DNA of 64,000 nucleotides, taken from NCBI GenBank assembly GCA_021788115.1, contig JAJYLA010000006.1, forward strand, positions 1-64,000, in the 5' to 3' direction. This DNA comes from Actinomycetes bacterium (GTDB lineage Bacteria; Actinomycetota; Acidimicrobiia; Acidimicrobiales; Palsa-688). Every line of letters starts with the position of its first letter. The stretch's first letter is position 1. The notes under the pieces were generated by a model. It ran no database searches and had not been told where the DNA came from. It saw only the letters and a program-made list of their open reading frames with translations. A program made the translations under genes and the position numbers. Of this stretch, positions 1-64,000 are shown piece by piece.

Positions 1-193
1 TTCCGAACCCGACCTCATGGCCTTGAACCTGACGATGCTCGCTCACACCTGGGCCCTCAAGCACTGGTACCTCAGGTCGCACTTCACGCTGGAGCAGTAC
101 ATTTCCCTGGAGCTCGCCTCGGTCCTGCGATCGATCCTCTCCGAGGAGTACCGCGACGCGTACGCGCACCTGGTAGGTGTGACCGGCGCGTGA
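1..193 (+). CDS. TetR/AcrR-family transcriptional regulator, C-terminal fragment
   Basis: The gene enters from the left edge and ends at TGA 191-193; only about 63 C-terminal residues are visible. The stretch AHTWALKHWYLRSHFTLEQY resembles the end of the ligand-binding helical domain of TetR regulators that often sit beside fatty-acid and acyl-CoA genes. The DNA-binding N-terminus lies outside the window. It converges on the acyl-CoA ligase gene with an 18-bp gap. It is a plausible regulator of that gene, which has two palindromic operators upstream, but this link is inferred only from proximity. Confidence 0.72.
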   Translation, partial: SEPDLMALNLTMLAHTWALKHWYLRSHFTLEQYISLELASVLRSILSEEYRDAYAHLVGVTGA

Positions 194-211
194 GGCGCGC
201 CGTCCGCGGCG

Positions 212-1750
212 TCACGCAGAGTTACGCACGGACTCGCGCAGCGGGTCCTTGAGGATCTTCCCCGTCGCGTTCCGCGGCAGTTCGCCCACCAACTCGACCC
301 GGACCGGCACCTTGTAGGCGGCCAGCCGGCTGCGGCACCACGCCCGCAGCTCCTCCGACGTCGCGCCTGCACCGCGGGCGAGGACGACAAAGGCTATCCC
401 TGCCTCTCCCCACCGCGGATGGGGAGCCCCGACGACCGCGGCCTGGCTCACCGCCGGATGGGCGTGCAGAGCGTTCTCCACCTCGGCCGGGTACACGTTC
501 TCGCCGCCCGAGATGTACATGTCCTTCGAACGGTCCACCAGCAGGACGTGACCGTCGGACGTCATCGTCGCGACGTCGCCGGTGTGCAGCCAGCCATCCG
601 ACGTGAACGCCGTTGCGGTTGCCGCGGGGTTACGCCAGTAACCCGGAGTGACGAGCGGACCGGCTAGCTGCAGCTCGCCGTTCTCTCCGGGTTCGCACGG
701 CCGGCCGTCCATGGTCCGGATCCGGCACCGCGAGTACAGCAGCGGCAACCCGACGCTGCCGGTGTGGGCGAGCTCCTGGCCGGGTGGCATGGCGGTCACG
801 CAAGCGCCCGCCTCGGTGATCCCGTACACGGTGGTGAGCGCGACGCCGCGGCGCGCCCAGGACTCCACCAGCGCGGCAGGTACCGGCGAGCCGCCGACAG
901 CGGCCACGAACGCCCGCAGGGGGGCGTCGCCGAACTCGGGTAGCTGCTCCATGAACTGGTAGTTGGCCGGTACCCCGCAGAAGTGGCTCACCGGGGCCGA
1001 CGCCTCGGTGAGGAGGGTCAGGGTCTGCGCCGCGTCGAACGTCCGCGCCACCATCACCGTGCCTCCGGCGTACAACACCGGGTTGGCGAAGAGGTTGAGC
1101 CCCGCGACGTGGAACAGCGGCAGCACCGTCAAGCAACGGGAATCGCAACTCACGCCGTGCGCCACCAGAATGCCGAGCATGCTCGAGACCATTCCACGGT
1201 GGGTGGCTTGGACCCCCTTGGGGAGGCCGGTCGTGCCCGACGTGTAGATGATGGTCCAGACGGAATCCTCGTCGACATCGGCAGGCGTCCACCCCGCCGG
1301 GATGGACGCGGAGGCCAGCTCCTCGTAGGTATCAGGGTCCCCGTCCTCGCTCGCCCACACGATCGTCGCCCCGACGCCCGCGCCGCGGGCGACCTCGGCC
1401 GCCACGGTGGCGATCCAGCTCTCGTGCACCATGACCGCCGGTTCGGCGTCCCGGCTGACGGCCGTCAGCTCCGCTCCCGTGAGACGCCAGTTGAGCGGGA
1501 CGGTGATGGCGCCGAGAAGGGCGCAGGCGTAGAGAACCTCGAAGGACCGGGCGTCGTTGCGCGACAGCAGGGCCACACGGTCGCCGGGTCCGACGCCGTA
1601 CCGCTCCGCGAGCGAGGCCGCCAGGGCGCGGATCCGCCGGGCCAACTCTCCGTAAGCCAGCTCCCGGCCGCGGTGAAGGTCCACCAGCGCGACCTTGTCG
1701 GGGCTGCGAGCGGCGTGGTGCGCGACCCAGGAAACGATCGGCTGTCCCAT
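212..1750 (-). CDS. Acyl-CoA synthetase (AMP-dependent, FadD-like)
   Basis: A 512-residue class I adenylate-forming enzyme, expected to activate a carboxylic acid to its acyl-AMP and then its CoA thioester. The ATP/AMP P-loop is TIIYTSGTTGLPKG (about residues 165-178). The A5-like region VYGITEAG, the A7/A8 hinge region LHTGDVA...DRSKDMYISGGENVYP and the catalytic lysine motif RNATGKILK near the C-terminus are all present, so it looks full-length and active. The chain length or class of acid cannot be read from the sequence. No Shine-Dalgarno precedes ATG 1750; a TACACT -10-like box ends 7 nt before the ATG, suggesting a leaderless transcript. It is preceded by two palindromic operators. Confidence 0.93.
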   Translation of the reverse strand: MGQPIVSWVAHHAARSPDKVALVDLHRGRELAYGELARRIRALAASLAERYGVGPGDRVALLSRNDARSFEVLYACALLGAITVPLNWRLTGAELTAVSRDAEPAVMVHESWIATVAAEVARGAGVGATIVWASEDGDPDTYEELASASIPAGWTPADVDEDSVWTIIYTSGTTGLPKGVQATHRGMVSSMLGILVAHGVSCDSRCLTVLPLFHVAGLNLFANPVLYAGGTVMVARTFDAAQTLTLLTEASAPVSHFCGVPANYQFMEQLPEFGDAPLRAFVAAVGGSPVPAALVESWARRGVALTTVYGITEAGACVTAMPPGQELAHTGSVGLPLLYSRCRIRTMDGRPCEPGENGELQLAGPLVTPGYWRNPAATATAFTSDGWLHTGDVATMTSDGHVLLVDRSKDMYISGGENVYPAEVENALHAHPAVSQAAVVGAPHPRWGEAGIAFVVLARGAGATSEELRAWCRSRLAAYKVPVRVELVGELPRNATGKILKDPLRESVRNSA

Positions 1751-1757
1751 AGGGGGG

Positions 1758-1763
1758 AGTGTA
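1758..1763 (-). promoter_or_regulatory. Putative -10 element of the acyl-CoA ligase gene (leaderless)
   Basis: On the minus strand TACACT (TAnnnT type) is followed by seven bases, mostly C, and then the ATG at 1750. This is the spacing expected if transcription starts at the A of the start codon. No purine-rich ribosome site is present. A -35 match (TTCGAT) is weak. Confidence 0.45.
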
Positions 1764-1768
1764 ACTTC

Positions 1769-1784
1769 AGATGTCTGGACATCG
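1769..1784. promoter_or_regulatory. Palindromic operator copy 1
   Basis: AGATGTC-TG-GACATC forms an inverted repeat with a 2-bp centre. It lies between the putative -35 and -10 of the acyl-CoA ligase promoter, where a bound repressor would block polymerase. Read on the minus strand it shares GATGTCCAGACATCTGAA with copy 2. TetR-type dimers use sites of this kind; the cognate regulator is not identified. Confidence 0.6.
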
Positions 1785-1935
1785 AAGTCCTGACCAGGAC
1801 ATTTGCCTTATGAAAATTGTTGGTGCACTCGTTTTGGCTGAAATCGAGTTCCCCGACGAATTTCGCGTCACCCGAAAGGACCTTGTCGACGCCGCGTGAC
1901 GCGGGCTGCACCAACTCGGGTCGTCGTGGCGCGCC

Positions 1936-1953
1936 CAGATGTCCAGACATCTG
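1936..1953. promoter_or_regulatory. Palindromic operator copy 2
   Basis: CAGATGTC-CA-GACATCTG is a perfect 8-bp inverted repeat with a 2-bp centre, in opposite orientation to copy 1 and about 170 bp away. The rest of the gene-free stretch 1751-2065 (315 bp) shows no convincing gene. It separates the ligase promoter from the 3' end of the flavoprotein gene. Confidence 0.62.
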
Positions 1954-2065
1954 AACTTTCCTGTGGATTGCGCCGGATCCGGGCGCCGGGAGGGTGCGTC
2001 ATGCCCCTGGATGTTGTAGACGCACCTCCGCGCGAGGCGGGGTACGACGCAGTCTCTGCGGACCG

Positions 2066-3259
2066 TCAGCCGAGTCCGCGCAGCATCACATTCCAGTAGA
2101 AGAACGGCAGCCCGTAGCGCTTGAGGAGCCACATGTCGTACCGCTCCCGCTGTGTGTCGAGCAGCGGAATCGTCGGGTGCGGGGCGAGGCTGTAGTCGAA
2201 CTCGGCGAGGAGCATTTTTCCTAGGGCGGTGGTGAAGGGGCAGGCGGCGTAACCGTCGTATCGGGCGCTCGGCTCCCGCCCCGACAGCCCGGCCAGGATG
2301 TTGGCGACCACGACCGGAGCCTCACGTCGGATGGCAGCTCCGGTCTTCGACGTCGGTGCGTCGCACACATCGCCCAGGGCGTAGACGTCGGGATAGGTGA
2401 CGTGGCGGAGGTGGTGACGGTCGACCGGTACCCAGCCGAAGGGGCCCTCGCCGCCCAGCGGGCTGTCCCTCACGAAGGCGGGGGCTCGCTGGGGCGGCGT
2501 GGCCAGGAGCAGGTCGTAGGCGAGTGTTTCGCGGGCCGTGCCTTCGGGCCCGGTGGTCTCGAAGGTCGCCTTGCTCCCCTCGGGGTCGACCTCCACCAGC
2601 TCTGTGGAGAAGCGAGTGTTGATTCCGTAGCGCTCGACGACGCCTTCGAGCACTCGGGCGAATTCGGGCACCCCGAAGATCCCCCCCGCACCGGTTGCGT
2701 ACGTGACCCTCACGTCGTCGAGAATTCCGCGCCGCCGCCATATGTCGCAGGCCAGGTAGGCGGACTTTTGGGGCGCCCCTGGACACTTGATCGGCGAACC
2801 CGGGGCGCAGACCAGAACCTCCCCGCCCCGGAAGCGGCCGACCAGCTCGGCGGTCTTCGGAGCGAGCTCGGGGGCATAGTTCGAGGACCCCGAAGGGCCC
2901 GCCATCGCCTCGGCCAGACCCGGCACCATGTCCCAGGCGAGCTCCAGCCCAGGGCAGCACACCAGGATGTCGTAGCCGACGCGCGCCCCGCCTGCGGTCT
3001 CCACCACCCGGCGATCCGGGTCCAGGTTCGCCGCCGCGTCCTGGATCCAGCGCACCCCGCGGGGCACCAACGCCGATTCCAGCCGGCGGGTGCGCCCAAC
3101 CGGGACCACGCCGGCTCCCACCAGGGTCCACAGCGGCTGGTAGTAGTGCAGGGCGGAGGGCTCGATGAGCGCCACGTCCTCCTGTCCCGCCCGGCGCAGA
3201 CGTGCCGCGACGCTGATGCCTGCGGTGCCCCCGCCCACGATGACGATTCGATGATGCAT
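2066..3259 (-). CDS. Sulfide:quinone oxidoreductase-like FAD flavoprotein
   Basis: A 397-residue two-dinucleotide-binding flavoprotein. The N-terminal FAD Rossmann motif is IVIVGGGTAGISVAARL, followed by LHYYQPLWTLVGAG as in the animal-type SQR family. Cysteines occupy the expected regions: IKCPGAPQKSAYL (compare KCAGAPQK in human SQOR) and GDVCDAPTSKT near the FAD flavin site. The C-terminal tail LLKRYGLPFFYWNVMLRG is the amphipathic membrane-associating segment typical of this family. Expected role: oxidation of sulfide, or a related persulfide chemistry, with electrons passed to quinone at the inner face of the membrane. Good ribosome site GGGGGAGG before ATG 3259. Substrate is inferred from family resemblance. 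Confidence 0.85.
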   Translation of the reverse strand: MHHRIVIVGGGTAGISVAARLRRAGQEDVALIEPSALHYYQPLWTLVGAGVVPVGRTRRLESALVPRGVRWIQDAAANLDPDRRVVETAGGARVGYDILVCCPGLELAWDMVPGLAEAMAGPSGSSNYAPELAPKTAELVGRFRGGEVLVCAPGSPIKCPGAPQKSAYLACDIWRRRGILDDVRVTYATGAGGIFGVPEFARVLEGVVERYGINTRFSTELVEVDPEGSKATFETTGPEGTARETLAYDLLLATPPQRAPAFVRDSPLGGEGPFGWVPVDRHHLRHVTYPDVYALGDVCDAPTSKTGAAIRREAPVVVANILAGLSGREPSARYDGYAACPFTTALGKMLLAEFDYSLAPHPTIPLLDTQRERYDMWLLKRYGLPFFYWNVMLRGLG

Positions 3260-3373
3260 CCCGGTGCCTCCCCCTGCAGGGACTCAGATAGACGAAAAGA
3301 GATCTGCGAGGTCGAGATTATTACCCTGCGGGCGTTTAGCCCGGGCGTCTCCCCCGCGATCCGGCTTGCCGGT

Positions 3374-5002
3374 CTACCCCTCGCCCCCGCCGGCGGGCCC
3401 TGCGGTAGCCCCGGCGGGGCGGTGAGTCCGGTTGGGCCGCTGGCGGGGCATGACCAGCACGAGCAACGTGGTGGCGACGGCGGCGACGATCGACGCCACG
3501 AACACCCTGTGGACGGCCAGGTACAGGCCGTGTCGCAGGAACGCCGCTGCGGCGGTCCCCACCCGGGGGTTGCCGCCCAGAACCAGGGTGGTGGCGTTGA
3601 GGGAGTGCGGCAGGTGGGAGGACACCCCGCTCGGGGGATGCCGTAGCCACGTGGACAGGCTGGAGTTGACGATCGAGCCGAAAACCGCCGCGCCCAGGGC
3701 GCTGCCCACATACCGCATGAACATGTTCGCCCCGGTCACGACCCCGCGTTGCTCCCAGCCCACCGCGGATTGGACGCCGACGAGGAGGGAGGTGGTGGCG
3801 AAGCCGAGGCCCACCCCGAGCACGAAGCTTGCGGCGGCTGCCACCCCCGGGCCGGTGTTGATCCGGATCGTGGCGAACCACACCGTGGCGGCGATGGCGG
3901 TGACGCCCCCGAGGAGCGCGGTGTCCCGGAAGCCGATGCGGAGGTACAGCCGCCCCGAGACGCTCGACGCGAGCGGCCATCCCACCGACATGGCTGCGAG
4001 CACGAAGCCCGCCACCAGGGCGCTCACACCCATGACCCCCTGGGCAAAGGTGGGAAGGTATGTGACGAGGCCGATGAGGAGCACCCCGCCGCCGAACGCC
4101 CCGAGGTGCGCCCCCAGCAAGGTCGGACGGGTGACGTTCCAGGGTGGCAGCACCCCCTCGGGTAGCCGCCACTCTCGGGCCACGAACGCGGCGAGAAGCA
4201 CGACGCCGGCGACCAGCGCGACCGTGCTCCGGGCCCCTCCCCAGGGCCACACCGTGCCGCTCTCGAGCAACCCGAGCACCAGACCGGCCATCCCGCCGAG
4301 GAGCAGCACCGCCTCGAGCCAGTCCACCCGGTGCGGCCGGCGCACGACGTGCTCGTGCAAGAAAGCGCCGATGAGGATCAGCGCCAGCCCGCCGATGGGA
4401 AGGTTCACGTAGAAGATCAACCGCCACGAGGCGTACTCGACGAACACTCCTCCGAGCGTGGGACCGAGCACCGAGGCGATCCCCCACACGCTGGAGAGGT
4501 ACCCCTGGATGCGGGCGCGCTCCTCCACGCTGTAGAGGTCCCCCACGATCGTCGCCGTGATGGACATGACGGCCCCCGCGCCCAAGGCCTGCACGCCCCG
4601 AAACACGACCAGAGACAGCATGTTGAACGCCAGCCCGCACAGGGCGGATCCGGCGAGGAACACCCCCACCCCCACCGAGAGCACCGGCTTTCGCCCGTAG
4701 AGGTCGGCGAGCTTGCCATAGATCGGGATGGTGATGGCCTGCAGCAACAAGTAGATCGAGAACACCCAGGGAAACAGGGAGAATCCGCCGAGGTCTCGCA
4801 CGATCGACGGGATCGCCGTGCCGACGATCGTCGAATCCATGGCGGCGAGACCCATCGTGAGGATGAGCCCCACGAGCACGCCCACCCGGTGCGAGGCAAA
4901 CGACCCCGACGACGCCGGCACGACCGCTGCCGACCCGGGCTCGCCGGAGGGCATGGCAGGAGGACCTGTCCCCGTAGACACGGCCATCACCGTACTGGGC
5001 AC
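3374..5002 (-). CDS. MFS drug/metabolite exporter, DHA2 (EmrB/QacA-like) family
   Basis: A 542-residue integral membrane protein with about 14 hydrophobic segments, the number typical of DHA2 drug:proton antiporters. The motif A-like loop between TM2 and TM3 reads GKLADLYGRKPVL, and the motif C-like region VWGIASVLGPTLGGVFVEY in TM5 is characteristic of exporters. Proposed start is GTG 5002; ATG 4987 (MAVSTGTGPP) is an alternative. It is 114 bp upstream of the flavoprotein gene in the same direction, so co-transcription is possible. Substrate unknown. Confidence 0.9.
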   Translation of the reverse strand: MPSTVMAVSTGTGPPAMPSGEPGSAAVVPASSGSFASHRVGVLVGLILTMGLAAMDSTIVGTAIPSIVRDLGGFSLFPWVFSIYLLLQAITIPIYGKLADLYGRKPVLSVGVGVFLAGSALCGLAFNMLSLVVFRGVQALGAGAVMSITATIVGDLYSVEERARIQGYLSSVWGIASVLGPTLGGVFVEYASWRLIFYVNLPIGGLALILIGAFLHEHVVRRPHRVDWLEAVLLLGGMAGLVLGLLESGTVWPWGGARSTVALVAGVVLLAAFVAREWRLPEGVLPPWNVTRPTLLGAHLGAFGGGVLLIGLVTYLPTFAQGVMGVSALVAGFVLAAMSVGWPLASSVSGRLYLRIGFRDTALLGGVTAIAATVWFATIRINTGPGVAAAASFVLGVGLGFATTSLLVGVQSAVGWEQRGVVTGANMFMRYVGSALGAAVFGSIVNSSLSTWLRHPPSGVSSHLPHSLNATTLVLGGNPRVGTAAAAFLRHGLYLAVHRVFVASIVAAVATTLLVLVMPRQRPNRTHRPAGATAGPAGGGEG

Positions 5003-5175
5003 TCGCTCGAAGGCGCGCGAGGTTGCTCAGGCCCTCCTACTCCTCGCCGGGCCGGAAAGCACGCCCTCGCACCCGCACGGAGCCGCTCTCGCCGCCGCCG
5101 TCCGGTCCCCACGCATGTCGCGGGACCCGCCGGCAGGCGCCATGATCGCTGCGGCACGCTCCCAGGGCCGCGGCA

Positions 5176-6225
5176 TCACGGTGCGCGCACTACCGGGGTG
5201 TCGGCTCGGTCGAGGGGCAGCCCTCCGAGGGCGGTGTCGGCGGCGGCGGAGATCCAGATCCCGTAGTCCTCGTCGGTGATCCGGTTGGCGGCCACGGTCG
5301 AATGGGTGAGCGCCGCTGTGGCCGCCCGGGTGGCCAGGATGACGCCCACCCTCACAGGCGGACCGTCGGTCTTGCCCCAGCCGTTGCTCGAGACCACGTT
5401 GCTGCTCACGACCGTTCCCGACACCAGGTCGCCGGGGGCGTTGCTGTGCACGATGATCCCCGCGAGGAACGAGCCGGTGACGGTGTTGCCCACGACCGAG
5501 TTGTCCAGGGCGGACGTCCACGGAGTGTCGGCGGCGACCACGATGGCCCCGATGACCGGTCCCTGGGCCGAAAAGACTCCCGTTCTGCCGGTGACGGTGT
5601 TGCGGATCAGGGTGTTGTCGCTCACGCCGGCGCCCTTGTTGTAGGCGGAGACGACCAGACCGCATTCCCCGAAGTTGCCGCTGATCTGGTTGCCCATGAT
5701 CAGGTCGTTCCGAGCCGCCATGAGCGTACCGGGGTTCAGGGCCCCGGGGTCGATCGCACCGTCATCGGTGATGTCTATCCCACCCGAGAAGTTGCCTTTC
5801 ACCACGTTGTCGCGGACGATCGAGTTGCTGGTGCCCGCCAACTGGACGGCCTTGTCCGAACGCACGGCATGGGGGGCGACTCCGTTGCCCTCGACGGTGC
5901 TGTTCTCGATGACGAGGTTCGACGTGTCCTGGGCGAAGATCCCGTGATCGTTGGCGCCGGTCACCGTCACCCCGTTCACCCTTACGCCCGTCACCCCGGG
6001 GCCGATGTAGATGCCGATGTCGCACCCGGCGGCGTCGATGGTGTCCGGGCCGATCCGCTGCCCCGGGGATGCGACCAGCGCCGCGGTCAGGCCCGTCGCG
6101 CCCGCGTCGCTGCACGACGTCCCTCCATCAGCCGAAGCGGAAGCCGGTGCCCCGACCACGCCCAGACCCAGCATCAGCGGGGTGAAGGCGACCAGGCCTG
6201 CAATCCTGAAGCGGAACGTAACCAT
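5176..6225 (-). CDS. Secreted right-handed beta-helix protein (NosD-like/pectate-lyase fold)
   Basis: A 349-residue protein with an N-terminal signal peptide (FRIAGLVAFTPLMLGLGVVG, cleavage near ASA). The rest is built of repeating 20-25-residue coils with N-rich turns (for example NDHGIFAQDTSNLVIENSTV and NVVSSNGWGKTDG), the signature of parallel right-handed beta-helix repeats. No catalytic residues of a known lyase or hydrolase could be assigned, so an adhesive or carbohydrate-binding surface role is as likely as enzymatic activity. The start ATG is set by the ribosome site in AAAGGGGCCATCATGG, a 16-mer that recurs ahead of the divergent neighbour's leader. Confidence 0.8.
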   Translation of the reverse strand: MVTFRFRIAGLVAFTPLMLGLGVVGAPASASADGGTSCSDAGATGLTAALVASPGQRIGPDTIDAAGCDIGIYIGPGVTGVRVNGVTVTGANDHGIFAQDTSNLVIENSTVEGNGVAPHAVRSDKAVQLAGTSNSIVRDNVVKGNFSGGIDITDDGAIDPGALNPGTLMAARNDLIMGNQISGNFGECGLVVSAYNKGAGVSDNTLIRNTVTGRTGVFSAQGPVIGAIVVAADTPWTSALDNSVVGNTVTGSFLAGIIVHSNAPGDLVSGTVVSSNVVSSNGWGKTDGPPVRVGVILATRAATAALTHSTVAANRITDEDYGIWISAAADTALGGLPLDRADTPVVRAP

Positions 6226-6384
6226 GATGGCCCCTTTGGTGATGAGCGGAATCTCTTCCGCCCCCGCATGACATCAGCAACTCCCGCGGACAGCTGTTGG
6301 GACGCTGCCGAAGTCCTTGGTCTCATATGACTATTTCGCTGCCGTACCGATCACACTGCCAGCTGGGTGGCGTCCCTTCCACTT

Positions 6385-6453
6385 CTCCATCAAAAATCCG
6401 CACTCCCTCCACATGGACTCCGCAGAATCTCCACATGGCCATTTTTGAATGAG
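6385..6453. repeat. Phased repeat module 1: five heptamers at 11-bp spacing plus TTGAATGAG
   Basis: Heptamers related to CTCCACA begin at 6385 (CTCCATC), 6396 (ATCCGCA), 6407 (CTCCACA), 6418 (CTCCGCA) and 6429 (CTCCACA), each exactly 11 bp apart. Five bases after the last 11-bp unit comes TTGAATGAG (6445-6453), and AGGACGGA follows at 6459. The same arrangement recurs at 6630-6713. The geometry resembles SARP-type activator sites, which are direct heptamers spaced by 11 bp just upstream of a -10. No gene was found in 6454-6629. Confidence 0.75.
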
Positions 6454-6629
6454 GACACAGGACGGACGCAGTAGTCGCCGCGTCCTCTCCAGCGCCGCGG
6501 CTTCCCTCGCCGGTGGGCGCGGTATCCGGATCGCAACGCCCCTGCGTCCGGAGCCGCGCCCACCTTGTTCTGAAATTCCTCGCCTTCTTCATGCGCCGGC
6601 CACAGCGCCCGCCGGACCGGGTTTTCTCC

Positions 6630-6698
6630 TTCCACCGGAACTCCACACTGCCTCCACAGCTCCTCCACGCAGTCTGCACACTGCCCGCCTTGAATGAG
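6630..6698. repeat. Phased repeat module 2: five heptamers at 11-bp spacing plus TTGAATGAG
   Basis: Heptamers begin at 6630 (TTCCACC), 6641 (CTCCACA), 6652 (CTCCACA), 6663 (CTCCACG) and 6674 (CTGCACA), again exactly 11 bp apart. TTGAATGAG (6690-6698) starts 16 bp after the start of the last heptamer, the same distance as in module 1, and AGGACGGA follows at 6706. The module points toward the 812-residue secreted protein gene and could be its activator-dependent promoter, with TTGAAT as a weak -10. Confidence 0.75.
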
Positions 6699-6721
6699 CG
6701 GTGAGAGGACGGAGCGCGGAT

Positions 6722-6753
6722 CCGGGAGGCGAATGTGGTCGCCTGCCTCCCGG
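6722..6753 (+). other. Stem-loop in the leader of the secreted-protein gene
   Basis: CCGGGAGGC (6722-6730) and GCCTCCCGG (6745-6753) form a perfect 9-bp stem around a 14-nt loop. An alternative pairing GGCGA/TCGCC is possible inside it. It lies between repeat module 2 and the first start codon. There is no U-tract, so it is more likely a leader structure than a terminator. Confidence 0.45.
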
Positions 6754-6825
6754 GGAGCGAATGGCGAAACCGACGTCGAGTGCAACGACGCACGCGGGCA
6801 GCGTGCATTGACGAAAGGGGCCATC

Positions 6826-6903
6826 ATGGGTTCAGGCAGGCCGTTGGGTGAAGCGGGAGATGCTGCCCGCTCGGGGAGGGGGAGCCGGGAATGTCGGTTC
6901 TGA
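6826..6903 (+). CDS. Possible 25-codon leader peptide ahead of the secreted Ig-like protein
   Basis: ATG 6826 is preceded by AAAGGGGCCATC, a strong ribosome site identical to that of the divergent beta-helix gene. The frame runs MGSGRPLGEAGDAARSGRGS... and stops at TGA 6901, overlapping the start of the 812-residue gene (ATG 6891) by 13 nt in a different frame. This arrangement could couple translation of the two. It may also be a relic of an earlier start, so coding status is uncertain. Confidence 0.4.
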   Translation: MGSGRPLGEAGDAARSGRGSRECRF

Positions 6904-9329
6904 GACTTCTTCGCCGGCGTGCTTCGCGCCGGTGGTCGTGGCTGGCGGCCGTTGTGGCCCTGTCGCTTGTTACCGTGTTCTTGCAGGGCATGTCGGGGGC
7001 GATCGTTGGCGGTAGTCCCAGCGGTGTTGAGTCCAATGACGGGAACATGACCCTCGATAACTCCGGGAAGACGGATTGGAACTGTTTCGTCAACTCGTCT
7101 GGCTTCGCAGGTAATGCGGCGACTCCGTCGGGTTGCTACAAGACCGCTGGGGCGAAGCAGGTGACGGCCGATGCCAGTGGCGAGATCACCTGGGTCAACG
7201 GGCAGAAGTTCGACACCAACACCCCGAGACTGGAGACGGGGAGCGTTCCCAATAAGGATGATTTCACCAACGTGGCTTCATTCAGCGAGGTGAACCAGTC
7301 CACCCTGGACACCTACTTCTATGGGGCGACGATCCGTGCCGTGGCGAACGGTAACTCCAGCGGAGATGTCGAGTTCAACCAGAGCGCGGGGGACCAGATC
7401 ACCTCAGCCGGCTCCCGCACCTCCAATGACAAGCTCATGGCGTACGATTTCCTCAACGGTGGTACCAGCCTCTCGTTCCACGTGCTGACCTGGATCACCT
7501 CCCGGACCGACGCCTCCGGCGGCAACAACACCGGTGGAGTCACCGGCTGCTACGTCAAGACCGACAGCCCTCCGTGCTGGGGGGCCAAGGTGCTCATCCC
7601 CGACAGCAGCCTGTTCGAGGGCCAGACCAACCAGCAGGCCATAACCGCGGCCGACAACGGGATCAGCAACAGCGATTTGGCGCCCGAGCAGTTCGCCGAG
7701 TTCGGTGTCAACCTGACGCAGGCGCTCGGCCTGGGGGGCAAGTGCTTCGCCTTCCCGCAGCTGGTGTGGGAGACCCGCTCCTCGGGGTCTAGCTTCACTT
7801 CCAACCCCGAGGACATCGAGTTCGAGAACGCTCAGATCCAGAATTGCGGTGAGATCAAGATCACCAAGCAGACCGATCCACGGGGCGTCAGCCAGGTGTT
7901 CAGCTACAAATCCAACCTGCCCCAGCTCTCCACGGCCGGTGGGGTGGCTTGTCCCACCACTGCCGGGGTGCAGGCGGACGGCAGCCTCTGCCTCAACGAC
8001 GGGATCACAGGTGGGAACACGGTGGACGAGAAGGCCGTCCCGCAGGGCAGCTACACGGTGAGCGAGAGCGCGGAGCCGTCCGGGTTCACCTTCGAGAGCC
8101 TGACCTGCTCGGCGGATGGCACTTCGGGCTCGTCGGTGGTGCCAAGCTCGTCCACCTCGGCCGAGACGGCGTCGATCACGCTGCAGCCCAACGGGGTGGT
8201 CACCTGCACCTACGTCAACCAGCAGAACATTGCCGCCCTGTCCACTCAGGTCTCCGACGCCGGGCCGGTGCTGCCAGGCGCGGCGGTGCATGACACGGCG
8301 ACCGTGACCGGGAACCAGACCTCGCAGACACCGAGCGGGACGGTCAGCTTCTACCTGTGCGCCTTCGCCACCGGATCGACCTCCCTCTGCGACGGGATCA
8401 CCAACGCCGGGACCTCGATCGGAACCGGAACGCTGAGCGGTAGCGGCGCCATCGCCAGCGCCGACTCCCCGGATGTGAACACCCCGACCAGCATCCTCAC
8501 CGCCGGACGGTACTGCCTTCGCGCGGTATGGCCGGGAGATACCAACTACCCGGGGACGCTCACCGAGTACGGGGCCACCGGGGACGCCGAGTGCTTCACC
8601 GTGGCCAAGGCGAACACCAGCACCGTCACCACCCCCAACGACGGTAGCGGCGTGGCCGGGGCGGAGAGCACCATCACCCTGGGCTCCACGATCCACGACA
8701 CCGCCGTGGTGACGGGCACAACCGCTGGTGGGTCGCCCACCGGCAGCGTGACCTTCTCCATCTGCTCGGAGATCGCCACCGGGACCTGTGATGGCAGCAC
8801 CGCCGCCCACACCGGCTCCCCGCTGGGAAGCACCGGGGTAACCCTGGTGGCGTCCGGGGACAACCTCACCTCCACCGCCACATCCGCCGGCTTCAGCCCC
8901 CCCGACGTTGGACGGTACTGCTTTGGCGGTGGCTACAGCGGAAGCACCGTCTACAACGGATCCGCCGACCAGAGCGTCGACGAGTGCTTCATCGTCACCG
9001 ACACCACCGGCATCAAGTCCGGTCAAACCTGGCTTCCGAACGATTCAGGAACGGTCACCGGGACACACGACGCGACCTTGAACGGGACCTTGGCGGCGCA
9101 ACTGTACACAGACGCCACCTGTGGTAGCAGCGGTGGATCCGCCGTATCCGGCCAGCTGTACACCACCACGGTGACCAGCGCCAAGTCGGCCACCGTCACC
9201 ACGAACAACACCACCTACCGGGTGTCGGCCACGGCCAGTGCCTCCTGGCTTATCCACTTCACCAGCTCTGACCCGAATGTGACCGGACAGAGCCACTGCG
9301 AGTCGACCAGCCTCACCATCAACAACTGA
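6891..9329 (+). CDS. Large secreted protein with prealbumin-like and Ig-like domains
   Basis: An 812-residue exported protein. A basic N-terminus and hydrophobic segment (WLAAVVALSLVTVFLQG, about residues 17-33) form a signal peptide. Residues about 35-315 begin with SNDGNMTLDNSGKTDW, as in the N-terminal regions of large actinobacterial surface proteins. About 320-440 (CGEIKITKQTDPRG... to CTYVNQQN) resembles a SpaA/prealbumin-like domain. Two Ig-like repeats follow at about 450-570 and 580-705, each with HDTA(T/V)VTG, PSG/PTGSV(S/T)F, paired cysteines and GRYC. A C-terminal domain with two cysteines ends the chain. No LPxTG, transmembrane anchor or catalytic motif is visible. Probably a secreted adhesin or matrix protein. 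Confidence 0.82.
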   Translation: MSVLRLLRRRASRRWSWLAAVVALSLVTVFLQGMSGAIVGGSPSGVESNDGNMTLDNSGKTDWNCFVNSSGFAGNAATPSGCYKTAGAKQVTADASGEITWVNGQKFDTNTPRLETGSVPNKDDFTNVASFSEVNQSTLDTYFYGATIRAVANGNSSGDVEFNQSAGDQITSAGSRTSNDKLMAYDFLNGGTSLSFHVLTWITSRTDASGGNNTGGVTGCYVKTDSPPCWGAKVLIPDSSLFEGQTNQQAITAADNGISNSDLAPEQFAEFGVNLTQALGLGGKCFAFPQLVWETRSSGSSFTSNPEDIEFENAQIQNCGEIKITKQTDPRGVSQVFSYKSNLPQLSTAGGVACPTTAGVQADGSLCLNDGITGGNTVDEKAVPQGSYTVSESAEPSGFTFESLTCSADGTSGSSVVPSSSTSAETASITLQPNGVVTCTYVNQQNIAALSTQVSDAGPVLPGAAVHDTATVTGNQTSQTPSGTVSFYLCAFATGSTSLCDGITNAGTSIGTGTLSGSGAIASADSPDVNTPTSILTAGRYCLRAVWPGDTNYPGTLTEYGATGDAECFTVAKANTSTVTTPNDGSGVAGAESTITLGSTIHDTAVVTGTTAGGSPTGSVTFSICSEIATGTCDGSTAAHTGSPLGSTGVTLVASGDNLTSTATSAGFSPPDVGRYCFGGGYSGSTVYNGSADQSVDECFIVTDTTGIKSGQTWLPNDSGTVTGTHDATLNGTLAAQLYTDATCGSSGGSAVSGQLYTTTVTSAKSATVTTNNTTYRVSATASASWLIHFTSSDPNVTGQSHCESTSLTINN

Positions 9330-9346
9330 CAAGGCTCTCAACCTGG

Positions 9347-9383
9347 AACGGAGCAGGGCCGGCATTCACGGCCTTGCTCCGTT
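9347..9383. terminator. Bidirectional hairpin terminator between convergent secreted-protein genes
   Basis: AACGGAGCAGGGCCG (9347-9361) pairs with CGGCCTTGCTCCGTT (9369-9383) across a 7-nt loop: a 15-bp stem with one G-T wobble. It sits 18 bp after the stop of the 812-residue gene and touches the stop codon of the opposite gene. The flanking AA/TT ends support use in both directions. Confidence 0.75.
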
Positions 9384-10018
9384 CAGGAGGAGACGAGATC
9401 CTGCTCCGTGGGCGGGCAGTAGGTCTGCTGATAGCTGACGTCGGTCATCAAAGCGTTGACCGCCCAACGGGCGCTGCTGATCTGTCCAGCCAGCGCCACC
9501 TGCCAGGTACCCCCGGACAAGGACGTGCCGGCAATGTCGTTCAGGAGCGAGTAGGGCGGCACGTAGCAGACCGCGTAGTGATAGGTCGTAACCCCTTTGG
9601 ATGTTGTCTGCCCCATCAGAACGGCGCGATGCGAAGTGCCATCCGGGCTGCTGAGGGTGAGATCGCTGAGCTGACCGACAACATAGACGTCCGATTCCAG
9701 TCCGATCCCACCGGCGTCCCACCAGACATTGTTGTAATAATCCACTGAAGCATCGCACAGTCGATAGCTGGCGGTAGAACTGCCGCTCAGCGAACCGGAG
9801 AAGACCCGCTGGTCGTAGTCATCCTCGGTCAGACACCACGGCGGAGCATTCGGGTTCAACTGGGCCACCTCCGACGAGAGGCTCAGCGTGTTGGTTGTGC
9901 TCGTGGAGTGGTTCTTGCCTCCCGGCTGCTTCGATGCCGAGGCAGACGCTCCCGTCTGCGCGCAGACCACCAACGACACGGCGACAAGACCGACCATGAC
10001 CAGGCGAAGACGACGCAC
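9383..10018 (-). CDS. Small exported protein of unknown function
   Basis: A 211-residue protein starting at GTG 10018, chosen because GAGGAG lies 4 nt upstream and because this start gives a clean signal peptide (VRRLRLVMVGLVAVSLVVCA). The mature part has a Ser/Thr-rich linker and then a domain with five cysteines (WCLTEDDY, YRLCDASVDYY, YAVCYVPPY, TYCPPTE plus one near the signal). I do not recognise the family. It converges on the large Ig-like protein gene and shares its terminator, and together with the beta-helix gene makes a secreted-protein cluster. Confidence 0.65.
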   Translation of the reverse strand: MRRLRLVMVGLVAVSLVVCAQTGASASASKQPGGKNHSTSTTNTLSLSSEVAQLNPNAPPWCLTEDDYDQRVFSGSLSGSSTASYRLCDASVDYYNNVWWDAGGIGLESDVYVVGQLSDLTLSSPDGTSHRAVLMGQTTSKGVTTYHYAVCYVPPYSLLNDIAGTSLSGGTWQVALAGQISSARWAVNALMTDVSYQQTYCPPTEQDLVSS

Positions 10019-10139
10019 GGGTCTCCTCGAGAGTCTCTGTACTCGGTGCCAGTGGCACATCCGACCTTGGTGCTGTCGACGCATCGTCAGCGACTCTTGA
10101 GCTTTGCTGTGACGCAACCATCCAGGAACGGGCTCGGGG

Positions 10140-10757
10140 TCAGGTACGCCAGAGGGCCTGCATCTGGCGGTTCACCCGGCCTGGGTCGAAGAAGTCGGGG
10201 TCGAAACCGTCGCCGACCCAGGCTTGCAGTTCGTCGTGTTCGGGGTCGTCGGGGTCCTCGAGCGCGTCGAGGAGGTGCTCGTAGCCCGATGGGCCGCCGG
10301 AGTCCTCGGGTGGCGCCGAGCGAGCCCCGCCGAGCACCGCGACGGGCGGGACCGACCCGTCGTAGGGTTCGACCGCGACCACCTCCACCAGGTGCTCCCA
10401 GCCGTCCCCCAGGTCGTAGTCGTAACGGAACACGGAGTCGACGCCGGCGAGCTCGCCGAGCACCGCCACGGCCTCGTCGGCAACGTGGTCGCCCCAGTCC
10501 TCTTCGCCGGCGGGGGCGTAGACGATGTCGCCGACGCGCCACTGGTGGAGGTGGCGGTTCTCCCAGCCCATTGCCACCTGGATGACGGCGTGCAGAGCGG
10601 AAAGGGTGATCGCGCTGGGAACCCTGAGCAGCCGCCACGCCGGCGTCGACAGGTCGAGCAGGGTCACCTTCAGCGTGTGCACGGTGAGGGCGAGCGGTCT
10701 TCTGCCGGCGCCGCCCGCACCACTTCGTGGCCCTACTGCTCCTGACCCGTCGCTCAC
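10140..10757 (-). CDS. Plasmid pRiA4b ORF-3 family protein (PRiA4_ORF3)
   Basis: About 205 residues. The core from HTLKVTLLDLSTPAWRLLRV through WENRHLHQWRVGD, FRYDYDLGDGWEHLVEV and GGPSGYEHLLDAL to the C-terminal FDPDFFDPGRVNRQM matches the PRiA4_ORF3 pattern: an alpha/beta domain common in bacteria, often near mobile DNA, with no established biochemical role. GTG 10757 is the longest start; a GTG at the VHTLKV position would remove the low-complexity N-terminus. It is divergent from the liv operon across about 125 bp with no clear promoter motif. Confidence 0.82.
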   Translation of the reverse strand: MSDGSGAVGPRSGAGGAGRRPLALTVHTLKVTLLDLSTPAWRLLRVPSAITLSALHAVIQVAMGWENRHLHQWRVGDIVYAPAGEEDWGDHVADEAVAVLGELAGVDSVFRYDYDLGDGWEHLVEVVAVEPYDGSVPPVAVLGGARSAPPEDSGGPSGYEHLLDALEDPDDPEHDELQAWVGDGFDPDFFDPGRVNRQMQALWRT

Positions 10758-10883
10758 CGCGCCACGCTACCGTCGGCGCTCGCCCGCCGCGGCGGCGGCA
10801 CGGATTTCCGGATCGGTCCAGGGCCCGCTATTGTCGTCGCCGCTCGCAGGAGCCGTCGGGGAAGAAGCACGTTGGGGGAAAAT

Positions 10884-11687
10884 GTGGCCGATTTTCGAGA
10901 CGGTCGTCCCGATCCCGCGTACGGCCTTGTCGTCGAGGAGGTGACGGTCAACTTCGGTGGCCTGACAGCACTCGACTCGGTGTCCCTGGCGGTCGAGCCG
11001 AATCGCATCGTCGGCGTGATCGGCCCGAACGGCGCCGGCAAGACGACGCTCTTCAACGTGATCTGCGGCTTCGTCCAGGCCGACCGGGGCCGCATCAGCT
11101 ACCGCGGACAGCCCATGCGAGGGCACCGTCCGCACGACCTTGCGCGCCTCGGCATAGCGCGGACGCTGCAAGGAGTCGGGCTGTGGCCCGGCCTGACCGT
11201 GCTCGAAAACGTCATGGCCGGTGCCGAATCCTCCGTGCGCGTCGATGCGGGGTCGGCGTTGCTCGGGCTTCGTCGCTCGTCGCGAGTCGAGGGCGACCTT
11301 GCCCACGAGGCGACGGCGCTGTTGCAGAGGCTCCACATCGCCGAGCACGCCGGCCGCTACCCGGGAGTCCTGCCCTACGGGATCCAGAAGCGGGTGAGCC
11401 TCGCGCGGGCGTTGATGGCGCAGCCATCTTTGATCCTCCTCGACGAGCCGGCGAGCGGGCTGTCGATCGCCGAGATGGATGACCTCCGGGAGCTGCTACG
11501 GGAGCTCAGCCGGGACATGGCCGTCCTGCTGGTCGAGCACCACATGGACCTCGTGATGTCGACCTGTGACCATCTGGTCGTCCTCAACTTCGGGCGGGTG
11601 GTCGCGGCCGGATCGCCCGAGGTGGTGAGGTCCAACCCTGAGGTCACCCGCGCCTACCTCGGCGAGGAGGTCCGCCCCGGTGCTTGA
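10884..11687 (+). CDS. livG: Branched-chain amino acid-type ABC importer, ATPase LivG
   Basis: A 267-residue ABC ATPase. Walker A is GPNGAGKTTL, the signature is the LivG-like LPYGIQKRVSLARAL (a diverged LSGGQ), and Walker B is LILLDEPASGL with the switch histidine in LLVEHHMDLV. GTG 10884 is preferred because GGGGG lies 5 nt upstream; TTG 10872 would add four residues. First gene of a five-gene liv cluster; its end overlaps livF by 8 bp. It energises uptake of leucine/isoleucine/valine or a related substrate such as amides or short acids. Confidence 0.93.
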   Translation: MADFRDGRPDPAYGLVVEEVTVNFGGLTALDSVSLAVEPNRIVGVIGPNGAGKTTLFNVICGFVQADRGRISYRGQPMRGHRPHDLARLGIARTLQGVGLWPGLTVLENVMAGAESSVRVDAGSALLGLRRSSRVEGDLAHEATALLQRLHIAEHAGRYPGVLPYGIQKRVSLARALMAQPSLILLDEPASGLSIAEMDDLRELLRELSRDMAVLLVEHHMDLVMSTCDHLVVLNFGRVVAAGSPEVVRSNPEVTRAYLGEEVRPGA

Positions 11688-12387
11688 GGTGGACGGCCTG
11701 ACCGTCTCCTACGGTCCCGTGCGGGCTCTGCGAGGGGTCTCCTTTGCTGCACGGCCGTCGACGATCACCGCGGTGCTCGGGGCCAACGGCGCCGGCAAGA
11801 CGACCCTGCTTCGGGCGATGACCGGGCTCGTCCGCCCCCAGGAGGGCAGCGTCCGTTTCGATGATCACGAGCTCACCGGTCTCCCGGTGGAGGAGGTCGT
11901 GAGACTCGGCGTCGCGCACGTTCCTGAAGGCCGGGGGGTGATCGACCAGTTGACGGTCGAGGAGAACCTCCGGCTCGGGGCGTTGTGGCGCAAGGACAAG
12001 TCCGACCGTAAACGGGCTCTGGCAGAGACCTACGACCTTTTTCCTCCGCTTGCCGAACGGCGTCGCAGGCTCGGGGCGGCCCTGTCCGGGGGGGAACGCC
12101 AGATGCTGGCGATCGGCCGGGCGCTGGTTTCGAGGCCGCGGGTCCTCCTTCTCGACGAGCCGTCGCTCGGCCTGGCGCCGCTCGTGACGGCCCAGCTGAT
12201 GGCCTTGCTGGCCGAGTTGACCCTCCTCGCTTCGCTGACTGTCATCCTGGTCGAGCAGAACGCCCGCAGCGCCCTGTCCGTGGCCACGTGGGCGGTCGTC
12301 ATCAACCTCGGCCAGGTCGTCGTGTCCGACACCGCTGCTGCGGTCGGCACCGACACCGGACTTCGTCACCACTACCTCGGGTTCTGA
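11680..12387 (+). CDS. livF: Branched-chain amino acid-type ABC importer, ATPase LivF
   Basis: A 235-residue second ATPase with Walker A GANGAGKTTL, signature LSGGERQMLAIGRAL and Walker B VLLLDEPSLGLAP. These are the hallmarks of LivF, which pairs with LivG. GTG start 11680 lies inside livG, implying coupled translation. Four bases separate it from livH. Confidence 0.94.
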   Translation: MLEVDGLTVSYGPVRALRGVSFAARPSTITAVLGANGAGKTTLLRAMTGLVRPQEGSVRFDDHELTGLPVEEVVRLGVAHVPEGRGVIDQLTVEENLRLGALWRKDKSDRKRALAETYDLFPPLAERRRRLGAALSGGERQMLAIGRALVSRPRVLLLDEPSLGLAPLVTAQLMALLAELTLLASLTVILVEQNARSALSVATWAVVINLGQVVVSDTAAAVGTDTGLRHHYLGF

Positions 12388-12391
12388 GAAC

Positions 12392-13270
12392 ATGAGCCAC
12401 TTCGTCAACCTCTCGCTCAACGGAATCAGCTCCGGGATGATCTATGCGTCCGTCGCCCTGGGCCTGGTATTGGTCTGGCGAGCCACTCGCATCATCAACT
12501 TCGCCCAGGGATCCATGGCCATGTTCAGCACCTACATGGCGGTGACCCTGCTCGACCGCAACCTCGGTTACTGGGAGGCGTTTGCCGTCGCCCTCGCAGT
12601 CGGGCTGGCCCTCGGTGCAGTGGTCGAGCGAACCCTGATACGTCCCCTCCAGGGCAAGCCGGAGCTGAACCCGGTCATAGTCACCTTCGGGCTTTTCATC
12701 CTCCTCGAAGGCGTGGCCGGCGCCATCTTCGGGGTGCGCAGCCGCGGCGTGCCCGCCGCCTTCTCCCAGAGCGGCCTCACCATCGGTCACCACCGGGTGT
12801 CCTTCTCGCACTTCGACCTCTTCGTCCTCGGATCCGTCCTTGCGCTGATGGTGCTGATGCTGGTGCTTTTCCGTGCGACGGACGTCGGGCTTCGCATGCG
12901 GGCGTCGGCGTTCGCCCCGGAGATGTCCCGGCTCGTCGGGGTGCGGGTCGGCCGGGTCCTCACTCTCGGATGGGCGCTGGCTTCGCTCGCAGGGTCGCTC
13001 GCCGGTCTGCTCGTTGCGCCCAGGTCCGCCTTCTCACCGAACTACATGGATCTGATCCTCGTCTACGCCTTCACCGCCGCGGTGGTCGGCGGTCTCGAAA
13101 GCCCCGTGGGCGCGCTCGTGGGAGGCCTTCTGACCGGCTTGGTGCTGTCCTTCGTCGGCGGCTACCTCGGGTCGAGCCTCGAGCCCCTGGGAGCTGCGGT
13201 GATCCTGATCCTGGTGCTGAGCGCCCGCCCCGAAGGCCTGTTCTCCCGGCCTGCAGCGAGACAAGTGTGA
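12392..13270 (+). CDS. livH: Branched-chain amino acid-type ABC importer, permease LivH
   Basis: A 292-residue inner-membrane permease. The start NLSLNGISSGMIYASVALGL and the segment RIINFAQGSMAMF are typical of LivH, with about eight hydrophobic segments ending in AVVGGLESPVGALVGGLLTG. It forms the transmembrane channel together with LivM. The stop TGA overlaps the livM ATG by one base (TGATG). Confidence 0.94.
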   Translation: MSHFVNLSLNGISSGMIYASVALGLVLVWRATRIINFAQGSMAMFSTYMAVTLLDRNLGYWEAFAVALAVGLALGAVVERTLIRPLQGKPELNPVIVTFGLFILLEGVAGAIFGVRSRGVPAAFSQSGLTIGHHRVSFSHFDLFVLGSVLALMVLMLVLFRATDVGLRMRASAFAPEMSRLVGVRVGRVLTLGWALASLAGSLAGLLVAPRSAFSPNYMDLILVYAFTAAVVGGLESPVGALVGGLLTGLVLSFVGGYLGSSLEPLGAAVILILVLSARPEGLFSRPAARQV

Positions 13271-14391
13271 TGGCCGCCGCACGGCTCCCTTCCCGTCTGC
13301 GCCTTCCGGACCAGCCCATGTTGCGGCACCTTGTGCTCTGCGCCGGCGCCCTGGTCCTCTTCTACGTGCTGACGGTCAACCTCAGCTCCTACCACAACTA
13401 CCAGGTGGGTCTGATCGCCCTGTTCGCCATGGTCATCGCCGGCTTGAGCGTGCTGACCGGGATCAACGGTCAGATCTCCCTCGGCCACGGGGCGTTCATG
13501 GCCGTCGGTGCGTACACGTTCGCTCTGGTGCAGGAGCATGTGACCCTCCCGCTCGCTCTGGAGCTGCTCGCAGCCGTCGCGGCCAGCGCGGTACTGGGCC
13601 TCGTCGTGGGCATCCCGGCGACCCGGCTGCGAGGCCCCTACCTGGCAGGCATGACGTTGATCCTCGCGCTCGGATTGCCGCAGCTGGCCGACAAGTACAA
13701 CTCGGTCTTCGGTGGAGACGAGGGGCTGCACCCCAGCCAGCTGGTCGCACCCGGCGCCGTCGATCCGAACAGGTGGTTCGCCTGGATCACGGTCCTCGTT
13801 GCGGTGATCGTCGTGGCCCTGCTCGCCAACCTGGTTCGAAGCCACTTCGGCCGTGCGATGCGGGCGGTCCGCGACAACGAGGTCGCCGCAATGCTGGCCG
13901 GCATCCACGTCGGGAGAACCAAGGTGCTCGCGTTCGTGGTGAGCGCCGGGTGCGCAGGGCTCGCCGGCGCCTTCCTGGCGCTGTCGGGCGGGGTGGTCAC
14001 CACCGGCGACTTTCCCCTTTCCTTGTCGATCTATCTCGTGGCAGCGATGGTGCTCGGGGGTGCCGGCAGCCTCGTCGGTCCGTGGTGGGGCGCCATCGCC
14101 ATCGTCTACCTGCCGCAGTGGTCGACGTCGATCTCGAGCGACTTCGGTCTGGGTAGCGCCGTCGCCGCGAATCTCGCCCTCGTCATCTTCGGCCTCGTCC
14201 TGATCATCGTGATGATGCTCGCCCCGACCGGCGTCCAGGGAGGCGTGCGCTGGCTCGCCCGGCGTCTCCTCGCCGCGAGATTTCCCCGTCCACCCGCCGC
14301 CGCGGGCGTCACCGCGGTCGCCGGCTTTCCTGAACCGCCGGCACCAGCCACACCGGATATGAGAACAGAGCAAGAAAGGACACATCCATGA
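13270..14391 (+). CDS. livM: Branched-chain amino acid-type ABC importer, permease LivM
   Basis: A 373-residue permease starting at ATG 13270 within TGATG. The motif INGQISLGHGAFMAVGAYT is diagnostic of LivM, as is RAVRDNEVAAMLAGIHVGRTK in the cytoplasmic coupling loop. About ten hydrophobic segments are followed by a hydrophilic Pro/Ala-rich tail. It overlaps the binding-protein gene by ATGA. Confidence 0.94.
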   Translation: MAAARLPSRLRLPDQPMLRHLVLCAGALVLFYVLTVNLSSYHNYQVGLIALFAMVIAGLSVLTGINGQISLGHGAFMAVGAYTFALVQEHVTLPLALELLAAVAASAVLGLVVGIPATRLRGPYLAGMTLILALGLPQLADKYNSVFGGDEGLHPSQLVAPGAVDPNRWFAWITVLVAVIVVALLANLVRSHFGRAMRAVRDNEVAAMLAGIHVGRTKVLAFVVSAGCAGLAGAFLALSGGVVTTGDFPLSLSIYLVAAMVLGGAGSLVGPWWGAIAIVYLPQWSTSISSDFGLGSAVAANLALVIFGLVLIIVMMLAPTGVQGGVRWLARRLLAARFPRPPAAAGVTAVAGFPEPPAPATPDMRTEQERTHP

Positions 14392-15692
14392 GAATGCGCT
14401 CGTCCCGGTCACGGCGAGCCGGGGCCATGACAGCTGTCGTCTCCGCCGTGGCGATGCTCGGCGCAGCATGCGGAAGCTCGTCGTCGGCGTCCACCCGGGG
14501 CGTCACTTCCAGCACCATTACGATCGGTGCGACCGTCCCCCTCACCGGTCCCGCCGCCCCCGGTTACAGCGAGATAGCTCCTGCGGTGAACGCCGTGTTC
14601 AAGTGGGTGAACGCTCATGGCGGCGTCTACGGCCGGAAAATCCACTACATCTACCTCGACGACGCCTACAACCCGTCGACGACCGTGACGAAGGTCCGCC
14701 AGCTCGTCCTTCAGGACAAGATCCTCGCCGAGGTCGGCGGGCTGGGGACCCCCCCGCAGACGGCGGTACAGGGTTACCTCAACACCCAGAAGGTCCCCCA
14801 GCTGTTCGTGGAGTCCGGCTGCACGTGCTGGAGCGACGCGAAGTACCCCTACAGCTTCGGCTGGCAGCCCAACTACACCGTGGAGGGCAAGATCCTCGGC
14901 CAGTACATCAAGCAGCACTTCGCCGGGGAGAAGGTGGGTTACCTCTTCCAGGCGGACGACTTCGGCGAAGGCTTCGTCAAGGGGCTCGACCAGGAGATTC
15001 CCGCGTCCCAGGTGGTCAGCCGCCAGTCCTACGACGCGGCGACCCTCGCGGGTCCGCTCAGCAACCAGATCGCGGCCCTGAAGAGCGCCGGAGCCCAGGT
15101 CGTCGCGATGGCCACGATCCCGGCCGCCACCGCACTGGCGTTGCTCCCCGCGGCGTCCATCGGCTACTTCCCCCAGTACGTGGTCTCCAGCGTCGGCGCC
15201 GACCCGCCGACGGTCGGTCCGCTGCTGTCCTCGTTCTCCAAGGGAAAGGCGGGGTCGGTTCTGCTGAACGGCATGATCAGCAACGCCTACCTGCCCCCCG
15301 AGGCAGACACCGGCAACCCGTGGATCCAGGTCACCCAGAAGCTGCTCAAGCAGTACGACGTGGGCGCCCCTCTGGACGGTAACACCGAGTTCGGCGTTGC
15401 CCTCGGCTACACGTTCGTCCAGGCGTTGCAGACGGCCGGCAAGCACCTGACGACGTCGTCGCTGATGGACGCGATCGAAAAGCACGGGGCGGACTTCATC
15501 ACCCCCGGCCTCGTGCCGCTCACCTATTCCACGACCGACCACTACGGCTACTCCGGCAGCGAGGTCGTCAAGACCGAGAACGGGGCGACGGCTCCGGTCA
15601 GCCCCGTCTACGTGACCTCGAACACGGGGCCGATCACCCTCTACACCGGCACCCCCAGCCAGCCGCCGTCCAACCTCGCCTCGACGGCATAG
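14388..15692 (+). CDS. livK: Substrate-binding lipoprotein of the liv-type ABC importer
   Basis: A 434-residue periplasmic-binding-fold protein (type I, Peripla_BP_6). The signal ends in a lipobox (VAMLGAACGSS), so it is probably lipid-anchored outside the membrane. The start of the mature domain, TITIGATVPLTGPAAPGYSE, and AFKWVNAHGGVYGRKIHY are standard for this family. These proteins also bind amides, urea and aromatic acids; the extra Cys pair in ESGCTCWSD is unusual. Last gene of the operon; the true ligand cannot be inferred. Confidence 0.92.
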   Translation: MRMRSSRSRRAGAMTAVVSAVAMLGAACGSSSSASTRGVTSSTITIGATVPLTGPAAPGYSEIAPAVNAVFKWVNAHGGVYGRKIHYIYLDDAYNPSTTVTKVRQLVLQDKILAEVGGLGTPPQTAVQGYLNTQKVPQLFVESGCTCWSDAKYPYSFGWQPNYTVEGKILGQYIKQHFAGEKVGYLFQADDFGEGFVKGLDQEIPASQVVSRQSYDAATLAGPLSNQIAALKSAGAQVVAMATIPAATALALLPAASIGYFPQYVVSSVGADPPTVGPLLSSFSKGKAGSVLLNGMISNAYLPPEADTGNPWIQVTQKLLKQYDVGAPLDGNTEFGVALGYTFVQALQTAGKHLTTSSLMDAIEKHGADFITPGLVPLTYSTTDHYGYSGSEVVKTENGATAPVSPVYVTSNTGPITLYTGTPSQPPSNLASTA

Positions 15693-15709
15693 CCGGCCGG
15701 CGGGAAAGG

Positions 15710-16591
15710 TCAGGAGGAGTAGGGGCGGGTCGTGACGGCTCGGCCCGCCCCCTCGACACGGGAGGGCACCCGGCGGGGATGGGCCCGGCGGGGATGCCGC
15801 CACCCGACGAACGCCCCGATGGCGATTCCGAGGTAGGCCAGGTAGACGACGACCTGGCCGAGCGTCGGGCTTTGGGCGTACCCGAAGAAGCTGTGGAAGA
15901 TGTCCCCGAGGGCGCTGTCCTCGCTCAGGACGTTCGCCGTGCTCCACAGGGGGTGGGTGAGCACCGGGAGCCAGCCCAGCTCCTGGAGGTTCTGCACCGC
16001 GTCCACGAGGATCCCCGCGGCGAAGACCATGAGCAGCGCGCCGACCACCTTGAAGAAGGCGGCGACGTTGAGCCGCCTGCCGAGGTGGTAGATGGCGTAC
16101 GCGAGAACGAGGGAGACGGCGAGGCCGGCGCCACCGCCGGCCAGGACCCCTCGCGAGGAGGAGGCGAAGACGATGGCGAGGGTGAACACCATCGTCTCGA
16201 GACCCTCCCGGCCGACCGCCTGGAAGGCCAGCAGACCAAGCCCCCAGCGTGCCCGTCCCTCGAGAGCGGCGGCCGTGCGGGCCCGAAGCTCTCCCGAGAG
16301 GCGGGGGGCGTGGTTGCGCATCCAGAACGTCATGTACGTGAGGACGACGGCCGCGACGAGGTAGGTGACCGTCTCGAAGATCGTCTGGGTGCGCGACCCC
16401 CCGTAGGTCTTGATCGTCAGGTAGGCGGCGACGCCGCCCACCGCGACGAGCACGAGAGCAGCCGCCACCCCGATGATCACGTCGCGGAAGTGCCGGCGGT
16501 GGCCGAGACGATCGAGCGTCGCGAGCAGGATCGCCACGATCATGCTGGCCTCGATGCCTTCCCGCAGGAAGATGACGAACGTCGCTACCAC
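15710..16591 (-). CDS. FTR1-family high-affinity iron permease
   Basis: A 293-residue membrane protein with seven predicted helices and the two iron-binding REXXE motifs that define OFeT/FTR1 permeases: REGIE at residues 10-14 and REGLE in VGREGLETMVF. Unlike EfeU operons there is no EfeO or EfeB next to it. GTG 16591 directly abuts an iron box, has no ribosome site, and sits 7 nt after TAGCCT on the minus strand, so the message is probably leaderless. Expected to import ferric or ferrous iron under limitation, repressed by an IdeR/DtxR protein with Fe(II). Confidence 0.92.
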   Translation of the reverse strand: MVATFVIFLREGIEASMIVAILLATLDRLGHRRHFRDVIIGVAAALVLVAVGGVAAYLTIKTYGGSRTQTIFETVTYLVAAVVLTYMTFWMRNHAPRLSGELRARTAAALEGRARWGLGLLAFQAVGREGLETMVFTLAIVFASSSRGVLAGGGAGLAVSLVLAYAIYHLGRRLNVAAFFKVVGALLMVFAAGILVDAVQNLQELGWLPVLTHPLWSTANVLSEDSALGDIFHSFFGYAQSPTLGQVVVYLAYLGIAIGAFVGWRHPRRAHPRRVPSRVEGAGRAVTTRPYSS

Positions 16592-16610
16592 TGGAGTTAG
16601 GCTACCCTAA
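16592..16610. promoter_or_regulatory. IdeR/DtxR-type iron box in a divergent promoter
   Basis: TGGAGTTAGGCTACCCTAA matches the 19-bp DtxR/IdeR consensus TWAGGTTAGSCTAACCTWA at 15 of 19 positions by eye. It covers the putative FTR1 -10 (AGGCTA on the plus strand, 16599-16604) and lies next to TAATAT at 16608-16613, a possible -10 for the divergent HAD gene. One site could therefore repress both genes when iron is plentiful. Confidence 0.75.
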
Positions 16611-16621
16611 TATGACGTATT

Positions 16622-17416
16622 ATGCAACCCACCGGGGAGGCCGCGTGGGCGGCGGGTAGTGTGCCGAGCACGATGCTCGGGTTGCCCCCGTCCGTGACGG
16701 GTTGCCTCTTCGACCTCGACGGCGTTCTCACCCGCACCGCCGCCGTGCACGCCTCGGCCTGGAAAACCATGTTCGACGAGTTTCTCCGCGACTGGTCGGC
16801 CCGGACCGGGCAACCTTTCGTGCCCTTCGACGCCGTCGTGGACTACGACCGGTTCGTCGACGGGAGGAGACGCGAGGACGGCGCGCGGGCCTTTCTCGCG
16901 TCCCGCGGCATCACCGTTCCCGAGGGCGGCGACTCGGACCCGGCCGGGTCGGCGACCCTCCGGGGGCTCGCCCGCCGCAAGAACGACCTGGTCCTGCATC
17001 TGCTCGCCACCCACGGTGTCGAGGTCTACGAGGGATCCGTTCGCTACGTGCGAGCCGCCCGCGAGCACGGCCTGCGGCGCGCTGTGGTCTCCTCGAGCGC
17101 CAACACCGCCCAGGTGCTCGACGCGGCCGGGATCGCCGATCTCTTCGAGGCCCGCATCGACGGGCTCGTGGCGGAGGAGCGCCACCTGGCGGGGAAACCC
17201 GCTCCCGACATGTTCCTCGCCGGGGCGGACGCCGTCGGGCTGGCCCCAGCCGGGGCGGCCGTTTTCGAGGATGCCCTCGCAGGCGTGCAAGCCGGGCGCG
17301 ACGGGGGCTTCGGCCTGGTGGTCGGCGTCGACCGGGTGGGCCAGTCGGCCGAGCTGTACCGCCACGGCGCCCACATCGTCGTGTCGGACCTCTCGGAGCT
17401 CCTCGACCGGGCCTAG
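16622..17416 (+). CDS. HAD-superfamily hydrolase, beta-phosphoglucomutase-like
   Basis: A 264-residue HAD protein. Motif I is FDLDGVLTRTAAVHASAW with the nucleophile and acid/base aspartates, motif II/III include VVSSSANT and GKPAPDMFLAGA, and motif IV is VFEDALAGVQAG. The cap insertion after motif I is the size found in beta-phosphoglucomutase/phosphatase relatives, so the substrate is probably a sugar phosphate. ATG 16622 lies 8 nt after TAATAT (possibly leaderless); ATG 16673 (MLGLPPSV) is an alternative. It shares the iron-box region with the FTR1 gene. Confidence 0.86.
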   Translation: MQPTGEAAWAAGSVPSTMLGLPPSVTGCLFDLDGVLTRTAAVHASAWKTMFDEFLRDWSARTGQPFVPFDAVVDYDRFVDGRRREDGARAFLASRGITVPEGGDSDPAGSATLRGLARRKNDLVLHLLATHGVEVYEGSVRYVRAAREHGLRRAVVSSSANTAQVLDAAGIADLFEARIDGLVAEERHLAGKPAPDMFLAGADAVGLAPAGAAVFEDALAGVQAGRDGGFGLVVGVDRVGQSAELYRHGAHIVVSDLSELLDRA

Positions 17417-17462
17417 TAGAACCCGACGGAAACCCGGCGCCTGCCCTGCGACCGCGCCGCGG

Positions 17463-17987
17463 TCAGTCCTCGACCGCGAAGTCGGCGGTCGCCGAGGTCC
17501 CGAACACGGTCGAGGCGAAGAGCACCACCGCCACCGCGTGGAGGCCGGTGCACCACAGGCAGATGGCATCGAGCTTGAAGAGCTCGGCGTATATCAGCCA
17601 GACAACGGTGGCGACGCCGGCGGCCGCCCACGCGATACGCCCCAGCCGGATGGAGCGGAGCCGGCTGGCCCACGCCCGGGGCGACTGGAGCGCCGCCATC
17701 ACGGCGAAGAAGACCAGCCCGAGCACCACGACAGGGACCCCGTGGATCATCGAGTAGCTGCTCGTCGTCACCTTGAAGCAGTTGACGACCCCTCCGCCGG
17801 CGGGGCAGGAGAGCGTCGTCGACGCCGTGTAGTGCTCGTAGGTCAGGTACGCGGCGATCCCGAAGCCGATGGCGGACGACACCACGCCGACGGCTGCCGG
17901 CCAGCGGGGCCACCCGACGATGACGGGTTCGCCTTCCGTCGTGGAGGGGCCTGGGGCCGGGCCTGCCGTCCCCGCGGGCGTGGCCAC
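17463..17987 (-). CDS. Vitamin K epoxide reductase (VKOR) family thiol oxidase
   Basis: A 174-residue membrane protein with about five hydrophobic segments. The loop cysteines CPAGGGVVNC and the active-site CxxC (CLWC in DAICLWCTGLHAV) are those of bacterial VKORs, which reoxidise a DsbA-like partner and pass electrons to quinone. GTG 17987 is chosen because it lies 8 nt after the stop of the upstream DUF929 gene and gives a normal VKOR length. The pair is probably translated from one message. Confidence 0.9.
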   Translation of the reverse strand: MATPAGTAGPAPGPSTTEGEPVIVGWPRWPAAVGVVSSAIGFGIAAYLTYEHYTASTTLSCPAGGGVVNCFKVTTSSYSMIHGVPVVVLGLVFFAVMAALQSPRAWASRLRSIRLGRIAWAAAGVATVVWLIYAELFKLDAICLWCTGLHAVAVVLFASTVFGTSATADFAVED

Positions 17988-17995
17988 GGTGGCGG

Positions 17996-18985
17996 TTATC
18001 CCGAGGTCGATCCGTGGGACACGGGGGCGTTGACACCCGCGACCGCCTGGCAGGTGGCGGCGGGCTGCTGGCCGGTCGCGGCGCAGATGTACTTGACGAG
18101 GCCCGCGGCCGAGGCGTCGACGTCGGCGCCGATCGTGTTGTCGTTGGAGCCGATCGAGCCGGCGATCGTGGCGAAACTGTGGCCTGCGACCACCTGCTCC
18201 GGGTACTGGCTGGTCAGCAGCATGTACTTGCCGGCGATGTCGATGAAGGGGAAGGTCGGGCTCTGGGGGTTGCCTTCCAGGCGGTACCACAGCGCCGACT
18301 GGTCACTGGTCGGCGTCTCGAGGGTCTTGTAGTAGGACCCCGACGGCTGATTGGTGGTCGTCTCGACGGGCGTGAAGGTCAGATACGGGCTCGAGTATGT
18401 GGAGCCGTAAAAGGTGACCGTCGCGATGTCCCCCTCTTTGACCGCCGAATGAGTCTGCGACAGGTGGGAGAACCTGCCGAACTGCGAGAGCGCCACCAGC
18501 ATCGGCCAGCGCTCCGTCGCGCACACGGGGCAGAACTCGGCGCCGATGTAGAGCAGTTCGGGCTTACCCTTGGAGGTGAGCGCCGGCCCCTGGAGGGCCT
18601 GCGCCGGGTTGAGGACGCCGACGCGCGATGAGGCGCCCACGAGCGTGGACACCGGCACGTGGCTCAGGTGATCGGAGACGTCCGCCGGTATGGGGCTGCG
18701 GGGCGTACCGGAGCCGCCGCCACCGCCGGAGCTGAGACCGAACCCGACGAGGGCCGCCACCACCACGACGACCCCGACGACCGCGCTCAGGGCCCACAGG
18801 TTGCGCCGGCGGCGGGCCGCCCGGACGGCGGGGCCCCGGGCGGTGCCGTCCGTTCGCGGCGGGCCGCCCGGCCGCGCGGGACCGCCCGGGCGCGCCGGAC
18901 CGCCCCTGCTCCGGCCGCCCCCGCGCCGCGGGGGCACCGGGGACCCGTTCTTGCCCTGGTCCCGAGGGTTGCGAGCTTGGTTCAC
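17996..18985 (-). CDS. Membrane-anchored DUF929 thioredoxin-like protein with CPVC motif
   Basis: A 329-residue protein starting at GTG 18985 (GGAG ten nt upstream). A Gly/Pro/Arg-rich cytoplasmic tail (about 1-60) precedes one transmembrane helix (63-83). The exported DUF929-type domain contains YIGAEFCPVCATERWPMLVA with CPVC at about 152-155, laid out like a thioredoxin-fold active site. Linked to VKOR, it is a good candidate for the disulfide-introducing or -isomerising partner that VKOR recharges. Family function is not established experimentally to my knowledge; this is inference from motif and context. Confidence 0.82.
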   Translation of the reverse strand: MNQARNPRDQGKNGSPVPPRRGGGRSRGGPARPGGPARPGGPPRTDGTARGPAVRAARRRRNLWALSAVVGVVVVVAALVGFGLSSGGGGGSGTPRSPIPADVSDHLSHVPVSTLVGASSRVGVLNPAQALQGPALTSKGKPELLYIGAEFCPVCATERWPMLVALSQFGRFSHLSQTHSAVKEGDIATVTFYGSTYSSPYLTFTPVETTTNQPSGSYYKTLETPTSDQSALWYRLEGNPQSPTFPFIDIAGKYMLLTSQYPEQVVAGHSFATIAGSIGSNDNTIGADVDASAAGLVKYICAATGQQPAATCQAVAGVNAPVSHGSTSG

Positions 18986-19148
18986 GGGTGGTTCGACTCC
19001 TTGTCGGGACCGAGCGCCGGCCGGGACGCATAACATTGTGGCCAGCCGGCTACGCCGGCGATCGGGCCGAAGGGCCCTTTTGGGCGCCGCCTGGTCCCGC
19101 GGGTCGCCCTGTCCGCCGGCCGGCTGCCGGCGCTTGCCGTCAGGAGGC

Positions 19149-19154
19149 TAAAAT
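19149..19154 (+). promoter_or_regulatory. Putative -10 of tRNA-Glu
   Basis: TAAAAT lies 17 nt before the first base of the tRNA, leaving a short 5' leader. A convincing -35 at 16-18 bp spacing is not seen. Confidence 0.4.
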
Positions 19155-19171
19155 GACTTCTCGCGCTACAC

Positions 19172-19247
19172 GGCCCCATCGTCTAGCGGCCAAGGACATC
19201 ACCCTCTCAAGGTGGAGGCACGGGTTCAAATCCCGTTGGGGCTGCCA
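19172..19247 (+). tRNA. tRNA-Glu (anticodon CTC)
   Basis: A cloverleaf is readable: acceptor GGCCCCA/TGGGGCT with a G-T closing pair, D-arm GTCTAGCGGCCAAGGAC, anticodon stem CACC/GGTG with loop CTCTCAA (anticodon CTC), T-arm CGGGTTCAAATCCCG, discriminator G, and an encoded CCA at 19245-19247. Confidence 0.95.
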
Positions 19248-19291
19248 GCAAAACCGCGGCTGTGCCGACCCCGCGGACCGAGGAGCCACGA

Positions 19292-19345
19292 ATGCCGTTC
19301 TTGGTTCTACCTGGGCCTGTCTCAGGGGGGCGGACTGGGCTGTGA
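19292..19345 (+). CDS. 17-codon leader peptide translationally coupled to E1 alpha
   Basis: ATG 19292 has a strong ribosome site (GAGGAG followed by CCACGA) and encodes MPFLVLPGPVSGGRTGL. Its TGA overlaps the GTG of the downstream E1 alpha gene in a GTGA junction (19342-19345). The E1 alpha GTG lacks a good ribosome site of its own, so it may depend on translation of this leader. It could also act as a regulatory peptide; function is inferred from layout only. Confidence 0.55.
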   Translation: MPFLVLPGPVSGGRTGL

Positions 19346-20349
19346 GCAACCCTGAGCGAGCGTCGGGCCCGGGCGCGACAGGCGAGGCTGTGACGGCTTT
19401 GGAGCTGTTGGGGATCATGTGGCGGATCCGGTTCTTCGAGGAGGAGGTGCCGAGGTTGCAGCGGGCCGGCCTCGCCCGTGGGCTGCTTCATCTCAGCGTC
19501 GGTCAAGAGGGGGTCGCCGCGGGCACCTGCGCGATGCTTCGGAGGGACGACTTGCTCTATACGGGGCACCGCGGGCACGGCCACGCCATCGCCAAGGGTG
19601 TTCCGCTTCGCGGGTTGTTCGCCGAGTTGATGGGACGCCTCGACGGCGTGTGCCGCGGCCTCGGGGGGTCGATGCACATCGTTGATGTCGAGCACGGCTT
19701 GATGGGTGCCACGGGGGTCGTGGGTGGGAATATCCCTTTGGCGGTTGGTAGCGCCATGACGGCAAGGCTTGGCGCCAGGGAGCAGCTGACCGTGGTGCTC
19801 TTCGGCGATGGTGCCGTGCAGACGGGCTATTTCCACGAGTCGGTGAATCTGGCCGCTCTGTGGCGTCTGCCGCTGGTCTTTGTGTGTGAGAACAACGGCT
19901 TCGCTGAGTTCACCCCCCGGTCGGCCCACACGACGGTGGAACGGGTGTGCGATGTGGTGGCCCCGTATGGCCTCGCCAGGCAGACGGTGGATGGCAGCGA
20001 CGTGATCGCCGTTCGAGAAGCGTTCGGCGTGCTGGCCGCCGCGGCCAGGGGGGGTGAAGGCCCGGCTCTGCTCGAGTGCCTGACCTACCGTCTGCGCGGC
20101 CATTACGAGGGCGATGCTCAGAAGTACCGCGCGGCGATCAGCCAGGCGGAGTGGCGGGACCGGGACCCGATCGCCCGGCTGCGCCGGCGGGGGGTGTCGG
20201 AGGGGTGGTTCACCGATGAGGCGGCAGCGGTGGCCGAAGGCGCCGCGAAGGAGGCCGTCGACGAGGCGGCACGTCTCGCCCGCGAGAGCACGGCCCCCCC
20301 GCTCGAGCTGATGGAGCGTCTGGTCTACGCTCAGCTGGAGCCGGCGTGA
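19342..20349 (+). CDS. Thiamine-diphosphate 2-oxoacid/acetoin dehydrogenase-type E1 alpha (set 1)
   Basis: A 335-residue E1 alpha subunit of the pyruvate/branched-chain/acetoin dehydrogenase family. The ThDP-Mg motif runs from GDGAVQTGYFHESVN to ENNGF. The phosphorylation-loop region reads YRLRGHYEGD, lacking the serines of regulated mitochondrial enzymes. GTG 19342 is used because of coupling to the leader peptide; GTG 19390 is an alternative. It overlaps the beta gene by 4 bp. In bacteria such subunits usually decarboxylate a 2-oxoacid or cleave acetoin and hand the acyl group to a lipoyl E2; no E2 or E3 is in this window. Confidence 0.9.
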   Translation: MSNPERASGPGATGEAVTALELLGIMWRIRFFEEEVPRLQRAGLARGLLHLSVGQEGVAAGTCAMLRRDDLLYTGHRGHGHAIAKGVPLRGLFAELMGRLDGVCRGLGGSMHIVDVEHGLMGATGVVGGNIPLAVGSAMTARLGAREQLTVVLFGDGAVQTGYFHESVNLAALWRLPLVFVCENNGFAEFTPRSAHTTVERVCDVVAPYGLARQTVDGSDVIAVREAFGVLAAAARGGEGPALLECLTYRLRGHYEGDAQKYRAAISQAEWRDRDPIARLRRRGVSEGWFTDEAAAVAEGAAKEAVDEAARLARESTAPPLELMERLVYAQLEPA

Positions 20350-21320
20350 CACCGATGACCTATGTCAAGGCGGTCAACGCCGCGCTCGCCGGGGCGATGC
20401 GGGCCGATCCTCGGGTCGTGGTTATGGGTGAGGATGTCGCCGAGGGCGGCCCTTACACCGCCACCGCGGGCTTGGCCGAGGAGTTCGGCCGCCAGCGGGT
20501 CATCGACACCCCGATCAGCGAGGCGACCGTCTGCGGCGTGGCCATCGGCGCGGCTCAGTCGGGGCTGCGACCGGTCCTCGAGATCATGTACATCGACTTT
20601 GTGGCGCTCGCTCTCGACCAGCTGGTCAACCAGGCGGCCAAGGCGCATTTCATGTCCGGCGGCCAGCTCCGGGTTCCTTTGGTGCTACGCACCCAGGGTG
20701 GGGCTGGGCACCGCAGCGGTGCCCAGCATTCGCAGAGCCTGGAGAGCTGGCTGGTGCACACACCGGGCTTGAAGGTGGTGATGCCGGCGCGCGCGGTCGA
20801 CGCCGCCGGCCTGCTCGCCAGCGCCATCGCGGACCCAAACCCCGTTGTGGTCATCGAGCACAAAGCGCTGTACTTCCGCCGGGAGGATGTACCGGACCCC
20901 GTCGAGGCGGTCCCCCTCGGCGTGGCGCGCACCGCACGGAACGGCCGTGACGTGACGATCGTGGCTTTCTCGCGCCTGGTCTATGAGGCCCTGGAGGCGG
21001 CGGAGCAGCTGGCCAGCGAGGGCATCGACGCGGAGGTGATCGATGCGCGCACGCTGGTCCCCTTCGATTTGGAGGCGGTGCTGGGCTCGGTGTCGCGTAC
21101 CGGCCGCCTGGTCGTGGCCCATGAGGCGGTCCGCCAGGGCGGCTTCGGCGCCGAGATCGCGTCGGCGGTGCACGAGGCGGCCTTCGACCTGCTGCGAGCA
21201 CCGGTCCAGCGGGTGGGCGCCCGTTTCACGCCGGTGCCCTTCAGCGGACCGCTGGAGGACGCCTACGTTCCCGGGCGCGCTGAGATCTGCGCGGCGGTGC
21301 GGGCAACCCTGGTGTCCTAA
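20346..21320 (+). CDS. Thiamine-diphosphate dehydrogenase E1 beta (set 1)
   Basis: A 324-residue E1 beta subunit. VVMGEDVAEGGPY and VIDTPISEATVCGVAIGAA (with the ThDP-activating glutamate) are the family's N-terminal motifs. The C-terminal transketolase-like domain is AEVIDARTLVPFDLEAVL...GRLVVAHEA. Start is GTG 20346 in a GTGA overlap with E1 alpha; ATG 20355 is possible. With set 1 alpha it would form an alpha2beta2 decarboxylase. It converges with the set 2 beta gene at about 60 bp. Confidence 0.92.
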   Translation: MTPMTYVKAVNAALAGAMRADPRVVVMGEDVAEGGPYTATAGLAEEFGRQRVIDTPISEATVCGVAIGAAQSGLRPVLEIMYIDFVALALDQLVNQAAKAHFMSGGQLRVPLVLRTQGGAGHRSGAQHSQSLESWLVHTPGLKVVMPARAVDAAGLLASAIADPNPVVVIEHKALYFRREDVPDPVEAVPLGVARTARNGRDVTIVAFSRLVYEALEAAEQLASEGIDAEVIDARTLVPFDLEAVLGSVSRTGRLVVAHEAVRQGGFGAEIASAVHEAAFDLLRAPVQRVGARFTPVPFSGPLEDAYVPGRAEICAAVRATLVS

Positions 21321-21356
21321 GCCCGCAGGGTGCCACGCGCGGCGCGGCTGCCTGCC

Positions 21357-21391
21357 GGCGCCCCGGGGTGTCGGTCTGTGTCAGGGGCGCC
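21357..21391. terminator. Possible bidirectional hairpin between convergent E1 beta genes
   Basis: GGCGCCCC (21357-21364) and GGGGCGCC (21384-21391) form a perfect 8-bp stem with a 19-nt loop between the two stops. It includes the last codons of the minus-strand gene and has no U-tract, so the assignment is weak. Confidence 0.3.
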
Positions 21392-22424
21392 TGGAGTGGC
21401 GGCTGGTCATCTGGGCACGGATGGCGGCGGCGATCTTCTCCGGTGTCGGCTCCAGCTGGGACTCCAGCGCTGGGCTGAAGGGGACCGGCACGTCGGGGAC
21501 TGTCACCCGGCAGATCGGTGCTCGAAGGGCGTCGAGGGCTTCTTCGCCGACGATGGCGGCGATCTCCGATGCGACCCCGCAGCTTCGGTGGGTTTCGTCG
21601 ACGATCACCAGCCGGCCGGTCGTCGCCACCGACTCGAGGATGGCGCGCCGGTCGAGGGGCACGATCGTCCTGGGGTCGATCACTTCGACGTCGATCCCCT
21701 CCGACTCCAACCGCTCGGCGGCGACGAGCGCCTGGTGGACACTGAACGAGGTGGCGACCACCGTCACGTCCCGGCCGCGCCGCTTGACGTCTGCGACGCC
21801 GAGGGGTATCGGGCGGGCGTGTTCGGGCACGGCCCCTCGTAGCGGCAGCAGCTTCGAATGGTCGACGAATACGGTCGGACTGCCGCTTCTTACGGCCGAC
21901 GGCAGGAGACCCTTCACGTCCGCAGGGGAAGCCGGCAGGATGATCTGCAGGCCGGGGGTGTTCCAGAGCATGGCCTGGGGGCTGTGCGAGTGCTGCGCCG
22001 CTCCGCCGGCGCGCAACCCGTGCAGGAGGTGGAACACGACGGGCAGTGCGAGCCTGCCGCCGCTCATGTAGATGGCGTTGGCGGCCTCGTTGACGACCTG
22101 GGGGAACGCCTGGAACACGAAGCTGGCCGTGCCGACGTCGACCATGACATGAAGGCCGTTCATCGCAGCGCCGATCCCGAACCCGCAGAAGGCGAGCTCG
22201 GCGGTCGGCGGGTCTAGCACCCGCGCCGGGTAGGCGGCCCGAACCCGGTCGAAGAGGACCCGCAGCGGCCCCAACCCGAGCACGTAGCTGCCGATGATCA
22301 GGAAGTCGGGGTCCTCTTTCATCAGGTCCTCAAGGGCCTCGACGAGGGCTTCGGCGTAGGTGAGCTCGCGGGCGGTCACGCCGGCGGGGCCGGGGGCTTC
22401 GGCGGCGGTTTCTGTGGTGTCCAT
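21381..22424 (-). CDS. Thiamine-diphosphate dehydrogenase-type E1 beta (set 2)
   Basis: A 347-residue E1 beta homologue clearly different from set 1. The activating-glutamate region reads VLDPPTAELAFCGFGIGAAM and the usual GEDV is replaced by GSYVLG. HLLHGLRAGGAAQHSHSPQA and VEVIDPRTIVPLDR confirm the fold. ATG 22424 overlaps the stop of the set 2 alpha gene by one base. Last gene of the hyuA-hyuB-E1 alpha-E1 beta operon, which argues for a dedicated substrate linked to the hydantoinase step. Confidence 0.88.
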   Translation of the reverse strand: MDTTETAAEAPGPAGVTARELTYAEALVEALEDLMKEDPDFLIIGSYVLGLGPLRVLFDRVRAAYPARVLDPPTAELAFCGFGIGAAMNGLHVMVDVGTASFVFQAFPQVVNEAANAIYMSGGRLALPVVFHLLHGLRAGGAAQHSHSPQAMLWNTPGLQIILPASPADVKGLLPSAVRSGSPTVFVDHSKLLPLRGAVPEHARPIPLGVADVKRRGRDVTVVATSFSVHQALVAAERLESEGIDVEVIDPRTIVPLDRRAILESVATTGRLVIVDETHRSCGVASEIAAIVGEEALDALRAPICRVTVPDVPVPFSPALESQLEPTPEKIAAAIRAQMTSRHSRRP

Positions 22425-23452
22425 CAACTGCTGGCGAACACGTTGTCGTACGCGGCGTCGGCAGGCGGATAGGCGCTGTCGGTGGCGAATCGGACGGCCT
22501 GCTCCACCGCAGCCCTGACCTCGGAGTCGATGCGTGCCAGCTCCTCCCTGGTGGCGAGGGAGGCGTCGAGCAGCTCCCGGACGTAGCGCAGCAGCCCGTC
22601 CCTCTCCGCATACCACAGGGCGAGCCGCTCGGGCGCCTCCTGGGGCGCCCAGGCGTAGCGCAGCTCGGTCCTCCCCGCGGGGAGCTCGGGCCACAGCGGG
22701 CTGCTACCCGGCCAACGGCTGACCACGGCTTCGACGAACGTCGGGCCGTCGCCTCCACGTGCACGCACCGCGCCCTGCCTCATCGCGGCGAAGACGGCAC
22801 CGGCATCGGTGCCGTCGACCGCGGCGGTGGGCAGCCCCACAGAACGGGCGATGTCACACAGGTCGGCAGCCGCGATGATCGACGCGGGATAGCCGCCTGC
22901 CGCGGCTCCCAGCGCGTCGCGGGTGTTGTTCTCGCAGAGGAAGATGACCGGCACCCGCCACAGCGCGGCCGTGTTGAACGTCTCGAAGGCGGCGCCCTCC
23001 TCCATCGCCCCGTCCCCGAAGACCGCGACCGAGACCTGGTCGCGACCCTTGATGCGCGCGGCCAGCGCAGCCCCGGCCGCGATCGGGATGACCCCACCGA
23101 CGATCGCCGAGGTGTGCGGGATGCCCAGCTCGGGGGCGGAGGCGTGCAGCGTCCCCCCCTTGCCACCGTTGAGGCCGGTCGCCTTTCCGAGTACCTCTGC
23201 CAGGAGCCGGCCAGGGTCGGCTCCGCGTCCGAGCAGGTACCCATGGTTGCGGTGCGTGGGAAAGACCACGTCTGTCGATCTCAGGGCCCACAGCGCCGGC
23301 ACGCCGATCGTCTCCTGGCCTATGTACACGTGGTAGTGGCCGAACGACGGCCCCTCGGCGGCAAGCTGGATGAGGCGCTCCTCCCACCGCCGGACCAGGA
23401 GCATTCGCCGGAAAAGCGAGATCAGCTCCGCTGGCGCGAGGTCGGGGAGCAT
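22424..23452 (-). CDS. Thiamine-diphosphate dehydrogenase-type E1 alpha (set 2)
   Basis: A 342-residue E1 alpha. ThDP motif GDGAMEEGAAFETFN to ENNTRDA is intact, as are FPTHRNHGYLLGRG and GKGGTLHASAPELGIPHT. The region where E1 alpha normally has YRxxGHS instead reads VVSRWPGSSPLWPELP, a marked divergence at the loop that closes the active site. It begins 3 bp after the stop of hyuB and overlaps E1 beta by one base, so all four genes look co-translated. Substrate unknown. Confidence 0.88.
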   Translation of the reverse strand: MLPDLAPAELISLFRRMLLVRRWEERLIQLAAEGPSFGHYHVYIGQETIGVPALWALRSTDVVFPTHRNHGYLLGRGADPGRLLAEVLGKATGLNGGKGGTLHASAPELGIPHTSAIVGGVIPIAAGAALAARIKGRDQVSVAVFGDGAMEEGAAFETFNTAALWRVPVIFLCENNTRDALGAAAGGYPASIIAAADLCDIARSVGLPTAAVDGTDAGAVFAAMRQGAVRARGGDGPTFVEAVVSRWPGSSPLWPELPAGRTELRYAWAPQEAPERLALWYAERDGLLRYVRELLDASLATREELARIDSEVRAAVEQAVRFATDSAYPPADAAYDNVFASS

Positions 23453-23455
23453 CTC

Positions 23456-25210
23456 TTAGGCCAGCACCTTGCGGGCCACCTCCGTGGCCGCGGCGTCGAC
23501 CTGGAGGGTTTCGGGGTCGAGCACCACCCCGTAGTCTCGATGGGCGCCTTCGACGGTGACGATCCCGTCGAGGACATCCTCGCGCACCTTCTCGGGGTCC
23601 CGCTCCGCGGGGGGGCCGACGCCCCCGCCGCCGCTGCTGAACTTCACCACCGTGTCGCCGTTTTTGATCTGCAGGAGCCGGTGGGGAGCAACCAGAATCT
23701 CCTGTTCTCCGCGCCGGATGTAGCAGCGGCTGATCGGTGAGGGCAGCCCGCCCTGGGCCCCGAACCCCTGCACCACGTCTCCGTCGGTGCTGCCCGTCGC
23801 CATCTGGCCGTCGGAGCCCTCGTTGACCGCCTCCCAGTAGATTCCCGGACCGCCCCGCCAGCGACCGCAGCCGGTCAGGTCGGGGATCATCTCCCACCTG
23901 CGCACCAGCCACGGAACCCGCGTCTCCTCTTCCTCGACGTTGCCACGATTGACAGCGCCCATCGTTGTGAGGCAGCTGACAGCCACGTACCCGTCGTAGC
24001 CCCACACGGCGCCGGCGCTTCCGTCGTAGTCGAAAGAGGTGCGCACGTAGCGCTCGCCGGTTCGGGGGTCCACGGCGAAGACGTAGTCCCCGCGGTGCTT
24101 GCCCCAAGCGGCGATCGACCGCTCGGGGACCGCCTTAGAGAGAGCCTCGAGAACGGCCTCCATGACCTGGACGCCGACGTTGACCGGCGACGCGCCGACC
24201 GTCGCAGGGTACTGGCAGTTGACGACGAGGCCCTCAGGGGCGACGACGTGGATCGGCCGGATGGTTCCCTCGTTGTGGAAGTCGGCGAGAGCAGGGTCGA
24301 ACACCATGATCGCGGCCGCGACCGCGTTGCCGTAGGTGGCGGCGTAGATGCTGTTGATGAAGCCCTTGCGCTGCGCGTCGGAGCGCGAGAAGTCCAGCGT
24401 CATCTCCTCACCGGAGACCGTCACGTCGACCCGGACCCACACCGGCTCGTCGAGCTCGGTGCCATCATCGTCGGTGGCCGACTCGCCCGAGTAGCAGCCG
24501 TCGGGGATGCGGCGTATCTCCTCGCGGACGGCCGCCTCGGTGCGGCTCGTCATCTCGTCGACACAGGCGAGGACGGTGTCTTTTCCGTACTTGTCGAGCA
24601 GGGCCACGATCCGCTCCTCGGAGCGCTTGGTGGCGGCGATCATGGCGTAGTTGTCAACTCGGGTCCCCAGCGGCCATCGGACGTTGTTCCAGATCAGCTC
24701 CAGGACATCGCTGCGTTCCCGACCCGCGTCGACGACCTTGGTCGGCGGGATGCAGATACCCTCGGCGTGAATGTCGTAGCCGTTGGGGAAATACCCGCCG
24801 GGGAAAGAGCCGCCGGTGTCCTGCTGGTGCGCGCGCGCGAGGGTCCAGAACAGCAGCTCCCCCTCGTAGAAGATCGGACGGAAGAACCCCCAGTCCGGCA
24901 GGTGGCAGTTGTGGCCCCCGTGGTAGGGGTCGTTGGTGAGAATCACGTCCCCCGGGTTGAGGCGCCCGGAGAAGCTGTCCATCATCGAGCGCACCGCGAA
25001 GCCGCTCCCGAGGAACTGCACGGGAAGACCGACGGGCATGGCGACCGTTTCGCCGTTGGCCAGCCAGATGCCCACCGAGACGTCGTGGAGCTGTCCGATG
25101 AGGTAGTTCTGGGCGGTCCGGTCGATGATGTGGCGCATCTCCCGAGCGGTGGTCTGCAGGTAATGCCAGACCGTCGCCACGGTCACGGGGTCGGTCCTCG
25201 CCTCAGCCAT
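23456..25210 (-). CDS. Hydantoinase/oxoprolinase family protein, subunit B (HyuB)
   Basis: A 584-residue HyuB-type subunit. Typical family stretches are DVSVGIWLANGETVAMPVGL, GDVILTNDPYHGGHNCHLPD, VNCQYPATVGASPVNVG and the C-terminal SGGGGGVGPP. Start ATG 25210 has GGGAGG 9 nt upstream. HyuA/HyuB pairs open cyclic amides such as N-methylhydantoin or 5-oxoproline with ATP, and relatives carboxylate ketones (acetone, acetophenone). It lies between hyuA and the E1 genes. Confidence 0.92.
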   Translation of the reverse strand: MAEARTDPVTVATVWHYLQTTAREMRHIIDRTAQNYLIGQLHDVSVGIWLANGETVAMPVGLPVQFLGSGFAVRSMMDSFSGRLNPGDVILTNDPYHGGHNCHLPDWGFFRPIFYEGELLFWTLARAHQQDTGGSFPGGYFPNGYDIHAEGICIPPTKVVDAGRERSDVLELIWNNVRWPLGTRVDNYAMIAATKRSEERIVALLDKYGKDTVLACVDEMTSRTEAAVREEIRRIPDGCYSGESATDDDGTELDEPVWVRVDVTVSGEEMTLDFSRSDAQRKGFINSIYAATYGNAVAAAIMVFDPALADFHNEGTIRPIHVVAPEGLVVNCQYPATVGASPVNVGVQVMEAVLEALSKAVPERSIAAWGKHRGDYVFAVDPRTGERYVRTSFDYDGSAGAVWGYDGYVAVSCLTTMGAVNRGNVEEEETRVPWLVRRWEMIPDLTGCGRWRGGPGIYWEAVNEGSDGQMATGSTDGDVVQGFGAQGGLPSPISRCYIRRGEQEILVAPHRLLQIKNGDTVVKFSSGGGGVGPPAERDPEKVREDVLDGIVTVEGAHRDYGVVLDPETLQVDAAATEVARKVLA

Positions 25211-25215
25211 GACAG

Positions 25216-27342
25216 TCACCCTCCCTTCGTGACAGGCGTCTTCGCTTGCCCTGCGGCCGCCTCGACAGCGCCGGACTCGACGCCGACCCTCTCGAGCAGG
25301 TAGTTCCTGAAGGCGTCGACGCTGCAGGTGAACCCTCTCGGTACCACCAGGGTCGTCGTCGGCTCCTCGACGATCGCACGGCCTGCGATCACATTGCCGG
25401 CCCTCAACCGGCTGCCGTCGTAGACAGGGGTGTCTTCGAAGCGCCCCTCCCACAGGCAGCGGCGGCTGGACTTGATGGCCGCCGACGCGTCCGCGCCGGC
25501 GGCCGCGACGCCTCGCAGCTCCAACGGCGCCCCGGCCGCGGTCGCCAGCAGGCGGAAGGTCAGGAACTGGGCCGGCATCCAGGGCATCGCGAAACTGTAG
25601 AGATCCTGGTGGCGATCGTGGAGGGCGGAGACGGCGCCATCGAGGGTGGCCGCGGTGACCGCTTCGTTCGAGAGTGGGACCTCGACCTCGTGGAACTGCC
25701 CGATGTATCTCATCTCGGCGGACCGGGCGAAGGTGAGGTCCGCGCCCTCGACGCCGAGCGGGGCGAACTCTTTGACCGCCTCGTGTTCCATCTCGGCGTA
25801 AAGGGCGGCGACAGCGTCGGGGTCGATCCGGTCGGCGCGGCTCACATGCGAGCGGGCGAAGTCCCGCCCCACGTTCATGCTCAACATGCCAAAGGCGCTG
25901 TAGAGAGCCGCGACCGACGGCACGAACACCGTGCCGATGCCCAGCTGGTCAGCAAGAAATGCTGCGTGCACAGGGCCCGCACCCCCACCGGCCACCATGG
26001 CGAAGTCACGGACGTCGAAGCCGCGCCGGGTGCACACCTCGGTTATCAGGTCCGCCATGTGCGCGTTGACCGTCTCGAAGATCGCCTGGGCGGCGCCCTC
26101 GACACCCATCCCCAGCCGCTCGCCCAGCGCACCGAGCGCCTCGGCGGCGCTCTTCTCCGACAAGGAGATCGACCCACCCAAGAAGTACTCCGCAGGGACA
26201 TACCCGAGCAGGAGATCGGCGTCGGTCACCGTCGGCTCCACGCCGCCCTTGTCGTAGCACGCCGGGCCCGGATCGGCGCCGGCGCTCTGGGGGCCCACCC
26301 GCAGCAGCCCCAGCGAGTCGATCCACGCGATGCTTCCGCCACCAGCCCCGATACTGTGCACGTCCACCATCTTGATCGCCACACGATGGTCGCCCACCCA
26401 GCTCTCGGTGGTCGTGGGGATCTCGCCCCGGCGGATCGCGCAGATGTCGAAGCTGGTTCCGCCCATGTCGACCGAGATCAACTCTTTGCCGGCCAGCGGC
26501 TCGGCCAGGCTGAGCGCCGCGGAGGGCGCGGCAGCCGGACCCGAGCCCAGAAGGTACACGGCCCGACCCCGGCACTGGTCGACAGTCTGCACCAAGCCGT
26601 TCGCGAGCATCATCAGCAGGCTGCCGTCGAAGCCCCCCTCCCGCAGGCGGGCGTCGAGACGGTCGAGATAGCCGGCGACGACGGGCTGCACATAGGCGCT
26701 CACCGCGGTCGTGCTGAACCGCTCGAACTCCCTCCATACCGGCAGGATCTCGTGCGAGCTCGCCACCCGGCCGGCGCCGAAAACCTCCTGGCAGATCTCC
26801 GCGGCCCTCTTCTCGTGGGAGGGGTTGACGAACGAATACAAAAAGCAGACCGCGACCGAGGCCACACCCTCCGCCTTCAGCGTGTTTGCCGCGGCGCGCA
26901 CAGCCTCCTCGTCCAGCGGCTGGATCACCTCCCCTGTGTAACGCACGCGCTCGGGCACACCGACACGCCAGCGCCTCGGCACCAAAGGCTCGTACGGCGG
27001 GACGAACACATTGAACATCGACACCCTCTGGTCCCGCAGGCCCCGGCGCATCTCGATCACATCACGGAAGTTCTCCGTCGTGACCATCCCGGTGGCGGCC
27101 CCCCGCCCCGTCAGCAGGGTGTTGATAGCCAGCGTCGTGCCATGGATGAGGATCTCGACGTCCCCGAGGAAGCCGCCCAGCCGCTGCCCGGCGGCCGCCG
27201 CGGCCATCTCCAGCGAGTCGAGGACCCCCACAGCGGGATCCGCCGGCGTCGTGGGAACCTTGAACTCGTGAACCGTCCCTGCCTCATCCAAAACCAGGCA
27301 GTCGGTGAACGTTCCCCCAACATCAATCGAAACACGTTTCAC
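25216..27342 (-). CDS. Hydantoinase/oxoprolinase family protein, subunit A (HyuA)
   Basis: A 708-residue HyuA-type ATP-binding subunit. SIDVGGTFTDCLVLDE at the N-terminus and LISVDMGGTSFDICAIRRG in the middle are the phosphate-binding motifs of the actin-like ATPase fold, and FAMVAGGGAGPVHAAFLADQ follows. GTG 27342 is chosen because GGAGGG lies just upstream and homologues begin at KRVSIDVGGTFTD. First gene of the operon, about 60 nt after its predicted transcription start. Substrate cannot be decided from sequence; extra subunits of acetone or acetophenone carboxylases are not seen. Confidence 0.93.
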   Translation of the reverse strand: MKRVSIDVGGTFTDCLVLDEAGTVHEFKVPTTPADPAVGVLDSLEMAAAAAGQRLGGFLGDVEILIHGTTLAINTLLTGRGAATGMVTTENFRDVIEMRRGLRDQRVSMFNVFVPPYEPLVPRRWRVGVPERVRYTGEVIQPLDEEAVRAAANTLKAEGVASVAVCFLYSFVNPSHEKRAAEICQEVFGAGRVASSHEILPVWREFERFSTTAVSAYVQPVVAGYLDRLDARLREGGFDGSLLMMLANGLVQTVDQCRGRAVYLLGSGPAAAPSAALSLAEPLAGKELISVDMGGTSFDICAIRRGEIPTTTESWVGDHRVAIKMVDVHSIGAGGGSIAWIDSLGLLRVGPQSAGADPGPACYDKGGVEPTVTDADLLLGYVPAEYFLGGSISLSEKSAAEALGALGERLGMGVEGAAQAIFETVNAHMADLITEVCTRRGFDVRDFAMVAGGGAGPVHAAFLADQLGIGTVFVPSVAALYSAFGMLSMNVGRDFARSHVSRADRIDPDAVAALYAEMEHEAVKEFAPLGVEGADLTFARSAEMRYIGQFHEVEVPLSNEAVTAATLDGAVSALHDRHQDLYSFAMPWMPAQFLTFRLLATAAGAPLELRGVAAAGADASAAIKSSRRCLWEGRFEDTPVYDGSRLRAGNVIAGRAIVEEPTTTLVVPRGFTCSVDAFRNYLLERVGVESGAVEAAAGQAKTPVTKGG

Positions 27343-27395
27343 TCGACCCTCCCTCGCACCCCCTGCGGGCGGCCACCCCGAGCGCTCCGTTGCGC

Positions 27396-27436
27396 CTAAC
27401 ACTAGGTTAGGTTACTTCTTCGGATTCGATTGTCAA
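27396..27436 (-). promoter_or_regulatory. Promoter and overlapping palindromic operator of the hyuA operon
   Basis: On the minus strand a consensus -35 TTGACA (plus 27431-27436) is followed after 16 bp by TAACCT (plus 27409-27414) as -10. The palindrome CTAAC-ACTAG-GTTAG (27396-27410) overlaps the -10 and start region, and a second AGGTTA copy adds a direct repeat. This layout suits repression by a TetR- or GntR-type dimer; no candidate regulator gene is adjacent. Confidence 0.68.
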
Positions 27437-27451
27437 CGTGGAGGTGAGTGT

Positions 27452-27950
27452 TCAGCTTGCCTGCGGTAGTGGGGGCATCCGGGGCTTGCCGTCGGACAGG
27501 TCGGTGAGGGCGGTGGTGGCTGGGATGCCGTTCTTGCGGGTGGTGGATAGGTAGCTGCGTGGGTGGGCGAAGCGCTCGGCGCCGTGCTTGTTGGGAACAG
27601 ACCGCTGATCTTCCGATGCAAGTTCGTGGGCCGCAGGTTTCTCTGCCCGTCGTTGTTCGTCATCGGGGTTTGCAGGTCTAGATGTAGCGGAGGATGGACC
27701 TGCGGTGGGTGGCAAAGGCGGTGACAAGGTTGTAGGACTTGCTTGCGCTGGTCGTAGTCCCGCTCCCGGCCGGCGGGCGGGTCGGGGTTGGCAGCCTGGC
27801 CCTGGGCGACGAGGGCGTCGTAGCGGGCGGCCAAGGCCCGTTGGGCCTGCGGGGCGAGAGCTTTCAGGCCGCGAGCCCGGGCGTCATCGCGGGCGCGATT
27901 GATCTCCCTCCTGCTGGTCCGCGAGCGGGACTTCTTCGCCGCCGACCAAG
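27452..27950 (-). pseudogene. Decayed IS66-family transposase C-terminal remnant
   Basis: Fragments of an IS66 TnpC C-terminus can be read in three frames: RARGLKALAPQAQRALAARY, then SYNLVTAFATHRRSILRYI ending in a stop, then TPMTNNDGQRNLRPTNLHRK, then AERFAHPRSYLSTTRKNG through DGKPRMPPLP at the end. Several frameshifts and stops break it and the N-terminal two thirds are absent. No flanking inverted repeats were found. It sits in the otherwise gene-free stretch 27343-28163, of which 27951-28163 shows nothing further. Confidence 0.78.
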
Positions 27951-28163
27951 CGGCGGTGGCCGTCGCCGGCTGACGACTAACCACGAGCCAGCGTTCCGCG
28001 GATCCCACCGAGGTCCCGGTCAGCGACCGGAGGGACACGGGCGCCGGCCCGCCCACGGGTATGGACGAAAAGACGGAATGGATTTCTGTGGCGCGGCCGC
28101 GGCCCGCAACCTTCTGCTCGGTCGTAATCTTCAGTCGTGGTTGGCAGGCCGGGAACGGAGGCG

Positions 28164-28847
28164 ATGTCCGAGCCAGGCGGCCAGGTCGCTGTCGGGCGCC
28201 GGGTGTTTCTCGGCTTGATCGGCCTGGGCGCCGCTGGAGTGGTCTTGGGCGCCGGGGCGCAGCAGAAGATCGGCCGTGTGCTTGGATCCGGTTTGGCCAG
28301 CCTGCTTCCCGGCGGTGACCGTTTCCAGATCTATAGCGTCAGCGATTCCTTTCCGAGCATTTCTCCTGACTCTTACCGCCTTTCGGTTTCAGGACTGGTC
28401 GAACGGCCCGTCACCTTGACGCTGGCCGACCTGGAGGCCATGCCGTCGGTGAGTCTTGTGAGGACATTTCAATGCGTCACGGGGTGGCGGGTGCCCGGCG
28501 TTCACTGGCAGGGCGTTCGCCTCGGCGACGTCCTCGACGCCGTGGAGGTGAAGCCGACCGCGGTCGCGCTCGCCTTCGACTCCTATGACGGGGTGGACAC
28601 CGAAAGCCTTACCCTCGATCAGGCTCGCCTCCCCGACGTGATCATCGCGTACAGCATGCTCGGCGGTCCTATTGCATCAGAGCATGGGGGTCCGGTCCGC
28701 CTCTACGTGGCGCCGATGTTCGGCTACAAGTCCCTCAAGTGGCTCTCAGCGATCCGGGTCGTAGACACCGTGGAGCCCGGATACTGGGAGCAGAACGGCT
28801 ATCCCGCGAACGGGTGGCTCGACGGGTCCACCTCGCCGAGGGCATGA
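28164..28847 (+). CDS. Sulfite-oxidase-fold molybdopterin oxidoreductase, exported (YedY/SorT-like)
   Basis: A 227-residue protein with a twin-arginine-like signal (GRRVFLGLIGLGAAGVVLG), consistent with Tat export of a cofactor-loaded enzyme. The Moco domain has the molybdenum-ligating cysteine in TFQCVTGWRVPGVHWQGV, and HGGPVRLYVAPMFGYKSLKW near the end is typical of the family. It is short, with no dimerisation domain. ATG 28164 follows GGAGGCG; GTG 28137 would add nine residues. Its stop overlaps the cytochrome b gene (ATGA), which is the probable electron partner. Confidence 0.88.
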   Translation: MSEPGGQVAVGRRVFLGLIGLGAAGVVLGAGAQQKIGRVLGSGLASLLPGGDRFQIYSVSDSFPSISPDSYRLSVSGLVERPVTLTLADLEAMPSVSLVRTFQCVTGWRVPGVHWQGVRLGDVLDAVEVKPTAVALAFDSYDGVDTESLTLDQARLPDVIIAYSMLGGPIASEHGGPVRLYVAPMFGYKSLKWLSAIRVVDTVEPGYWEQNGYPANGWLDGSTSPRA

Positions 28848-29554
28848 CGAGGCCGCCGGCGGGGGCGCCATCAGCCCGCAGCGGACCCAGACAGGCCGCC
28901 AGCGCGGTGCGCGTTCTCCGTTTCGACTCGGTCCAAAGGACCGCTCACTGGGCGAACGCGACGCTGTTCGCGATTCTGATGCTGACGGCGCTGCCGTTGT
29001 ACTTCGCCTCCATAGAGCGCCTGGTGGGCCGCCACGTTCTTATCGCCGAGATCCACGTCTGGGCCGGTGTCGCTCTTCCAATACCGGTTCTTGTTTCTCT
29101 CATCGGTCCCTGGGGGGCCCGCATGCGCCAAGATGTGCGGCGCATCAATCGATGGACCGAGGAAGAACTGCGCTGGGTACTGTCGTTCGGCCGGGGACAC
29201 CGGCTGATGTTCGACAAGTTCAACCCGGGCCAGAAACTCAACGCCATATTTGTCGCGGCATCCATCGTGATCATGTTGGGGACTGGGTCGATCCTGAAAT
29301 GGTTCAACCTATTCCCCGTCAGCTGGCGCACCGGGGCAACCTTCGTGCACGACGTCATGACCTGGGTGATCTTCTTCGCCGTGCTCGGTCACATCGCCTT
29401 GGCCCTGAGCCATCCGGCCTCCCTTCGCTCAATGCTCCGAGGATGGGTCACCGAAGATTGGGCCGAACAACACGCGCCGCGATGGCTCGAAGAGCTGGGC
29501 AAGACAGGGCTCACCCAACGCGATCCTCGAAGTGACCCAGATACAGCCCGCTAG
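28844..29554 (+). CDS. Membrane cytochrome b, cytochrome b561/formate dehydrogenase gamma-like
   Basis: A 236-residue protein with four hydrophobic helices carrying candidate haem-ligand histidines in RTAHWANA, EIHVWAG, TFVHDVMTW and LGHIALALSH. This is the pattern of di-haem cytochrome b subunits that link a periplasmic molybdoenzyme to the quinone pool. Direct ATGA overlap with the molybdoenzyme gene supports a two-component enzyme. It ends 20 bp from the convergent symporter gene; AGCCC/GGGCT nearby may form a weak hairpin. Confidence 0.85.
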   Translation: MTRPPAGAPSARSGPRQAASAVRVLRFDSVQRTAHWANATLFAILMLTALPLYFASIERLVGRHVLIAEIHVWAGVALPIPVLVSLIGPWGARMRQDVRRINRWTEEELRWVLSFGRGHRLMFDKFNPGQKLNAIFVAASIVIMLGTGSILKWFNLFPVSWRTGATFVHDVMTWVIFFAVLGHIALALSHPASLRSMLRGWVTEDWAEQHAPRWLEELGKTGLTQRDPRSDPDTAR

Positions 29555-29574
29555 AGGGCTCAACCGCTTTGTCC

Positions 29575-33515
<3,941 letters not shown>

Positions 33516-33519
<4 letters not shown>

Positions 33520-35057
33520 GGTTCGGCCGGTGTCGGAACGGCCGGCGCATTGCCGACCGTCCGCTCCAGGGCGTCGAGCAACCGGACGACGCGTTCGCGA
33601 AGCTCGGCGAAGACCGCGACCTGCTCAGCCGAAGCGACGATCGGCTGGCCTGTCGAGATGCCGCCCAGCAAGGCCAACGCGTCATCGAGATCCGGTGCCG
33701 CACCCAAAGCGACCAGACCGAGGGCCGCCGCGCCGAGCGCTGTGCCTTCCTCGTCGCCAACCACGACCATCGGCCGGTCGAGCGCGGCCGCCATCAGCTC
33801 CCGCCACAATGCCGAGCCGAACGCTCCCCCGGTCGCCCGCACCGAGGCGATCGGGTAGCAGCGGTCGACCCGATCGAGGAGGAAACGCATCTGCAGGCAC
33901 ACCCCTTCCATCGCGGCGCGCCGCAGGTGCGCGGCGCGATGCTCGTGGCGCAGCCCGAGATAGGCGCCGGCGAGGTCCCGGCCCCAGAGCGGCGCCCGTT
34001 CGGGGAAGAGGAACGGCAGCATCACCAAGCCGTCGCTGCTGTCGGCGATCGGCCCGGCCGGCTCCCGCCCCGACCCGCCGCCGGGCGCGAAGCCGTCACC
34101 GGTGGGGGAGTCGGCGCCGAAGGCATGCCCGGTCCATCGCAGGACCTCCGCACCGTTGGAGATGGCCCCACCGACGACCCACAGCGGCTCCGCGAGGGCG
34201 TAGCAGAACAGCCGGCCGTGGCGGTCGGGGCGGGGTCCGTCGACGGCCACCCGGATCGCGCCGCTCGTCCCGAGGGACAGACCGGCGACCCCAGGGGTGA
34301 TGGCTCCGGTGCCGAGGTTGGCGAGCGGCCCGTCGGCGGCCCCGACCGCCACCGGGGTGCCGGCCGGCAGGCCGACCGTGGCCGCCACCCGACGGTCGAG
34401 GCGAAGCACGGCGGTCGTGGCCAGGATGTCCGGCAGCCGTCCCCGATCGACGCCGCAGGCGTCGAGAGCGAGCGGGCTCCAGTCCCGGGTCGACACGTCG
34501 AGCAGCCCGGTCCCCGAGGCGGAGGACACTTCGGTGGCGAGCGTGCCGGCGAGCCACAGGATCAGGTAGTCCTTCAGGCCGACCCACCACCGAGCCGCCG
34601 CCCACGTCTCCCGGTCGCGGTGGCGGAACCAGGCCAGCTTGGCCAGCGGGGTCATCGGGTGGACCGCGGTGCCGGTGGTCTGCTGGAGGTCGAGCGCCAC
34701 GGGCCGGCCGGCGAGATCGGCGGCCTCGTCGGCGGCTCGGCCATCGGCCCAGGTGAGAAGCGGGGAGAGCGGCCGGAGGTTGGCGTCGAGGGCCAGCAGG
34801 CCGTGCATCGCCGCGCTGAGCGACACCCCGAGGACCTCGGCGGAGCCGGTCGACGCCACGCACTCGGCGAGCGCGGCGGTCGCTGCGCTGACGATGACGG
34901 CCGGGTCCTGCACCTCTTGTCGGGGTGCTGGGCGCAGCAGGGGGTACTCGCGGATCGCCGTCGTCCGCCACGGCGCGCCGATCCCGAACGCGACGGCCTT
35001 GACGCCGGTCGTCCCCACGTCGAGGCCGATGGCCACCTGGCCGGGGACGCGGGTCAT
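33516..35057 (-). CDS. FGGY-family carbohydrate kinase (gluconokinase-like)
   Basis: A 513-residue kinase with the N-terminal phosphate-binding motif AIGLDVGTTGVKAVAFG, the FGGY signature region GVAGLSLGTSGAIRVAV, the adenosine-binding RATGGAFGSALWRELMA, and ISNGAEVLRWTG. Best overall resemblance is to gluconokinases. In this operon the sugar acid to be phosphorylated could be gluconate, mannonate or 2-keto-3-deoxygluconate; KDG kinases are normally from the unrelated PfkB family, so the assignment is open. ATG 35057 overlaps the reductase stop (ATGA). Confidence 0.88.
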
Positions 35058-36457
35058 CCTTTCAGCCCTGCGAGCTCGTCGCACTGCTCGGCCACCGCGG
35101 TCACCACCGCGTCGTCGGCGCCGAGCTGCGGGTCGAGGGCGTCGAGCACCCTTCGCGCCGCATCCGAAAGGGGACCGGCGACCAAGGGGACGAGCTCCCC
35201 GGCGCGCACGTCGTGGACGGGCCCGGCGAGGCCGCGGAGGTGGCACAGCCACGCGGCGAGGATGCGGGTCGCGGCGGTGGGCACGCGCCCGGCGGCTCGC
35301 TCTGCTCGGAGAGCCGGCAGGACCCGGATCGGAAGCTTCTGCGACCCGTCTTCGGCGATGCGGGACAGCGAATCGTGCATCCTTGCGTTCGCGAACCGCT
35401 CGACCAACGCGGCTTCGTAGGCGGCGACCTCGCCGTCGGTCTGGTCCAGATGGGCAGCCGCTGTAGCCCACCACTGTTGCACCCAGTCCCGGCAGCGCTC
35501 GTCGGCGATGGTTTCGGCGACACTGTGATGGCCGATGAGCGGGCCGGCATAGGCGAGCAGCGAGTGGGCGCCGTTGAGGAGCCACAGCTTGCGGTGCTCG
35601 TAGGGGGTGGCGTCGTCGGTGAACGTCGCCCCAGCCTCCTCCCAGCGGGGCCGGCCGGCGGGGAACGTCCCGGCGAGGACCCACTCGCTGAACGGCTCGG
35701 TGACGACGGGCGCCAAGTCGCGCCGGCCGTTCGCCTTCGCCGCCGTCTCGATGTCAGCTGTGCCCGCCCGCGGGGTGATGCGGTCCACCACGGTAGTCAC
35801 CACCGCCGTCGACTGCTCGACCCACTCGGCCAGGGCCTGGTCGACCAGGCGTGCCAAGTCGGCGACCACCCGGTGGGCAAGTTCGCCGTTCCCTGGCACG
35901 TTGTCGCAAGGCACGAGCGCCAGCGGACCGCTGCCTGCCGCGCGGCGGGCAGCCAGGCCGGCCACCAGCCGAGCCGGCGCCGTTGTCACCGAAGCCGCGA
36001 TGTCGTCGCGCAGGCGGGCGACGTCGGCGGCGACGTCGCCTCGTGCCGCGTCCAGGCCGCCATCGGGTCCCCGGCAGTAGCCGGCCTCGGTGACCGTGAT
36101 CGTGATGACCGCCACCCGTGACGCGGCCACGTTGGCCAGCCACGCGGCGTGGTCCGTGCCGCTGTTGGCCTCGGACACGCTGGCGACGACCTCTGCGATA
36201 TCGCGCTGCGGGCCCCGCTCGAGGAGCGTGTACAGGCCGTCTTGGGCCGCCAACGCGGCGGCCAGCTCGCCGCCGTGCCCGGCGAACGCCGCGTAGCCCC
36301 ATTCGTCGGCGTCCGGCGCGTGGTCGGTGTACCACGCCTGATGGGCCCGGAAGAAGTTGCCCAGCCCCAGATGCACCAGACCGACCGGGGCCGCCCGGCG
36401 TCCATCACCGCCCGACCGACGGAGCAACGGCGGTGCCGCCGTCCCTCTCACCGTCAC
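35054..36457 (-). CDS. uxuB: Mannitol dehydrogenase-family oxidoreductase, probable fructuronate reductase
   Basis: A 467-residue NAD(P)-dependent polyol dehydrogenase of the long-chain family. GLVHLGLGNFFRAHQAWY is the dinucleotide-binding start, VPCDNVPGNGELAHRVV is conserved, and KLWLLNGAHSLLAY carries the Lys, Asn and His of the catalytic site. Context after uronate isomerase supports fructuronate to mannonate rather than mannitol oxidation. GTG 36457 overlaps the uxaC stop by GTGA. Confidence 0.88.
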   Translation of the reverse strand: MTVRGTAAPPLLRRSGGDGRRAAPVGLVHLGLGNFFRAHQAWYTDHAPDADEWGYAAFAGHGGELAAALAAQDGLYTLLERGPQRDIAEVVASVSEANSGTDHAAWLANVAASRVAVITITVTEAGYCRGPDGGLDAARGDVAADVARLRDDIAASVTTAPARLVAGLAARRAAGSGPLALVPCDNVPGNGELAHRVVADLARLVDQALAEWVEQSTAVVTTVVDRITPRAGTADIETAAKANGRRDLAPVVTEPFSEWVLAGTFPAGRPRWEEAGATFTDDATPYEHRKLWLLNGAHSLLAYAGPLIGHHSVAETIADERCRDWVQQWWATAAAHLDQTDGEVAAYEAALVERFANARMHDSLSRIAEDGSQKLPIRVLPALRAERAAGRVPTAATRILAAWLCHLRGLAGPVHDVRAGELVPLVAGPLSDAARRVLDALDPQLGADDAVVTAVAEQCDELAGLKG

Positions 36458-37914
36458 AGCTTGAAGACCCGGGTCGGTTGTCGGACCACCAGATCGGCGG
36501 CGATGACAGCGGCCTCGGCCTCCTCGAGGCGGTGCTCGGCGACCAGCCGGGCCAAGAAGCCGGCGTCGAGGCGGCGGGCCATGTCGTGACGGGCGGGGAT
36601 CGAGCAGAACGCCCGGGTGTCGTCCACGAATCCCGACGTGCGGGTGAACCCGGCCGTCTCGGTCACCGCGGCCCTGAACCGGCCGATGGCGTCGGGGGCA
36701 TCGAGAAACCACCACGGCACCCCTACGTAGACCGACGGGTAGAAGCCGGCCAGCGGGGCCAGCTCGCGCGACCAGACCGTCTCGTCGAGGGTGAACACGA
36801 CCAGGTGGAAACCCGGGTGGGTGCCGAAGCGCGCCAGCAAGGGGCGCAGCGCGTCGGTGAACTCGATCCTGGTCGGAATGTCCGCGCCGACGTCGCCGCC
36901 GAAACGTGCCGCGGTCGGCGGATGGTGGTCGCGGCGCACGCCGCAGTGCAGCGACATAACCAGCCCGTCATCACACGACATGCGTGCCATCTCGAACAGC
37001 ATGTGCCGGCGGAAGGCGGTGGCCTCGGTTTCGGTCACCTCACCGGCGAGCGCAGACCGGTAGATGCGGGTCGCGTCGTCGTCGCCGAGCGGGTCGGCTC
37101 GCGCGTCAGCGTGGCTGTGGTCCGCCGACGTCGCGCCGTGGGAGGAGAAGTACCGACGGCGGCGCTCGAGCGCTTCGAGATATCCCGGGTAGTCGCCGGT
37201 GTCCACCCCGGCCACCTCGCCCAGGCGCCGGACCGACTCCCCCCAGCCAGGACGTGCCGGCTCCAAGTAGCGGTCCGGTCGGAACGCCGGGATCACCCGT
37301 CCCGACCACGAAGGATCCGCAGCCAGCGCGGCGTGGGCCGACAGGTCGTCGCAGGGATCCGCGGTCGTGGCCAGCACGCTGATGTTGAACCGCTCGTAGA
37401 GGGCACGGGGCCGGAACCCGTCGGCGGCGAGACGCTCGGCGACCTGGTCGAAGATCGCATCGGCGGTCCCCGCCGAGGGGGGCAACGTCACCCCGAAGAT
37501 CTCGGCCAGCTCCGCTTCGAGCCACAACCGCACCGGCGTCCCGGCCAAGATCGCCCACCGCTCGCACAGCCGCCGCCACACCCCTCGGGCCGCCGCCTCG
37601 GGCAGTGGACCCTGACCGACGCCCAGCTCCTCGAGCGTTACCCCGTCAGCATGCAGCAGCCGGGTCACGTAGTGGTCCGGGGTGACGAACAGGCTGGCCG
37701 GGTCCGAGAACGGCCGGTTGTCGACCAGCAGGCGAGGGTCGACATGACCGTGCGGGCAGACCAACGGAAGCGCGGCCACCTGTTGATAGAGGCGCCGAGC
37801 GACGGCCCGCCGGTCGGCATCCCCGGGTAAGAGCCGGTCGGGATGAATCCCGAGCAGGGGATTCGCCAGCGTCACCTCCCCATAGTGGTGCCGGACGCCT
37901 GTTGCCGCAACCAT
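36454..37914 (-). CDS. uxaC: Uronate (glucuronate) isomerase
   Basis: A 486-residue member of the amidohydrolase superfamily. The metal-binding HxH motif is in LVCPHGHVDPRLL, with DHYVTRLLHADG, NISVLATTADPCDDL and CGVRRDHH typical of UxaC. It converts glucuronate to fructuronate, the first intracellular step after beta-glucuronidase. First gene of the operon; promoter presumably in 37915-38050, where no firm motif was found. No regulator of the GntR/UxuR type is adjacent. Confidence 0.93.
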   Translation of the reverse strand: MVAATGVRHHYGEVTLANPLLGIHPDRLLPGDADRRAVARRLYQQVAALPLVCPHGHVDPRLLVDNRPFSDPASLFVTPDHYVTRLLHADGVTLEELGVGQGPLPEAAARGVWRRLCERWAILAGTPVRLWLEAELAEIFGVTLPPSAGTADAIFDQVAERLAADGFRPRALYERFNISVLATTADPCDDLSAHAALAADPSWSGRVIPAFRPDRYLEPARPGWGESVRRLGEVAGVDTGDYPGYLEALERRRRYFSSHGATSADHSHADARADPLGDDDATRIYRSALAGEVTETEATAFRRHMLFEMARMSCDDGLVMSLHCGVRRDHHPPTAARFGGDVGADIPTRIEFTDALRPLLARFGTHPGFHLVVFTLDETVWSRELAPLAGFYPSVYVGVPWWFLDAPDAIGRFRAAVTETAGFTRTSGFVDDTRAFCSIPARHDMARRLDAGFLARLVAEHRLEEAEAAVIAADLVVRQPTRVFKL

Positions 37915-38168
37915 CGCGAGCGGCGCCGTGGAGTTGCAGCGACACCCTCTGTGTCAACCCTGTAGCGAAGAAACCCGGACTCGTTGCATCTGGTGAAGCT
38001 GTTTGTCGCACGCCCATCGGAAGGGGACCGCCTAACCTCGAATGGCGCACTATGAAACGCTCCTCTGCTGCCGACCCCCGGCCTGTCCGTCGCGCCCCTC
38101 GGGAAGCCGGCGGCGATCACGGTCGTGACACCGGGTCCCTCACGGCGGAGGATCACGCAGAAACCCGT

Positions 38169-38876
38169 ATGGCCGGTCCGTCGGTGGCCGCGCGACCGCC
38201 TTCTCCCGGTGGGCGGGCGGGGCCCGGCCGGCGGGCGGCCACCACCCGCTCCGAGCTCGAGGAGGTCGCCCTCGAGCTGTTTGCCGAGCGGGGGTTCGCC
38301 GCGACGACGGTGGACGACATCGCGGCCGCCGCCGGGATCGCCCGGCGGACCTTCTTTCGCTACTACCCGTCGAAGACCGACCTGGTGTGGGGCGACTTCA
38401 CCGGGGAGCTCGACCGGTTGCGGGCCCGCCTGATGTCGACCGACCCTTCCGTGCCCGTGATGGAGGCAATCCACCGAGAGGTGATCGCCTTCAACCGGAT
38501 CGAGCTGGGGCAGGAGGCCGCCCACCGGCGGCGGATGTCGCTCATCCTCGGGGTGCCGACGTTGCTCGCCAACTCGACCCTGCACTTCGCCGAGTGGCGC
38601 GCAGTGCTGGCGGAGTTCGCGGCGGAGCGCCTCGGCCTCGGGCCCGGCGACCTCCTCCCCAACGTGATCGCTTACAGCGCCCTGGGTGCCGCCCTCGCCG
38701 GCTACGAACAGTGGCTCAAGGACGATGCCGCGGATCTCGCGGCTCTGCTCGACGATGCCCTCGGGGAACTGGCGGCCGGCTTCCGACAGCGGGAGGCGCC
38801 GACGAGCCGCACGGCGCCGGGGCTCAGCGCCCGGGGGTCGACGGTGCGAAGGCGGCGGCGGCGGGCACCGCCCTGA
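38169..38876 (+). CDS. mftR: Mycofactocin-system TetR regulator MftR
   Basis: A 235-residue TetR regulator from ATG 38169; the frame is open upstream and ATG 38052 is possible. The HTH region LELFAERGFAATTVDDIAAA, GIARRTFFRYYPSKTDLVWG and DFTGELDRLRARL closely resembles MftR of mycofactocin loci, which senses acyl-CoA and represses mft genes. Its 3' end overlaps the convergent mftD by 53 bp. No other mft gene (A, B, C, E, F) is in the window. Confidence 0.82.
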   Translation: MAGPSVAARPPSPGGRAGPGRRAATTRSELEEVALELFAERGFAATTVDDIAAAAGIARRTFFRYYPSKTDLVWGDFTGELDRLRARLMSTDPSVPVMEAIHREVIAFNRIELGQEAAHRRRMSLILGVPTLLANSTLHFAEWRAVLAEFAAERLGLGPGDLLPNVIAYSALGAALAGYEQWLKDDAADLAALLDDALGELAAGFRQREAPTSRTAPGLSARGSTVRRRRRRAPP

Positions 38877-40071
38877 GCGGACCGTCGGGCCCAACAGTGC
38901 CCAGGCGGCGCTCGAAGCCGGGAGGAACGACGAGGTCCTCGCGGCGCAGGTCACCGATCGAACCGCGGCCAAGGCCGACCAGCGCCGAGCCGAGGCCGTC
39001 GCGGACCAGGTCGAGTACGTTCTCCACCCCCGCCTGCCCGTTGGCCGCCAACCCCCATAGATAGGCGCGGCCGATCATCACCGCCTGGGCGCCGAGCGCA
39101 AGCGCCTTCGCGACGTCCGATCCGCGGCGGATCCCGCCGTCAAGCAGCACCTCGACCCGGTCGCCGACCGCCTCGGCGATGGCCGGCAGGGCGCGGATCG
39201 AGGCCGGGGTGCCGTCGAGGTTGTTGCCCCCATGGTTGGACACCGAGATGGCGGTAACGCCAGCGTCCACGGCCCGCTCGGCCTCGTCGACCCGCATCAC
39301 GCCCTTCAGCATGAAGGGGGCGTCCCCCCACTGCTCGCGCAACCAGGCGACGTCGTCCCAGCTCGGCATCGGGGACTGCGACCACTCCCTGTAGGCGCCG
39401 AGGAAGGTCGGCCCCGGGACGCCCGGGGCGGCGGCCATGTTGGGCACCGTCAGGTCGGGGAGGCGCCTGGTCTTCGCAAACTCCCACAACCAGCGGGGCT
39501 TGAGCATCACCTGCGGCACGTAGCGGCGGAGGGCCTCGAAGTCGATCCTCTCGGGGATGAACGGGCTGCCCCAGTCCCGCCCGTAGGCGAACGACCAGTC
39601 GAGAGTGACGATGAGCCCGACGGCTCCTGCCCTCCGGGCCCGCCGCATGCGGGCGGCCATCTCCTCGCGGGTGCCAACCCAGTAGATCTGGAAGAAAGTC
39701 TTTGGGTTGGCGCCGACGACCTCCTCGACGGGTTTGCTCGCGAAGCTGGAGAGGCCCATGGCGACGCCGCGGCTTGCGGCCGCCCGGGCGACGGCAACCT
39801 CGCCGTCGGGGTGCACCGCCTGGACGCCGGTGGGGCTGATGAGTACCGGCATCGAGACCTCTTGGCCCATCACGGTGGTCGCCAGCCGGCGCTCGTTGAC
39901 AAGCCCGGCTGTGCGGGGCGCGAAGCCCAACTCGGCGAACGCGGCAGTGTTGTCCTCCGCCGTGACACCACTCTCGGATCCCGCGATCAGCGCTCCGTAC
40001 ACGCCCTTCGGCAGCCGCCGCCTGGCGCGTCGCTGCGCCTCCGCCACCGTCTCGAACCATGCGTTCCCCAC
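38824..40071 (-). CDS. mftD: Mycofactocin-system FMN dehydrogenase MftD (pre-mycofactocin synthase)
   Basis: A 415-residue FMN-dependent alpha-hydroxyacid dehydrogenase-fold protein. TTVMGQEVSMPVLISPTGVQ, GLSSFASKPVEEVVGANPKT, FMLKGVMRVDEAERAVDAGV, SVSNHGGNNLDGTPASIRAL and LLDGGIRRGSDVAKALALGA match MftD closely. MftD oxidatively deaminates the AHDP intermediate to make redox-active pre-mycofactocin. GTG 40071 has GGGGAGG 4 nt upstream. Operator-like palindromes lie just upstream. Confidence 0.9.
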   Translation of the reverse strand: MGNAWFETVAEAQRRARRRLPKGVYGALIAGSESGVTAEDNTAAFAELGFAPRTAGLVNERRLATTVMGQEVSMPVLISPTGVQAVHPDGEVAVARAAASRGVAMGLSSFASKPVEEVVGANPKTFFQIYWVGTREEMAARMRRARRAGAVGLIVTLDWSFAYGRDWGSPFIPERIDFEALRRYVPQVMLKPRWLWEFAKTRRLPDLTVPNMAAAPGVPGPTFLGAYREWSQSPMPSWDDVAWLREQWGDAPFMLKGVMRVDEAERAVDAGVTAISVSNHGGNNLDGTPASIRALPAIAEAVGDRVEVLLDGGIRRGSDVAKALALGAQAVMIGRAYLWGLAANGQAGVENVLDLVRDGLGSALVGLGRGSIGDLRREDLVVPPGFERRLGTVGPDGPLRAVPAAAAFAPSTPGR

Positions 40072-40103
40072 AAGACCTCCCCTTCGCAACGTCGACCTGA
40101 CGC

Positions 40104-40167
40104 GGCACCCCCTCCTCGGTGCCAGAAAGGTTAGTACATGTCCCCACGCAGATGGCACTCGGTGCCA
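40104..40167. promoter_or_regulatory. Two GGCAC/GTGCC inverted repeats upstream of mftD
   Basis: GGCACC (40104-40109) and GGTGCC (40118-40123) are inverted about an 8-bp spacer, and TGGCAC-TCG-GTGCCA (40153-40167) is a perfect palindrome 30 bp further from mftD. Two sites with the same half-site next to a gene convergent with a TetR regulator suggest a MftR operator; not proven. Confidence 0.5.
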
Positions 40168-40247
40168 CTAGCCGTGTCGGTGGGAGAGCCGAGGGCCCGG
40201 GAGGGTGCCATGCCGGGGAGCCCGGCCGGACCGTCCGCCGTGGCCGT

Positions 40248-41645
40248 CTATCCGCCTAGCAGTGTCACGACGAAACGTGTTCCTCTGCCTTCGACGCTGG
40301 CCGCCGCCACCGTGCCCCCGTGCGCGTGGACCAGGTCCGCCACGACGGCAAGACCGATCCCGCTGCCGGCTCTCCCCGTCGCCGCCCTCCCCCTCCAGAA
40401 CCGTTCGAAGACGTGGGGGATCTCGTCGTCCGGAATCCCGACACCCGTGTCCTCGACGGAGAGCTTCGCCTCTCCCCCCTGGGGAGCCACGGCCAGCTTC
40501 ACGCGGCCGCCGGTCGGGGTGAACTTCATCGCGTTGGTCAGCAGGTTGGCGACGACCTGGTACAGCCGGGTGGCGTCGCCGTTGACGACGGCAGGCTCGA
40601 GTTCGCACCTGAGCATGAGGCCGGCGCGCGCCATCTCCGCTTCTGTCGACGCCGCGGCATCGGCGGCCACGACCGACAGATCGACCGGGTGGCACTCGAG
40701 GGAGAGGGCTTCGATGTCCGCGCTGGCGAGGACCTGCAGATCCTTGACTATCCGGGAAAGACGCAACGTGTCGTCGAGGAGCGACGAGAGGCTCCTCGTG
40801 TCGACGTCGATGACACCGTCCACCATGGCTTCGAGCGAGGCCTGCAGGACGGCGACCGGCGTTCGTAGCTCGTGGGCGACGTCCGCCGCCAGGCGGCGCC
40901 GCAGCAGTTCATGGCACTCGAGGCTTCCCGCCATGGCGTTGAAGGCGTGGGAGAGCTCGACGATGTCGCCCGTCCCCGACGGGGTCGCGACGCGCACGGA
41001 GCGCTCGCCCGACGCCACCGCCCGGGCCGCCTCCACCAGCCGGCGCACCGGGACGGTCATCCTCCGGGACAGCAGTATCCCAACACAGGCAGTGAGCAGG
41101 GCGACGCCCACCGCGCTCCAGCCGACCGCTCCCACAAGAGCCGCCCGCACGCTCGATCCGATCCGGCCGAAACCCCGCCGGCCGACCTCCACCCGCACGG
41201 TGCCGACCTGGGTGGCTCCGTCATCGACGGGGAACGTGAGCGCCGGGCCGAAGACACCGGCCCGAGCGGGAGCGGCCGACTCCACCAGCCGGCCGGAGTT
41301 GTCGAAAACCTCGACCTCGAGCCCCCCGGCGGTCGCCAGGGCGAACAGGTCGGACAGTCGGGCCGCCTGCCAGGAGCCCGCCCTCGAGTAGGAGACGCCG
41401 AGCGCCGACGCCACGGCGCGGCCCATGGCCAGATCCTGCTCGGAGGAGACATCGGTCCCCTCGGTGTCCACCAGGTGGATGGTGATGAAGGCGAACAGGC
41501 CGAGCGACGCCAGCGCCACCAGCGCCATGGTGGCGGACAGCCGGCGGGCGAGCGACGAGCGCGGGCGGGCGAGCGACGAGCGCGGGCGGAAGACCCGGGC
41601 GACGGGGCGTCGAGACGTGGCGTCCAGTGCCGACAGGAGCGACAT
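40248..41645 (-). CDS. Sensor histidine kinase
   Basis: A 465-residue kinase. TM1 is about residues 38-59, an extracytoplasmic sensor follows, then TM2 (SAVGWSAVGVALLTACVGILL) and HAMP. The HisKA motif is LAADVAHELRTPVAVLQASL with the phospho-histidine, and the ATPase boxes are NLLTNAMKFTPTGGRVKL (N), DTGVGIPDDE (G1) and RAGSGIGLAVVADL (G2). A 7-residue block ARPRSSL is tandemly duplicated just before TM1. It starts 7 bp after the response regulator stop. Confidence 0.93.
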   Translation of the reverse strand: MSLLSALDATSRRPVARVFRPRSSLARPRSSLARRLSATMALVALASLGLFAFITIHLVDTEGTDVSSEQDLAMGRAVASALGVSYSRAGSWQAARLSDLFALATAGGLEVEVFDNSGRLVESAAPARAGVFGPALTFPVDDGATQVGTVRVEVGRRGFGRIGSSVRAALVGAVGWSAVGVALLTACVGILLSRRMTVPVRRLVEAARAVASGERSVRVATPSGTGDIVELSHAFNAMAGSLECHELLRRRLAADVAHELRTPVAVLQASLEAMVDGVIDVDTRSLSSLLDDTLRLSRIVKDLQVLASADIEALSLECHPVDLSVVAADAAASTEAEMARAGLMLRCELEPAVVNGDATRLYQVVANLLTNAMKFTPTGGRVKLAVAPQGGEAKLSVEDTGVGIPDDEIPHVFERFWRGRAATGRAGSGIGLAVVADLVHAHGGTVAAASVEGRGTRFVVTLLGG

Positions 41646-41652
41646 GCGGGCG

Positions 41653-42351
41653 TCACCGATCCCGGCTGAGCCGCAGGCGGTACCCGCTCCCGTATACGGT
41701 TTCGACTATCCGCGGGCTGGCGAGGTCGGCTTCGATCTTGTGCCGCAGGTTCTTCACGTGGGAGTCCACGGTTCGCTCGTAGCCGTCGAACTCGTAGCCG
41801 CGAACCTGGTTGATCAGCTGGAGCCTCGAGAAGACCCGCCCGGGCGACGAGGCGAGCACGCGCAAAAGCTTCCACTCTGTCGGGGTCAGCTCGACCGGTT
41901 TGCCTCGTACAGACAGCTCCCGGCGCCCGTGGTCGATCACCAGCTCGCCGCCGCCGAGCGACCAGCGCTCCTCGGCCGGGGTGAGCCGGCCTCCCCGGCG
42001 GAGAACCGCCTGGGTGCGCAGGACCAGCTCCCGCGGGCTGAAGGGCTTGGTGATGTAGTCGTCGACGCCCATCTCGAGGACGCTGATGCGGTCCTGCTCG
42101 GAGTCCCTGGCGGTGATGACCAGGATCGGGACATCGCTCATGGCGCACACCTCTTGGGCCACGTCCTCGCCCGGGACGTCGGGGAGGCCCAGGTCGAGCA
42201 GCACCACGTCGGGGCGGGCGTCCCGGGTGAGCGTTATCGCCTCCGCGCCCGACCCGGTGGACAGCACGGACATGCCCTCCCGCTCGAGGTAGAAGCGCAG
42301 CAAGTCCCTGAGCTTGGTCTCGTCCTCGACGACCAGCACCGTCGCCGACAT
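41653..42351 (-). CDS. OmpR-family response regulator
   Basis: A 232-residue regulator from ATG 42351 (GAAGGGG ribosome site). The receiver domain has the acidic pocket VVEDE and phospho-acceptor Asp53 in LLDLGLPD, the switch Thr in VITARD and Lys in ITKPFSPREL. The winged-helix domain contains LTPTEWKLLRVLA and RTVDSHVKNLRHKIE. Partner of the adjacent kinase; 166 bp after the ABC permease gene. Confidence 0.94.
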   Translation of the reverse strand: MSATVLVVEDETKLRDLLRFYLEREGMSVLSTGSGAEAITLTRDARPDVVLLDLGLPDVPGEDVAQEVCAMSDVPILVITARDSEQDRISVLEMGVDDYITKPFSPRELVLRTQAVLRRGGRLTPAEERWSLGGGELVIDHGRRELSVRGKPVELTPTEWKLLRVLASSPGRVFSRLQLINQVRGYEFDGYERTVDSHVKNLRHKIEADLASPRIVETVYGSGYRLRLSRDR

Positions 42352-42517
42352 TGGCACCCCTTCTCGACCCACTAACCAGCTGCCCGGTCAATCTTCGCGC
42401 ATCGGGACAGCTTGGCGGTAGGAAAGCGCGAACGTCGGATGCCGGGCGAACCCTGGGCGTTGCGGGGCGCCGGCCGCAGCCGGTGCACGATCGGCGTGCG
42501 CTCCCCAGCCGGCCGTT

Positions 42518-43360
42518 CTATATCTCGCGGCGGTCGAAGCTGAGGATGGCGGCTCCGAGCACGGCCACGAACCAGACGCCCACCCACGCCAGGTAGACCC
42601 AGCTCGGAGGGGATCGTGTGAAGAAGGGGTTCTCGTTTTGTCCCAGGGAATGCGCCCGAAGAAGTGACGGCGGCTCGAGGTAGTAGATGGCGCCATGCCA
42701 GAGACCGTCGGTGGGCAGGACCACCCGGCTGATGCGGCCGATGGTGCGCAGGGCGCCGATGCCAAAGGTCGTGCCGAGGAATCCGACGACCCCCGCGAGC
42801 CAGGCAGCCCCGAAGAGAGCGATGCCCACCACTCCGGCGGCGAGAGTGGACATGCGCGTGCTCAGGAGCAGGGCGAGGGTGAGGAGAAGGAGCCCCTCGG
42901 CGAAGAGGTAGACGGTCGTGAGGACGGGATTCGGGGGAAGGTACCCGCTGACCCAATCCACGACGCCCATCTCCAGGACGGACACGGCCGCTGCGTAGCC
43001 GGCGAGGAGGGCCGCGAGGCCGAGCCACTTCCCGATGATGACCTCGCCTCGCCTGATCGGTCGCGTGACCACGGTCATGAGGACGCCCGATTCGATCTCG
43101 GAGGCCACCGAGGGGGACGCGATGGCCGAGGCGCTGAGGGCCACCACGAAGCTGAACATGAACATGAAGAGAATCAGCGATTGCGGTAGCGCCAAGGTCG
43201 ATTCGCCGCTGGTCAGCGCGCCGCCGTGGGCGAGGCGGTCGAACCCCCAGGCGCTGAGGCCCACCATGGCGACGGTGATGCCGACGAGGGCCGCCAGAAG
43301 CCGGCGTCGGGCGGCCTCTCGGATGGTGAGGGCGGCGATGGTGCGGATTCGGTAGATCAT
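42518..43360 (-). CDS. ABC-2-type transporter permease
   Basis: A 280-residue membrane protein beginning MIYRIRTIAALTIREAARRR, with about six hydrophobic segments and the cytoplasmic IESGVLMTVVTRPIRRGEVI signature of ABC-2/NosY-like permeases. ATG 43360 overlaps the ATPase stop (ATGA). With that ATPase it would form an exporter; substrate unknown. Confidence 0.88.
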   Translation of the reverse strand: MIYRIRTIAALTIREAARRRLLAALVGITVAMVGLSAWGFDRLAHGGALTSGESTLALPQSLILFMFMFSFVVALSASAIASPSVASEIESGVLMTVVTRPIRRGEVIIGKWLGLAALLAGYAAAVSVLEMGVVDWVSGYLPPNPVLTTVYLFAEGLLLLTLALLLSTRMSTLAAGVVGIALFGAAWLAGVVGFLGTTFGIGALRTIGRISRVVLPTDGLWHGAIYYLEPPSLLRAHSLGQNENPFFTRSPPSWVYLAWVGVWFVAVLGAAILSFDRREI

Positions 43361-44370
43361 TTTTCCTGGAGAAGCTCGAGGAAGCGCTCTTCGAGGTTCT
43401 GGTGCTCGGGTATGACCGCCTCGACTCTCCCGCCGCCGGCGACGATGAGGTTGACCAGATCGGCGATTGCGTCGGGGTCGACGCCTTCGACGGTGGTCCA
43501 TTCCCCTTCGGTGCGCCAGGCGCCGAACGCCGACAGGCCGGTGGTCCAGCCTGCGGGCGCGGCGCTGAGCTTGAGCCGGACCCGGCTGTGGCGCCCCAGG
43601 AGCTCGGAGAGCGAGCCCGAGGCGACGACCGCCCCTTTGTCCAGGACGGCTACGCGGTCGCAGAGCTGCTCGGCCTCCGCGAGCAGATGGGTGTTCAAGA
43701 AGACGGTCACGCCCCGCTCCCTGAGGTCGCGGGTGATCTGCCGGACGTGGTGGCGTCCGACGGGGTCCAGCGCGCTCGTGGGCTCGTCGAGGAAGACCAG
43801 GGCGGGGCCGCCGAGGAGGGCGACCCCGAGACCGAGCCGCTGCTGCATCCCCTTGGAGAACCCGGCTACCCGGTCGCCGGCGCGCTCGGCGAGGCCGACG
43901 GTCTCCAGGGATTCGCTGATCGACTGCTCCCACGACGGGCGAGGCAGCTCCAGCAGCCGGCAGTGCAATCGCAGGACCTCGGCTGCGGTCAGCCAGGGCT
44001 GGAACCGGAACATCTCCGGGAGGTACCCGATGCGCCGGCGCGTGCGACGGTCCCCGACGGGAGCTCCGAGGACCATCGCCTCCCCGGCGGTGGGCTTGAC
44101 CAAACCCAGGAGCATCTTGATCACCGTCGTCTTGCCGGCGCCGTTGGGTCCGAGGAAGCCGAATATCTCACCGCGGCCGACGCTCACCGACAACGACTTC
44201 ACGGCGACCGTCCTGCGGTATCGCTTGTGCAGGCCGAGGGTGTGAATGGCCGGCGATACTGACGGGCGCGGGGACCCCGTGGTCGCGGCACCCTCACCCG
44301 GCGCCGTCGCCTGTGGCACGCCGCCGGCGGCCACAAGGCCGTCGCTCTCAGCGGAGCTGGCCTGCCACAT
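43357..44370 (-). CDS. ABC transporter ATPase
   Basis: A 337-residue ATPase with Walker A GPNGAGKTTVIKML, signature FSKGMQQRLGLGVALLGG, Walker B LVFLDEPTSALD and switch NTHLLAEAEQ, the multidrug/NatA type. The C-terminal 80 residues form the extra domain seen in such exporters. Its ATG lies inside the 3' end of the anti-sigma gene (23-bp overlap), so sigma, anti-sigma, ATPase and permease look co-translated. Confidence 0.92.
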   Translation of the reverse strand: MWQASSAESDGLVAAGGVPQATAPGEGAATTGSPRPSVSPAIHTLGLHKRYRRTVAVKSLSVSVGRGEIFGFLGPNGAGKTTVIKMLLGLVKPTAGEAMVLGAPVGDRRTRRRIGYLPEMFRFQPWLTAAEVLRLHCRLLELPRPSWEQSISESLETVGLAERAGDRVAGFSKGMQQRLGLGVALLGGPALVFLDEPTSALDPVGRHHVRQITRDLRERGVTVFLNTHLLAEAEQLCDRVAVLDKGAVVASGSLSELLGRHSRVRLKLSAAPAGWTTGLSAFGAWRTEGEWTTVEGVDPDAIADLVNLIVAGGGRVEAVIPEHQNLEERFLELLQEK

Positions 44371-45460
44371 CCAGGACGCTTTTCTGGCCGAGCAACCCCG
44401 CGACCATGTGCACCAGGCCGGATCCGTCTTCCCACACGACCCCCGACATGACGCCGGAGGGGTCGGCCATGAGGACGCCGGGCCAGCCGTCGACGCGCAC
44501 GGATGTGGCGCTCATGCCCTTGGGCGCGGGGATCGGCAGGACCGTCGAGGCGTTGCCGAGCAGGCGGATCTCCTGGGCCAACTCGGGTGGAATCCCCGGG
44601 CGGGACATCAGGAACCTCTCGATCTGGCCGATGGTGGCGCCGGCCGACGACGCCGTTGGCCTCGGCGTCACGAGCACACCCATCGCGGGGATGTCCGAAC
44701 CGCCCGACCGCGACCCGTAGCCGACGAACACGGCAGGCCCCGCGTGTACGACCACCGAGGCGCCGGCAAGCTTCCCCGCCGCGGCGTCAAAGGTGACCGT
44801 GGCGGTCACCCTGGGCTGGACGACAAACGTGGTCGCCGCACCCACCCCCGCGGGCAGGCGGGCGGGCAGCACGACCCGGACACCGCTGATCGCCTGCGCC
44901 GCGGCCGCCGATCCGACGCTGCGTGCCGACCCCGACGAGGTCCACCGCAGGCTCCCGAAGGGCAAGGAGCCCGAACCACTCGCTGTGGGGAAGCCACCGG
45001 GGCTGCCTGTGTCGCCGAGGCTCATCAACCCGGCGACGGCTCGGAGATCCTGGGCGTTGATCGCCACCGGAGCCACCCGGGTGGGGGCGAACACCCCGCT
45101 CAGCGTGGCACCAGCCGCGCTGCCCGCCACGACGACGGCCACCGACGCTGCGAGGACACCACCCCTCAGTGAGAGCCCGGCCAGCCGCCGCGGCGGCCAC
45201 GAGGCCCGAGCCGGCCTGCGGGACGCAACCCCGCGGTCAGGCTCACCGACCCGGCGCTCGAAGTCCGACCACGCCCGATCGACGTCTGGCACCAGCTGCG
45301 GGGCCGACAACCGCCGGGCCGCGACGCTCGCGGTGTGCGCCATCGCCTCGCCCCGTGCGCGGCAGCGGGCGCAGCGGGCGATGTGATCGAAGGTCGAGTC
45401 CGCGATCGCGAACGGCTCATCCACAAGCCGTCGGAGCGTTCCGTCACTGGCATGACCCAT
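44348..45460 (-). CDS. Membrane-anchored zinc-finger-type anti-sigma factor
   Basis: A 370-residue protein. Near the N-terminus FDHIARCARCRARG gives the HxxxCxxC motif of zinc anti-sigma domains that sequester ECF sigma factors. One transmembrane helix follows (GGVLAASVAVVVAGSAAG, about 101-118). The extracytoplasmic C-terminal domain (about 140-370) is of unknown fold and may sense the signal. It overlaps the sigma gene by 17 bp, the usual sigma/anti-sigma arrangement. Confidence 0.82.
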   Translation of the reverse strand: MGHASDGTLRRLVDEPFAIADSTFDHIARCARCRARGEAMAHTASVAARRLSAPQLVPDVDRAWSDFERRVGEPDRGVASRRPARASWPPRRLAGLSLRGGVLAASVAVVVAGSAAGATLSGVFAPTRVAPVAINAQDLRAVAGLMSLGDTGSPGGFPTASGSGSLPFGSLRWTSSGSARSVGSAAAAQAISGVRVVLPARLPAGVGAATTFVVQPRVTATVTFDAAAGKLAGASVVVHAGPAVFVGYGSRSGGSDIPAMGVLVTPRPTASSAGATIGQIERFLMSRPGIPPELAQEIRLLGNASTVLPIPAPKGMSATSVRVDGWPGVLMADPSGVMSGVVWEDGSGLVHMVAGLLGQKSVLDVAGQLR

Positions 45461-45989
45461 GCTTCATCTCCTGGCAGAGAGCGGATTCCGCACGTCGCAA
45501 CATCGTTCCCACCTGTCCCACCTTGACCCCCACCGCCTGGGCGATCTCCCCGTAGCTCATCCCTCCGTGACGCAAGACCAGCACGGCGGCCGACCGGGCC
45601 GGCAGCCGGGACAGCGCCCGGCGAAGCTCGGCGCGGGCCTCACGGTCCACCACGACATCCTCGGGGCCCGACACCGCCTCCTCCGCGGCGCTCAGCCGCT
45701 GCCGGCGCTCCCGCCGCCGCTCGCCGCGAATTACGTTGAGCGACGCGTGGACCGCCGCAACCCGCACCCATCCCGGTGCCCGCTCCACGTCACCGGCGAA
45801 GCGGCCGTGTGCCGCGAGGAAGACCTCCTGCGCCACGTCCTGAGCGGCGTGGAAGTCCCCCAGGACGCTCTGGGCCAGCCGGACGACGTGCGGGTAGTGC
45901 TGGCGGTAGAACTCCTCGAAGCCCGACGATGCCGCGGGACGCCCGCCGAAACCACTGGCATCCGCAAGCCGGCCGTTCCTCACCACCAC
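45444..45989 (-). CDS. ECF-type RNA polymerase sigma factor
   Basis: A 181-residue sigma factor with regions 2 and 4 only. Region 2 is FEEFYRQHYPHVVRLAQSVL...DVAQEVFLAAH and region 4 is LPARSAAVLVLRHGGMSYGE with the HTH AQAVGVKVGQVGTMLRRAES. It probably directs transcription of its own operon including the ABC exporter. Upstream 45990-46108 has no confident autoregulatory promoter that I can identify. Confidence 0.92.
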   Translation of the reverse strand: MVVRNGRLADASGFGGRPAASSGFEEFYRQHYPHVVRLAQSVLGDFHAAQDVAQEVFLAAHGRFAGDVERAPGWVRVAAVHASLNVIRGERRRERRQRLSAAEEAVSGPEDVVVDREARAELRRALSRLPARSAAVLVLRHGGMSYGEIAQAVGVKVGQVGTMLRRAESALCQEMKHGSCQ

Positions 45990-46108
45990 CTATAACAGCA
46001 CCGCGGCGGCGCAAAATGTGGCGGGCAATCCGCCGGCGTCTCGTGCGCTGGCGTCCCCCGCCGCAAGAGCGACCCGGGCTCCCGTGTCCGCCGTTGCGAA
46101 GTTCCGGG

Positions 46109-46525
46109 TCAGGCCAACCCCAGAGCCTTTTTCATCGCCTTGAGGTTGCCGCGCACGAACCGCGAGTACCGGTCGGTGAGCTCCTCTGCGGTCTGTCCTT
46201 CTGACTCCCCCACGTGGACGATCAACTCGATGCGGCTGTTCGACTCCCCCAGCGGGATGACCGCGATCGTCGACCGGTAGTCCTCTACGTCGGGTCGATC
46301 GACCATGGTGTAGGTGTAGGAGTACTGGGAGCTGGCAACCAACGCTTCCTTCACGACGCTGCCGTCGGCCATGGTCAAGATCCGGAGTGTCCGCGCCGGC
46401 TCCTCCTGCAGCTTCTCGTCCTGCACGACCACCGCCCACTTGCGGATGTTGGCGAAGTTCCCGATCACGTCCCATACCTCCTCGGCGGGTAGCGGGACGT
46501 CCTCGTACGTTGCGGCATCAGCCAT
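46109..46525 (-). CDS. SRPBCC (START/polyketide cyclase-like) family protein
   Basis: A 138-residue single-domain protein. PLPAEEVWDVIGNFANIRKW at the N-terminus and the amphipathic helix AEELTDRYSRFVRGNLKAMK at the C-terminus are typical of the SRPBCC hydrophobic-ligand fold. No catalytic residue can be assigned. Ribosome site AGGAG. It is divergent from the FAD oxidase gene. Confidence 0.85.
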   Translation of the reverse strand: MADAATYEDVPLPAEEVWDVIGNFANIRKWAVVVQDEKLQEEPARTLRILTMADGSVVKEALVASSQYSYTYTMVDRPDVEDYRSTIAVIPLGESNSRIELIVHVGESEGQTAEELTDRYSRFVRGNLKAMKKALGLA

Positions 46526-46631
46526 GATTGTTTCTCCTGTAGACGATCCGGGCCATCGTAGAGGAGGTTCCGGCGAGCCCCGCAGGCTCGTCCCCCGGAT
46601 CCGTACCGTCCCGGCCGTTATCGTCGGGCCC

Positions 46632-48242
46632 GTGACGAGGAGAAGATCGTGGTGGGGCTGGGGCTGGGAGGATCAGGCGATGACCGCCGAGCAGATCGAC
46701 CGGCTCGGAGCAGCCGTCGCCGCTCTGCTCCCTGGCGTCGAGCGGCGGGCTCCATGCCCTTTGGAGGAGGCAAACCTGCCGCTTCCCACCCTCGAGCCGC
46801 CCCCCTCCATCGCTCCGCTGTGCTCCACGGACCGGCGGGCGAGGTCCAGTCATGCCTACGGTCGCAGCTACCGCGATGTCGTGCGGGGCCACCGCGGAGA
46901 CTTCGCCGCAGCACCGGCGGTGGTGGCCTACGCCCGTTCGGAGGCCGACGTCGCGGCTGTCCTCGAGTGGTGCGCGGCGACGGGCACTTCGGTCGTGCCG
47001 TTCGGGGGCGGCACCTCGGTTGTGGGTGGGGTGGAATGCCCGGGCGCGGTGAGCTTGGACCTGACCGGGCTGAACCGGGTGGTCGACGTCGACCGCGCTT
47101 CGCGCGCCGCCCGGATCCAGGCCGGTGCCTATGGTCCCGGTATCGAGGACGGCTTGCGGCCCCACGGGCTCACCCTGCGCCACTTTCCTCAGTCCTTTGA
47201 GTGTTCCACGCTGGGCGGCTGGTTGGCGACGCGCTCGGGCGGCCACTACGCGACGGTCTACACGCACATCGACGACCTGGTCGAGTCGATCCGGGCCGTG
47301 ACACCTTCGGGGGTGTGGGAATCGCGGCGCCTGCCCGGCTCGGGTGCCGGGCCGAGTCCCGACAGGATGCTGCTCGGCTCCGAGGGGATCCTGGGCGTGA
47401 TCACCGAGGCGTGGGTGCGGGTGCAAGACCGCGTCCGGTGGAAGGCTTCCGCCGGCGTCCACTTCGCCACCTTCGAGCAGGGCGCCCTGGCGGTCCGGGC
47501 CCTCTCGCAATCGGCGCTGTTCCCCGCAAACTGCCGTCTGCTGGACCCCGGGGAGGCAGCCACCTCCGCAGGAATCTCCGATGGCAGCGCCCTGCTCGTG
47601 GTCGGCTTCGAGTCAGCCGATCATCCCGTCGATGCCGTCATGGCCAGAGCGGTAGAGCTGGCAGCGGACCACGGCGGACACCTCCCCGAAGGAGTCTCCA
47701 CGAGCGGTCCCCAGCAGGACGCCGGCTCGAAGACGTCCGCCGATACGCCGTCGGAGGCGTCCGACGCTGCGGGCAGATGGCGGGCGTCGTTTCTCCGCGC
47801 CCCCTACGTCCGCGACGGCCTCGTGCAGCTCGGGGTGCTCACCGACACGTTTGAGACGGCCGTGACCTGGGACCGATTCCCGGCCCTCCACACCGGTGTC
47901 CGAGAAGCGCTGCGGCGAGCCTCGAAAGAGGTGTGCGGCGGGGGGGTCGTGACGTGCCGGTTCACCCACGTCTACCCCGACGGGCCCGCCCCCTACTTCA
48001 CCGTGATGGCTCCCGCCAGGCGGGGAGGCGAGCTGGAACAGTGGGCGGAGATCAAAGCGGCCGCTTCTGAGGCGGTGCTGTCCCTGGGGGGTACGATCAC
48101 CCATCACCACGCCGTCGGCCGAGACCATCGACCCTGGTATGACCGTGAGCGCCCGGAGCCGTTCGCGTCGCTCCTCAGCGCCGGCAAGCGCGCCCTCGAT
48201 CCCGGCAACATCTTGAACCCCGGCGTCCTCATCTCCGCCTGA
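46632..48242 (+). CDS. FAD-binding oxidase, alkyldihydroxyacetonephosphate synthase-like
   Basis: A 536-residue FAD_binding_4/FAD-oxidase_C protein. VVPFGGGTSVVGGVECP binds the FAD pyrophosphate, SFECSTLGGWLATRSGGHYA and LLGSEGILGVITEAWV are conserved in AGPS and related flavoproteins, and THHHAVGRDHRPWYDRE near the end carries the His cluster of the AGPS active site. GTG 46632 is supported by TRRRSWWGWGWED, matching the start of actinobacterial homologues. May make ether lipids or oxidise a hydroxyacid. Confidence 0.88.
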   Translation: MTRRRSWWGWGWEDQAMTAEQIDRLGAAVAALLPGVERRAPCPLEEANLPLPTLEPPPSIAPLCSTDRRARSSHAYGRSYRDVVRGHRGDFAAAPAVVAYARSEADVAAVLEWCAATGTSVVPFGGGTSVVGGVECPGAVSLDLTGLNRVVDVDRASRAARIQAGAYGPGIEDGLRPHGLTLRHFPQSFECSTLGGWLATRSGGHYATVYTHIDDLVESIRAVTPSGVWESRRLPGSGAGPSPDRMLLGSEGILGVITEAWVRVQDRVRWKASAGVHFATFEQGALAVRALSQSALFPANCRLLDPGEAATSAGISDGSALLVVGFESADHPVDAVMARAVELAADHGGHLPEGVSTSGPQQDAGSKTSADTPSEASDAAGRWRASFLRAPYVRDGLVQLGVLTDTFETAVTWDRFPALHTGVREALRRASKEVCGGGVVTCRFTHVYPDGPAPYFTVMAPARRGGELEQWAEIKAAASEAVLSLGGTITHHHAVGRDHRPWYDRERPEPFASLLSAGKRALDPGNILNPGVLISA

Positions 48243-48291
48243 CGGCGAGGCCCGCCGCGTCCAGCACCGCCGAGGGGACCGTGCCTCGAGC

Positions 48292-49074
48292 TCAGTCGGC
48301 TGCGAAGTCCGTGAAGGATCCGTGCCGCCCCGAGCCGGCCGCGAACCGTGCGGCGCCGGCGGATGCTTCGCCCGCCAGGGGAAGCTGGCCGTGGGCATAC
48401 TCGGAGAGCAGCGCGGCGGGTTCGTCGAGGCCCTCGGCGGCGAGCAGCGACGCCCGGTCGCTCCGCATGCACACCTGCGGGAAGGCGGCCAGTTGCCGGG
48501 CCAGATGCTGCGCGGCCGCCAGTGCCTGCCCGGCCGGCACCACGCGGTTCGCCAGTCCGAAGGACAACGCCTCCTGGGCGTCGACCGCCCGGCCGGTAAG
48601 GATGAGGTCCATCGCCCGGGAGGCGCCGATCAGTCGCGGCAGTCGCACGGTGCCGCCGTCGATCAGGGGCACACCCCAGCGCCGGCAGAACACCCCGAAC
48701 ACGGCGGTGTCATCGGCCACCCGCATGTCGCACCACAGCGCAAGCTCGAGCCCGCCCGCGACGGCGTAGCCGGAGACGGCGGCGATGACCGGCTTTGACA
48801 GCGTGAGCCGGCTGACCCCCATCGGCGCGTCGCCGGTCGGAGCGACCCGGTTGGCCCGCCCCGTGCCAACCGCGGTGAGGTCCGCCCCGGCGCAGAAGAC
48901 ACCGCCCTCGCCGTGCAGCACCGCAACGGCGGCGGTGTCGTCGGCGTCGAACGCGCGGAAGGCGGCCGCCAGGGCCGCGGCGGTGGGCCCGTCGAGCGCG
49001 TTGCGCCGTTCGGGCCGGTTGAGGAAGACGGTGACGACCGGCCCGGATCGCTCCGTCCGCACGGCGACGGTCAT
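48292..49074 (-). CDS. Enoyl-CoA hydratase/isomerase family protein
   Basis: A 260-residue crotonase-fold protein. The oxyanion-hole stretches are FCAGADLTAV and SGYAVAGGLELALWCDMRVA. One catalytic glutamate of hydratases is conserved in GGLELA; the second position is in a region reading RRWGVPLIDGGTVRLPRLIG, as in a subfamily of uncertain activity. ATG 49074 overlaps the CoA ligase stop (ATGA), so both act on the same acyl-CoA pathway. Confidence 0.9.
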   Translation of the reverse strand: MTVAVRTERSGPVVTVFLNRPERRNALDGPTAAALAAAFRAFDADDTAAVAVLHGEGGVFCAGADLTAVGTGRANRVAPTGDAPMGVSRLTLSKPVIAAVSGYAVAGGLELALWCDMRVADDTAVFGVFCRRWGVPLIDGGTVRLPRLIGASRAMDLILTGRAVDAQEALSFGLANRVVPAGQALAAAQHLARQLAAFPQVCMRSDRASLLAAEGLDEPAALLSEYAHGQLPLAGEASAGAARFAAGSGRHGSFTDFAAD

Positions 49075-50603
49075 CGCATGCCCACCCACAGCGGGTCGCG
49101 CAGCGCCCGCCGCAACACCTTGCCGACGGGCGACAGCGGGATCGCGTCCACCACGTGCACGTGCTTGGGGACCTTGTAGCCGGCGAGCCGGCCACGGACA
49201 AGCTCACGCAGCTCGGCCTCGGTGACGCTGGCCCCCGGGCGCACGGTGACGAACCCCGTCACGGCCTCCACCCACGTGTCGTCCGGGGCGCCCACGACGG
49301 CCGCGCCGGTGACCTGCGGATGGAGAAGCAAGACCTCCTCCACCTCGCGCGGGTACACGTTGTAGCCGCCGGTGATGATCATGTCCGAGGTTCGGTCGAC
49401 GAGCGTCAGGTAGCCGCGGTCGTCGAAGCGGGCGAGGTCACGGGTGCGGACCCAGCCGTCGCCGGACACGGTCTCGGCGGTGAGCTCCGGCGCCTCCGCG
49501 TAGCCGCGCATCTGGAACGGAGCCCGGACCCGCACTTCGCCGACCTCACCGGTCGCGACCGCCGTGCCGTCCTCGGAAGTCAGCGCCACCTCGGCGTCGA
49601 TGGCGGGGTGCCCGCAACTGCCCCGCAAAGCCGGATCGAGATGGTCGTGGCGGTCCAGCACCGTGATGCACAGCGGCGCCTCCGTCTGGCCGTAGTACTG
49701 CACCAGCCGCGGCCCCCACATCTCGAGCAGCTGCTCGATCAGCGGCCGCGGCATCGGGCTGGCCCCATAGATGACCGTGCGGAGGCTGGAGAGGTCGGCG
49801 CGCTCGGCGGCTCCGGACGCGACCAGCATGCCGAGCATCGTCGGCACCAGGTTGATCTCGGTCGCCCGGTACCGGGATACCCCGTCGAGGTAGCCGTCGG
49901 GGTCGAAGCCCCGCAGCACCGCAGCGCAGCCGCCCCGGGCCCAGTAAGGCAGCACGAACGTGCCGCTGGCGTGGATGAGCGACGCCGCGTGCAGCATGAC
50001 CGAACCGGGGTCGGGCGAGACGAGGTTGGCCAAGATGTTCGCCGCGATCGCAGCGAAGCTGCCCTGGCTGTGCTCGACCGCCTTGAGCGCACCTGTCGTG
50101 CCGGACGTGTAGAGCACCAGCAGAGGATCGGACGCCGCCACAGCGATCATGGGATCCCGCGGCGAGGCCCCCCTCATCCGGTCCAACAGGTCGACGGCCT
50201 CGACGGCGGTCGTGGCTCCAAGGCTGACCAGCCGCAGGCCGTCGACCCGGCCGGCCAGCTCTTCGGCGCGTTCCTCCAGTTCCGCGCCGTGCACCAACGT
50301 GCGCGCCCCCGTCGCGGTCAGCATGCGCGCCTGTTCCTCGGCCGAAAGCCGGGTGTTCAGCGGCACCCGGACAACCCCGGACTTCAAACAGGCGAAGTCG
50401 ACCGGAATCGCCCAGAGCCCGTTGTCAATCAGCAGCCCGACCCGATCAAAGCGCCGTACGCCGAGCCCGATGAGGACATTGGCCATCCGGTTCGACGCAA
50501 CATCCACCTCGGCGAACGTCAAGGATCGCTCACCGAAGCACACCGCGGGGCGCGGTCCGTACCGCGCAGCACCGCGCCGGACGATCTCCACTGCGAGCAC
50601 CAC
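49071..50603 (-). CDS. AMP-dependent acyl-CoA ligase with altered P-loop
   Basis: A 510-residue adenylate-forming ligase with YYGQTEAP (A5), DGWVRTRDLARFD (A7), DRTSDMIITGGYNVYPREVE (A8) and the lysine motif PLSPVGKVLRRAL (A10). The normally conserved P-loop reads LYTSGTTGALKAVEHS, with Ala and Ala where Pro and Gly are usual. The catalytic lysine is in place so it may still be active. GTG 50603 follows AGGAGG. Confidence 0.9.
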   Translation of the reverse strand: MVLAVEIVRRGAARYGPRPAVCFGERSLTFAEVDVASNRMANVLIGLGVRRFDRVGLLIDNGLWAIPVDFACLKSGVVRVPLNTRLSAEEQARMLTATGARTLVHGAELEERAEELAGRVDGLRLVSLGATTAVEAVDLLDRMRGASPRDPMIAVAASDPLLVLYTSGTTGALKAVEHSQGSFAAIAANILANLVSPDPGSVMLHAASLIHASGTFVLPYWARGGCAAVLRGFDPDGYLDGVSRYRATEINLVPTMLGMLVASGAAERADLSSLRTVIYGASPMPRPLIEQLLEMWGPRLVQYYGQTEAPLCITVLDRHDHLDPALRGSCGHPAIDAEVALTSEDGTAVATGEVGEVRVRAPFQMRGYAEAPELTAETVSGDGWVRTRDLARFDDRGYLTLVDRTSDMIITGGYNVYPREVEEVLLLHPQVTGAAVVGAPDDTWVEAVTGFVTVRPGASVTEAELRELVRGRLAGYKVPKHVHVVDAIPLSPVGKVLRRALRDPLWVGMR

Positions 50604-50663
50604 GGGCCTCCTCTCATTCCGAGGCGTCCGGCGCCAAACCTACCGCCCGTCGGGACGGGTCAC

Positions 50664-50957
50664 TCAGGACAGGGCCAGGTGGTGGCGGGTGACAGGCTGC
50701 GCGCCGAGAAGCTCCGCGGGGATCTGCGGGCCCCCTGCTGCCGAGCCGTAGGTGTCGAGGGCGTCCTGGTCGCGCCAGCGGGATATGGCGGTGATGAGGG
50801 TGGGCTCCTCGGCGACGGTACAGATCTGCGCACCGAAGCAGCCGTCGGTCCGGCGGAGGGTGGTGGCGATCTGCTCGCAGGCGGAGACGAGGTCATCGTG
50901 GCGCCCGTCTGCGGGGACGAAGGTGGTGATCCTGACGATGCGGGAGTGCTCGGGCAT
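50664..50957 (-). CDS. Antibiotic biosynthesis monooxygenase (ABM)-like domain protein
   Basis: A 97-residue ferredoxin-like (dimeric alpha/beta barrel) domain: IVRITTFVPADGRHDDLVSA, then RTDGCFGAQICTVAEEPTLI and ISRWRDQDALDTYG. ATG 50957 (MPEHSRIVR) is chosen over upstream starts because the fold begins there. It is 60 bp ahead of the CoA ligase in the same direction. Such domains include monooxygenases and non-enzymatic binders. Confidence 0.7.
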   Translation of the reverse strand: MPEHSRIVRITTFVPADGRHDDLVSACEQIATTLRRTDGCFGAQICTVAEEPTLITAISRWRDQDALDTYGSAAGGPQIPAELLGAQPVTRHHLALS

Positions 50958-51061
50958 GGGTCCATGGTCGCGCCGACCGTCTTCGTCGACCACGGCCAAC
51001 CGGACGAGAAGACGACCGCTTGCCGGTTGGGCGTGACCTGCGGGAACGTCTGATACCGGAG

Positions 51062-51133
51062 CTCGGGGGGGAGGACTCGAACCCCCAATGGCAGGGCCAG
51101 AACCTGCTGTGTTGCCGATTACACCACCCCCGA
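51062..51133 (-). tRNA. tRNA-Gln (anticodon CTG)
   Basis: On the minus strand: acceptor TCGGGGG/CCCCCGA, D-arm with GGTGTAATCGGCAACAC, anticodon stem GCAGG/CCTGC around loop TTCTGGC (anticodon CTG), T-arm GGGGGTTCGAGTCCTCC, discriminator G. CCA is not encoded. It lies about 1.3 kb from gltX. Confidence 0.94.
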
Positions 51134-51192
51134 AGGGTGCCGGAGCACTCTAGCCGCCCGCGGCGGGGTCCAGGCACGCACGCCGTCGCCGA

Positions 51193-52212
51193 TCAGGCGG
51201 CGGCGTGGTCGGAGGCCCAGACGAGGAGGCGGGGAAGCTCCCAGGCGGTGACGATGCGATCGGGTGGCACGCCCGCGTCCACGGCCTGCTCGCAGCCGAG
51301 GATCAGCCACTCGAGCTGGCCGGGGGCGTGTGCGTCGGTGTCGACGCTCAGCAGGCAGCCGAGGCCGACGGCGGCGGCCAGGAGCTCGGGGGGTGGGTCC
51401 CGCCGCTCGGGGCGAGAGTTGATCTCGACCGCCGTGCCGGTACGGGCGCAGGCGCCGAAGACGGCGTCGGGGTCGAACGACGACGGCGGCCGCCCGCGCC
51501 CCGCGAGGATCCGGCCGGTGCAGTGGCCGAGGATATCGGTGTGGGGGTTCTCCACCGCGGCGACCATCCGCCGGGTCATCGCGTCGCGCTCCATGCGAAG
51601 CTTGGAGTGGACGCTCGCGACGACCACGTCCAGTTGCGCCAGCAGCTCCTCCGACTGGTCGAGGGCGCCGTCCTCGAGGATGTCCACCTCGATGCCGGTG
51701 AGGATGCGGAAGGGGGCCAGCTGCTCGTTGAGCGAGGCGATCTCGTCGAGCTGGCGGCGGAGCCGCTCGGCGTCGAGGCCGTGGGCGATCGTGAGCCGGG
51801 GGCTGTGGTCGGTCATGGCCAGGTAGGAGTGCCCGAGTCCCGCCGCCGCGGCGGCCATGTCGTGGATGGGGCTCCCCCCGTCGGACCAGTCGGAGTGCGC
51901 GTGGCAGTCCCCGCGCAGCAGCGCCCGCAGCTCCTCGGCAGCCGGGTCGAGCGTCTCCTTCGCCTCGCCTTCGAGATGCGCGAGGTAGGCGGGGACCTCG
52001 CCGGAGAGGGCCTCTGCGATGGCCCGGGCGGTGGTGTCGCCGACGCCGGGGATGTCGCTCAGCCGCCCGGCGCCCGCCAGCGCCTCCAGCTCGGACCGCT
52101 CGAGCGCTGTCACCGCGGCCGCGGCGCGGCGGAACGCCCGCACCTTGTAGGACTCGGCCCGGCCCCGTTCGAGCAGGTAGGCGATGCGCTCGAGGGCGCC
52201 GGCGGGGTCCAT
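51193..52212 (-). CDS. PHP-domain phosphoesterase with helix-hairpin-helix region (PolX-like, no polymerase domain)
   Basis: A 339-residue protein. The N-terminal 90 residues resemble the HhH 8-kDa region of family X polymerases (YKVRAFRRAAAAV, LSDIPGVGDTTARAIAEAL). The PHP domain then follows with metal ligands in GDCHAHSDWSDGG, MTDHSPR, GIEVDILEDGAL, ASVHSKL, ILGHCTGR and DTDAHAP. The nucleotidyltransferase palm and fingers of PolX are absent. It may be a 3'-5' exonuclease or other phosphoesterase in DNA repair. ATG 52212 chosen at MDPAGALERIAYLLE. Confidence 0.88.
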   Translation of the reverse strand: MDPAGALERIAYLLERGRAESYKVRAFRRAAAAVTALERSELEALAGAGRLSDIPGVGDTTARAIAEALSGEVPAYLAHLEGEAKETLDPAAEELRALLRGDCHAHSDWSDGGSPIHDMAAAAAGLGHSYLAMTDHSPRLTIAHGLDAERLRRQLDEIASLNEQLAPFRILTGIEVDILEDGALDQSEELLAQLDVVVASVHSKLRMERDAMTRRMVAAVENPHTDILGHCTGRILAGRGRPPSSFDPDAVFGACARTGTAVEINSRPERRDPPPELLAAAVGLGCLLSVDTDAHAPGQLEWLILGCEQAVDAGVPPDRIVTAWELPRLLVWASDHAAA

Positions 52213-52385
52213 CGCCGCAACGCTACCCGCAGCCGCGCGAGGCATCCCCGCTCAGCCGGCGGGCCCGGCGGCGAGCACCACGGTGGCGCTGTGCGCGCCG
52301 CCGGACGGTCCCAGCCACCCGACGGGGGCGGCCTCCGCCGCCAGGAGGGCGAGCGCGCTCGGCGCCCGCGGGGCGCGCGGAGGGG

Positions 52386-53768
52386 CTATTTGTCCTGCTC
52401 GAAGCGGCGGGCAGCCTCGGCCAGGCGGGCGAGGGTCCGGTCGCGCCCGAGGGTCGCGAGCGATTCCCACAGCGGCGGGCCGACCGAGCGGCCCGTCACC
52501 GCCAGGCGGACAGGGGCCTGCGCCTTCGACTTCTTCGGCTCGCCCGCCTCCTCGCCGGCCCCGACCACCGCCTCCTCGATGGCGTGCGGCTCCCACTCGA
52601 TCGTCTGGAAGCGCGCCGCTGCCGCCTGGAGGATGGCCGCGAAGGCCGGGTTTCGCCGGACGCCCCTTTCCCATTCGGCGGGGTCGATCGCCGGGGACGG
52701 CAGGAACAGGAAGTCGCTCATGGCGTACACCTCCGCCAGAGTCCGGGCCCGCTCCTGCACGAGAGGGGCGATGGGCTCCCAGCGGGCCTGCAGCCAGGCC
52801 TGGGCGCGCTCGACGAGGTCGGCGGTGGGCATCGCCCGCAGGTACTCGGCGTTGACGGCCTGCAGCTTGCGCTCGTCGAAGATGGCGCCGGCGCGCTTGA
52901 CGTCCTCGAGGCGGAACTCGGCGACCATCTCCTCGATGCCGACGATCTCGCGGTCGCCCGAGGGCGACCAGCCGAGAAGGCCGAGGTAGTTGCGCATCGC
53001 CTCGGGCAGATACCCCTCGTCCCGGTAGTCCTCGACGGCGACCTTGTCCCGGCGCTTGGAGAGCTTCTTCCGGGCGTCGTTGAGCAGGAGCGGGAGGTGG
53101 GCGAACACGGGCGCGTCGCCGTAGCCGAGGGCGTCCCACAAAAGTAGGTACTTCGGGGTGTTGGGGACGTGATCCTCCCCGCGGATCACATGGCTGATCG
53201 CCATGTCAGCGTCGTCGACGACGTTCGCGAGGATGAAGAGGGGATCACCGTTGGACTTGCGCAGTCCGAAGTCCTCGATCGACGCGTTGTCGACGGTCAC
53301 CGTGCCGCGAACCACGTCGTCGAAACGGGTCTGGCCGCTCCCGGGGGTCCGGAAACGGATCATGCGGCCGGCCGCCGGCTCGAGCCCCCGGTCGCGGCAG
53401 TAGCCGTCGTAGCCGGGCGGCCCTCCTCGCCGGCGGGCCCGCCCGGCCACCGCCTCGGGGGTGCAGTCACAGGCGTAGGCGGCGCCGCCGGCGAGGAGCT
53501 TGCCGACCGCCTCGCGGTAAAGGGGCCCCCGCTGCGACTGGAAGTGCGGCCCCTCGTCCCAGTCGAGGCCCAGCCAGCGCAGGGCGCGGAGGATGCCGTC
53601 GATGTGCTCGGGTCTGTTGCGGGCGAGGTCGGTGTCCTCGATGCGCAGCACGAAGGTGCCGCCCTGCTGGCGGGCGAAGAGCCAGTTGAAAAGGGCCGTC
53701 CGCCCGGTGCCGACGTGGAAGTACCCCGTCGGCGAGGGCGCGATCCGCACACGGGGTCGGGAACTCAC
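52386..53768 (-). CDS. gltX: Glutamyl-tRNA synthetase
   Basis: A 460-residue class I synthetase. The HIGH-type motif is in APSPTGYFHVGTGRTALFNW and the KMSKS-type motif in KKLSKRRDKVAVEDY, with LRIEDTDLARNRPEHIDGIL typical of GluRS. The C-terminal anticodon-binding region is shorter than in some homologues and has a Lys/Ala-rich linker. With tRNA-Gln nearby and no GlnRS in the window, it may be non-discriminating and rely on GatCAB elsewhere; this is inferred. Confidence 0.95.
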   Translation of the reverse strand: MSSRPRVRIAPSPTGYFHVGTGRTALFNWLFARQQGGTFVLRIEDTDLARNRPEHIDGILRALRWLGLDWDEGPHFQSQRGPLYREAVGKLLAGGAAYACDCTPEAVAGRARRRGGPPGYDGYCRDRGLEPAAGRMIRFRTPGSGQTRFDDVVRGTVTVDNASIEDFGLRKSNGDPLFILANVVDDADMAISHVIRGEDHVPNTPKYLLLWDALGYGDAPVFAHLPLLLNDARKKLSKRRDKVAVEDYRDEGYLPEAMRNYLGLLGWSPSGDREIVGIEEMVAEFRLEDVKRAGAIFDERKLQAVNAEYLRAMPTADLVERAQAWLQARWEPIAPLVQERARTLAEVYAMSDFLFLPSPAIDPAEWERGVRRNPAFAAILQAAAARFQTIEWEPHAIEEAVVGAGEEAGEPKKSKAQAPVRLAVTGRSVGPPLWESLATLGRDRTLARLAEAARRFEQDK

Positions 53769-53838
53769 GGCCTTTCAGGCTACCGGGGGCAGGGAGACGA
53801 CCCGCGGCGCCCGCAGGAAGCCGGGGCTGCGGCGGGGG

Positions 53839-54768
53839 TCAGCTGGCGAGCAGGTCGTGGGCGTCGCCGCCGACCAGCTGCCGGCGCAGCTTCACGATGG
53901 CGTCGCGCTCGATCCGGCGCACCCGCTCGGCCGTGAGCTGCAGCGCCTGCCCCACCTCGCCCTGGGTCCGGGGCTCGCCGCGGTCGAGGCCGTAGCGCAG
54001 GCGCAGAACCTGCCGCTCCTCCTCGGAGAGCCGGGAGAGGAAGCGGGCGATCTCCTCGGGGAGCATGCCGCTCGCCACCGCCTCGAAGGGACTCTCCGCC
54101 GAGCGATTCACCACCAGGTCGCCGAGGCTCGTGTCGCCGTCCTCACCGACCGCCACGTCCAGGCTCATCGGGTCGGTGTCGTAGCGGAACAGCTCCGCGA
54201 GGGCCACCTCCGTGGTGGCGAGCGCCTCGGCGAGCTCCGAGAGTGTGGCCGGACGCCCGAGGCGGACCTCCATCTCGCCCTGGAGCCTCCGGGCCCGCCG
54301 GATCTCGTCGCCGACGTGGGCCGGCACCCGCACCGTGTGCGCGGTGTTCTCGACGGCCCGGCCGATCGACTGGCGGATCCACCACGTCGCGTAGGTGGAG
54401 AACTTGAAGCCCTTGCGCCAGTCGAACTTCTCGACGGCGTGGATCAGACCCAGGTTGCCCTCCTGGATCAGGTCGCCCAGGGGAAGCCCGGACCACTGGT
54501 ACTTGCGCGCTACGGACACCACCAGACGTAGGTTGGCGTTGATGAAGTCCCTGGTGGCCTCCTGGGCGGCGCCGACCCGCTTGCGCAGCTCACGCCGCTC
54601 GCTCGCCGAGAGGCGCTCGCCGCTCTCCAGTTGGGCTTCGGCCGCCTGCCCGTCTTGGATAATCTGGCCGAGGCGCATCTCGTCCGCCTTGGTCAGCAGC
54701 GGGAAGCTTCCAGCTTCGTCCAAGTAGAGGCCCAGGAGGTCGGGAGTGTAAGAGGCAGTCTGATTCAT
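53839..54768 (-). CDS. Sigma-70 family RNA polymerase sigma factor (group 2)
   Basis: A 309-residue sigma factor with region 1.2 (DLLGLYLDEAGSFPLLTKAD), 2 (NLRLVVSVARKYQWSGLPLG, KFSTYATWWIRQSIGRAVEN), 3 and 4 (LRYGLDRGEPRTQGEVGQAL, RVRRIERDAIVKLRR). It lacks the long acidic N-terminus of RpoD, so it is a stationary-phase or stress-type paralogue. ATG 54768 lacks a ribosome site; the gene may be leaderless or start elsewhere. It is divergent from the DUF2630 gene. Confidence 0.92.
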   Translation of the reverse strand: MNQTASYTPDLLGLYLDEAGSFPLLTKADEMRLGQIIQDGQAAEAQLESGERLSASERRELRKRVGAAQEATRDFINANLRLVVSVARKYQWSGLPLGDLIQEGNLGLIHAVEKFDWRKGFKFSTYATWWIRQSIGRAVENTAHTVRVPAHVGDEIRRARRLQGEMEVRLGRPATLSELAEALATTEVALAELFRYDTDPMSLDVAVGEDGDTSLGDLVVNRSAESPFEAVASGMLPEEIARFLSRLSEEERQVLRLRYGLDRGEPRTQGEVGQALQLTAERVRRIERDAIVKLRRQLVGGDAHDLLAS

Positions 54769-54862
54769 TGCAAAGTCAAATAACGCCGCGGGGTGCCGCA
54801 TTATGCCGGCCCCGCGCGACTTGCGGATGTGACAACAGGCACATCTTTCCGGGGAGGCCCGT

Positions 54863-55102
54863 GTGAATGACGTGGACATCGTGGAACGTATCGATCTGCT
54901 CGTCGCTGAAGAGCACCGGCTTGAGCGTGAGCACGCCGCCAACCTGACGAGCGAAGAACGCGCACGGCTGGGCGACATCGAGGTGCAGCTGGACCAGTGC
55001 TGGGACCTCCTCCGCCAGCGGCGGGCCCGCCGGGAGGCGGGGCAGGATCCCACCGGGGCGGCGGTGCGCCCTCCCGAGGTGGTCGAGCACTACCAGCAGT
55101 GA
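54863..55102 (+). CDS. DUF2630 family small protein
   Basis: A 79-residue acidic/basic helical protein with IDLLVAEEHRLER and LDQCWDLLRQRRARREAGQD, which match DUF2630, a family seen mainly in actinobacteria with no known role. GTG 54863 follows GGGGAGG. A hairpin at 55149-55170 may terminate it. Confidence 0.88.
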   Translation: MNDVDIVERIDLLVAEEHRLEREHAANLTSEERARLGDIEVQLDQCWDLLRQRRARREAGQDPTGAAVRPPEVVEHYQQ

Positions 55103-55148
55103 GCCCGCCGGCGCGCCCCTGAGCGGCCGGGCCGAGCGGCCAGGGAGT

Positions 55149-55170
55149 GGCCCCCCCGCCGCCGGGGGCC
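55149..55170 (+). terminator. GC-rich hairpin downstream of the DUF2630 gene
   Basis: GGCCCCC (55149-55155) pairs with GGGGGCC (55164-55170). It lies 46 bp after the stop and has no U-tract, so termination activity is uncertain. The rest of 55103-55325 shows no gene. Confidence 0.3.
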
Positions 55171-55325
55171 GCGAGATCCGCGCCTCCCGACGCCGGGAAG
55201 GCCGGGAAGACGGTTCACCTCGCCGAATCGCGGATGGGACTGCCGGGCAGCTCACGATCTTTCCTGTCGGAGAAGGTTTCGGTGGGAGAGGCCCCTGCAC
55301 GCGCCGGCGCCGACCCTCCTCGTGC

Positions 55326-56549
55326 CTACCCGGCGACGCCGGGGTGTATCCCCCAGCGTCGCCGCGCTTGGGCGGCGAGGGCGTCGCGGTGCTCCGGCGC
55401 CGCGACCCGGGCGAGGCGCTCGGCTCGCCCGGCGTCGTCGAGGCCACGCAGGTCGGCGACCCCCTGCTCGGTCACCACCACGTCGACGTCGATGCGCGGC
55501 GTCGACACAACGGCCGGCGCCGCCACGATGCTCGACCGGCCGCCCGCGGCGGAGGGCAGGGCGACGATCGACAGGCCGCCCGGCGAGCGGGAGGCCCCGG
55601 CGCAGAAGTCGGGGTGGCCGCCGGGCCCGGCAACGGCGCGTCCGCCGGCCCATTCGACGTTGACCGAGCCGTCGAGCCCCACCTCGAGCGCAGTGTTGAT
55701 CGCCACGAACCGCTCGACGCGGGAGATGGCGCTGATGTCGTGGATCTGCCTCACGGTCCTCAGCGCCAGCCGCCCGCCGGCGGCCATCCCGCCGAGATCG
55801 GGGCCGCCCCACAGGTACGCCGCCTCGGCCGTCCCAGCGAGCAAGCCCGCCCGCTCCAGGGCCACGAGCTCGTCTGTGACCAGCCCGGAGCGCACCCTGA
55901 CCGGCACCTGAAGGGCGGCCACGACCGACGCTGCGGTGACACCCGGACCCCACTGGATGGTGGCCCCCGGAGGGACGAGGGCCGCTGCGAGCTCCCCGAT
56001 GCGCGCATGAGCGGGGCCGGGCTCGTTGGGGGGAGGGGCGTCGGGCGGCTCGCGGCGGTCGACCACCGCGATGACCCGGCCTTCCACTTCGATCCCGGGC
56101 GCCGGCTCGTGCGCGAGGGCCCCTCCCCGGGCCGGGGCGGGCCACCGCTCGATCACCACGCCGCCGGCGTGGCGGGCGGCGTCGGGCGCCCAGCCCGGGC
56201 TGTGGGCCAGCCGCCACCGCCTCCCGTCCTCGTACGCGGCGACGACTGCCACCGTGGGGCGGAAGCGCCCGGCGAGAAGGCCCGGGACGGCAGAGAGGCG
56301 CACGGCGGCGGACCGGACCTTGCCGGCCTGGACTCCAGCACGCGTGCCGGGACCGGTGAGGAGCGTGGTGACCTCCAGCGCGGTCGTGGCCAGCCACGGC
56401 GGGGTGCGCACCACCCACCCCAGGACCACCTGCGGGTCCTCGAGCCCCACGCGGGCGGCGATCACCGCCGGGTCGGGGAGGGGCCCGCTCGGGCCGTCGG
56501 CCATCACCAGCAGGGGCCGCCCGCCGGCACCCGACCCCGCCGGGTTCAC
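55326..56549 (-). CDS. Acetyl-CoA hydrolase/CoA-transferase family protein
   Basis: A 407-residue protein whose C-terminal half matches the acetyl-CoA hydrolase/4-hydroxybutyrate CoA-transferase pattern: RFVAINTALEVGLDGSVNVE, GGLSIVALPSAAGGRSSIVA and DVVVTEQGVADLRGLDDAGR. The N-terminal half is much diverged, so substrate and even transferase activity are uncertain. GTG 56549 start. It is divergent from the reductase gene. Confidence 0.8.
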   Translation of the reverse strand: MNPAGSGAGGRPLLVMADGPSGPLPDPAVIAARVGLEDPQVVLGWVVRTPPWLATTALEVTTLLTGPGTRAGVQAGKVRSAAVRLSAVPGLLAGRFRPTVAVVAAYEDGRRWRLAHSPGWAPDAARHAGGVVIERWPAPARGGALAHEPAPGIEVEGRVIAVVDRREPPDAPPPNEPGPAHARIGELAAALVPPGATIQWGPGVTAASVVAALQVPVRVRSGLVTDELVALERAGLLAGTAEAAYLWGGPDLGGMAAGGRLALRTVRQIHDISAISRVERFVAINTALEVGLDGSVNVEWAGGRAVAGPGGHPDFCAGASRSPGGLSIVALPSAAGGRSSIVAAPAVVSTPRIDVDVVVTEQGVADLRGLDDAGRAERLARVAAPEHRDALAAQARRRWGIHPGVAG

Positions 56550-56722
56550 CGGCGCCGGCCTCGCCGCAGCATCACCGCCGGCGACGCCACCACGGCACGA
56601 GAGGCGAGGACGGTGCCGGCCGGGGTCGCACGGGTGAACGGTAGCCGCCTGCCCGCCACCGCCTGCGGCGCCTCACCGGTCCGGCGCGGGCGCCGCCGGA
56701 TCTGCTACGAACGGGGCTGACT

Positions 56723-57736
56723 ATGCGAAACCGCCAGATCCTGTACGTCCACCGGCCGGAGGAAAGGCTGTCCGTCGACGACTTCGAGCTCGTCGAGGGC
56801 GCCGTCGGCCAGCCGGGCCCGGGCCAGGTGCTCTGCCGCACGATCCTCTTGTCCGTCGACCCCGCCAACCGGGCGTGGATGCAGGGTCGCACCTATCGCG
56901 ACCAGCTCGCCGAGGGTGACGTCATGGCGGGCTTCACGCTCAGCGAGGTCGTGGCCGACAACGGAACGAACATCCCGGTCGGCTCGGTCGTCGCCTGTGC
57001 GGCGGGATGGCAGGAGTACGCCGTCCTCCACGCCCGCGAGGTCAGCGTCGTGCCGGTCCTCGGCCCGCTGACCCACCACGTGAGCGCTCTCGGCATCACG
57101 GGCCTCGCGGCCTACTTCGGCCTCCTGCGGGTGGGTGGCGTCAAAGGCGGCGAGACGGTGCTCGTGTCGGCGGCCGCCGGCGCCACCGGCAGCGTCGCCG
57201 GCCAGATCGCCCGGCTCAAGGGTTGCCGGGTCGTGGGGATCGCCGGCTCGGACCGCAAGTGCCGGCTGCTCCTCGACGAGCTCGGCTTCGACGCGGCGGT
57301 CGACCACCGCAGCGCCGGCTTCGCCGACGACCTGCGCCGGGCCTGCCCCGACGGGGTCGACGTCTACTTCGACAACGTCGGGGGGGCGACGCTCGATCTG
57401 GCGCTGCGCCTCCTCAAGCAGCACGGCCGGGTCGTGTGCTGCGGCGCCGTCTCGCAGTACGACACCGGCGACCCTGCTTCCGTGGAGGGGGTGCGCGGGG
57501 TGCCGGGGCTGGTCGTGACCAAGCGGCTCCGCCTGGAAGGCTTCATCGTCAGCGACTTCGCGGGCGACTGGCCGGTGGCGGTGCGCGACCTAGCCGGCTG
57601 GGTCGCCTCCGGGGACATCACGGTGCTCGAGGAGGTCGTGGAAGGACTCGAGACCGCACCGCAAGCCCTGGTGGGGCTCCTGGCCGGCGACAACATCGGC
57701 AAGCGCATGGTCCGCGTCGGACCGGACCCGGTCTGA
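56723..57736 (+). CDS. NADP-dependent zinc-free MDR oxidoreductase
   Basis: A 337-residue medium-chain reductase of the leukotriene B4 dehydrogenase/CurA type. Motifs are SVDPANRAWMQGRTYRDQLA, VLVSAAAGATGSVAGQIARL (nucleotide-binding AxxGxxG) and VDVYFDNVGGATLDLALRLL. No zinc-binding cysteines. Probably reduces an enone or related double bond. Nine bases separate it from the LLM gene, so the two are probably co-transcribed. Confidence 0.9.
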   Translation: MRNRQILYVHRPEERLSVDDFELVEGAVGQPGPGQVLCRTILLSVDPANRAWMQGRTYRDQLAEGDVMAGFTLSEVVADNGTNIPVGSVVACAAGWQEYAVLHAREVSVVPVLGPLTHHVSALGITGLAAYFGLLRVGGVKGGETVLVSAAAGATGSVAGQIARLKGCRVVGIAGSDRKCRLLLDELGFDAAVDHRSAGFADDLRRACPDGVDVYFDNVGGATLDLALRLLKQHGRVVCCGAVSQYDTGDPASVEGVRGVPGLVVTKRLRLEGFIVSDFAGDWPVAVRDLAGWVASGDITVLEEVVEGLETAPQALVGLLAGDNIGKRMVRVGPDPV

Positions 57737-57745
57737 GGGCCCGCG

Positions 57746-58780
57746 ATGCGCTTCGACCTCATGGTCCCACCCGCCACCTGGGCCCAGACGGCCCGGCTCG
57801 CCCGCGACGTGGAGGCTGCCGGGTTCTCGGGTCTGGTGTTCACCGAGACGACCCAGGCGCCGTGGATGTCGCTCGCGGCTGCAGCCGCTGCCGCCCCGAC
57901 GCTCGAGCTCGCCACCGGCATCGCCGTCGCCTTTCCCCGCAGCCCGATGGTGACGGCGGGCATGGCCTGGGAGCTCGCGGACAACACCGGCGGGCGCTTC
58001 CGCCTCGGGCTGGGCAGCCAGGTGCGGGCGCACGTCGAACGGCGCTACAGCGCCGCCTTCGACCCCCCGGGGCCCCGCATGCGCGACTACATCCGCGCGG
58101 TCAAGGCGTGCTGGCGGGCCTTTCGCGGCGAGGGGCCGCTCGACCACGACGGCCCCTACTACACCCTGTCGCTCCTGCCGGCGGCGTGGGCACCCCGGCC
58201 GCACCCCTACGGGGATATCAAGGTGGACGTGTCCGCGGTGTCGCCGTGGATGTGCGCCATGGCCGGCGAAGTGGCCGACGGCATCCACGTCCATCCGCTC
58301 CACTCGCTCCCCTATATCCGCAACCGGCTCCTCCCCGCCGTCGCCGAGGGCGCGGCGCGGGCCGGCCGGCCGCCCCAGGAGGTCGACCTCATCATCCCGG
58401 TGTTCGCCGTCCCCGGCGACACGCCGGAGGAGCAGGCCCCGCCGGCCCAGCGCGCCCGCGCCCAGATCGCCTTCTACGGGTCGACCAAGAACTACGCCTT
58501 CCAGTTCGACGACCTCGGCTTCGAGGGCACCTCCGCCCGCCTCAACGAGCGGCTCAAGGCCGGCGACACGGCGGGGATGGCCGCGATCATCACCGACGAT
58601 ATGCTCGGGTACTACGCCGTGACCGCCCGATGGGACGACATGGCGGACGCCCTCGTGGCCCGCTACCGGGGGGTCGCCGCCCGGCTGGTGATGTACGTGG
58701 CACCCGAGTCGATCACAGCCGGCCCCCGCGCCCTCGCGCGGTGGGGGGAGATCGCCCGGGCCGTGACCGCGGCGCGCTGA
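57746..58780 (+). CDS. LLM-class F420-dependent oxidoreductase-like protein
   Basis: A 344-residue luciferase-like TIM-barrel protein: MRFDLMVPPATWAQTARLAR, EAAGFSGLVFTETTQAPW, LELATGIAVAFPRSPMVTAG and NTGGRFRLGLGSQVRAHVER. This set resembles the actinobacterial F420-dependent subgroup more than flavin monooxygenases. It forms an operon with the MDR reductase; substrate unknown. Confidence 0.9.
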   Translation: MRFDLMVPPATWAQTARLARDVEAAGFSGLVFTETTQAPWMSLAAAAAAAPTLELATGIAVAFPRSPMVTAGMAWELADNTGGRFRLGLGSQVRAHVERRYSAAFDPPGPRMRDYIRAVKACWRAFRGEGPLDHDGPYYTLSLLPAAWAPRPHPYGDIKVDVSAVSPWMCAMAGEVADGIHVHPLHSLPYIRNRLLPAVAEGAARAGRPPQEVDLIIPVFAVPGDTPEEQAPPAQRARAQIAFYGSTKNYAFQFDDLGFEGTSARLNERLKAGDTAGMAAIITDDMLGYYAVTARWDDMADALVARYRGVAARLVMYVAPESITAGPRALARWGEIARAVTAAR

Positions 58781-58881
58781 GCGCCGGCGGGCGCGGCGGC
58801 CCGCGGCCCGATGGGACCTCGCGGCGGATCTCCGGTAGCGTGGGCACCGAGCCTCGTCGCAGCGCCGGAGGAAAAGCCGTC

Positions 58882-59268
58882 TTGCAGACCGCTGTCGAAA
58901 CCCGACCCCAACCCGCTTTCGAGATCGCGGTGCGCCGCGTGCTGCGCGTCCCCCCCGGACCCCGCAGGGCGACCGCCGATCAGGCGCACCGCCTCTTCAG
59001 CGCCTCGATCGCCCTGTCGGCGCTCCGGTGCACGCTCAGCTACGTGGTCCTGCCGATCATCGCCCCGCTGGTCGGAACCACGGCGACTTCCAGCGCCGCG
59101 GTCGGCATTCCGGTCAGCATCCTGGCCCTCGTGTTCGACGTGCGGGCGATCCGCCGGTTCTGGCTCGCCGACCACCCCTGGCGGTGGCGGATGACCGTGC
59201 TCTACGTCGTGGTCATCGCCCTGGTCCTGGCGCTGCTCGGGATCGACCTGGCGCGCGCCGCCTCGTAG
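58882..59268 (+). CDS. Small membrane protein of unknown function
   Basis: A 128-residue protein starting at TTG 58882 (GGAGGA 9-10 nt upstream). Three hydrophobic segments are visible: SALRCTLSYVVLPIIAPLVG, AVGIPVSILALVFDV and MTVLYVVVIALVLALLGIDL. I do not recognise the family. It precedes the antiporter operon but is separated from it by 228 bp that hold an A-tract (59292-59304) and no gene. Confidence 0.7.
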   Translation: MQTAVETRPQPAFEIAVRRVLRVPPGPRRATADQAHRLFSASIALSALRCTLSYVVLPIIAPLVGTTATSSAAVGIPVSILALVFDVRAIRRFWLADHPWRWRMTVLYVVVIALVLALLGIDLARAAS

Positions 59269-59496
59269 CCACCCGGCGCTCCCTTTTTCCCGGAAAAAAA
59301 AGAGGCCGCGGCATCGCAGCGGGCCACCCCGGCCGAGGTACGCCGGGTGACCCGCCGGCCGTACCCGCCGGTCGCCGCGCGCGCCGGCCCGGAGACGGGC
59401 GGCAGGAGGTTGACCGCGTCGAGGTTGGGGTAGGAGGTGGCCGCAGGATTCCGAACAGCCGCGCAACAGCAGCGGCGAAGCCGTATGGAGGGCCCG

Positions 59497-59973
59497 ATGT
59501 CGCAGCGGGCGACCCGCATCGTCGAGGTGGTCGTGTGGTGGGGGCTCTGCCTGGGCGTGTGGCTGATCTCCCTGTCGGCAATCTCGCTGCCCGAGCTGGT
59601 GGTCGCTGTGCTCGCGTCGTTTCCCTGTGCGGTTCTGGCCGTCGCGGGCCGCCACGCGGCAGGGAACACCTGGCGGTTCCGCGCCCGCGCCTTCGCACCG
59701 GCCGCCTTGCTGCCCGTCGCGATCGTGTCGGACACCGCCAGGGTTCTGGCCTCGGCGCTACCGGGGCGCCGGCGCGCCGGGGAGTTCACCGACGTGCACG
59801 TCGAGGGAGGCGCCGGAAAGGGGCCGGCGCCGGACGGGCGGCGGGCCGTGGCCACCCTGCTCGTGACCCTCACGCCGGGGAGCTTCGTCGCCGACATCCA
59901 CGACGACGGCACGGCGAGGGTGCACGTCCTCACCGAGCGGGGCCCCCGCATGGAACGGATCGCCACCCGGTGA
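59497..59973 (+). CDS. mrpE: Mrp-type Na+(K+)/H+ antiporter subunit E
   Basis: A 158-residue MrpE/MnhE protein with two N-terminal helices (VVVWWGLCLGVWLISLS, ELVVAVLASFPCAVLAVAG) and the cytoplasmic ATLLVTLTPGSFVADIHDDG motif typical of the family. ATG 59497 follows GGAGGGCCCG. First gene of a seven-gene overlapping operon. Confidence 0.88.
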   Translation: MSQRATRIVEVVVWWGLCLGVWLISLSAISLPELVVAVLASFPCAVLAVAGRHAAGNTWRFRARAFAPAALLPVAIVSDTARVLASALPGRRRAGEFTDVHVEGGAGKGPAPDGRRAVATLLVTLTPGSFVADIHDDGTARVHVLTERGPRMERIATR

Positions 59974-60239
59974 CCGCCTACGAGATCTGCCTGCTCGCCC
60001 TCCTCGTCGGAGGCCTCGGACCGAGCCTGGCGATCGCAGCGCGCGGAGAGGCCATCGACCGGCTCGTGGGCCTCGACCTGGGCGCGGCGGTGATCACGGT
60101 CGCCCTGATCCTCTTCAGCCGGGTGGGGCCGGGCCAGTCCTACGACCTCATCGTGCCGCTGGTGCTGGTGCTCCTGTCGTTCGCGGGCACGCTCGTGTTC
60201 ACGCGGCTGTTGAGCCCGGACCCCGGGAGCGAACGGTGA
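59970..60239 (+). CDS. mrpF: Mrp-type antiporter subunit F
   Basis: An 89-residue, three-helix protein (ICLLALLVGGLGPSLAIA, DRLVGLDLGAAVITVALILF, IVPLVLVLLSFAGTLVFTRL) of the MrpF/MnhF family. GTG 59970 and its stop both lie in GTGA overlaps with neighbours. Confidence 0.86.
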   Translation: MTAYEICLLALLVGGLGPSLAIAARGEAIDRLVGLDLGAAVITVALILFSRVGPGQSYDLIVPLVLVLLSFAGTLVFTRLLSPDPGSER

Positions 60240-60544
60240 CCGCCGGCCACGTGGCGTCGGTGGTCCTCGTCGTGGCGGGCACGGTCGTGATCGTCGCCGC
60301 CTCGATCGCGGCGCTCCTCGCGCCGGACAAGTACGCCCGCCTCCATTACGTCACCCCGGTCACTTCGCTCGGCGCCCCCCTCCTGGGCGTCGGCCTGTCC
60401 GTCGGCGCGGGCCTCGGCCTCACCACGGCCTCCATCCTCCTGCCCGTGGGCCTTCTCTTCTTCTCGAGCCCCATCCTGTCCGCCGCCATCGGACGCGCCG
60501 CGACGCAGCGCGAAGGCCGGGGCCGCCCGGAGCCGCCCGAATGA
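60236..60544 (+). CDS. mrpG: Mrp-type antiporter subunit G
   Basis: A 102-residue, three-helix MrpG/MnhG protein; ALLAPDKYARLHYVTPVTSL is the family motif after TM1. It overlaps mrpF by GTGA and the next gene by ATGA. Confidence 0.9.
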   Translation: MTAGHVASVVLVVAGTVVIVAASIAALLAPDKYARLHYVTPVTSLGAPLLGVGLSVGAGLGLTTASILLPVGLLFFSSPILSAAIGRAATQREGRGRPEPPE

Positions 60545-60777
60545 CGATCATCGTCGCCGCCGCCCTCACCCTCGTCGCCGTGGCGGGCACCGCCGTCGTG
60601 GTGGCGGGCAGGCCGGACCGTCAGGCGGTCACCCTCTCGTTGTTCGGGCTCCTCCTCGCGGTCCTGTTCATGGCTCTCCAGGCACCCGACGTGGCCCTGA
60701 GCCAGATCGGGGTGGGGACGGCGATCGTGCCCCTCATGGTGATGCTCGCGGTCCGCAAGGTGCACCAGCGGAGATGA
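60541..60777 (+). CDS. DUF4040/MbhD-like antiporter subunit
   Basis: A 78-residue protein with three hydrophobic segments. FMALQAPDVALSQIGVGTAI is the DUF4040/MbhD motif, which in canonical Mrp systems is part of the C-terminal extension of MrpA. Here it is a free-standing gene, as in membrane-bound hydrogenase and sulfane reductase complexes of archaea. Confidence 0.86.
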   Translation: MTIIVAAALTLVAVAGTAVVVAGRPDRQAVTLSLFGLLLAVLFMALQAPDVALSQIGVGTAIVPLMVMLAVRKVHQRR

Positions 60778-61520
60778 ACCGGACGGCGCGTACCGTGATG
60801 TTCCTCGTAGCTGGCGGCGGGGTCGCCGTGCTCGCGGTGCTGGCGGTGCTGCGCATGCCGGCGTTCGGCGGGAGCCACCACCCGTATCGCGACCACGCGG
60901 TGCGCGCCAGCGTCTCCCACGCCACCTCCAACGTCGTGGCCAGCATCAACTTCGACCAGAGGGGCATGGACACCCTGGGGGAGGAAACGATTCTCCTGGC
61001 GAGCGTCGTCGGGGTGAGCGTGCTGCTGCGCCCCGCCGAGGACGAGTCGAAATCGGAGCACCTCGGCAGCGGCCGCGTCCTCGACGCCACCAGGCTGGGC
61101 GGCTACGTGCTTCTGCCGGTGACCCTCGTCGTCGGCTTCGACGTCGTCGCCCAGGGCCACCTCACGCCGGGGGGAGGCTTCCAGGGTGGCGTGGTACTCG
61201 GCACGGGGATGCACCTTCTCTACGTCGCCGGCCGCTACCAGGCCCTGGAACGCCTGCGCCCGGTTTCCGCGTTCGAATGGGGGGAGGCTTTCGGTGCGGC
61301 AGCGTTCGCCTGCCTCGGCATCTCCAGCCTCCTCGTGACGGGAGCCTTCCTGGCGAACGTGATCCCCTGGGGAACGTTCGGGGGCCTCCTCTCGGCGGGC
61401 ACGGTGCCCGTGCTCAACGGCGCGGTCGGCGTCGAGGTCGCGTCCGGGGTGATGGTCCTGCTGGCGAAGTTCTTGGAGCAGGCCATCTTCGTCCGAAGCG
61501 GCGAAGGGGGCACAAGGTGA
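60774..61520 (+). CDS. mrpB: MrpB/MnhB antiporter subunit with N-terminal MbhE-like region
   Basis: A 248-residue protein. The first 85 residues ([39 protein letters not shown]) correspond to the MbhE-like piece usually at the end of MrpA. The rest is Mrp[41 protein letters not shown]. The fusion, with the separate DUF4040 gene upstream, divides the MrpA C-terminus between two genes. Confidence 0.87.
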
Positions 61521-61867
61521 ACATCTACGCCTACCTGGTGGCCTTCTGGCTCATCGTCGCAGGCTCGGCGGGGATCGTCCGCAGCCGCAACCTGATCCAC
61601 TCGGTGGTGTGCCTCTCCGTCGCCCAGGCAGGCACGTACGTGCTGCTGCTCGCTGTCGGCTTCCAGAGCAAGGCGTCGCCGCCCGTGTTCGGCTCGCCGC
61701 CGAGCAAGCCGTCGCTCTCGGTCACCGATCCCGTCGTCCAGGCCATGACCCTCACCGACGTCGTGGTCTCCGCGACGGTGACGGCGCTGCTGCTGGCCAT
61801 CGCTATTCAGATCCACAAGCGCCACGGGACGGTGGACCCCGACGAGCTCCGGGCGCTGCGCGGCTGA
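61517..61867 (+). CDS. mrpC: Mrp-type antiporter subunit C (NuoK-like)
   Basis: A 116-residue, three-helix NuoK/MrpC protein: [20 protein letters not shown] and [20 protein letters not shown] are conserved. GTG 61517 overlaps mrpB (GTGA). It would line the ion path with the D subunit. Confidence 0.89.
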
Positions 61868-61884
61868 GGGCTCGAGCACCTGAC

Positions 61885-63720
61885 GTGCTGATCTTCGACA
61901 AGGGAGTCGCCTGGCTGCCACCGGTGGATGTGGCCGCGTGCATCATCGGCGCAGCCCTCTTGATCGCCGGCGGCAAGTTCCTGCCCCGCTGGGTGGCCGA
62001 CCTGACCGCCACCGCCGTCGCAGGGGTCGCCACGGTCCTGTCGTCGATCGTGCTGGCGCACGCCGCGGCGGGCCGGGTCGTCACCTGGATCGCCCGGTGG
62101 CAGCCGAAGCACGGGTTCAGCGTCGGCATCGTCTTCCAGTCCGATCCCGTCGGCGCCGGCATCGCCATGCTCGCCGCGGCGTTGACGACCTGCGCGCTGC
62201 TCTACAGCTGGCGCTACTTCGACTCGGTCGAGGCGCACTACCACGCCCTGCTCCTGCTCTTCCTCGCCGGCATGGAGGGATTCGCCCTCACCGGCGACCT
62301 GTTCGACATGTTCGTCTTCTTCGAGCTGATGGGCGCCTCCGCGTACGCGCTCACGGGGATGAAGGTGGAGGACGCCACCGCCCTGCAGGGCTCGCTCAAC
62401 TTCGGGATCATCAACAGCCTCGGCGCCTACCTGTCCCTCGCCGGCATCGCGCTGCTCTACGCCCGCACCGGCAACCTGGGGCTCGCGCAACTCGGGCAGG
62501 CGCTCGCGCACCACCGCGTCGACGCCCTGGTGGTCGCGGCGTTCGTGCTCGTCCTCACCGGCCTTCTCGTCAAGGCGGCCGCCGTCCCGTTCCACTTCTG
62601 GCTCGCCGACGCGCACGCGGTGGCGCCCGCCCCGGTGTGCGTCCTCTTCTCCGGGGTGATGGTGCCGCTGGGCGTCTACGGGGCGCTGCGGGTGTACTGG
62701 GTGGTGTTCGCGCGGGTGCTGCCCGCCGGCGACGTCCGCCGCGCGCTCCTGGTGATGGGCGTGGCCACCGCCGTGGTCGGGGCCGTCATGTCCGTCGGCC
62801 AGCGGCACATCAAGCGCCTGCTCGCCTACTCGACGATCGCGCACGTCGGCCTCTTCCTCTGCGGTCTGGGGCTGCTGACCGGGAGCGGGACCGCCGGCGC
62901 GCTGCTGTACGTCGCCGGTCACGCCGGCGCCAAGGCGGCGCTCTTCCTCCTCGCGGGGCTGCTTCTCAACCGCTACGAGTCGGTCGACGAGCACCACCTT
63001 CACGGCCGCGCCCGCAACGCCCCGCTGATGGCGTGGCTGTGGGTCGTGGCGTCCCTGGCACTGGCCGGCCTGCCTCCCTTCGGGACGGGGCTCGGCAAGG
63101 CGATCTCCGAGGAGGCCGCCCGCGACAGCGGCTACGTGTACCTGGTCGCCGTCTTCGTGCTCGTCTCCGCCGTGACCGGCGGGGCAGCGCTGCGCGTCGC
63201 CGGCCGGGTCTTCTTCGGACTGGGGCCGCCGCCGCAGGAGGATCCCGGCGATGAGTCGACCGGTGAGGAGAAGAGCGAGGCGCACATCTCCGGCGTGCCG
63301 ACCACGATGCTGGTGCCCATCGTGGTCCTGCTGCTCGGCGCGCTGCTCGACGGGGTGCTGCCGTCGGTGCGGGCGGCGGCCGAGCACGCCGCCGCCTACT
63401 TCACCCAGCCGGGCGGCTACGCCCGGGCGGCCCTCGACGGCGTCGGCACGCCGGCGCCGGCCCCCCGGAAACCCAACTGGACCGGCCCGGGCCTCGGGCT
63501 CGGGTTCCTGTCCGCGGCCCTCGCCGTGGGCGTGGCGGCCCTGGGGGTCTACGCGCGGCCGATCGCCAGGCGTGCGGGGATCGTCGCCCGCGCCGGGTCA
63601 CGGGCCTTCTCCGTCCTGCGGGCCCTGCACTCCGGGCACGTCGGCGACTACGTGGCGTGGCTCATGGCGGGAGTCGCCACCCTCGCGGCGCTGGTGGGAT
63701 TGCCCCTCATCCGTCCTTGA
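61885..63720 (+). CDS. mrpD: Mrp-type antiporter subunit D (proton-translocating, NuoN/NuoM-like)
   Basis: A 611-residue membrane protein with about 14-16 helices. The core has [20 protein letters not shown] with the essential TM5 glutamate, [20 protein letters not shown] with the TM7 lysine, and [20 protein letters not shown], all typical of complex I-type antiporter subunits. GTG 61885 chosen ([14 protein letters not shown]). No MrpA-type subunit precedes or follows within the window. Confidence 0.9.
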
Positions 63721-63810
63721 GGGCACATGACCCGCCGCGTGGAGGGGTGAGACGCCCCGGGGCGGTCGACCGGGGATGCGGGAGGCTCGCGCTGCCTTTG
63801 CGGGCGCCGG

Positions 63811-64000
63811 CTACCTCTGCTCCAACCGGGTGCGCTGGGGGACCACGGTGTAGCGAGGGTTCTCCGCGGAGGCCATCCCCGCTTCGAAGATCGCGAAGCG
63901 CTCCAGGGCCGAACCGGCCACCATGGACGCCCCCCCGGCGGCGGAGGCGACGCGGCTGCGACGGCCGAGCGCCGCGAGGGCGATCCCGGCCACCGACAGC
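63811..64000 (-). CDS. C-terminus of an NrfD/polysulfide reductase-like membrane subunit (partial)
   Basis: The frame enters from the right edge and ends at TAG 63811. The visible 63 residues include GSALERFAIFEAGMASAENP and RYTVVPQRTRLEQR, which match the end of NrfD/PsrC-type quinone-interacting membrane subunits of molybdo- or iron-sulfur enzymes. A GTG at 63993 is not taken as a start because the frame stays open beyond it to the window edge. Confidence 0.75.
   Translation of the reverse strand, partial: LSVAGIALAALGRRSRVASAAGGASMVAGSALERFAIFEAGMASAENPRYTVVPQRTRLEQR

Follow-up and report, generated by a model that had tools for sequence, protein, structure and literature searches.

Predicted tandem response-regulator promoters and a c-di-GMP riboswitch upstream of a secreted-protein gene

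Organisation of the locus

The window analysed here is a stretch of 64 kb, and the region of interest within it is intergenic, lying between two divergent genes for secreted proteins. On the minus strand, positions 5176 to 6225 encode a secreted right-handed beta-helix protein with NosD-like repeats; on the plus strand, positions 6891 to 9329 encode an adhesin-like secreted protein of 812 aa, with a SpaA/prealbumin-like domain and a start that resembles a signal peptide, which is the predicted target of the control elements described below and for which no homologue was found in 147 related genomes. Between these genes lie, all on the plus strand, two modules that each consist of five heptamers and a hexamer, a hairpin that separates the modules, and a riboswitch aptamer behind the second of them.

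The two promoters and the riboswitch sit between the arms of a 19-bp inverted repeat, of which 16 bp are perfect (AAAGGGGCCATCATGG). The left arm (6222 to 6240, minus strand) carries the Shine-Dalgarno sequence and the ATG of the beta-helix gene, and the right arm (6811 to 6829, plus strand) has AAAGGGG and an ATG at 6827. Only two copies of the 16-mer are present in the genome, both of them here as the inverted pair. From the ATG in the right arm runs a 25-codon open frame (6827 to 6904, plus strand) that overlaps the start of the gene at 6891 and is possibly a leader peptide.

Two arrays with a common promoter geometry

Array 1 (6385 to 6435, plus strand) has the consensus CTCCACA and a period of 11 bp, with CTCCATC, ATCCGCA, CTCCACA, CTCCGCA and CTCCACA beginning at 6385, 6396, 6407, 6418 and 6429. 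In array 2 (6630 to 6680, plus strand) the period is the same and the heptamers at 6630, 6641, 6652, 6663 and 6674 are TTCCACC, CTCCACA, CTCCACA, CTCCACG and CTGCACA. Both arrays had been reported at these positions by a first-pass annotation of this DNA, which held that such spacing was very unlikely to have arisen twice by chance, and both statements are borne out. In a sequence-blind scan of the window for sets of five similar 7-mers with constant spacing, covering all periods from 8 to 24, the two arrays rank first and second at period 11 with scores of 31 and 30 out of 35, 31 being the top value over all of the periods, and the next-best 11-bp array elsewhere scores 27. A score of 30 was reached in none of 150 simulated 64-kb windows and in none of 3000 simulated intergenic regions.

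The four-base spacers between the heptamers have diverged, with 58 of 115 positions identical across the two modules, so that the heptamers appear to have been kept against a diverged background. Coding bias does not account for the arrays, because the period is no multiple of three, the spacers differ and the region is intergenic. The genome-wide search for such arrays that the same annotation had proposed was carried out as a pattern search of the draft genome (3.58 Mb in 238 contigs, 94% complete), from which all genome-wide motif counts given here are taken; no array of three heptamers with at most one mismatch was found outside the locus.

Behind each array, and where the first-pass annotation had placed it, TTGAATGAG begins at 6445 and at 6690, its only occurrences in the window (0.1 expected), and AGGACGGA follows downstream at 6459 and 6706. 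The TTGAAT hexamers at 6445 to 6450 and 6690 to 6695 (plus strand) both lie 9 bp past the last heptamer, and had already been taken as likely -10 elements at this distance. That reading gains from a comparison of 18 array promoters aligned on the last heptamer, 16 of them from other genomes or from elsewhere in this genome. A hexamer of the form T....T stands at exactly the 9-bp offset in 10 of those 16; outside the window the hexamers are TTGGAT (twice), TCGAAT, TCCAAT, TTGGCT (twice), TGCGAT, TGCCAT and others. With the window excluded, at least two of T1, A5 and T6 are found at offset 9 in 11/16 promoters, a count that no other offset equals (the next best has 5) and that none of 2000 shuffles reached. 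An alternative -10, AATGAG at a distance of 12 bp from the array, was dropped since in the column statistics T stands at offsets 9 and 14, which gives TTGAAT. The conserved hexamer thus supports TTGAAT as the -10, and would put the transcription starts near 6457 for promoter 1 and near 6702 for promoter 2. A promoter search returned no sigma-70-type promoter that has both boxes, and the suggestion, made before this analysis, of activator-dependent promoters fits what is predicted here, namely two such promoters upstream of a secreted-protein gene.

A riboswitch in the predicted second transcript

What the first-pass annotation overlooked is the element behind module 2. Positions 6701 to 6784 (plus strand) match the c-di-GMP-II-GAG riboswitch aptamer (RF03169) over its full length with 50.9 bits, the gathering cutoff of the Rfam family being 40, and the aptamer begins at the predicted start of transcript 2, with AGGACGGA of module 2 falling within its 5' strand. 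In an alignment with 21 other aptamers the conserved core is intact; P1 pairs only in part and its outer pairs are mostly non-standard. This genome carries four members of the family, which is present in 47 of the 148 genomes searched, above the cutoff in 41, and at the loci that were read in relatives the next gene behind the aptamer mostly has a signal peptide-like start. None of 25 other copies examined has a CTCCACA array upstream, unlike the present one with its array promoter directly upstream, and the combination of array and switch has so far been seen only at this locus.

In C. difficile, class II c-di-GMP riboswitches are ON switches, and aptamers of this class are found upstream of adhesins (PMC6200980). 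The present aptamer likewise precedes a surface or adhesin-like gene; however, it is of the GAG variant and belongs to a bacterium that is not related to C. difficile, and an ON response may be presumed here only tentatively.

Module 1 differs in what follows it. Its predicted transcript, starting at about 6457, also has AGGACGGA near the 5' end, and runs into a very stable hairpin followed by TTGTTCT (6512 to 6564, plus strand), which lies between the modules; the region from 6456 to 6575 folds with -68.5 kcal/mol, a z score of -5.7 against shuffled sequences. This hairpin is possibly where a short transcript made from promoter 1 ends, its T-run being weak and terminator and promoter prediction giving no terminator call there. 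A search for a second riboswitch behind module 1 gave no match even at an E value of 10, and a weak match to the sRNA Scr3202 (22.9 against a cutoff of 52) was set aside as a likeness between hairpins. Module 1 may stand for a short RNA, for a promoter-riboswitch unit that was copied and has since diverged, or for a spare promoter.

Aptamers of this family also occur as pairs. Tandem c-di-GMP-II-GAG aptamers, 226-319 bp apart from start to start, precede a single secreted-protein gene in two related genomes (L279, 2074-2476; L285, 1677-1986), from which it follows that duplication of such units happens. Two divergent aptamers about 400 bp apart are found on another contig of this genome (C93; L278, 3871-4448).

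Candidate regulators of the arrays

Exact CTCCACR-N4-CTCCACR pairs number four in the genome: two in module 2, one inside a gene that its sequence identifies as a methionine aminopeptidase gene, and one in an intergenic region of contig C171, between the gene of an OmpR-family regulator, with its kinase, and a divergent gene for a small secreted protein. Orthologues of the C171 regulator were taken from other genera. Of the 16 regulators of its clade, 14 have a CTCCACA array at a distance of at most 2.3 kb, whereas none of 17 other OmpR-type regulators does (Fisher p 1.5e-7); the test was made after the motif had been seen, but with genomes that had not been used to define it. As at C171, the array often stands in the divergent promoter, with a score there that 100 shuffles of that upstream sequence never equalled, and at most of the clade loci a gene with a ribosome site begins about 75-210 bp past the array. 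The array-bearing regulators cluster in the tree, with a support of 0.90 at an inner node of 13 members and 0.12 at the node of the whole clade. From the association and the tree, the arrays are most likely operator sites of this clade of response regulators, for which we found no described operator.

Two members of the clade are encoded in this genome. One is the C171 regulator, with its array in the divergent promoter; the other, a candidate regulator of the present locus, is encoded in the window at 41653 to 42372 (minus strand), groups with the array-bearing regulators and is 66% identical to the C171 protein. Its start codon is likely the ATG at 42351, and the histidine kinase encoded directly downstream of it (40248 to 41645, minus strand) is probably its partner. 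No array adjoins this second regulator gene, so the protein acting at the two promoters could be the C171 paralogue, the window regulator, or neither.

The first-pass annotation had looked instead to a SARP-type activator as the protein binding the heptamers, whilst also pointing to OmpR-type regulators, and the genome was searched for both: it encodes one SARP-type protein, and 14 others with an OmpR-type DNA-binding domain. SARP activators share the winged-helix fold and the habit of binding heptamer direct repeats at 11 or 22 bp, and their operators, of the AfsR and PimR type, consist of heptamers or 11-bp repeats beside a weak -10, a description that the spacing and the closeness to the -10 seen here do fit (PMC10936776, PMC5930380). 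The last repeat of SARP sites, however, is 8 bp from the -10 (PMC10936776), as opposed to the 9 bp seen in the two modules and also in relatives, and the heptamer and the protein family are different ones. Furthermore, the single BTAD protein of the genome, of about 1000 residues (contig C55), has no array near it, the best score there being 7.6 against 25-31, and across genera it is OmpR-family regulator genes that the arrays accompany. Binding of the heptamers by a SARP would therefore seem unlikely, and the OmpR-family clade is the better candidate.

Units of the Streptomyces PHO box are GTTCACC-like. Since Streptomyces PhoP binds runs of 11-nt direct repeats, with up to four core and two ancillary units (PMC7866108), the arrays might also be read as PHO boxes of the phosphate regulator PhoP, but words of the GTTCACC-like type, and no CTCCACA array, are what the upstream region of this genome's own pstS keeps, and the regulator encoded next to the pst genes (contig C78) falls outside the clade and is without a CTCCACA array, which makes this reading highly unlikely. 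A closer parallel to operators of the kind predicted here is offered by M. tuberculosis PhoP, a homologous response regulator whose sites are 7-bp motifs in direct repeat, separated by 4 bp (PMC4832192), giving the same 11-bp period; the differences are that the repeated word is CTCCACA and not of the TCACAGC type, that four to five repeats are used in place of a pair, and that the regulator is of another clade.

Least credible of all is a reading of the arrays not as promoters but as DnaA boxes or as arm-type sites for a tyrosine recombinase. TCCACA is indeed the DnaA-box core, helical phasing is possible for recombinase arm sites, and the genome has 34 tyrosine-recombinase matches. None of these (PF00589) is on this contig, however, the window genes that were scanned include no recombinase, the arrays lack the TT with which a DnaA box begins, and across genomes a fixed -10 hexamer trails the arrays and genes with ribosome sites follow them.

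A proposed two-input promoter for a surface protein

The reading that we favour, and think quite probable, is that the locus holds tandem response-regulator promoters that drive a c-di-GMP-gated mRNA of the secreted protein encoded at 6891-9329. Each module would be a promoter switched on by a response regulator of the OmpR/PhoB family, with one subunit per CTCCACA heptamer and five subunits aligned on one face of the helix, and the activator, placed 9 bp ahead of a weak -10 (TTGAAT), would take the place of the absent -35. The transcript of module 2 would start at about 6702 and carry the c-di-GMP-II-GAG riboswitch as its first 84 bases or so, and the adhesin-like protein would then be made when the signal of the two-component system and c-di-GMP agree; judged from the sequence, it is probable that two signals gate this one surface protein. 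Module 1 would give a second transcript, further upstream, that leads into the strong hairpin as a short RNA or serves as a reserve promoter.

On this reading a two-component system found repeatedly across a single bacterial order gains an assigned operator sequence, promoter architecture and regulator clade, and its regulon becomes readable from sequence alone. The locus would also offer one surface-protein promoter at which the inputs of a phosphorelay and of c-di-GMP could be dissected separately.

The inverted repeat allows for a further reading, as 16-bp perfect repeats that flank a promoter segment are the layout of an invertible promoter. The segment from 6241 to 6810 would then be an invertible cassette that flips the promoter-riboswitch unit between the two divergent secreted-protein genes. 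We consider this very unlikely, the search of the contig for tyrosine recombinases and the scan of window genes for any recombinase having been negative as described above, and the repeat could as well be a translation signal shared by the two genes or an old duplication. Were the repeats active, the locus would be a phase-variable promoter that carries a riboswitch with it, and we know of no precedent for that.

Further arrays in related genomes

Arrays of the form TCCNCA in relatives were also checked as possible integrase arm sites, a candidate that was rejected, a weak integrase match being present only at L044 and a predicted tRNA gene only at L052. At one locus (L157, 1243-1280) two divergent CTCCACA arrays adjoin each other, and one of the two lies upstream of the gene of an M48 (HtpX-like) protease near a response regulator. 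In a related genome a TTCCACA array has a histidine-kinase gene region on one side and a sortase-domain gene on the other (L047, 1923). A different word, GTCCTCA, also forms 11-bp arrays, and recurs across several genomes of the same family (L044, 2225; L045, 2400-2430; L046, 64; L053; L054).
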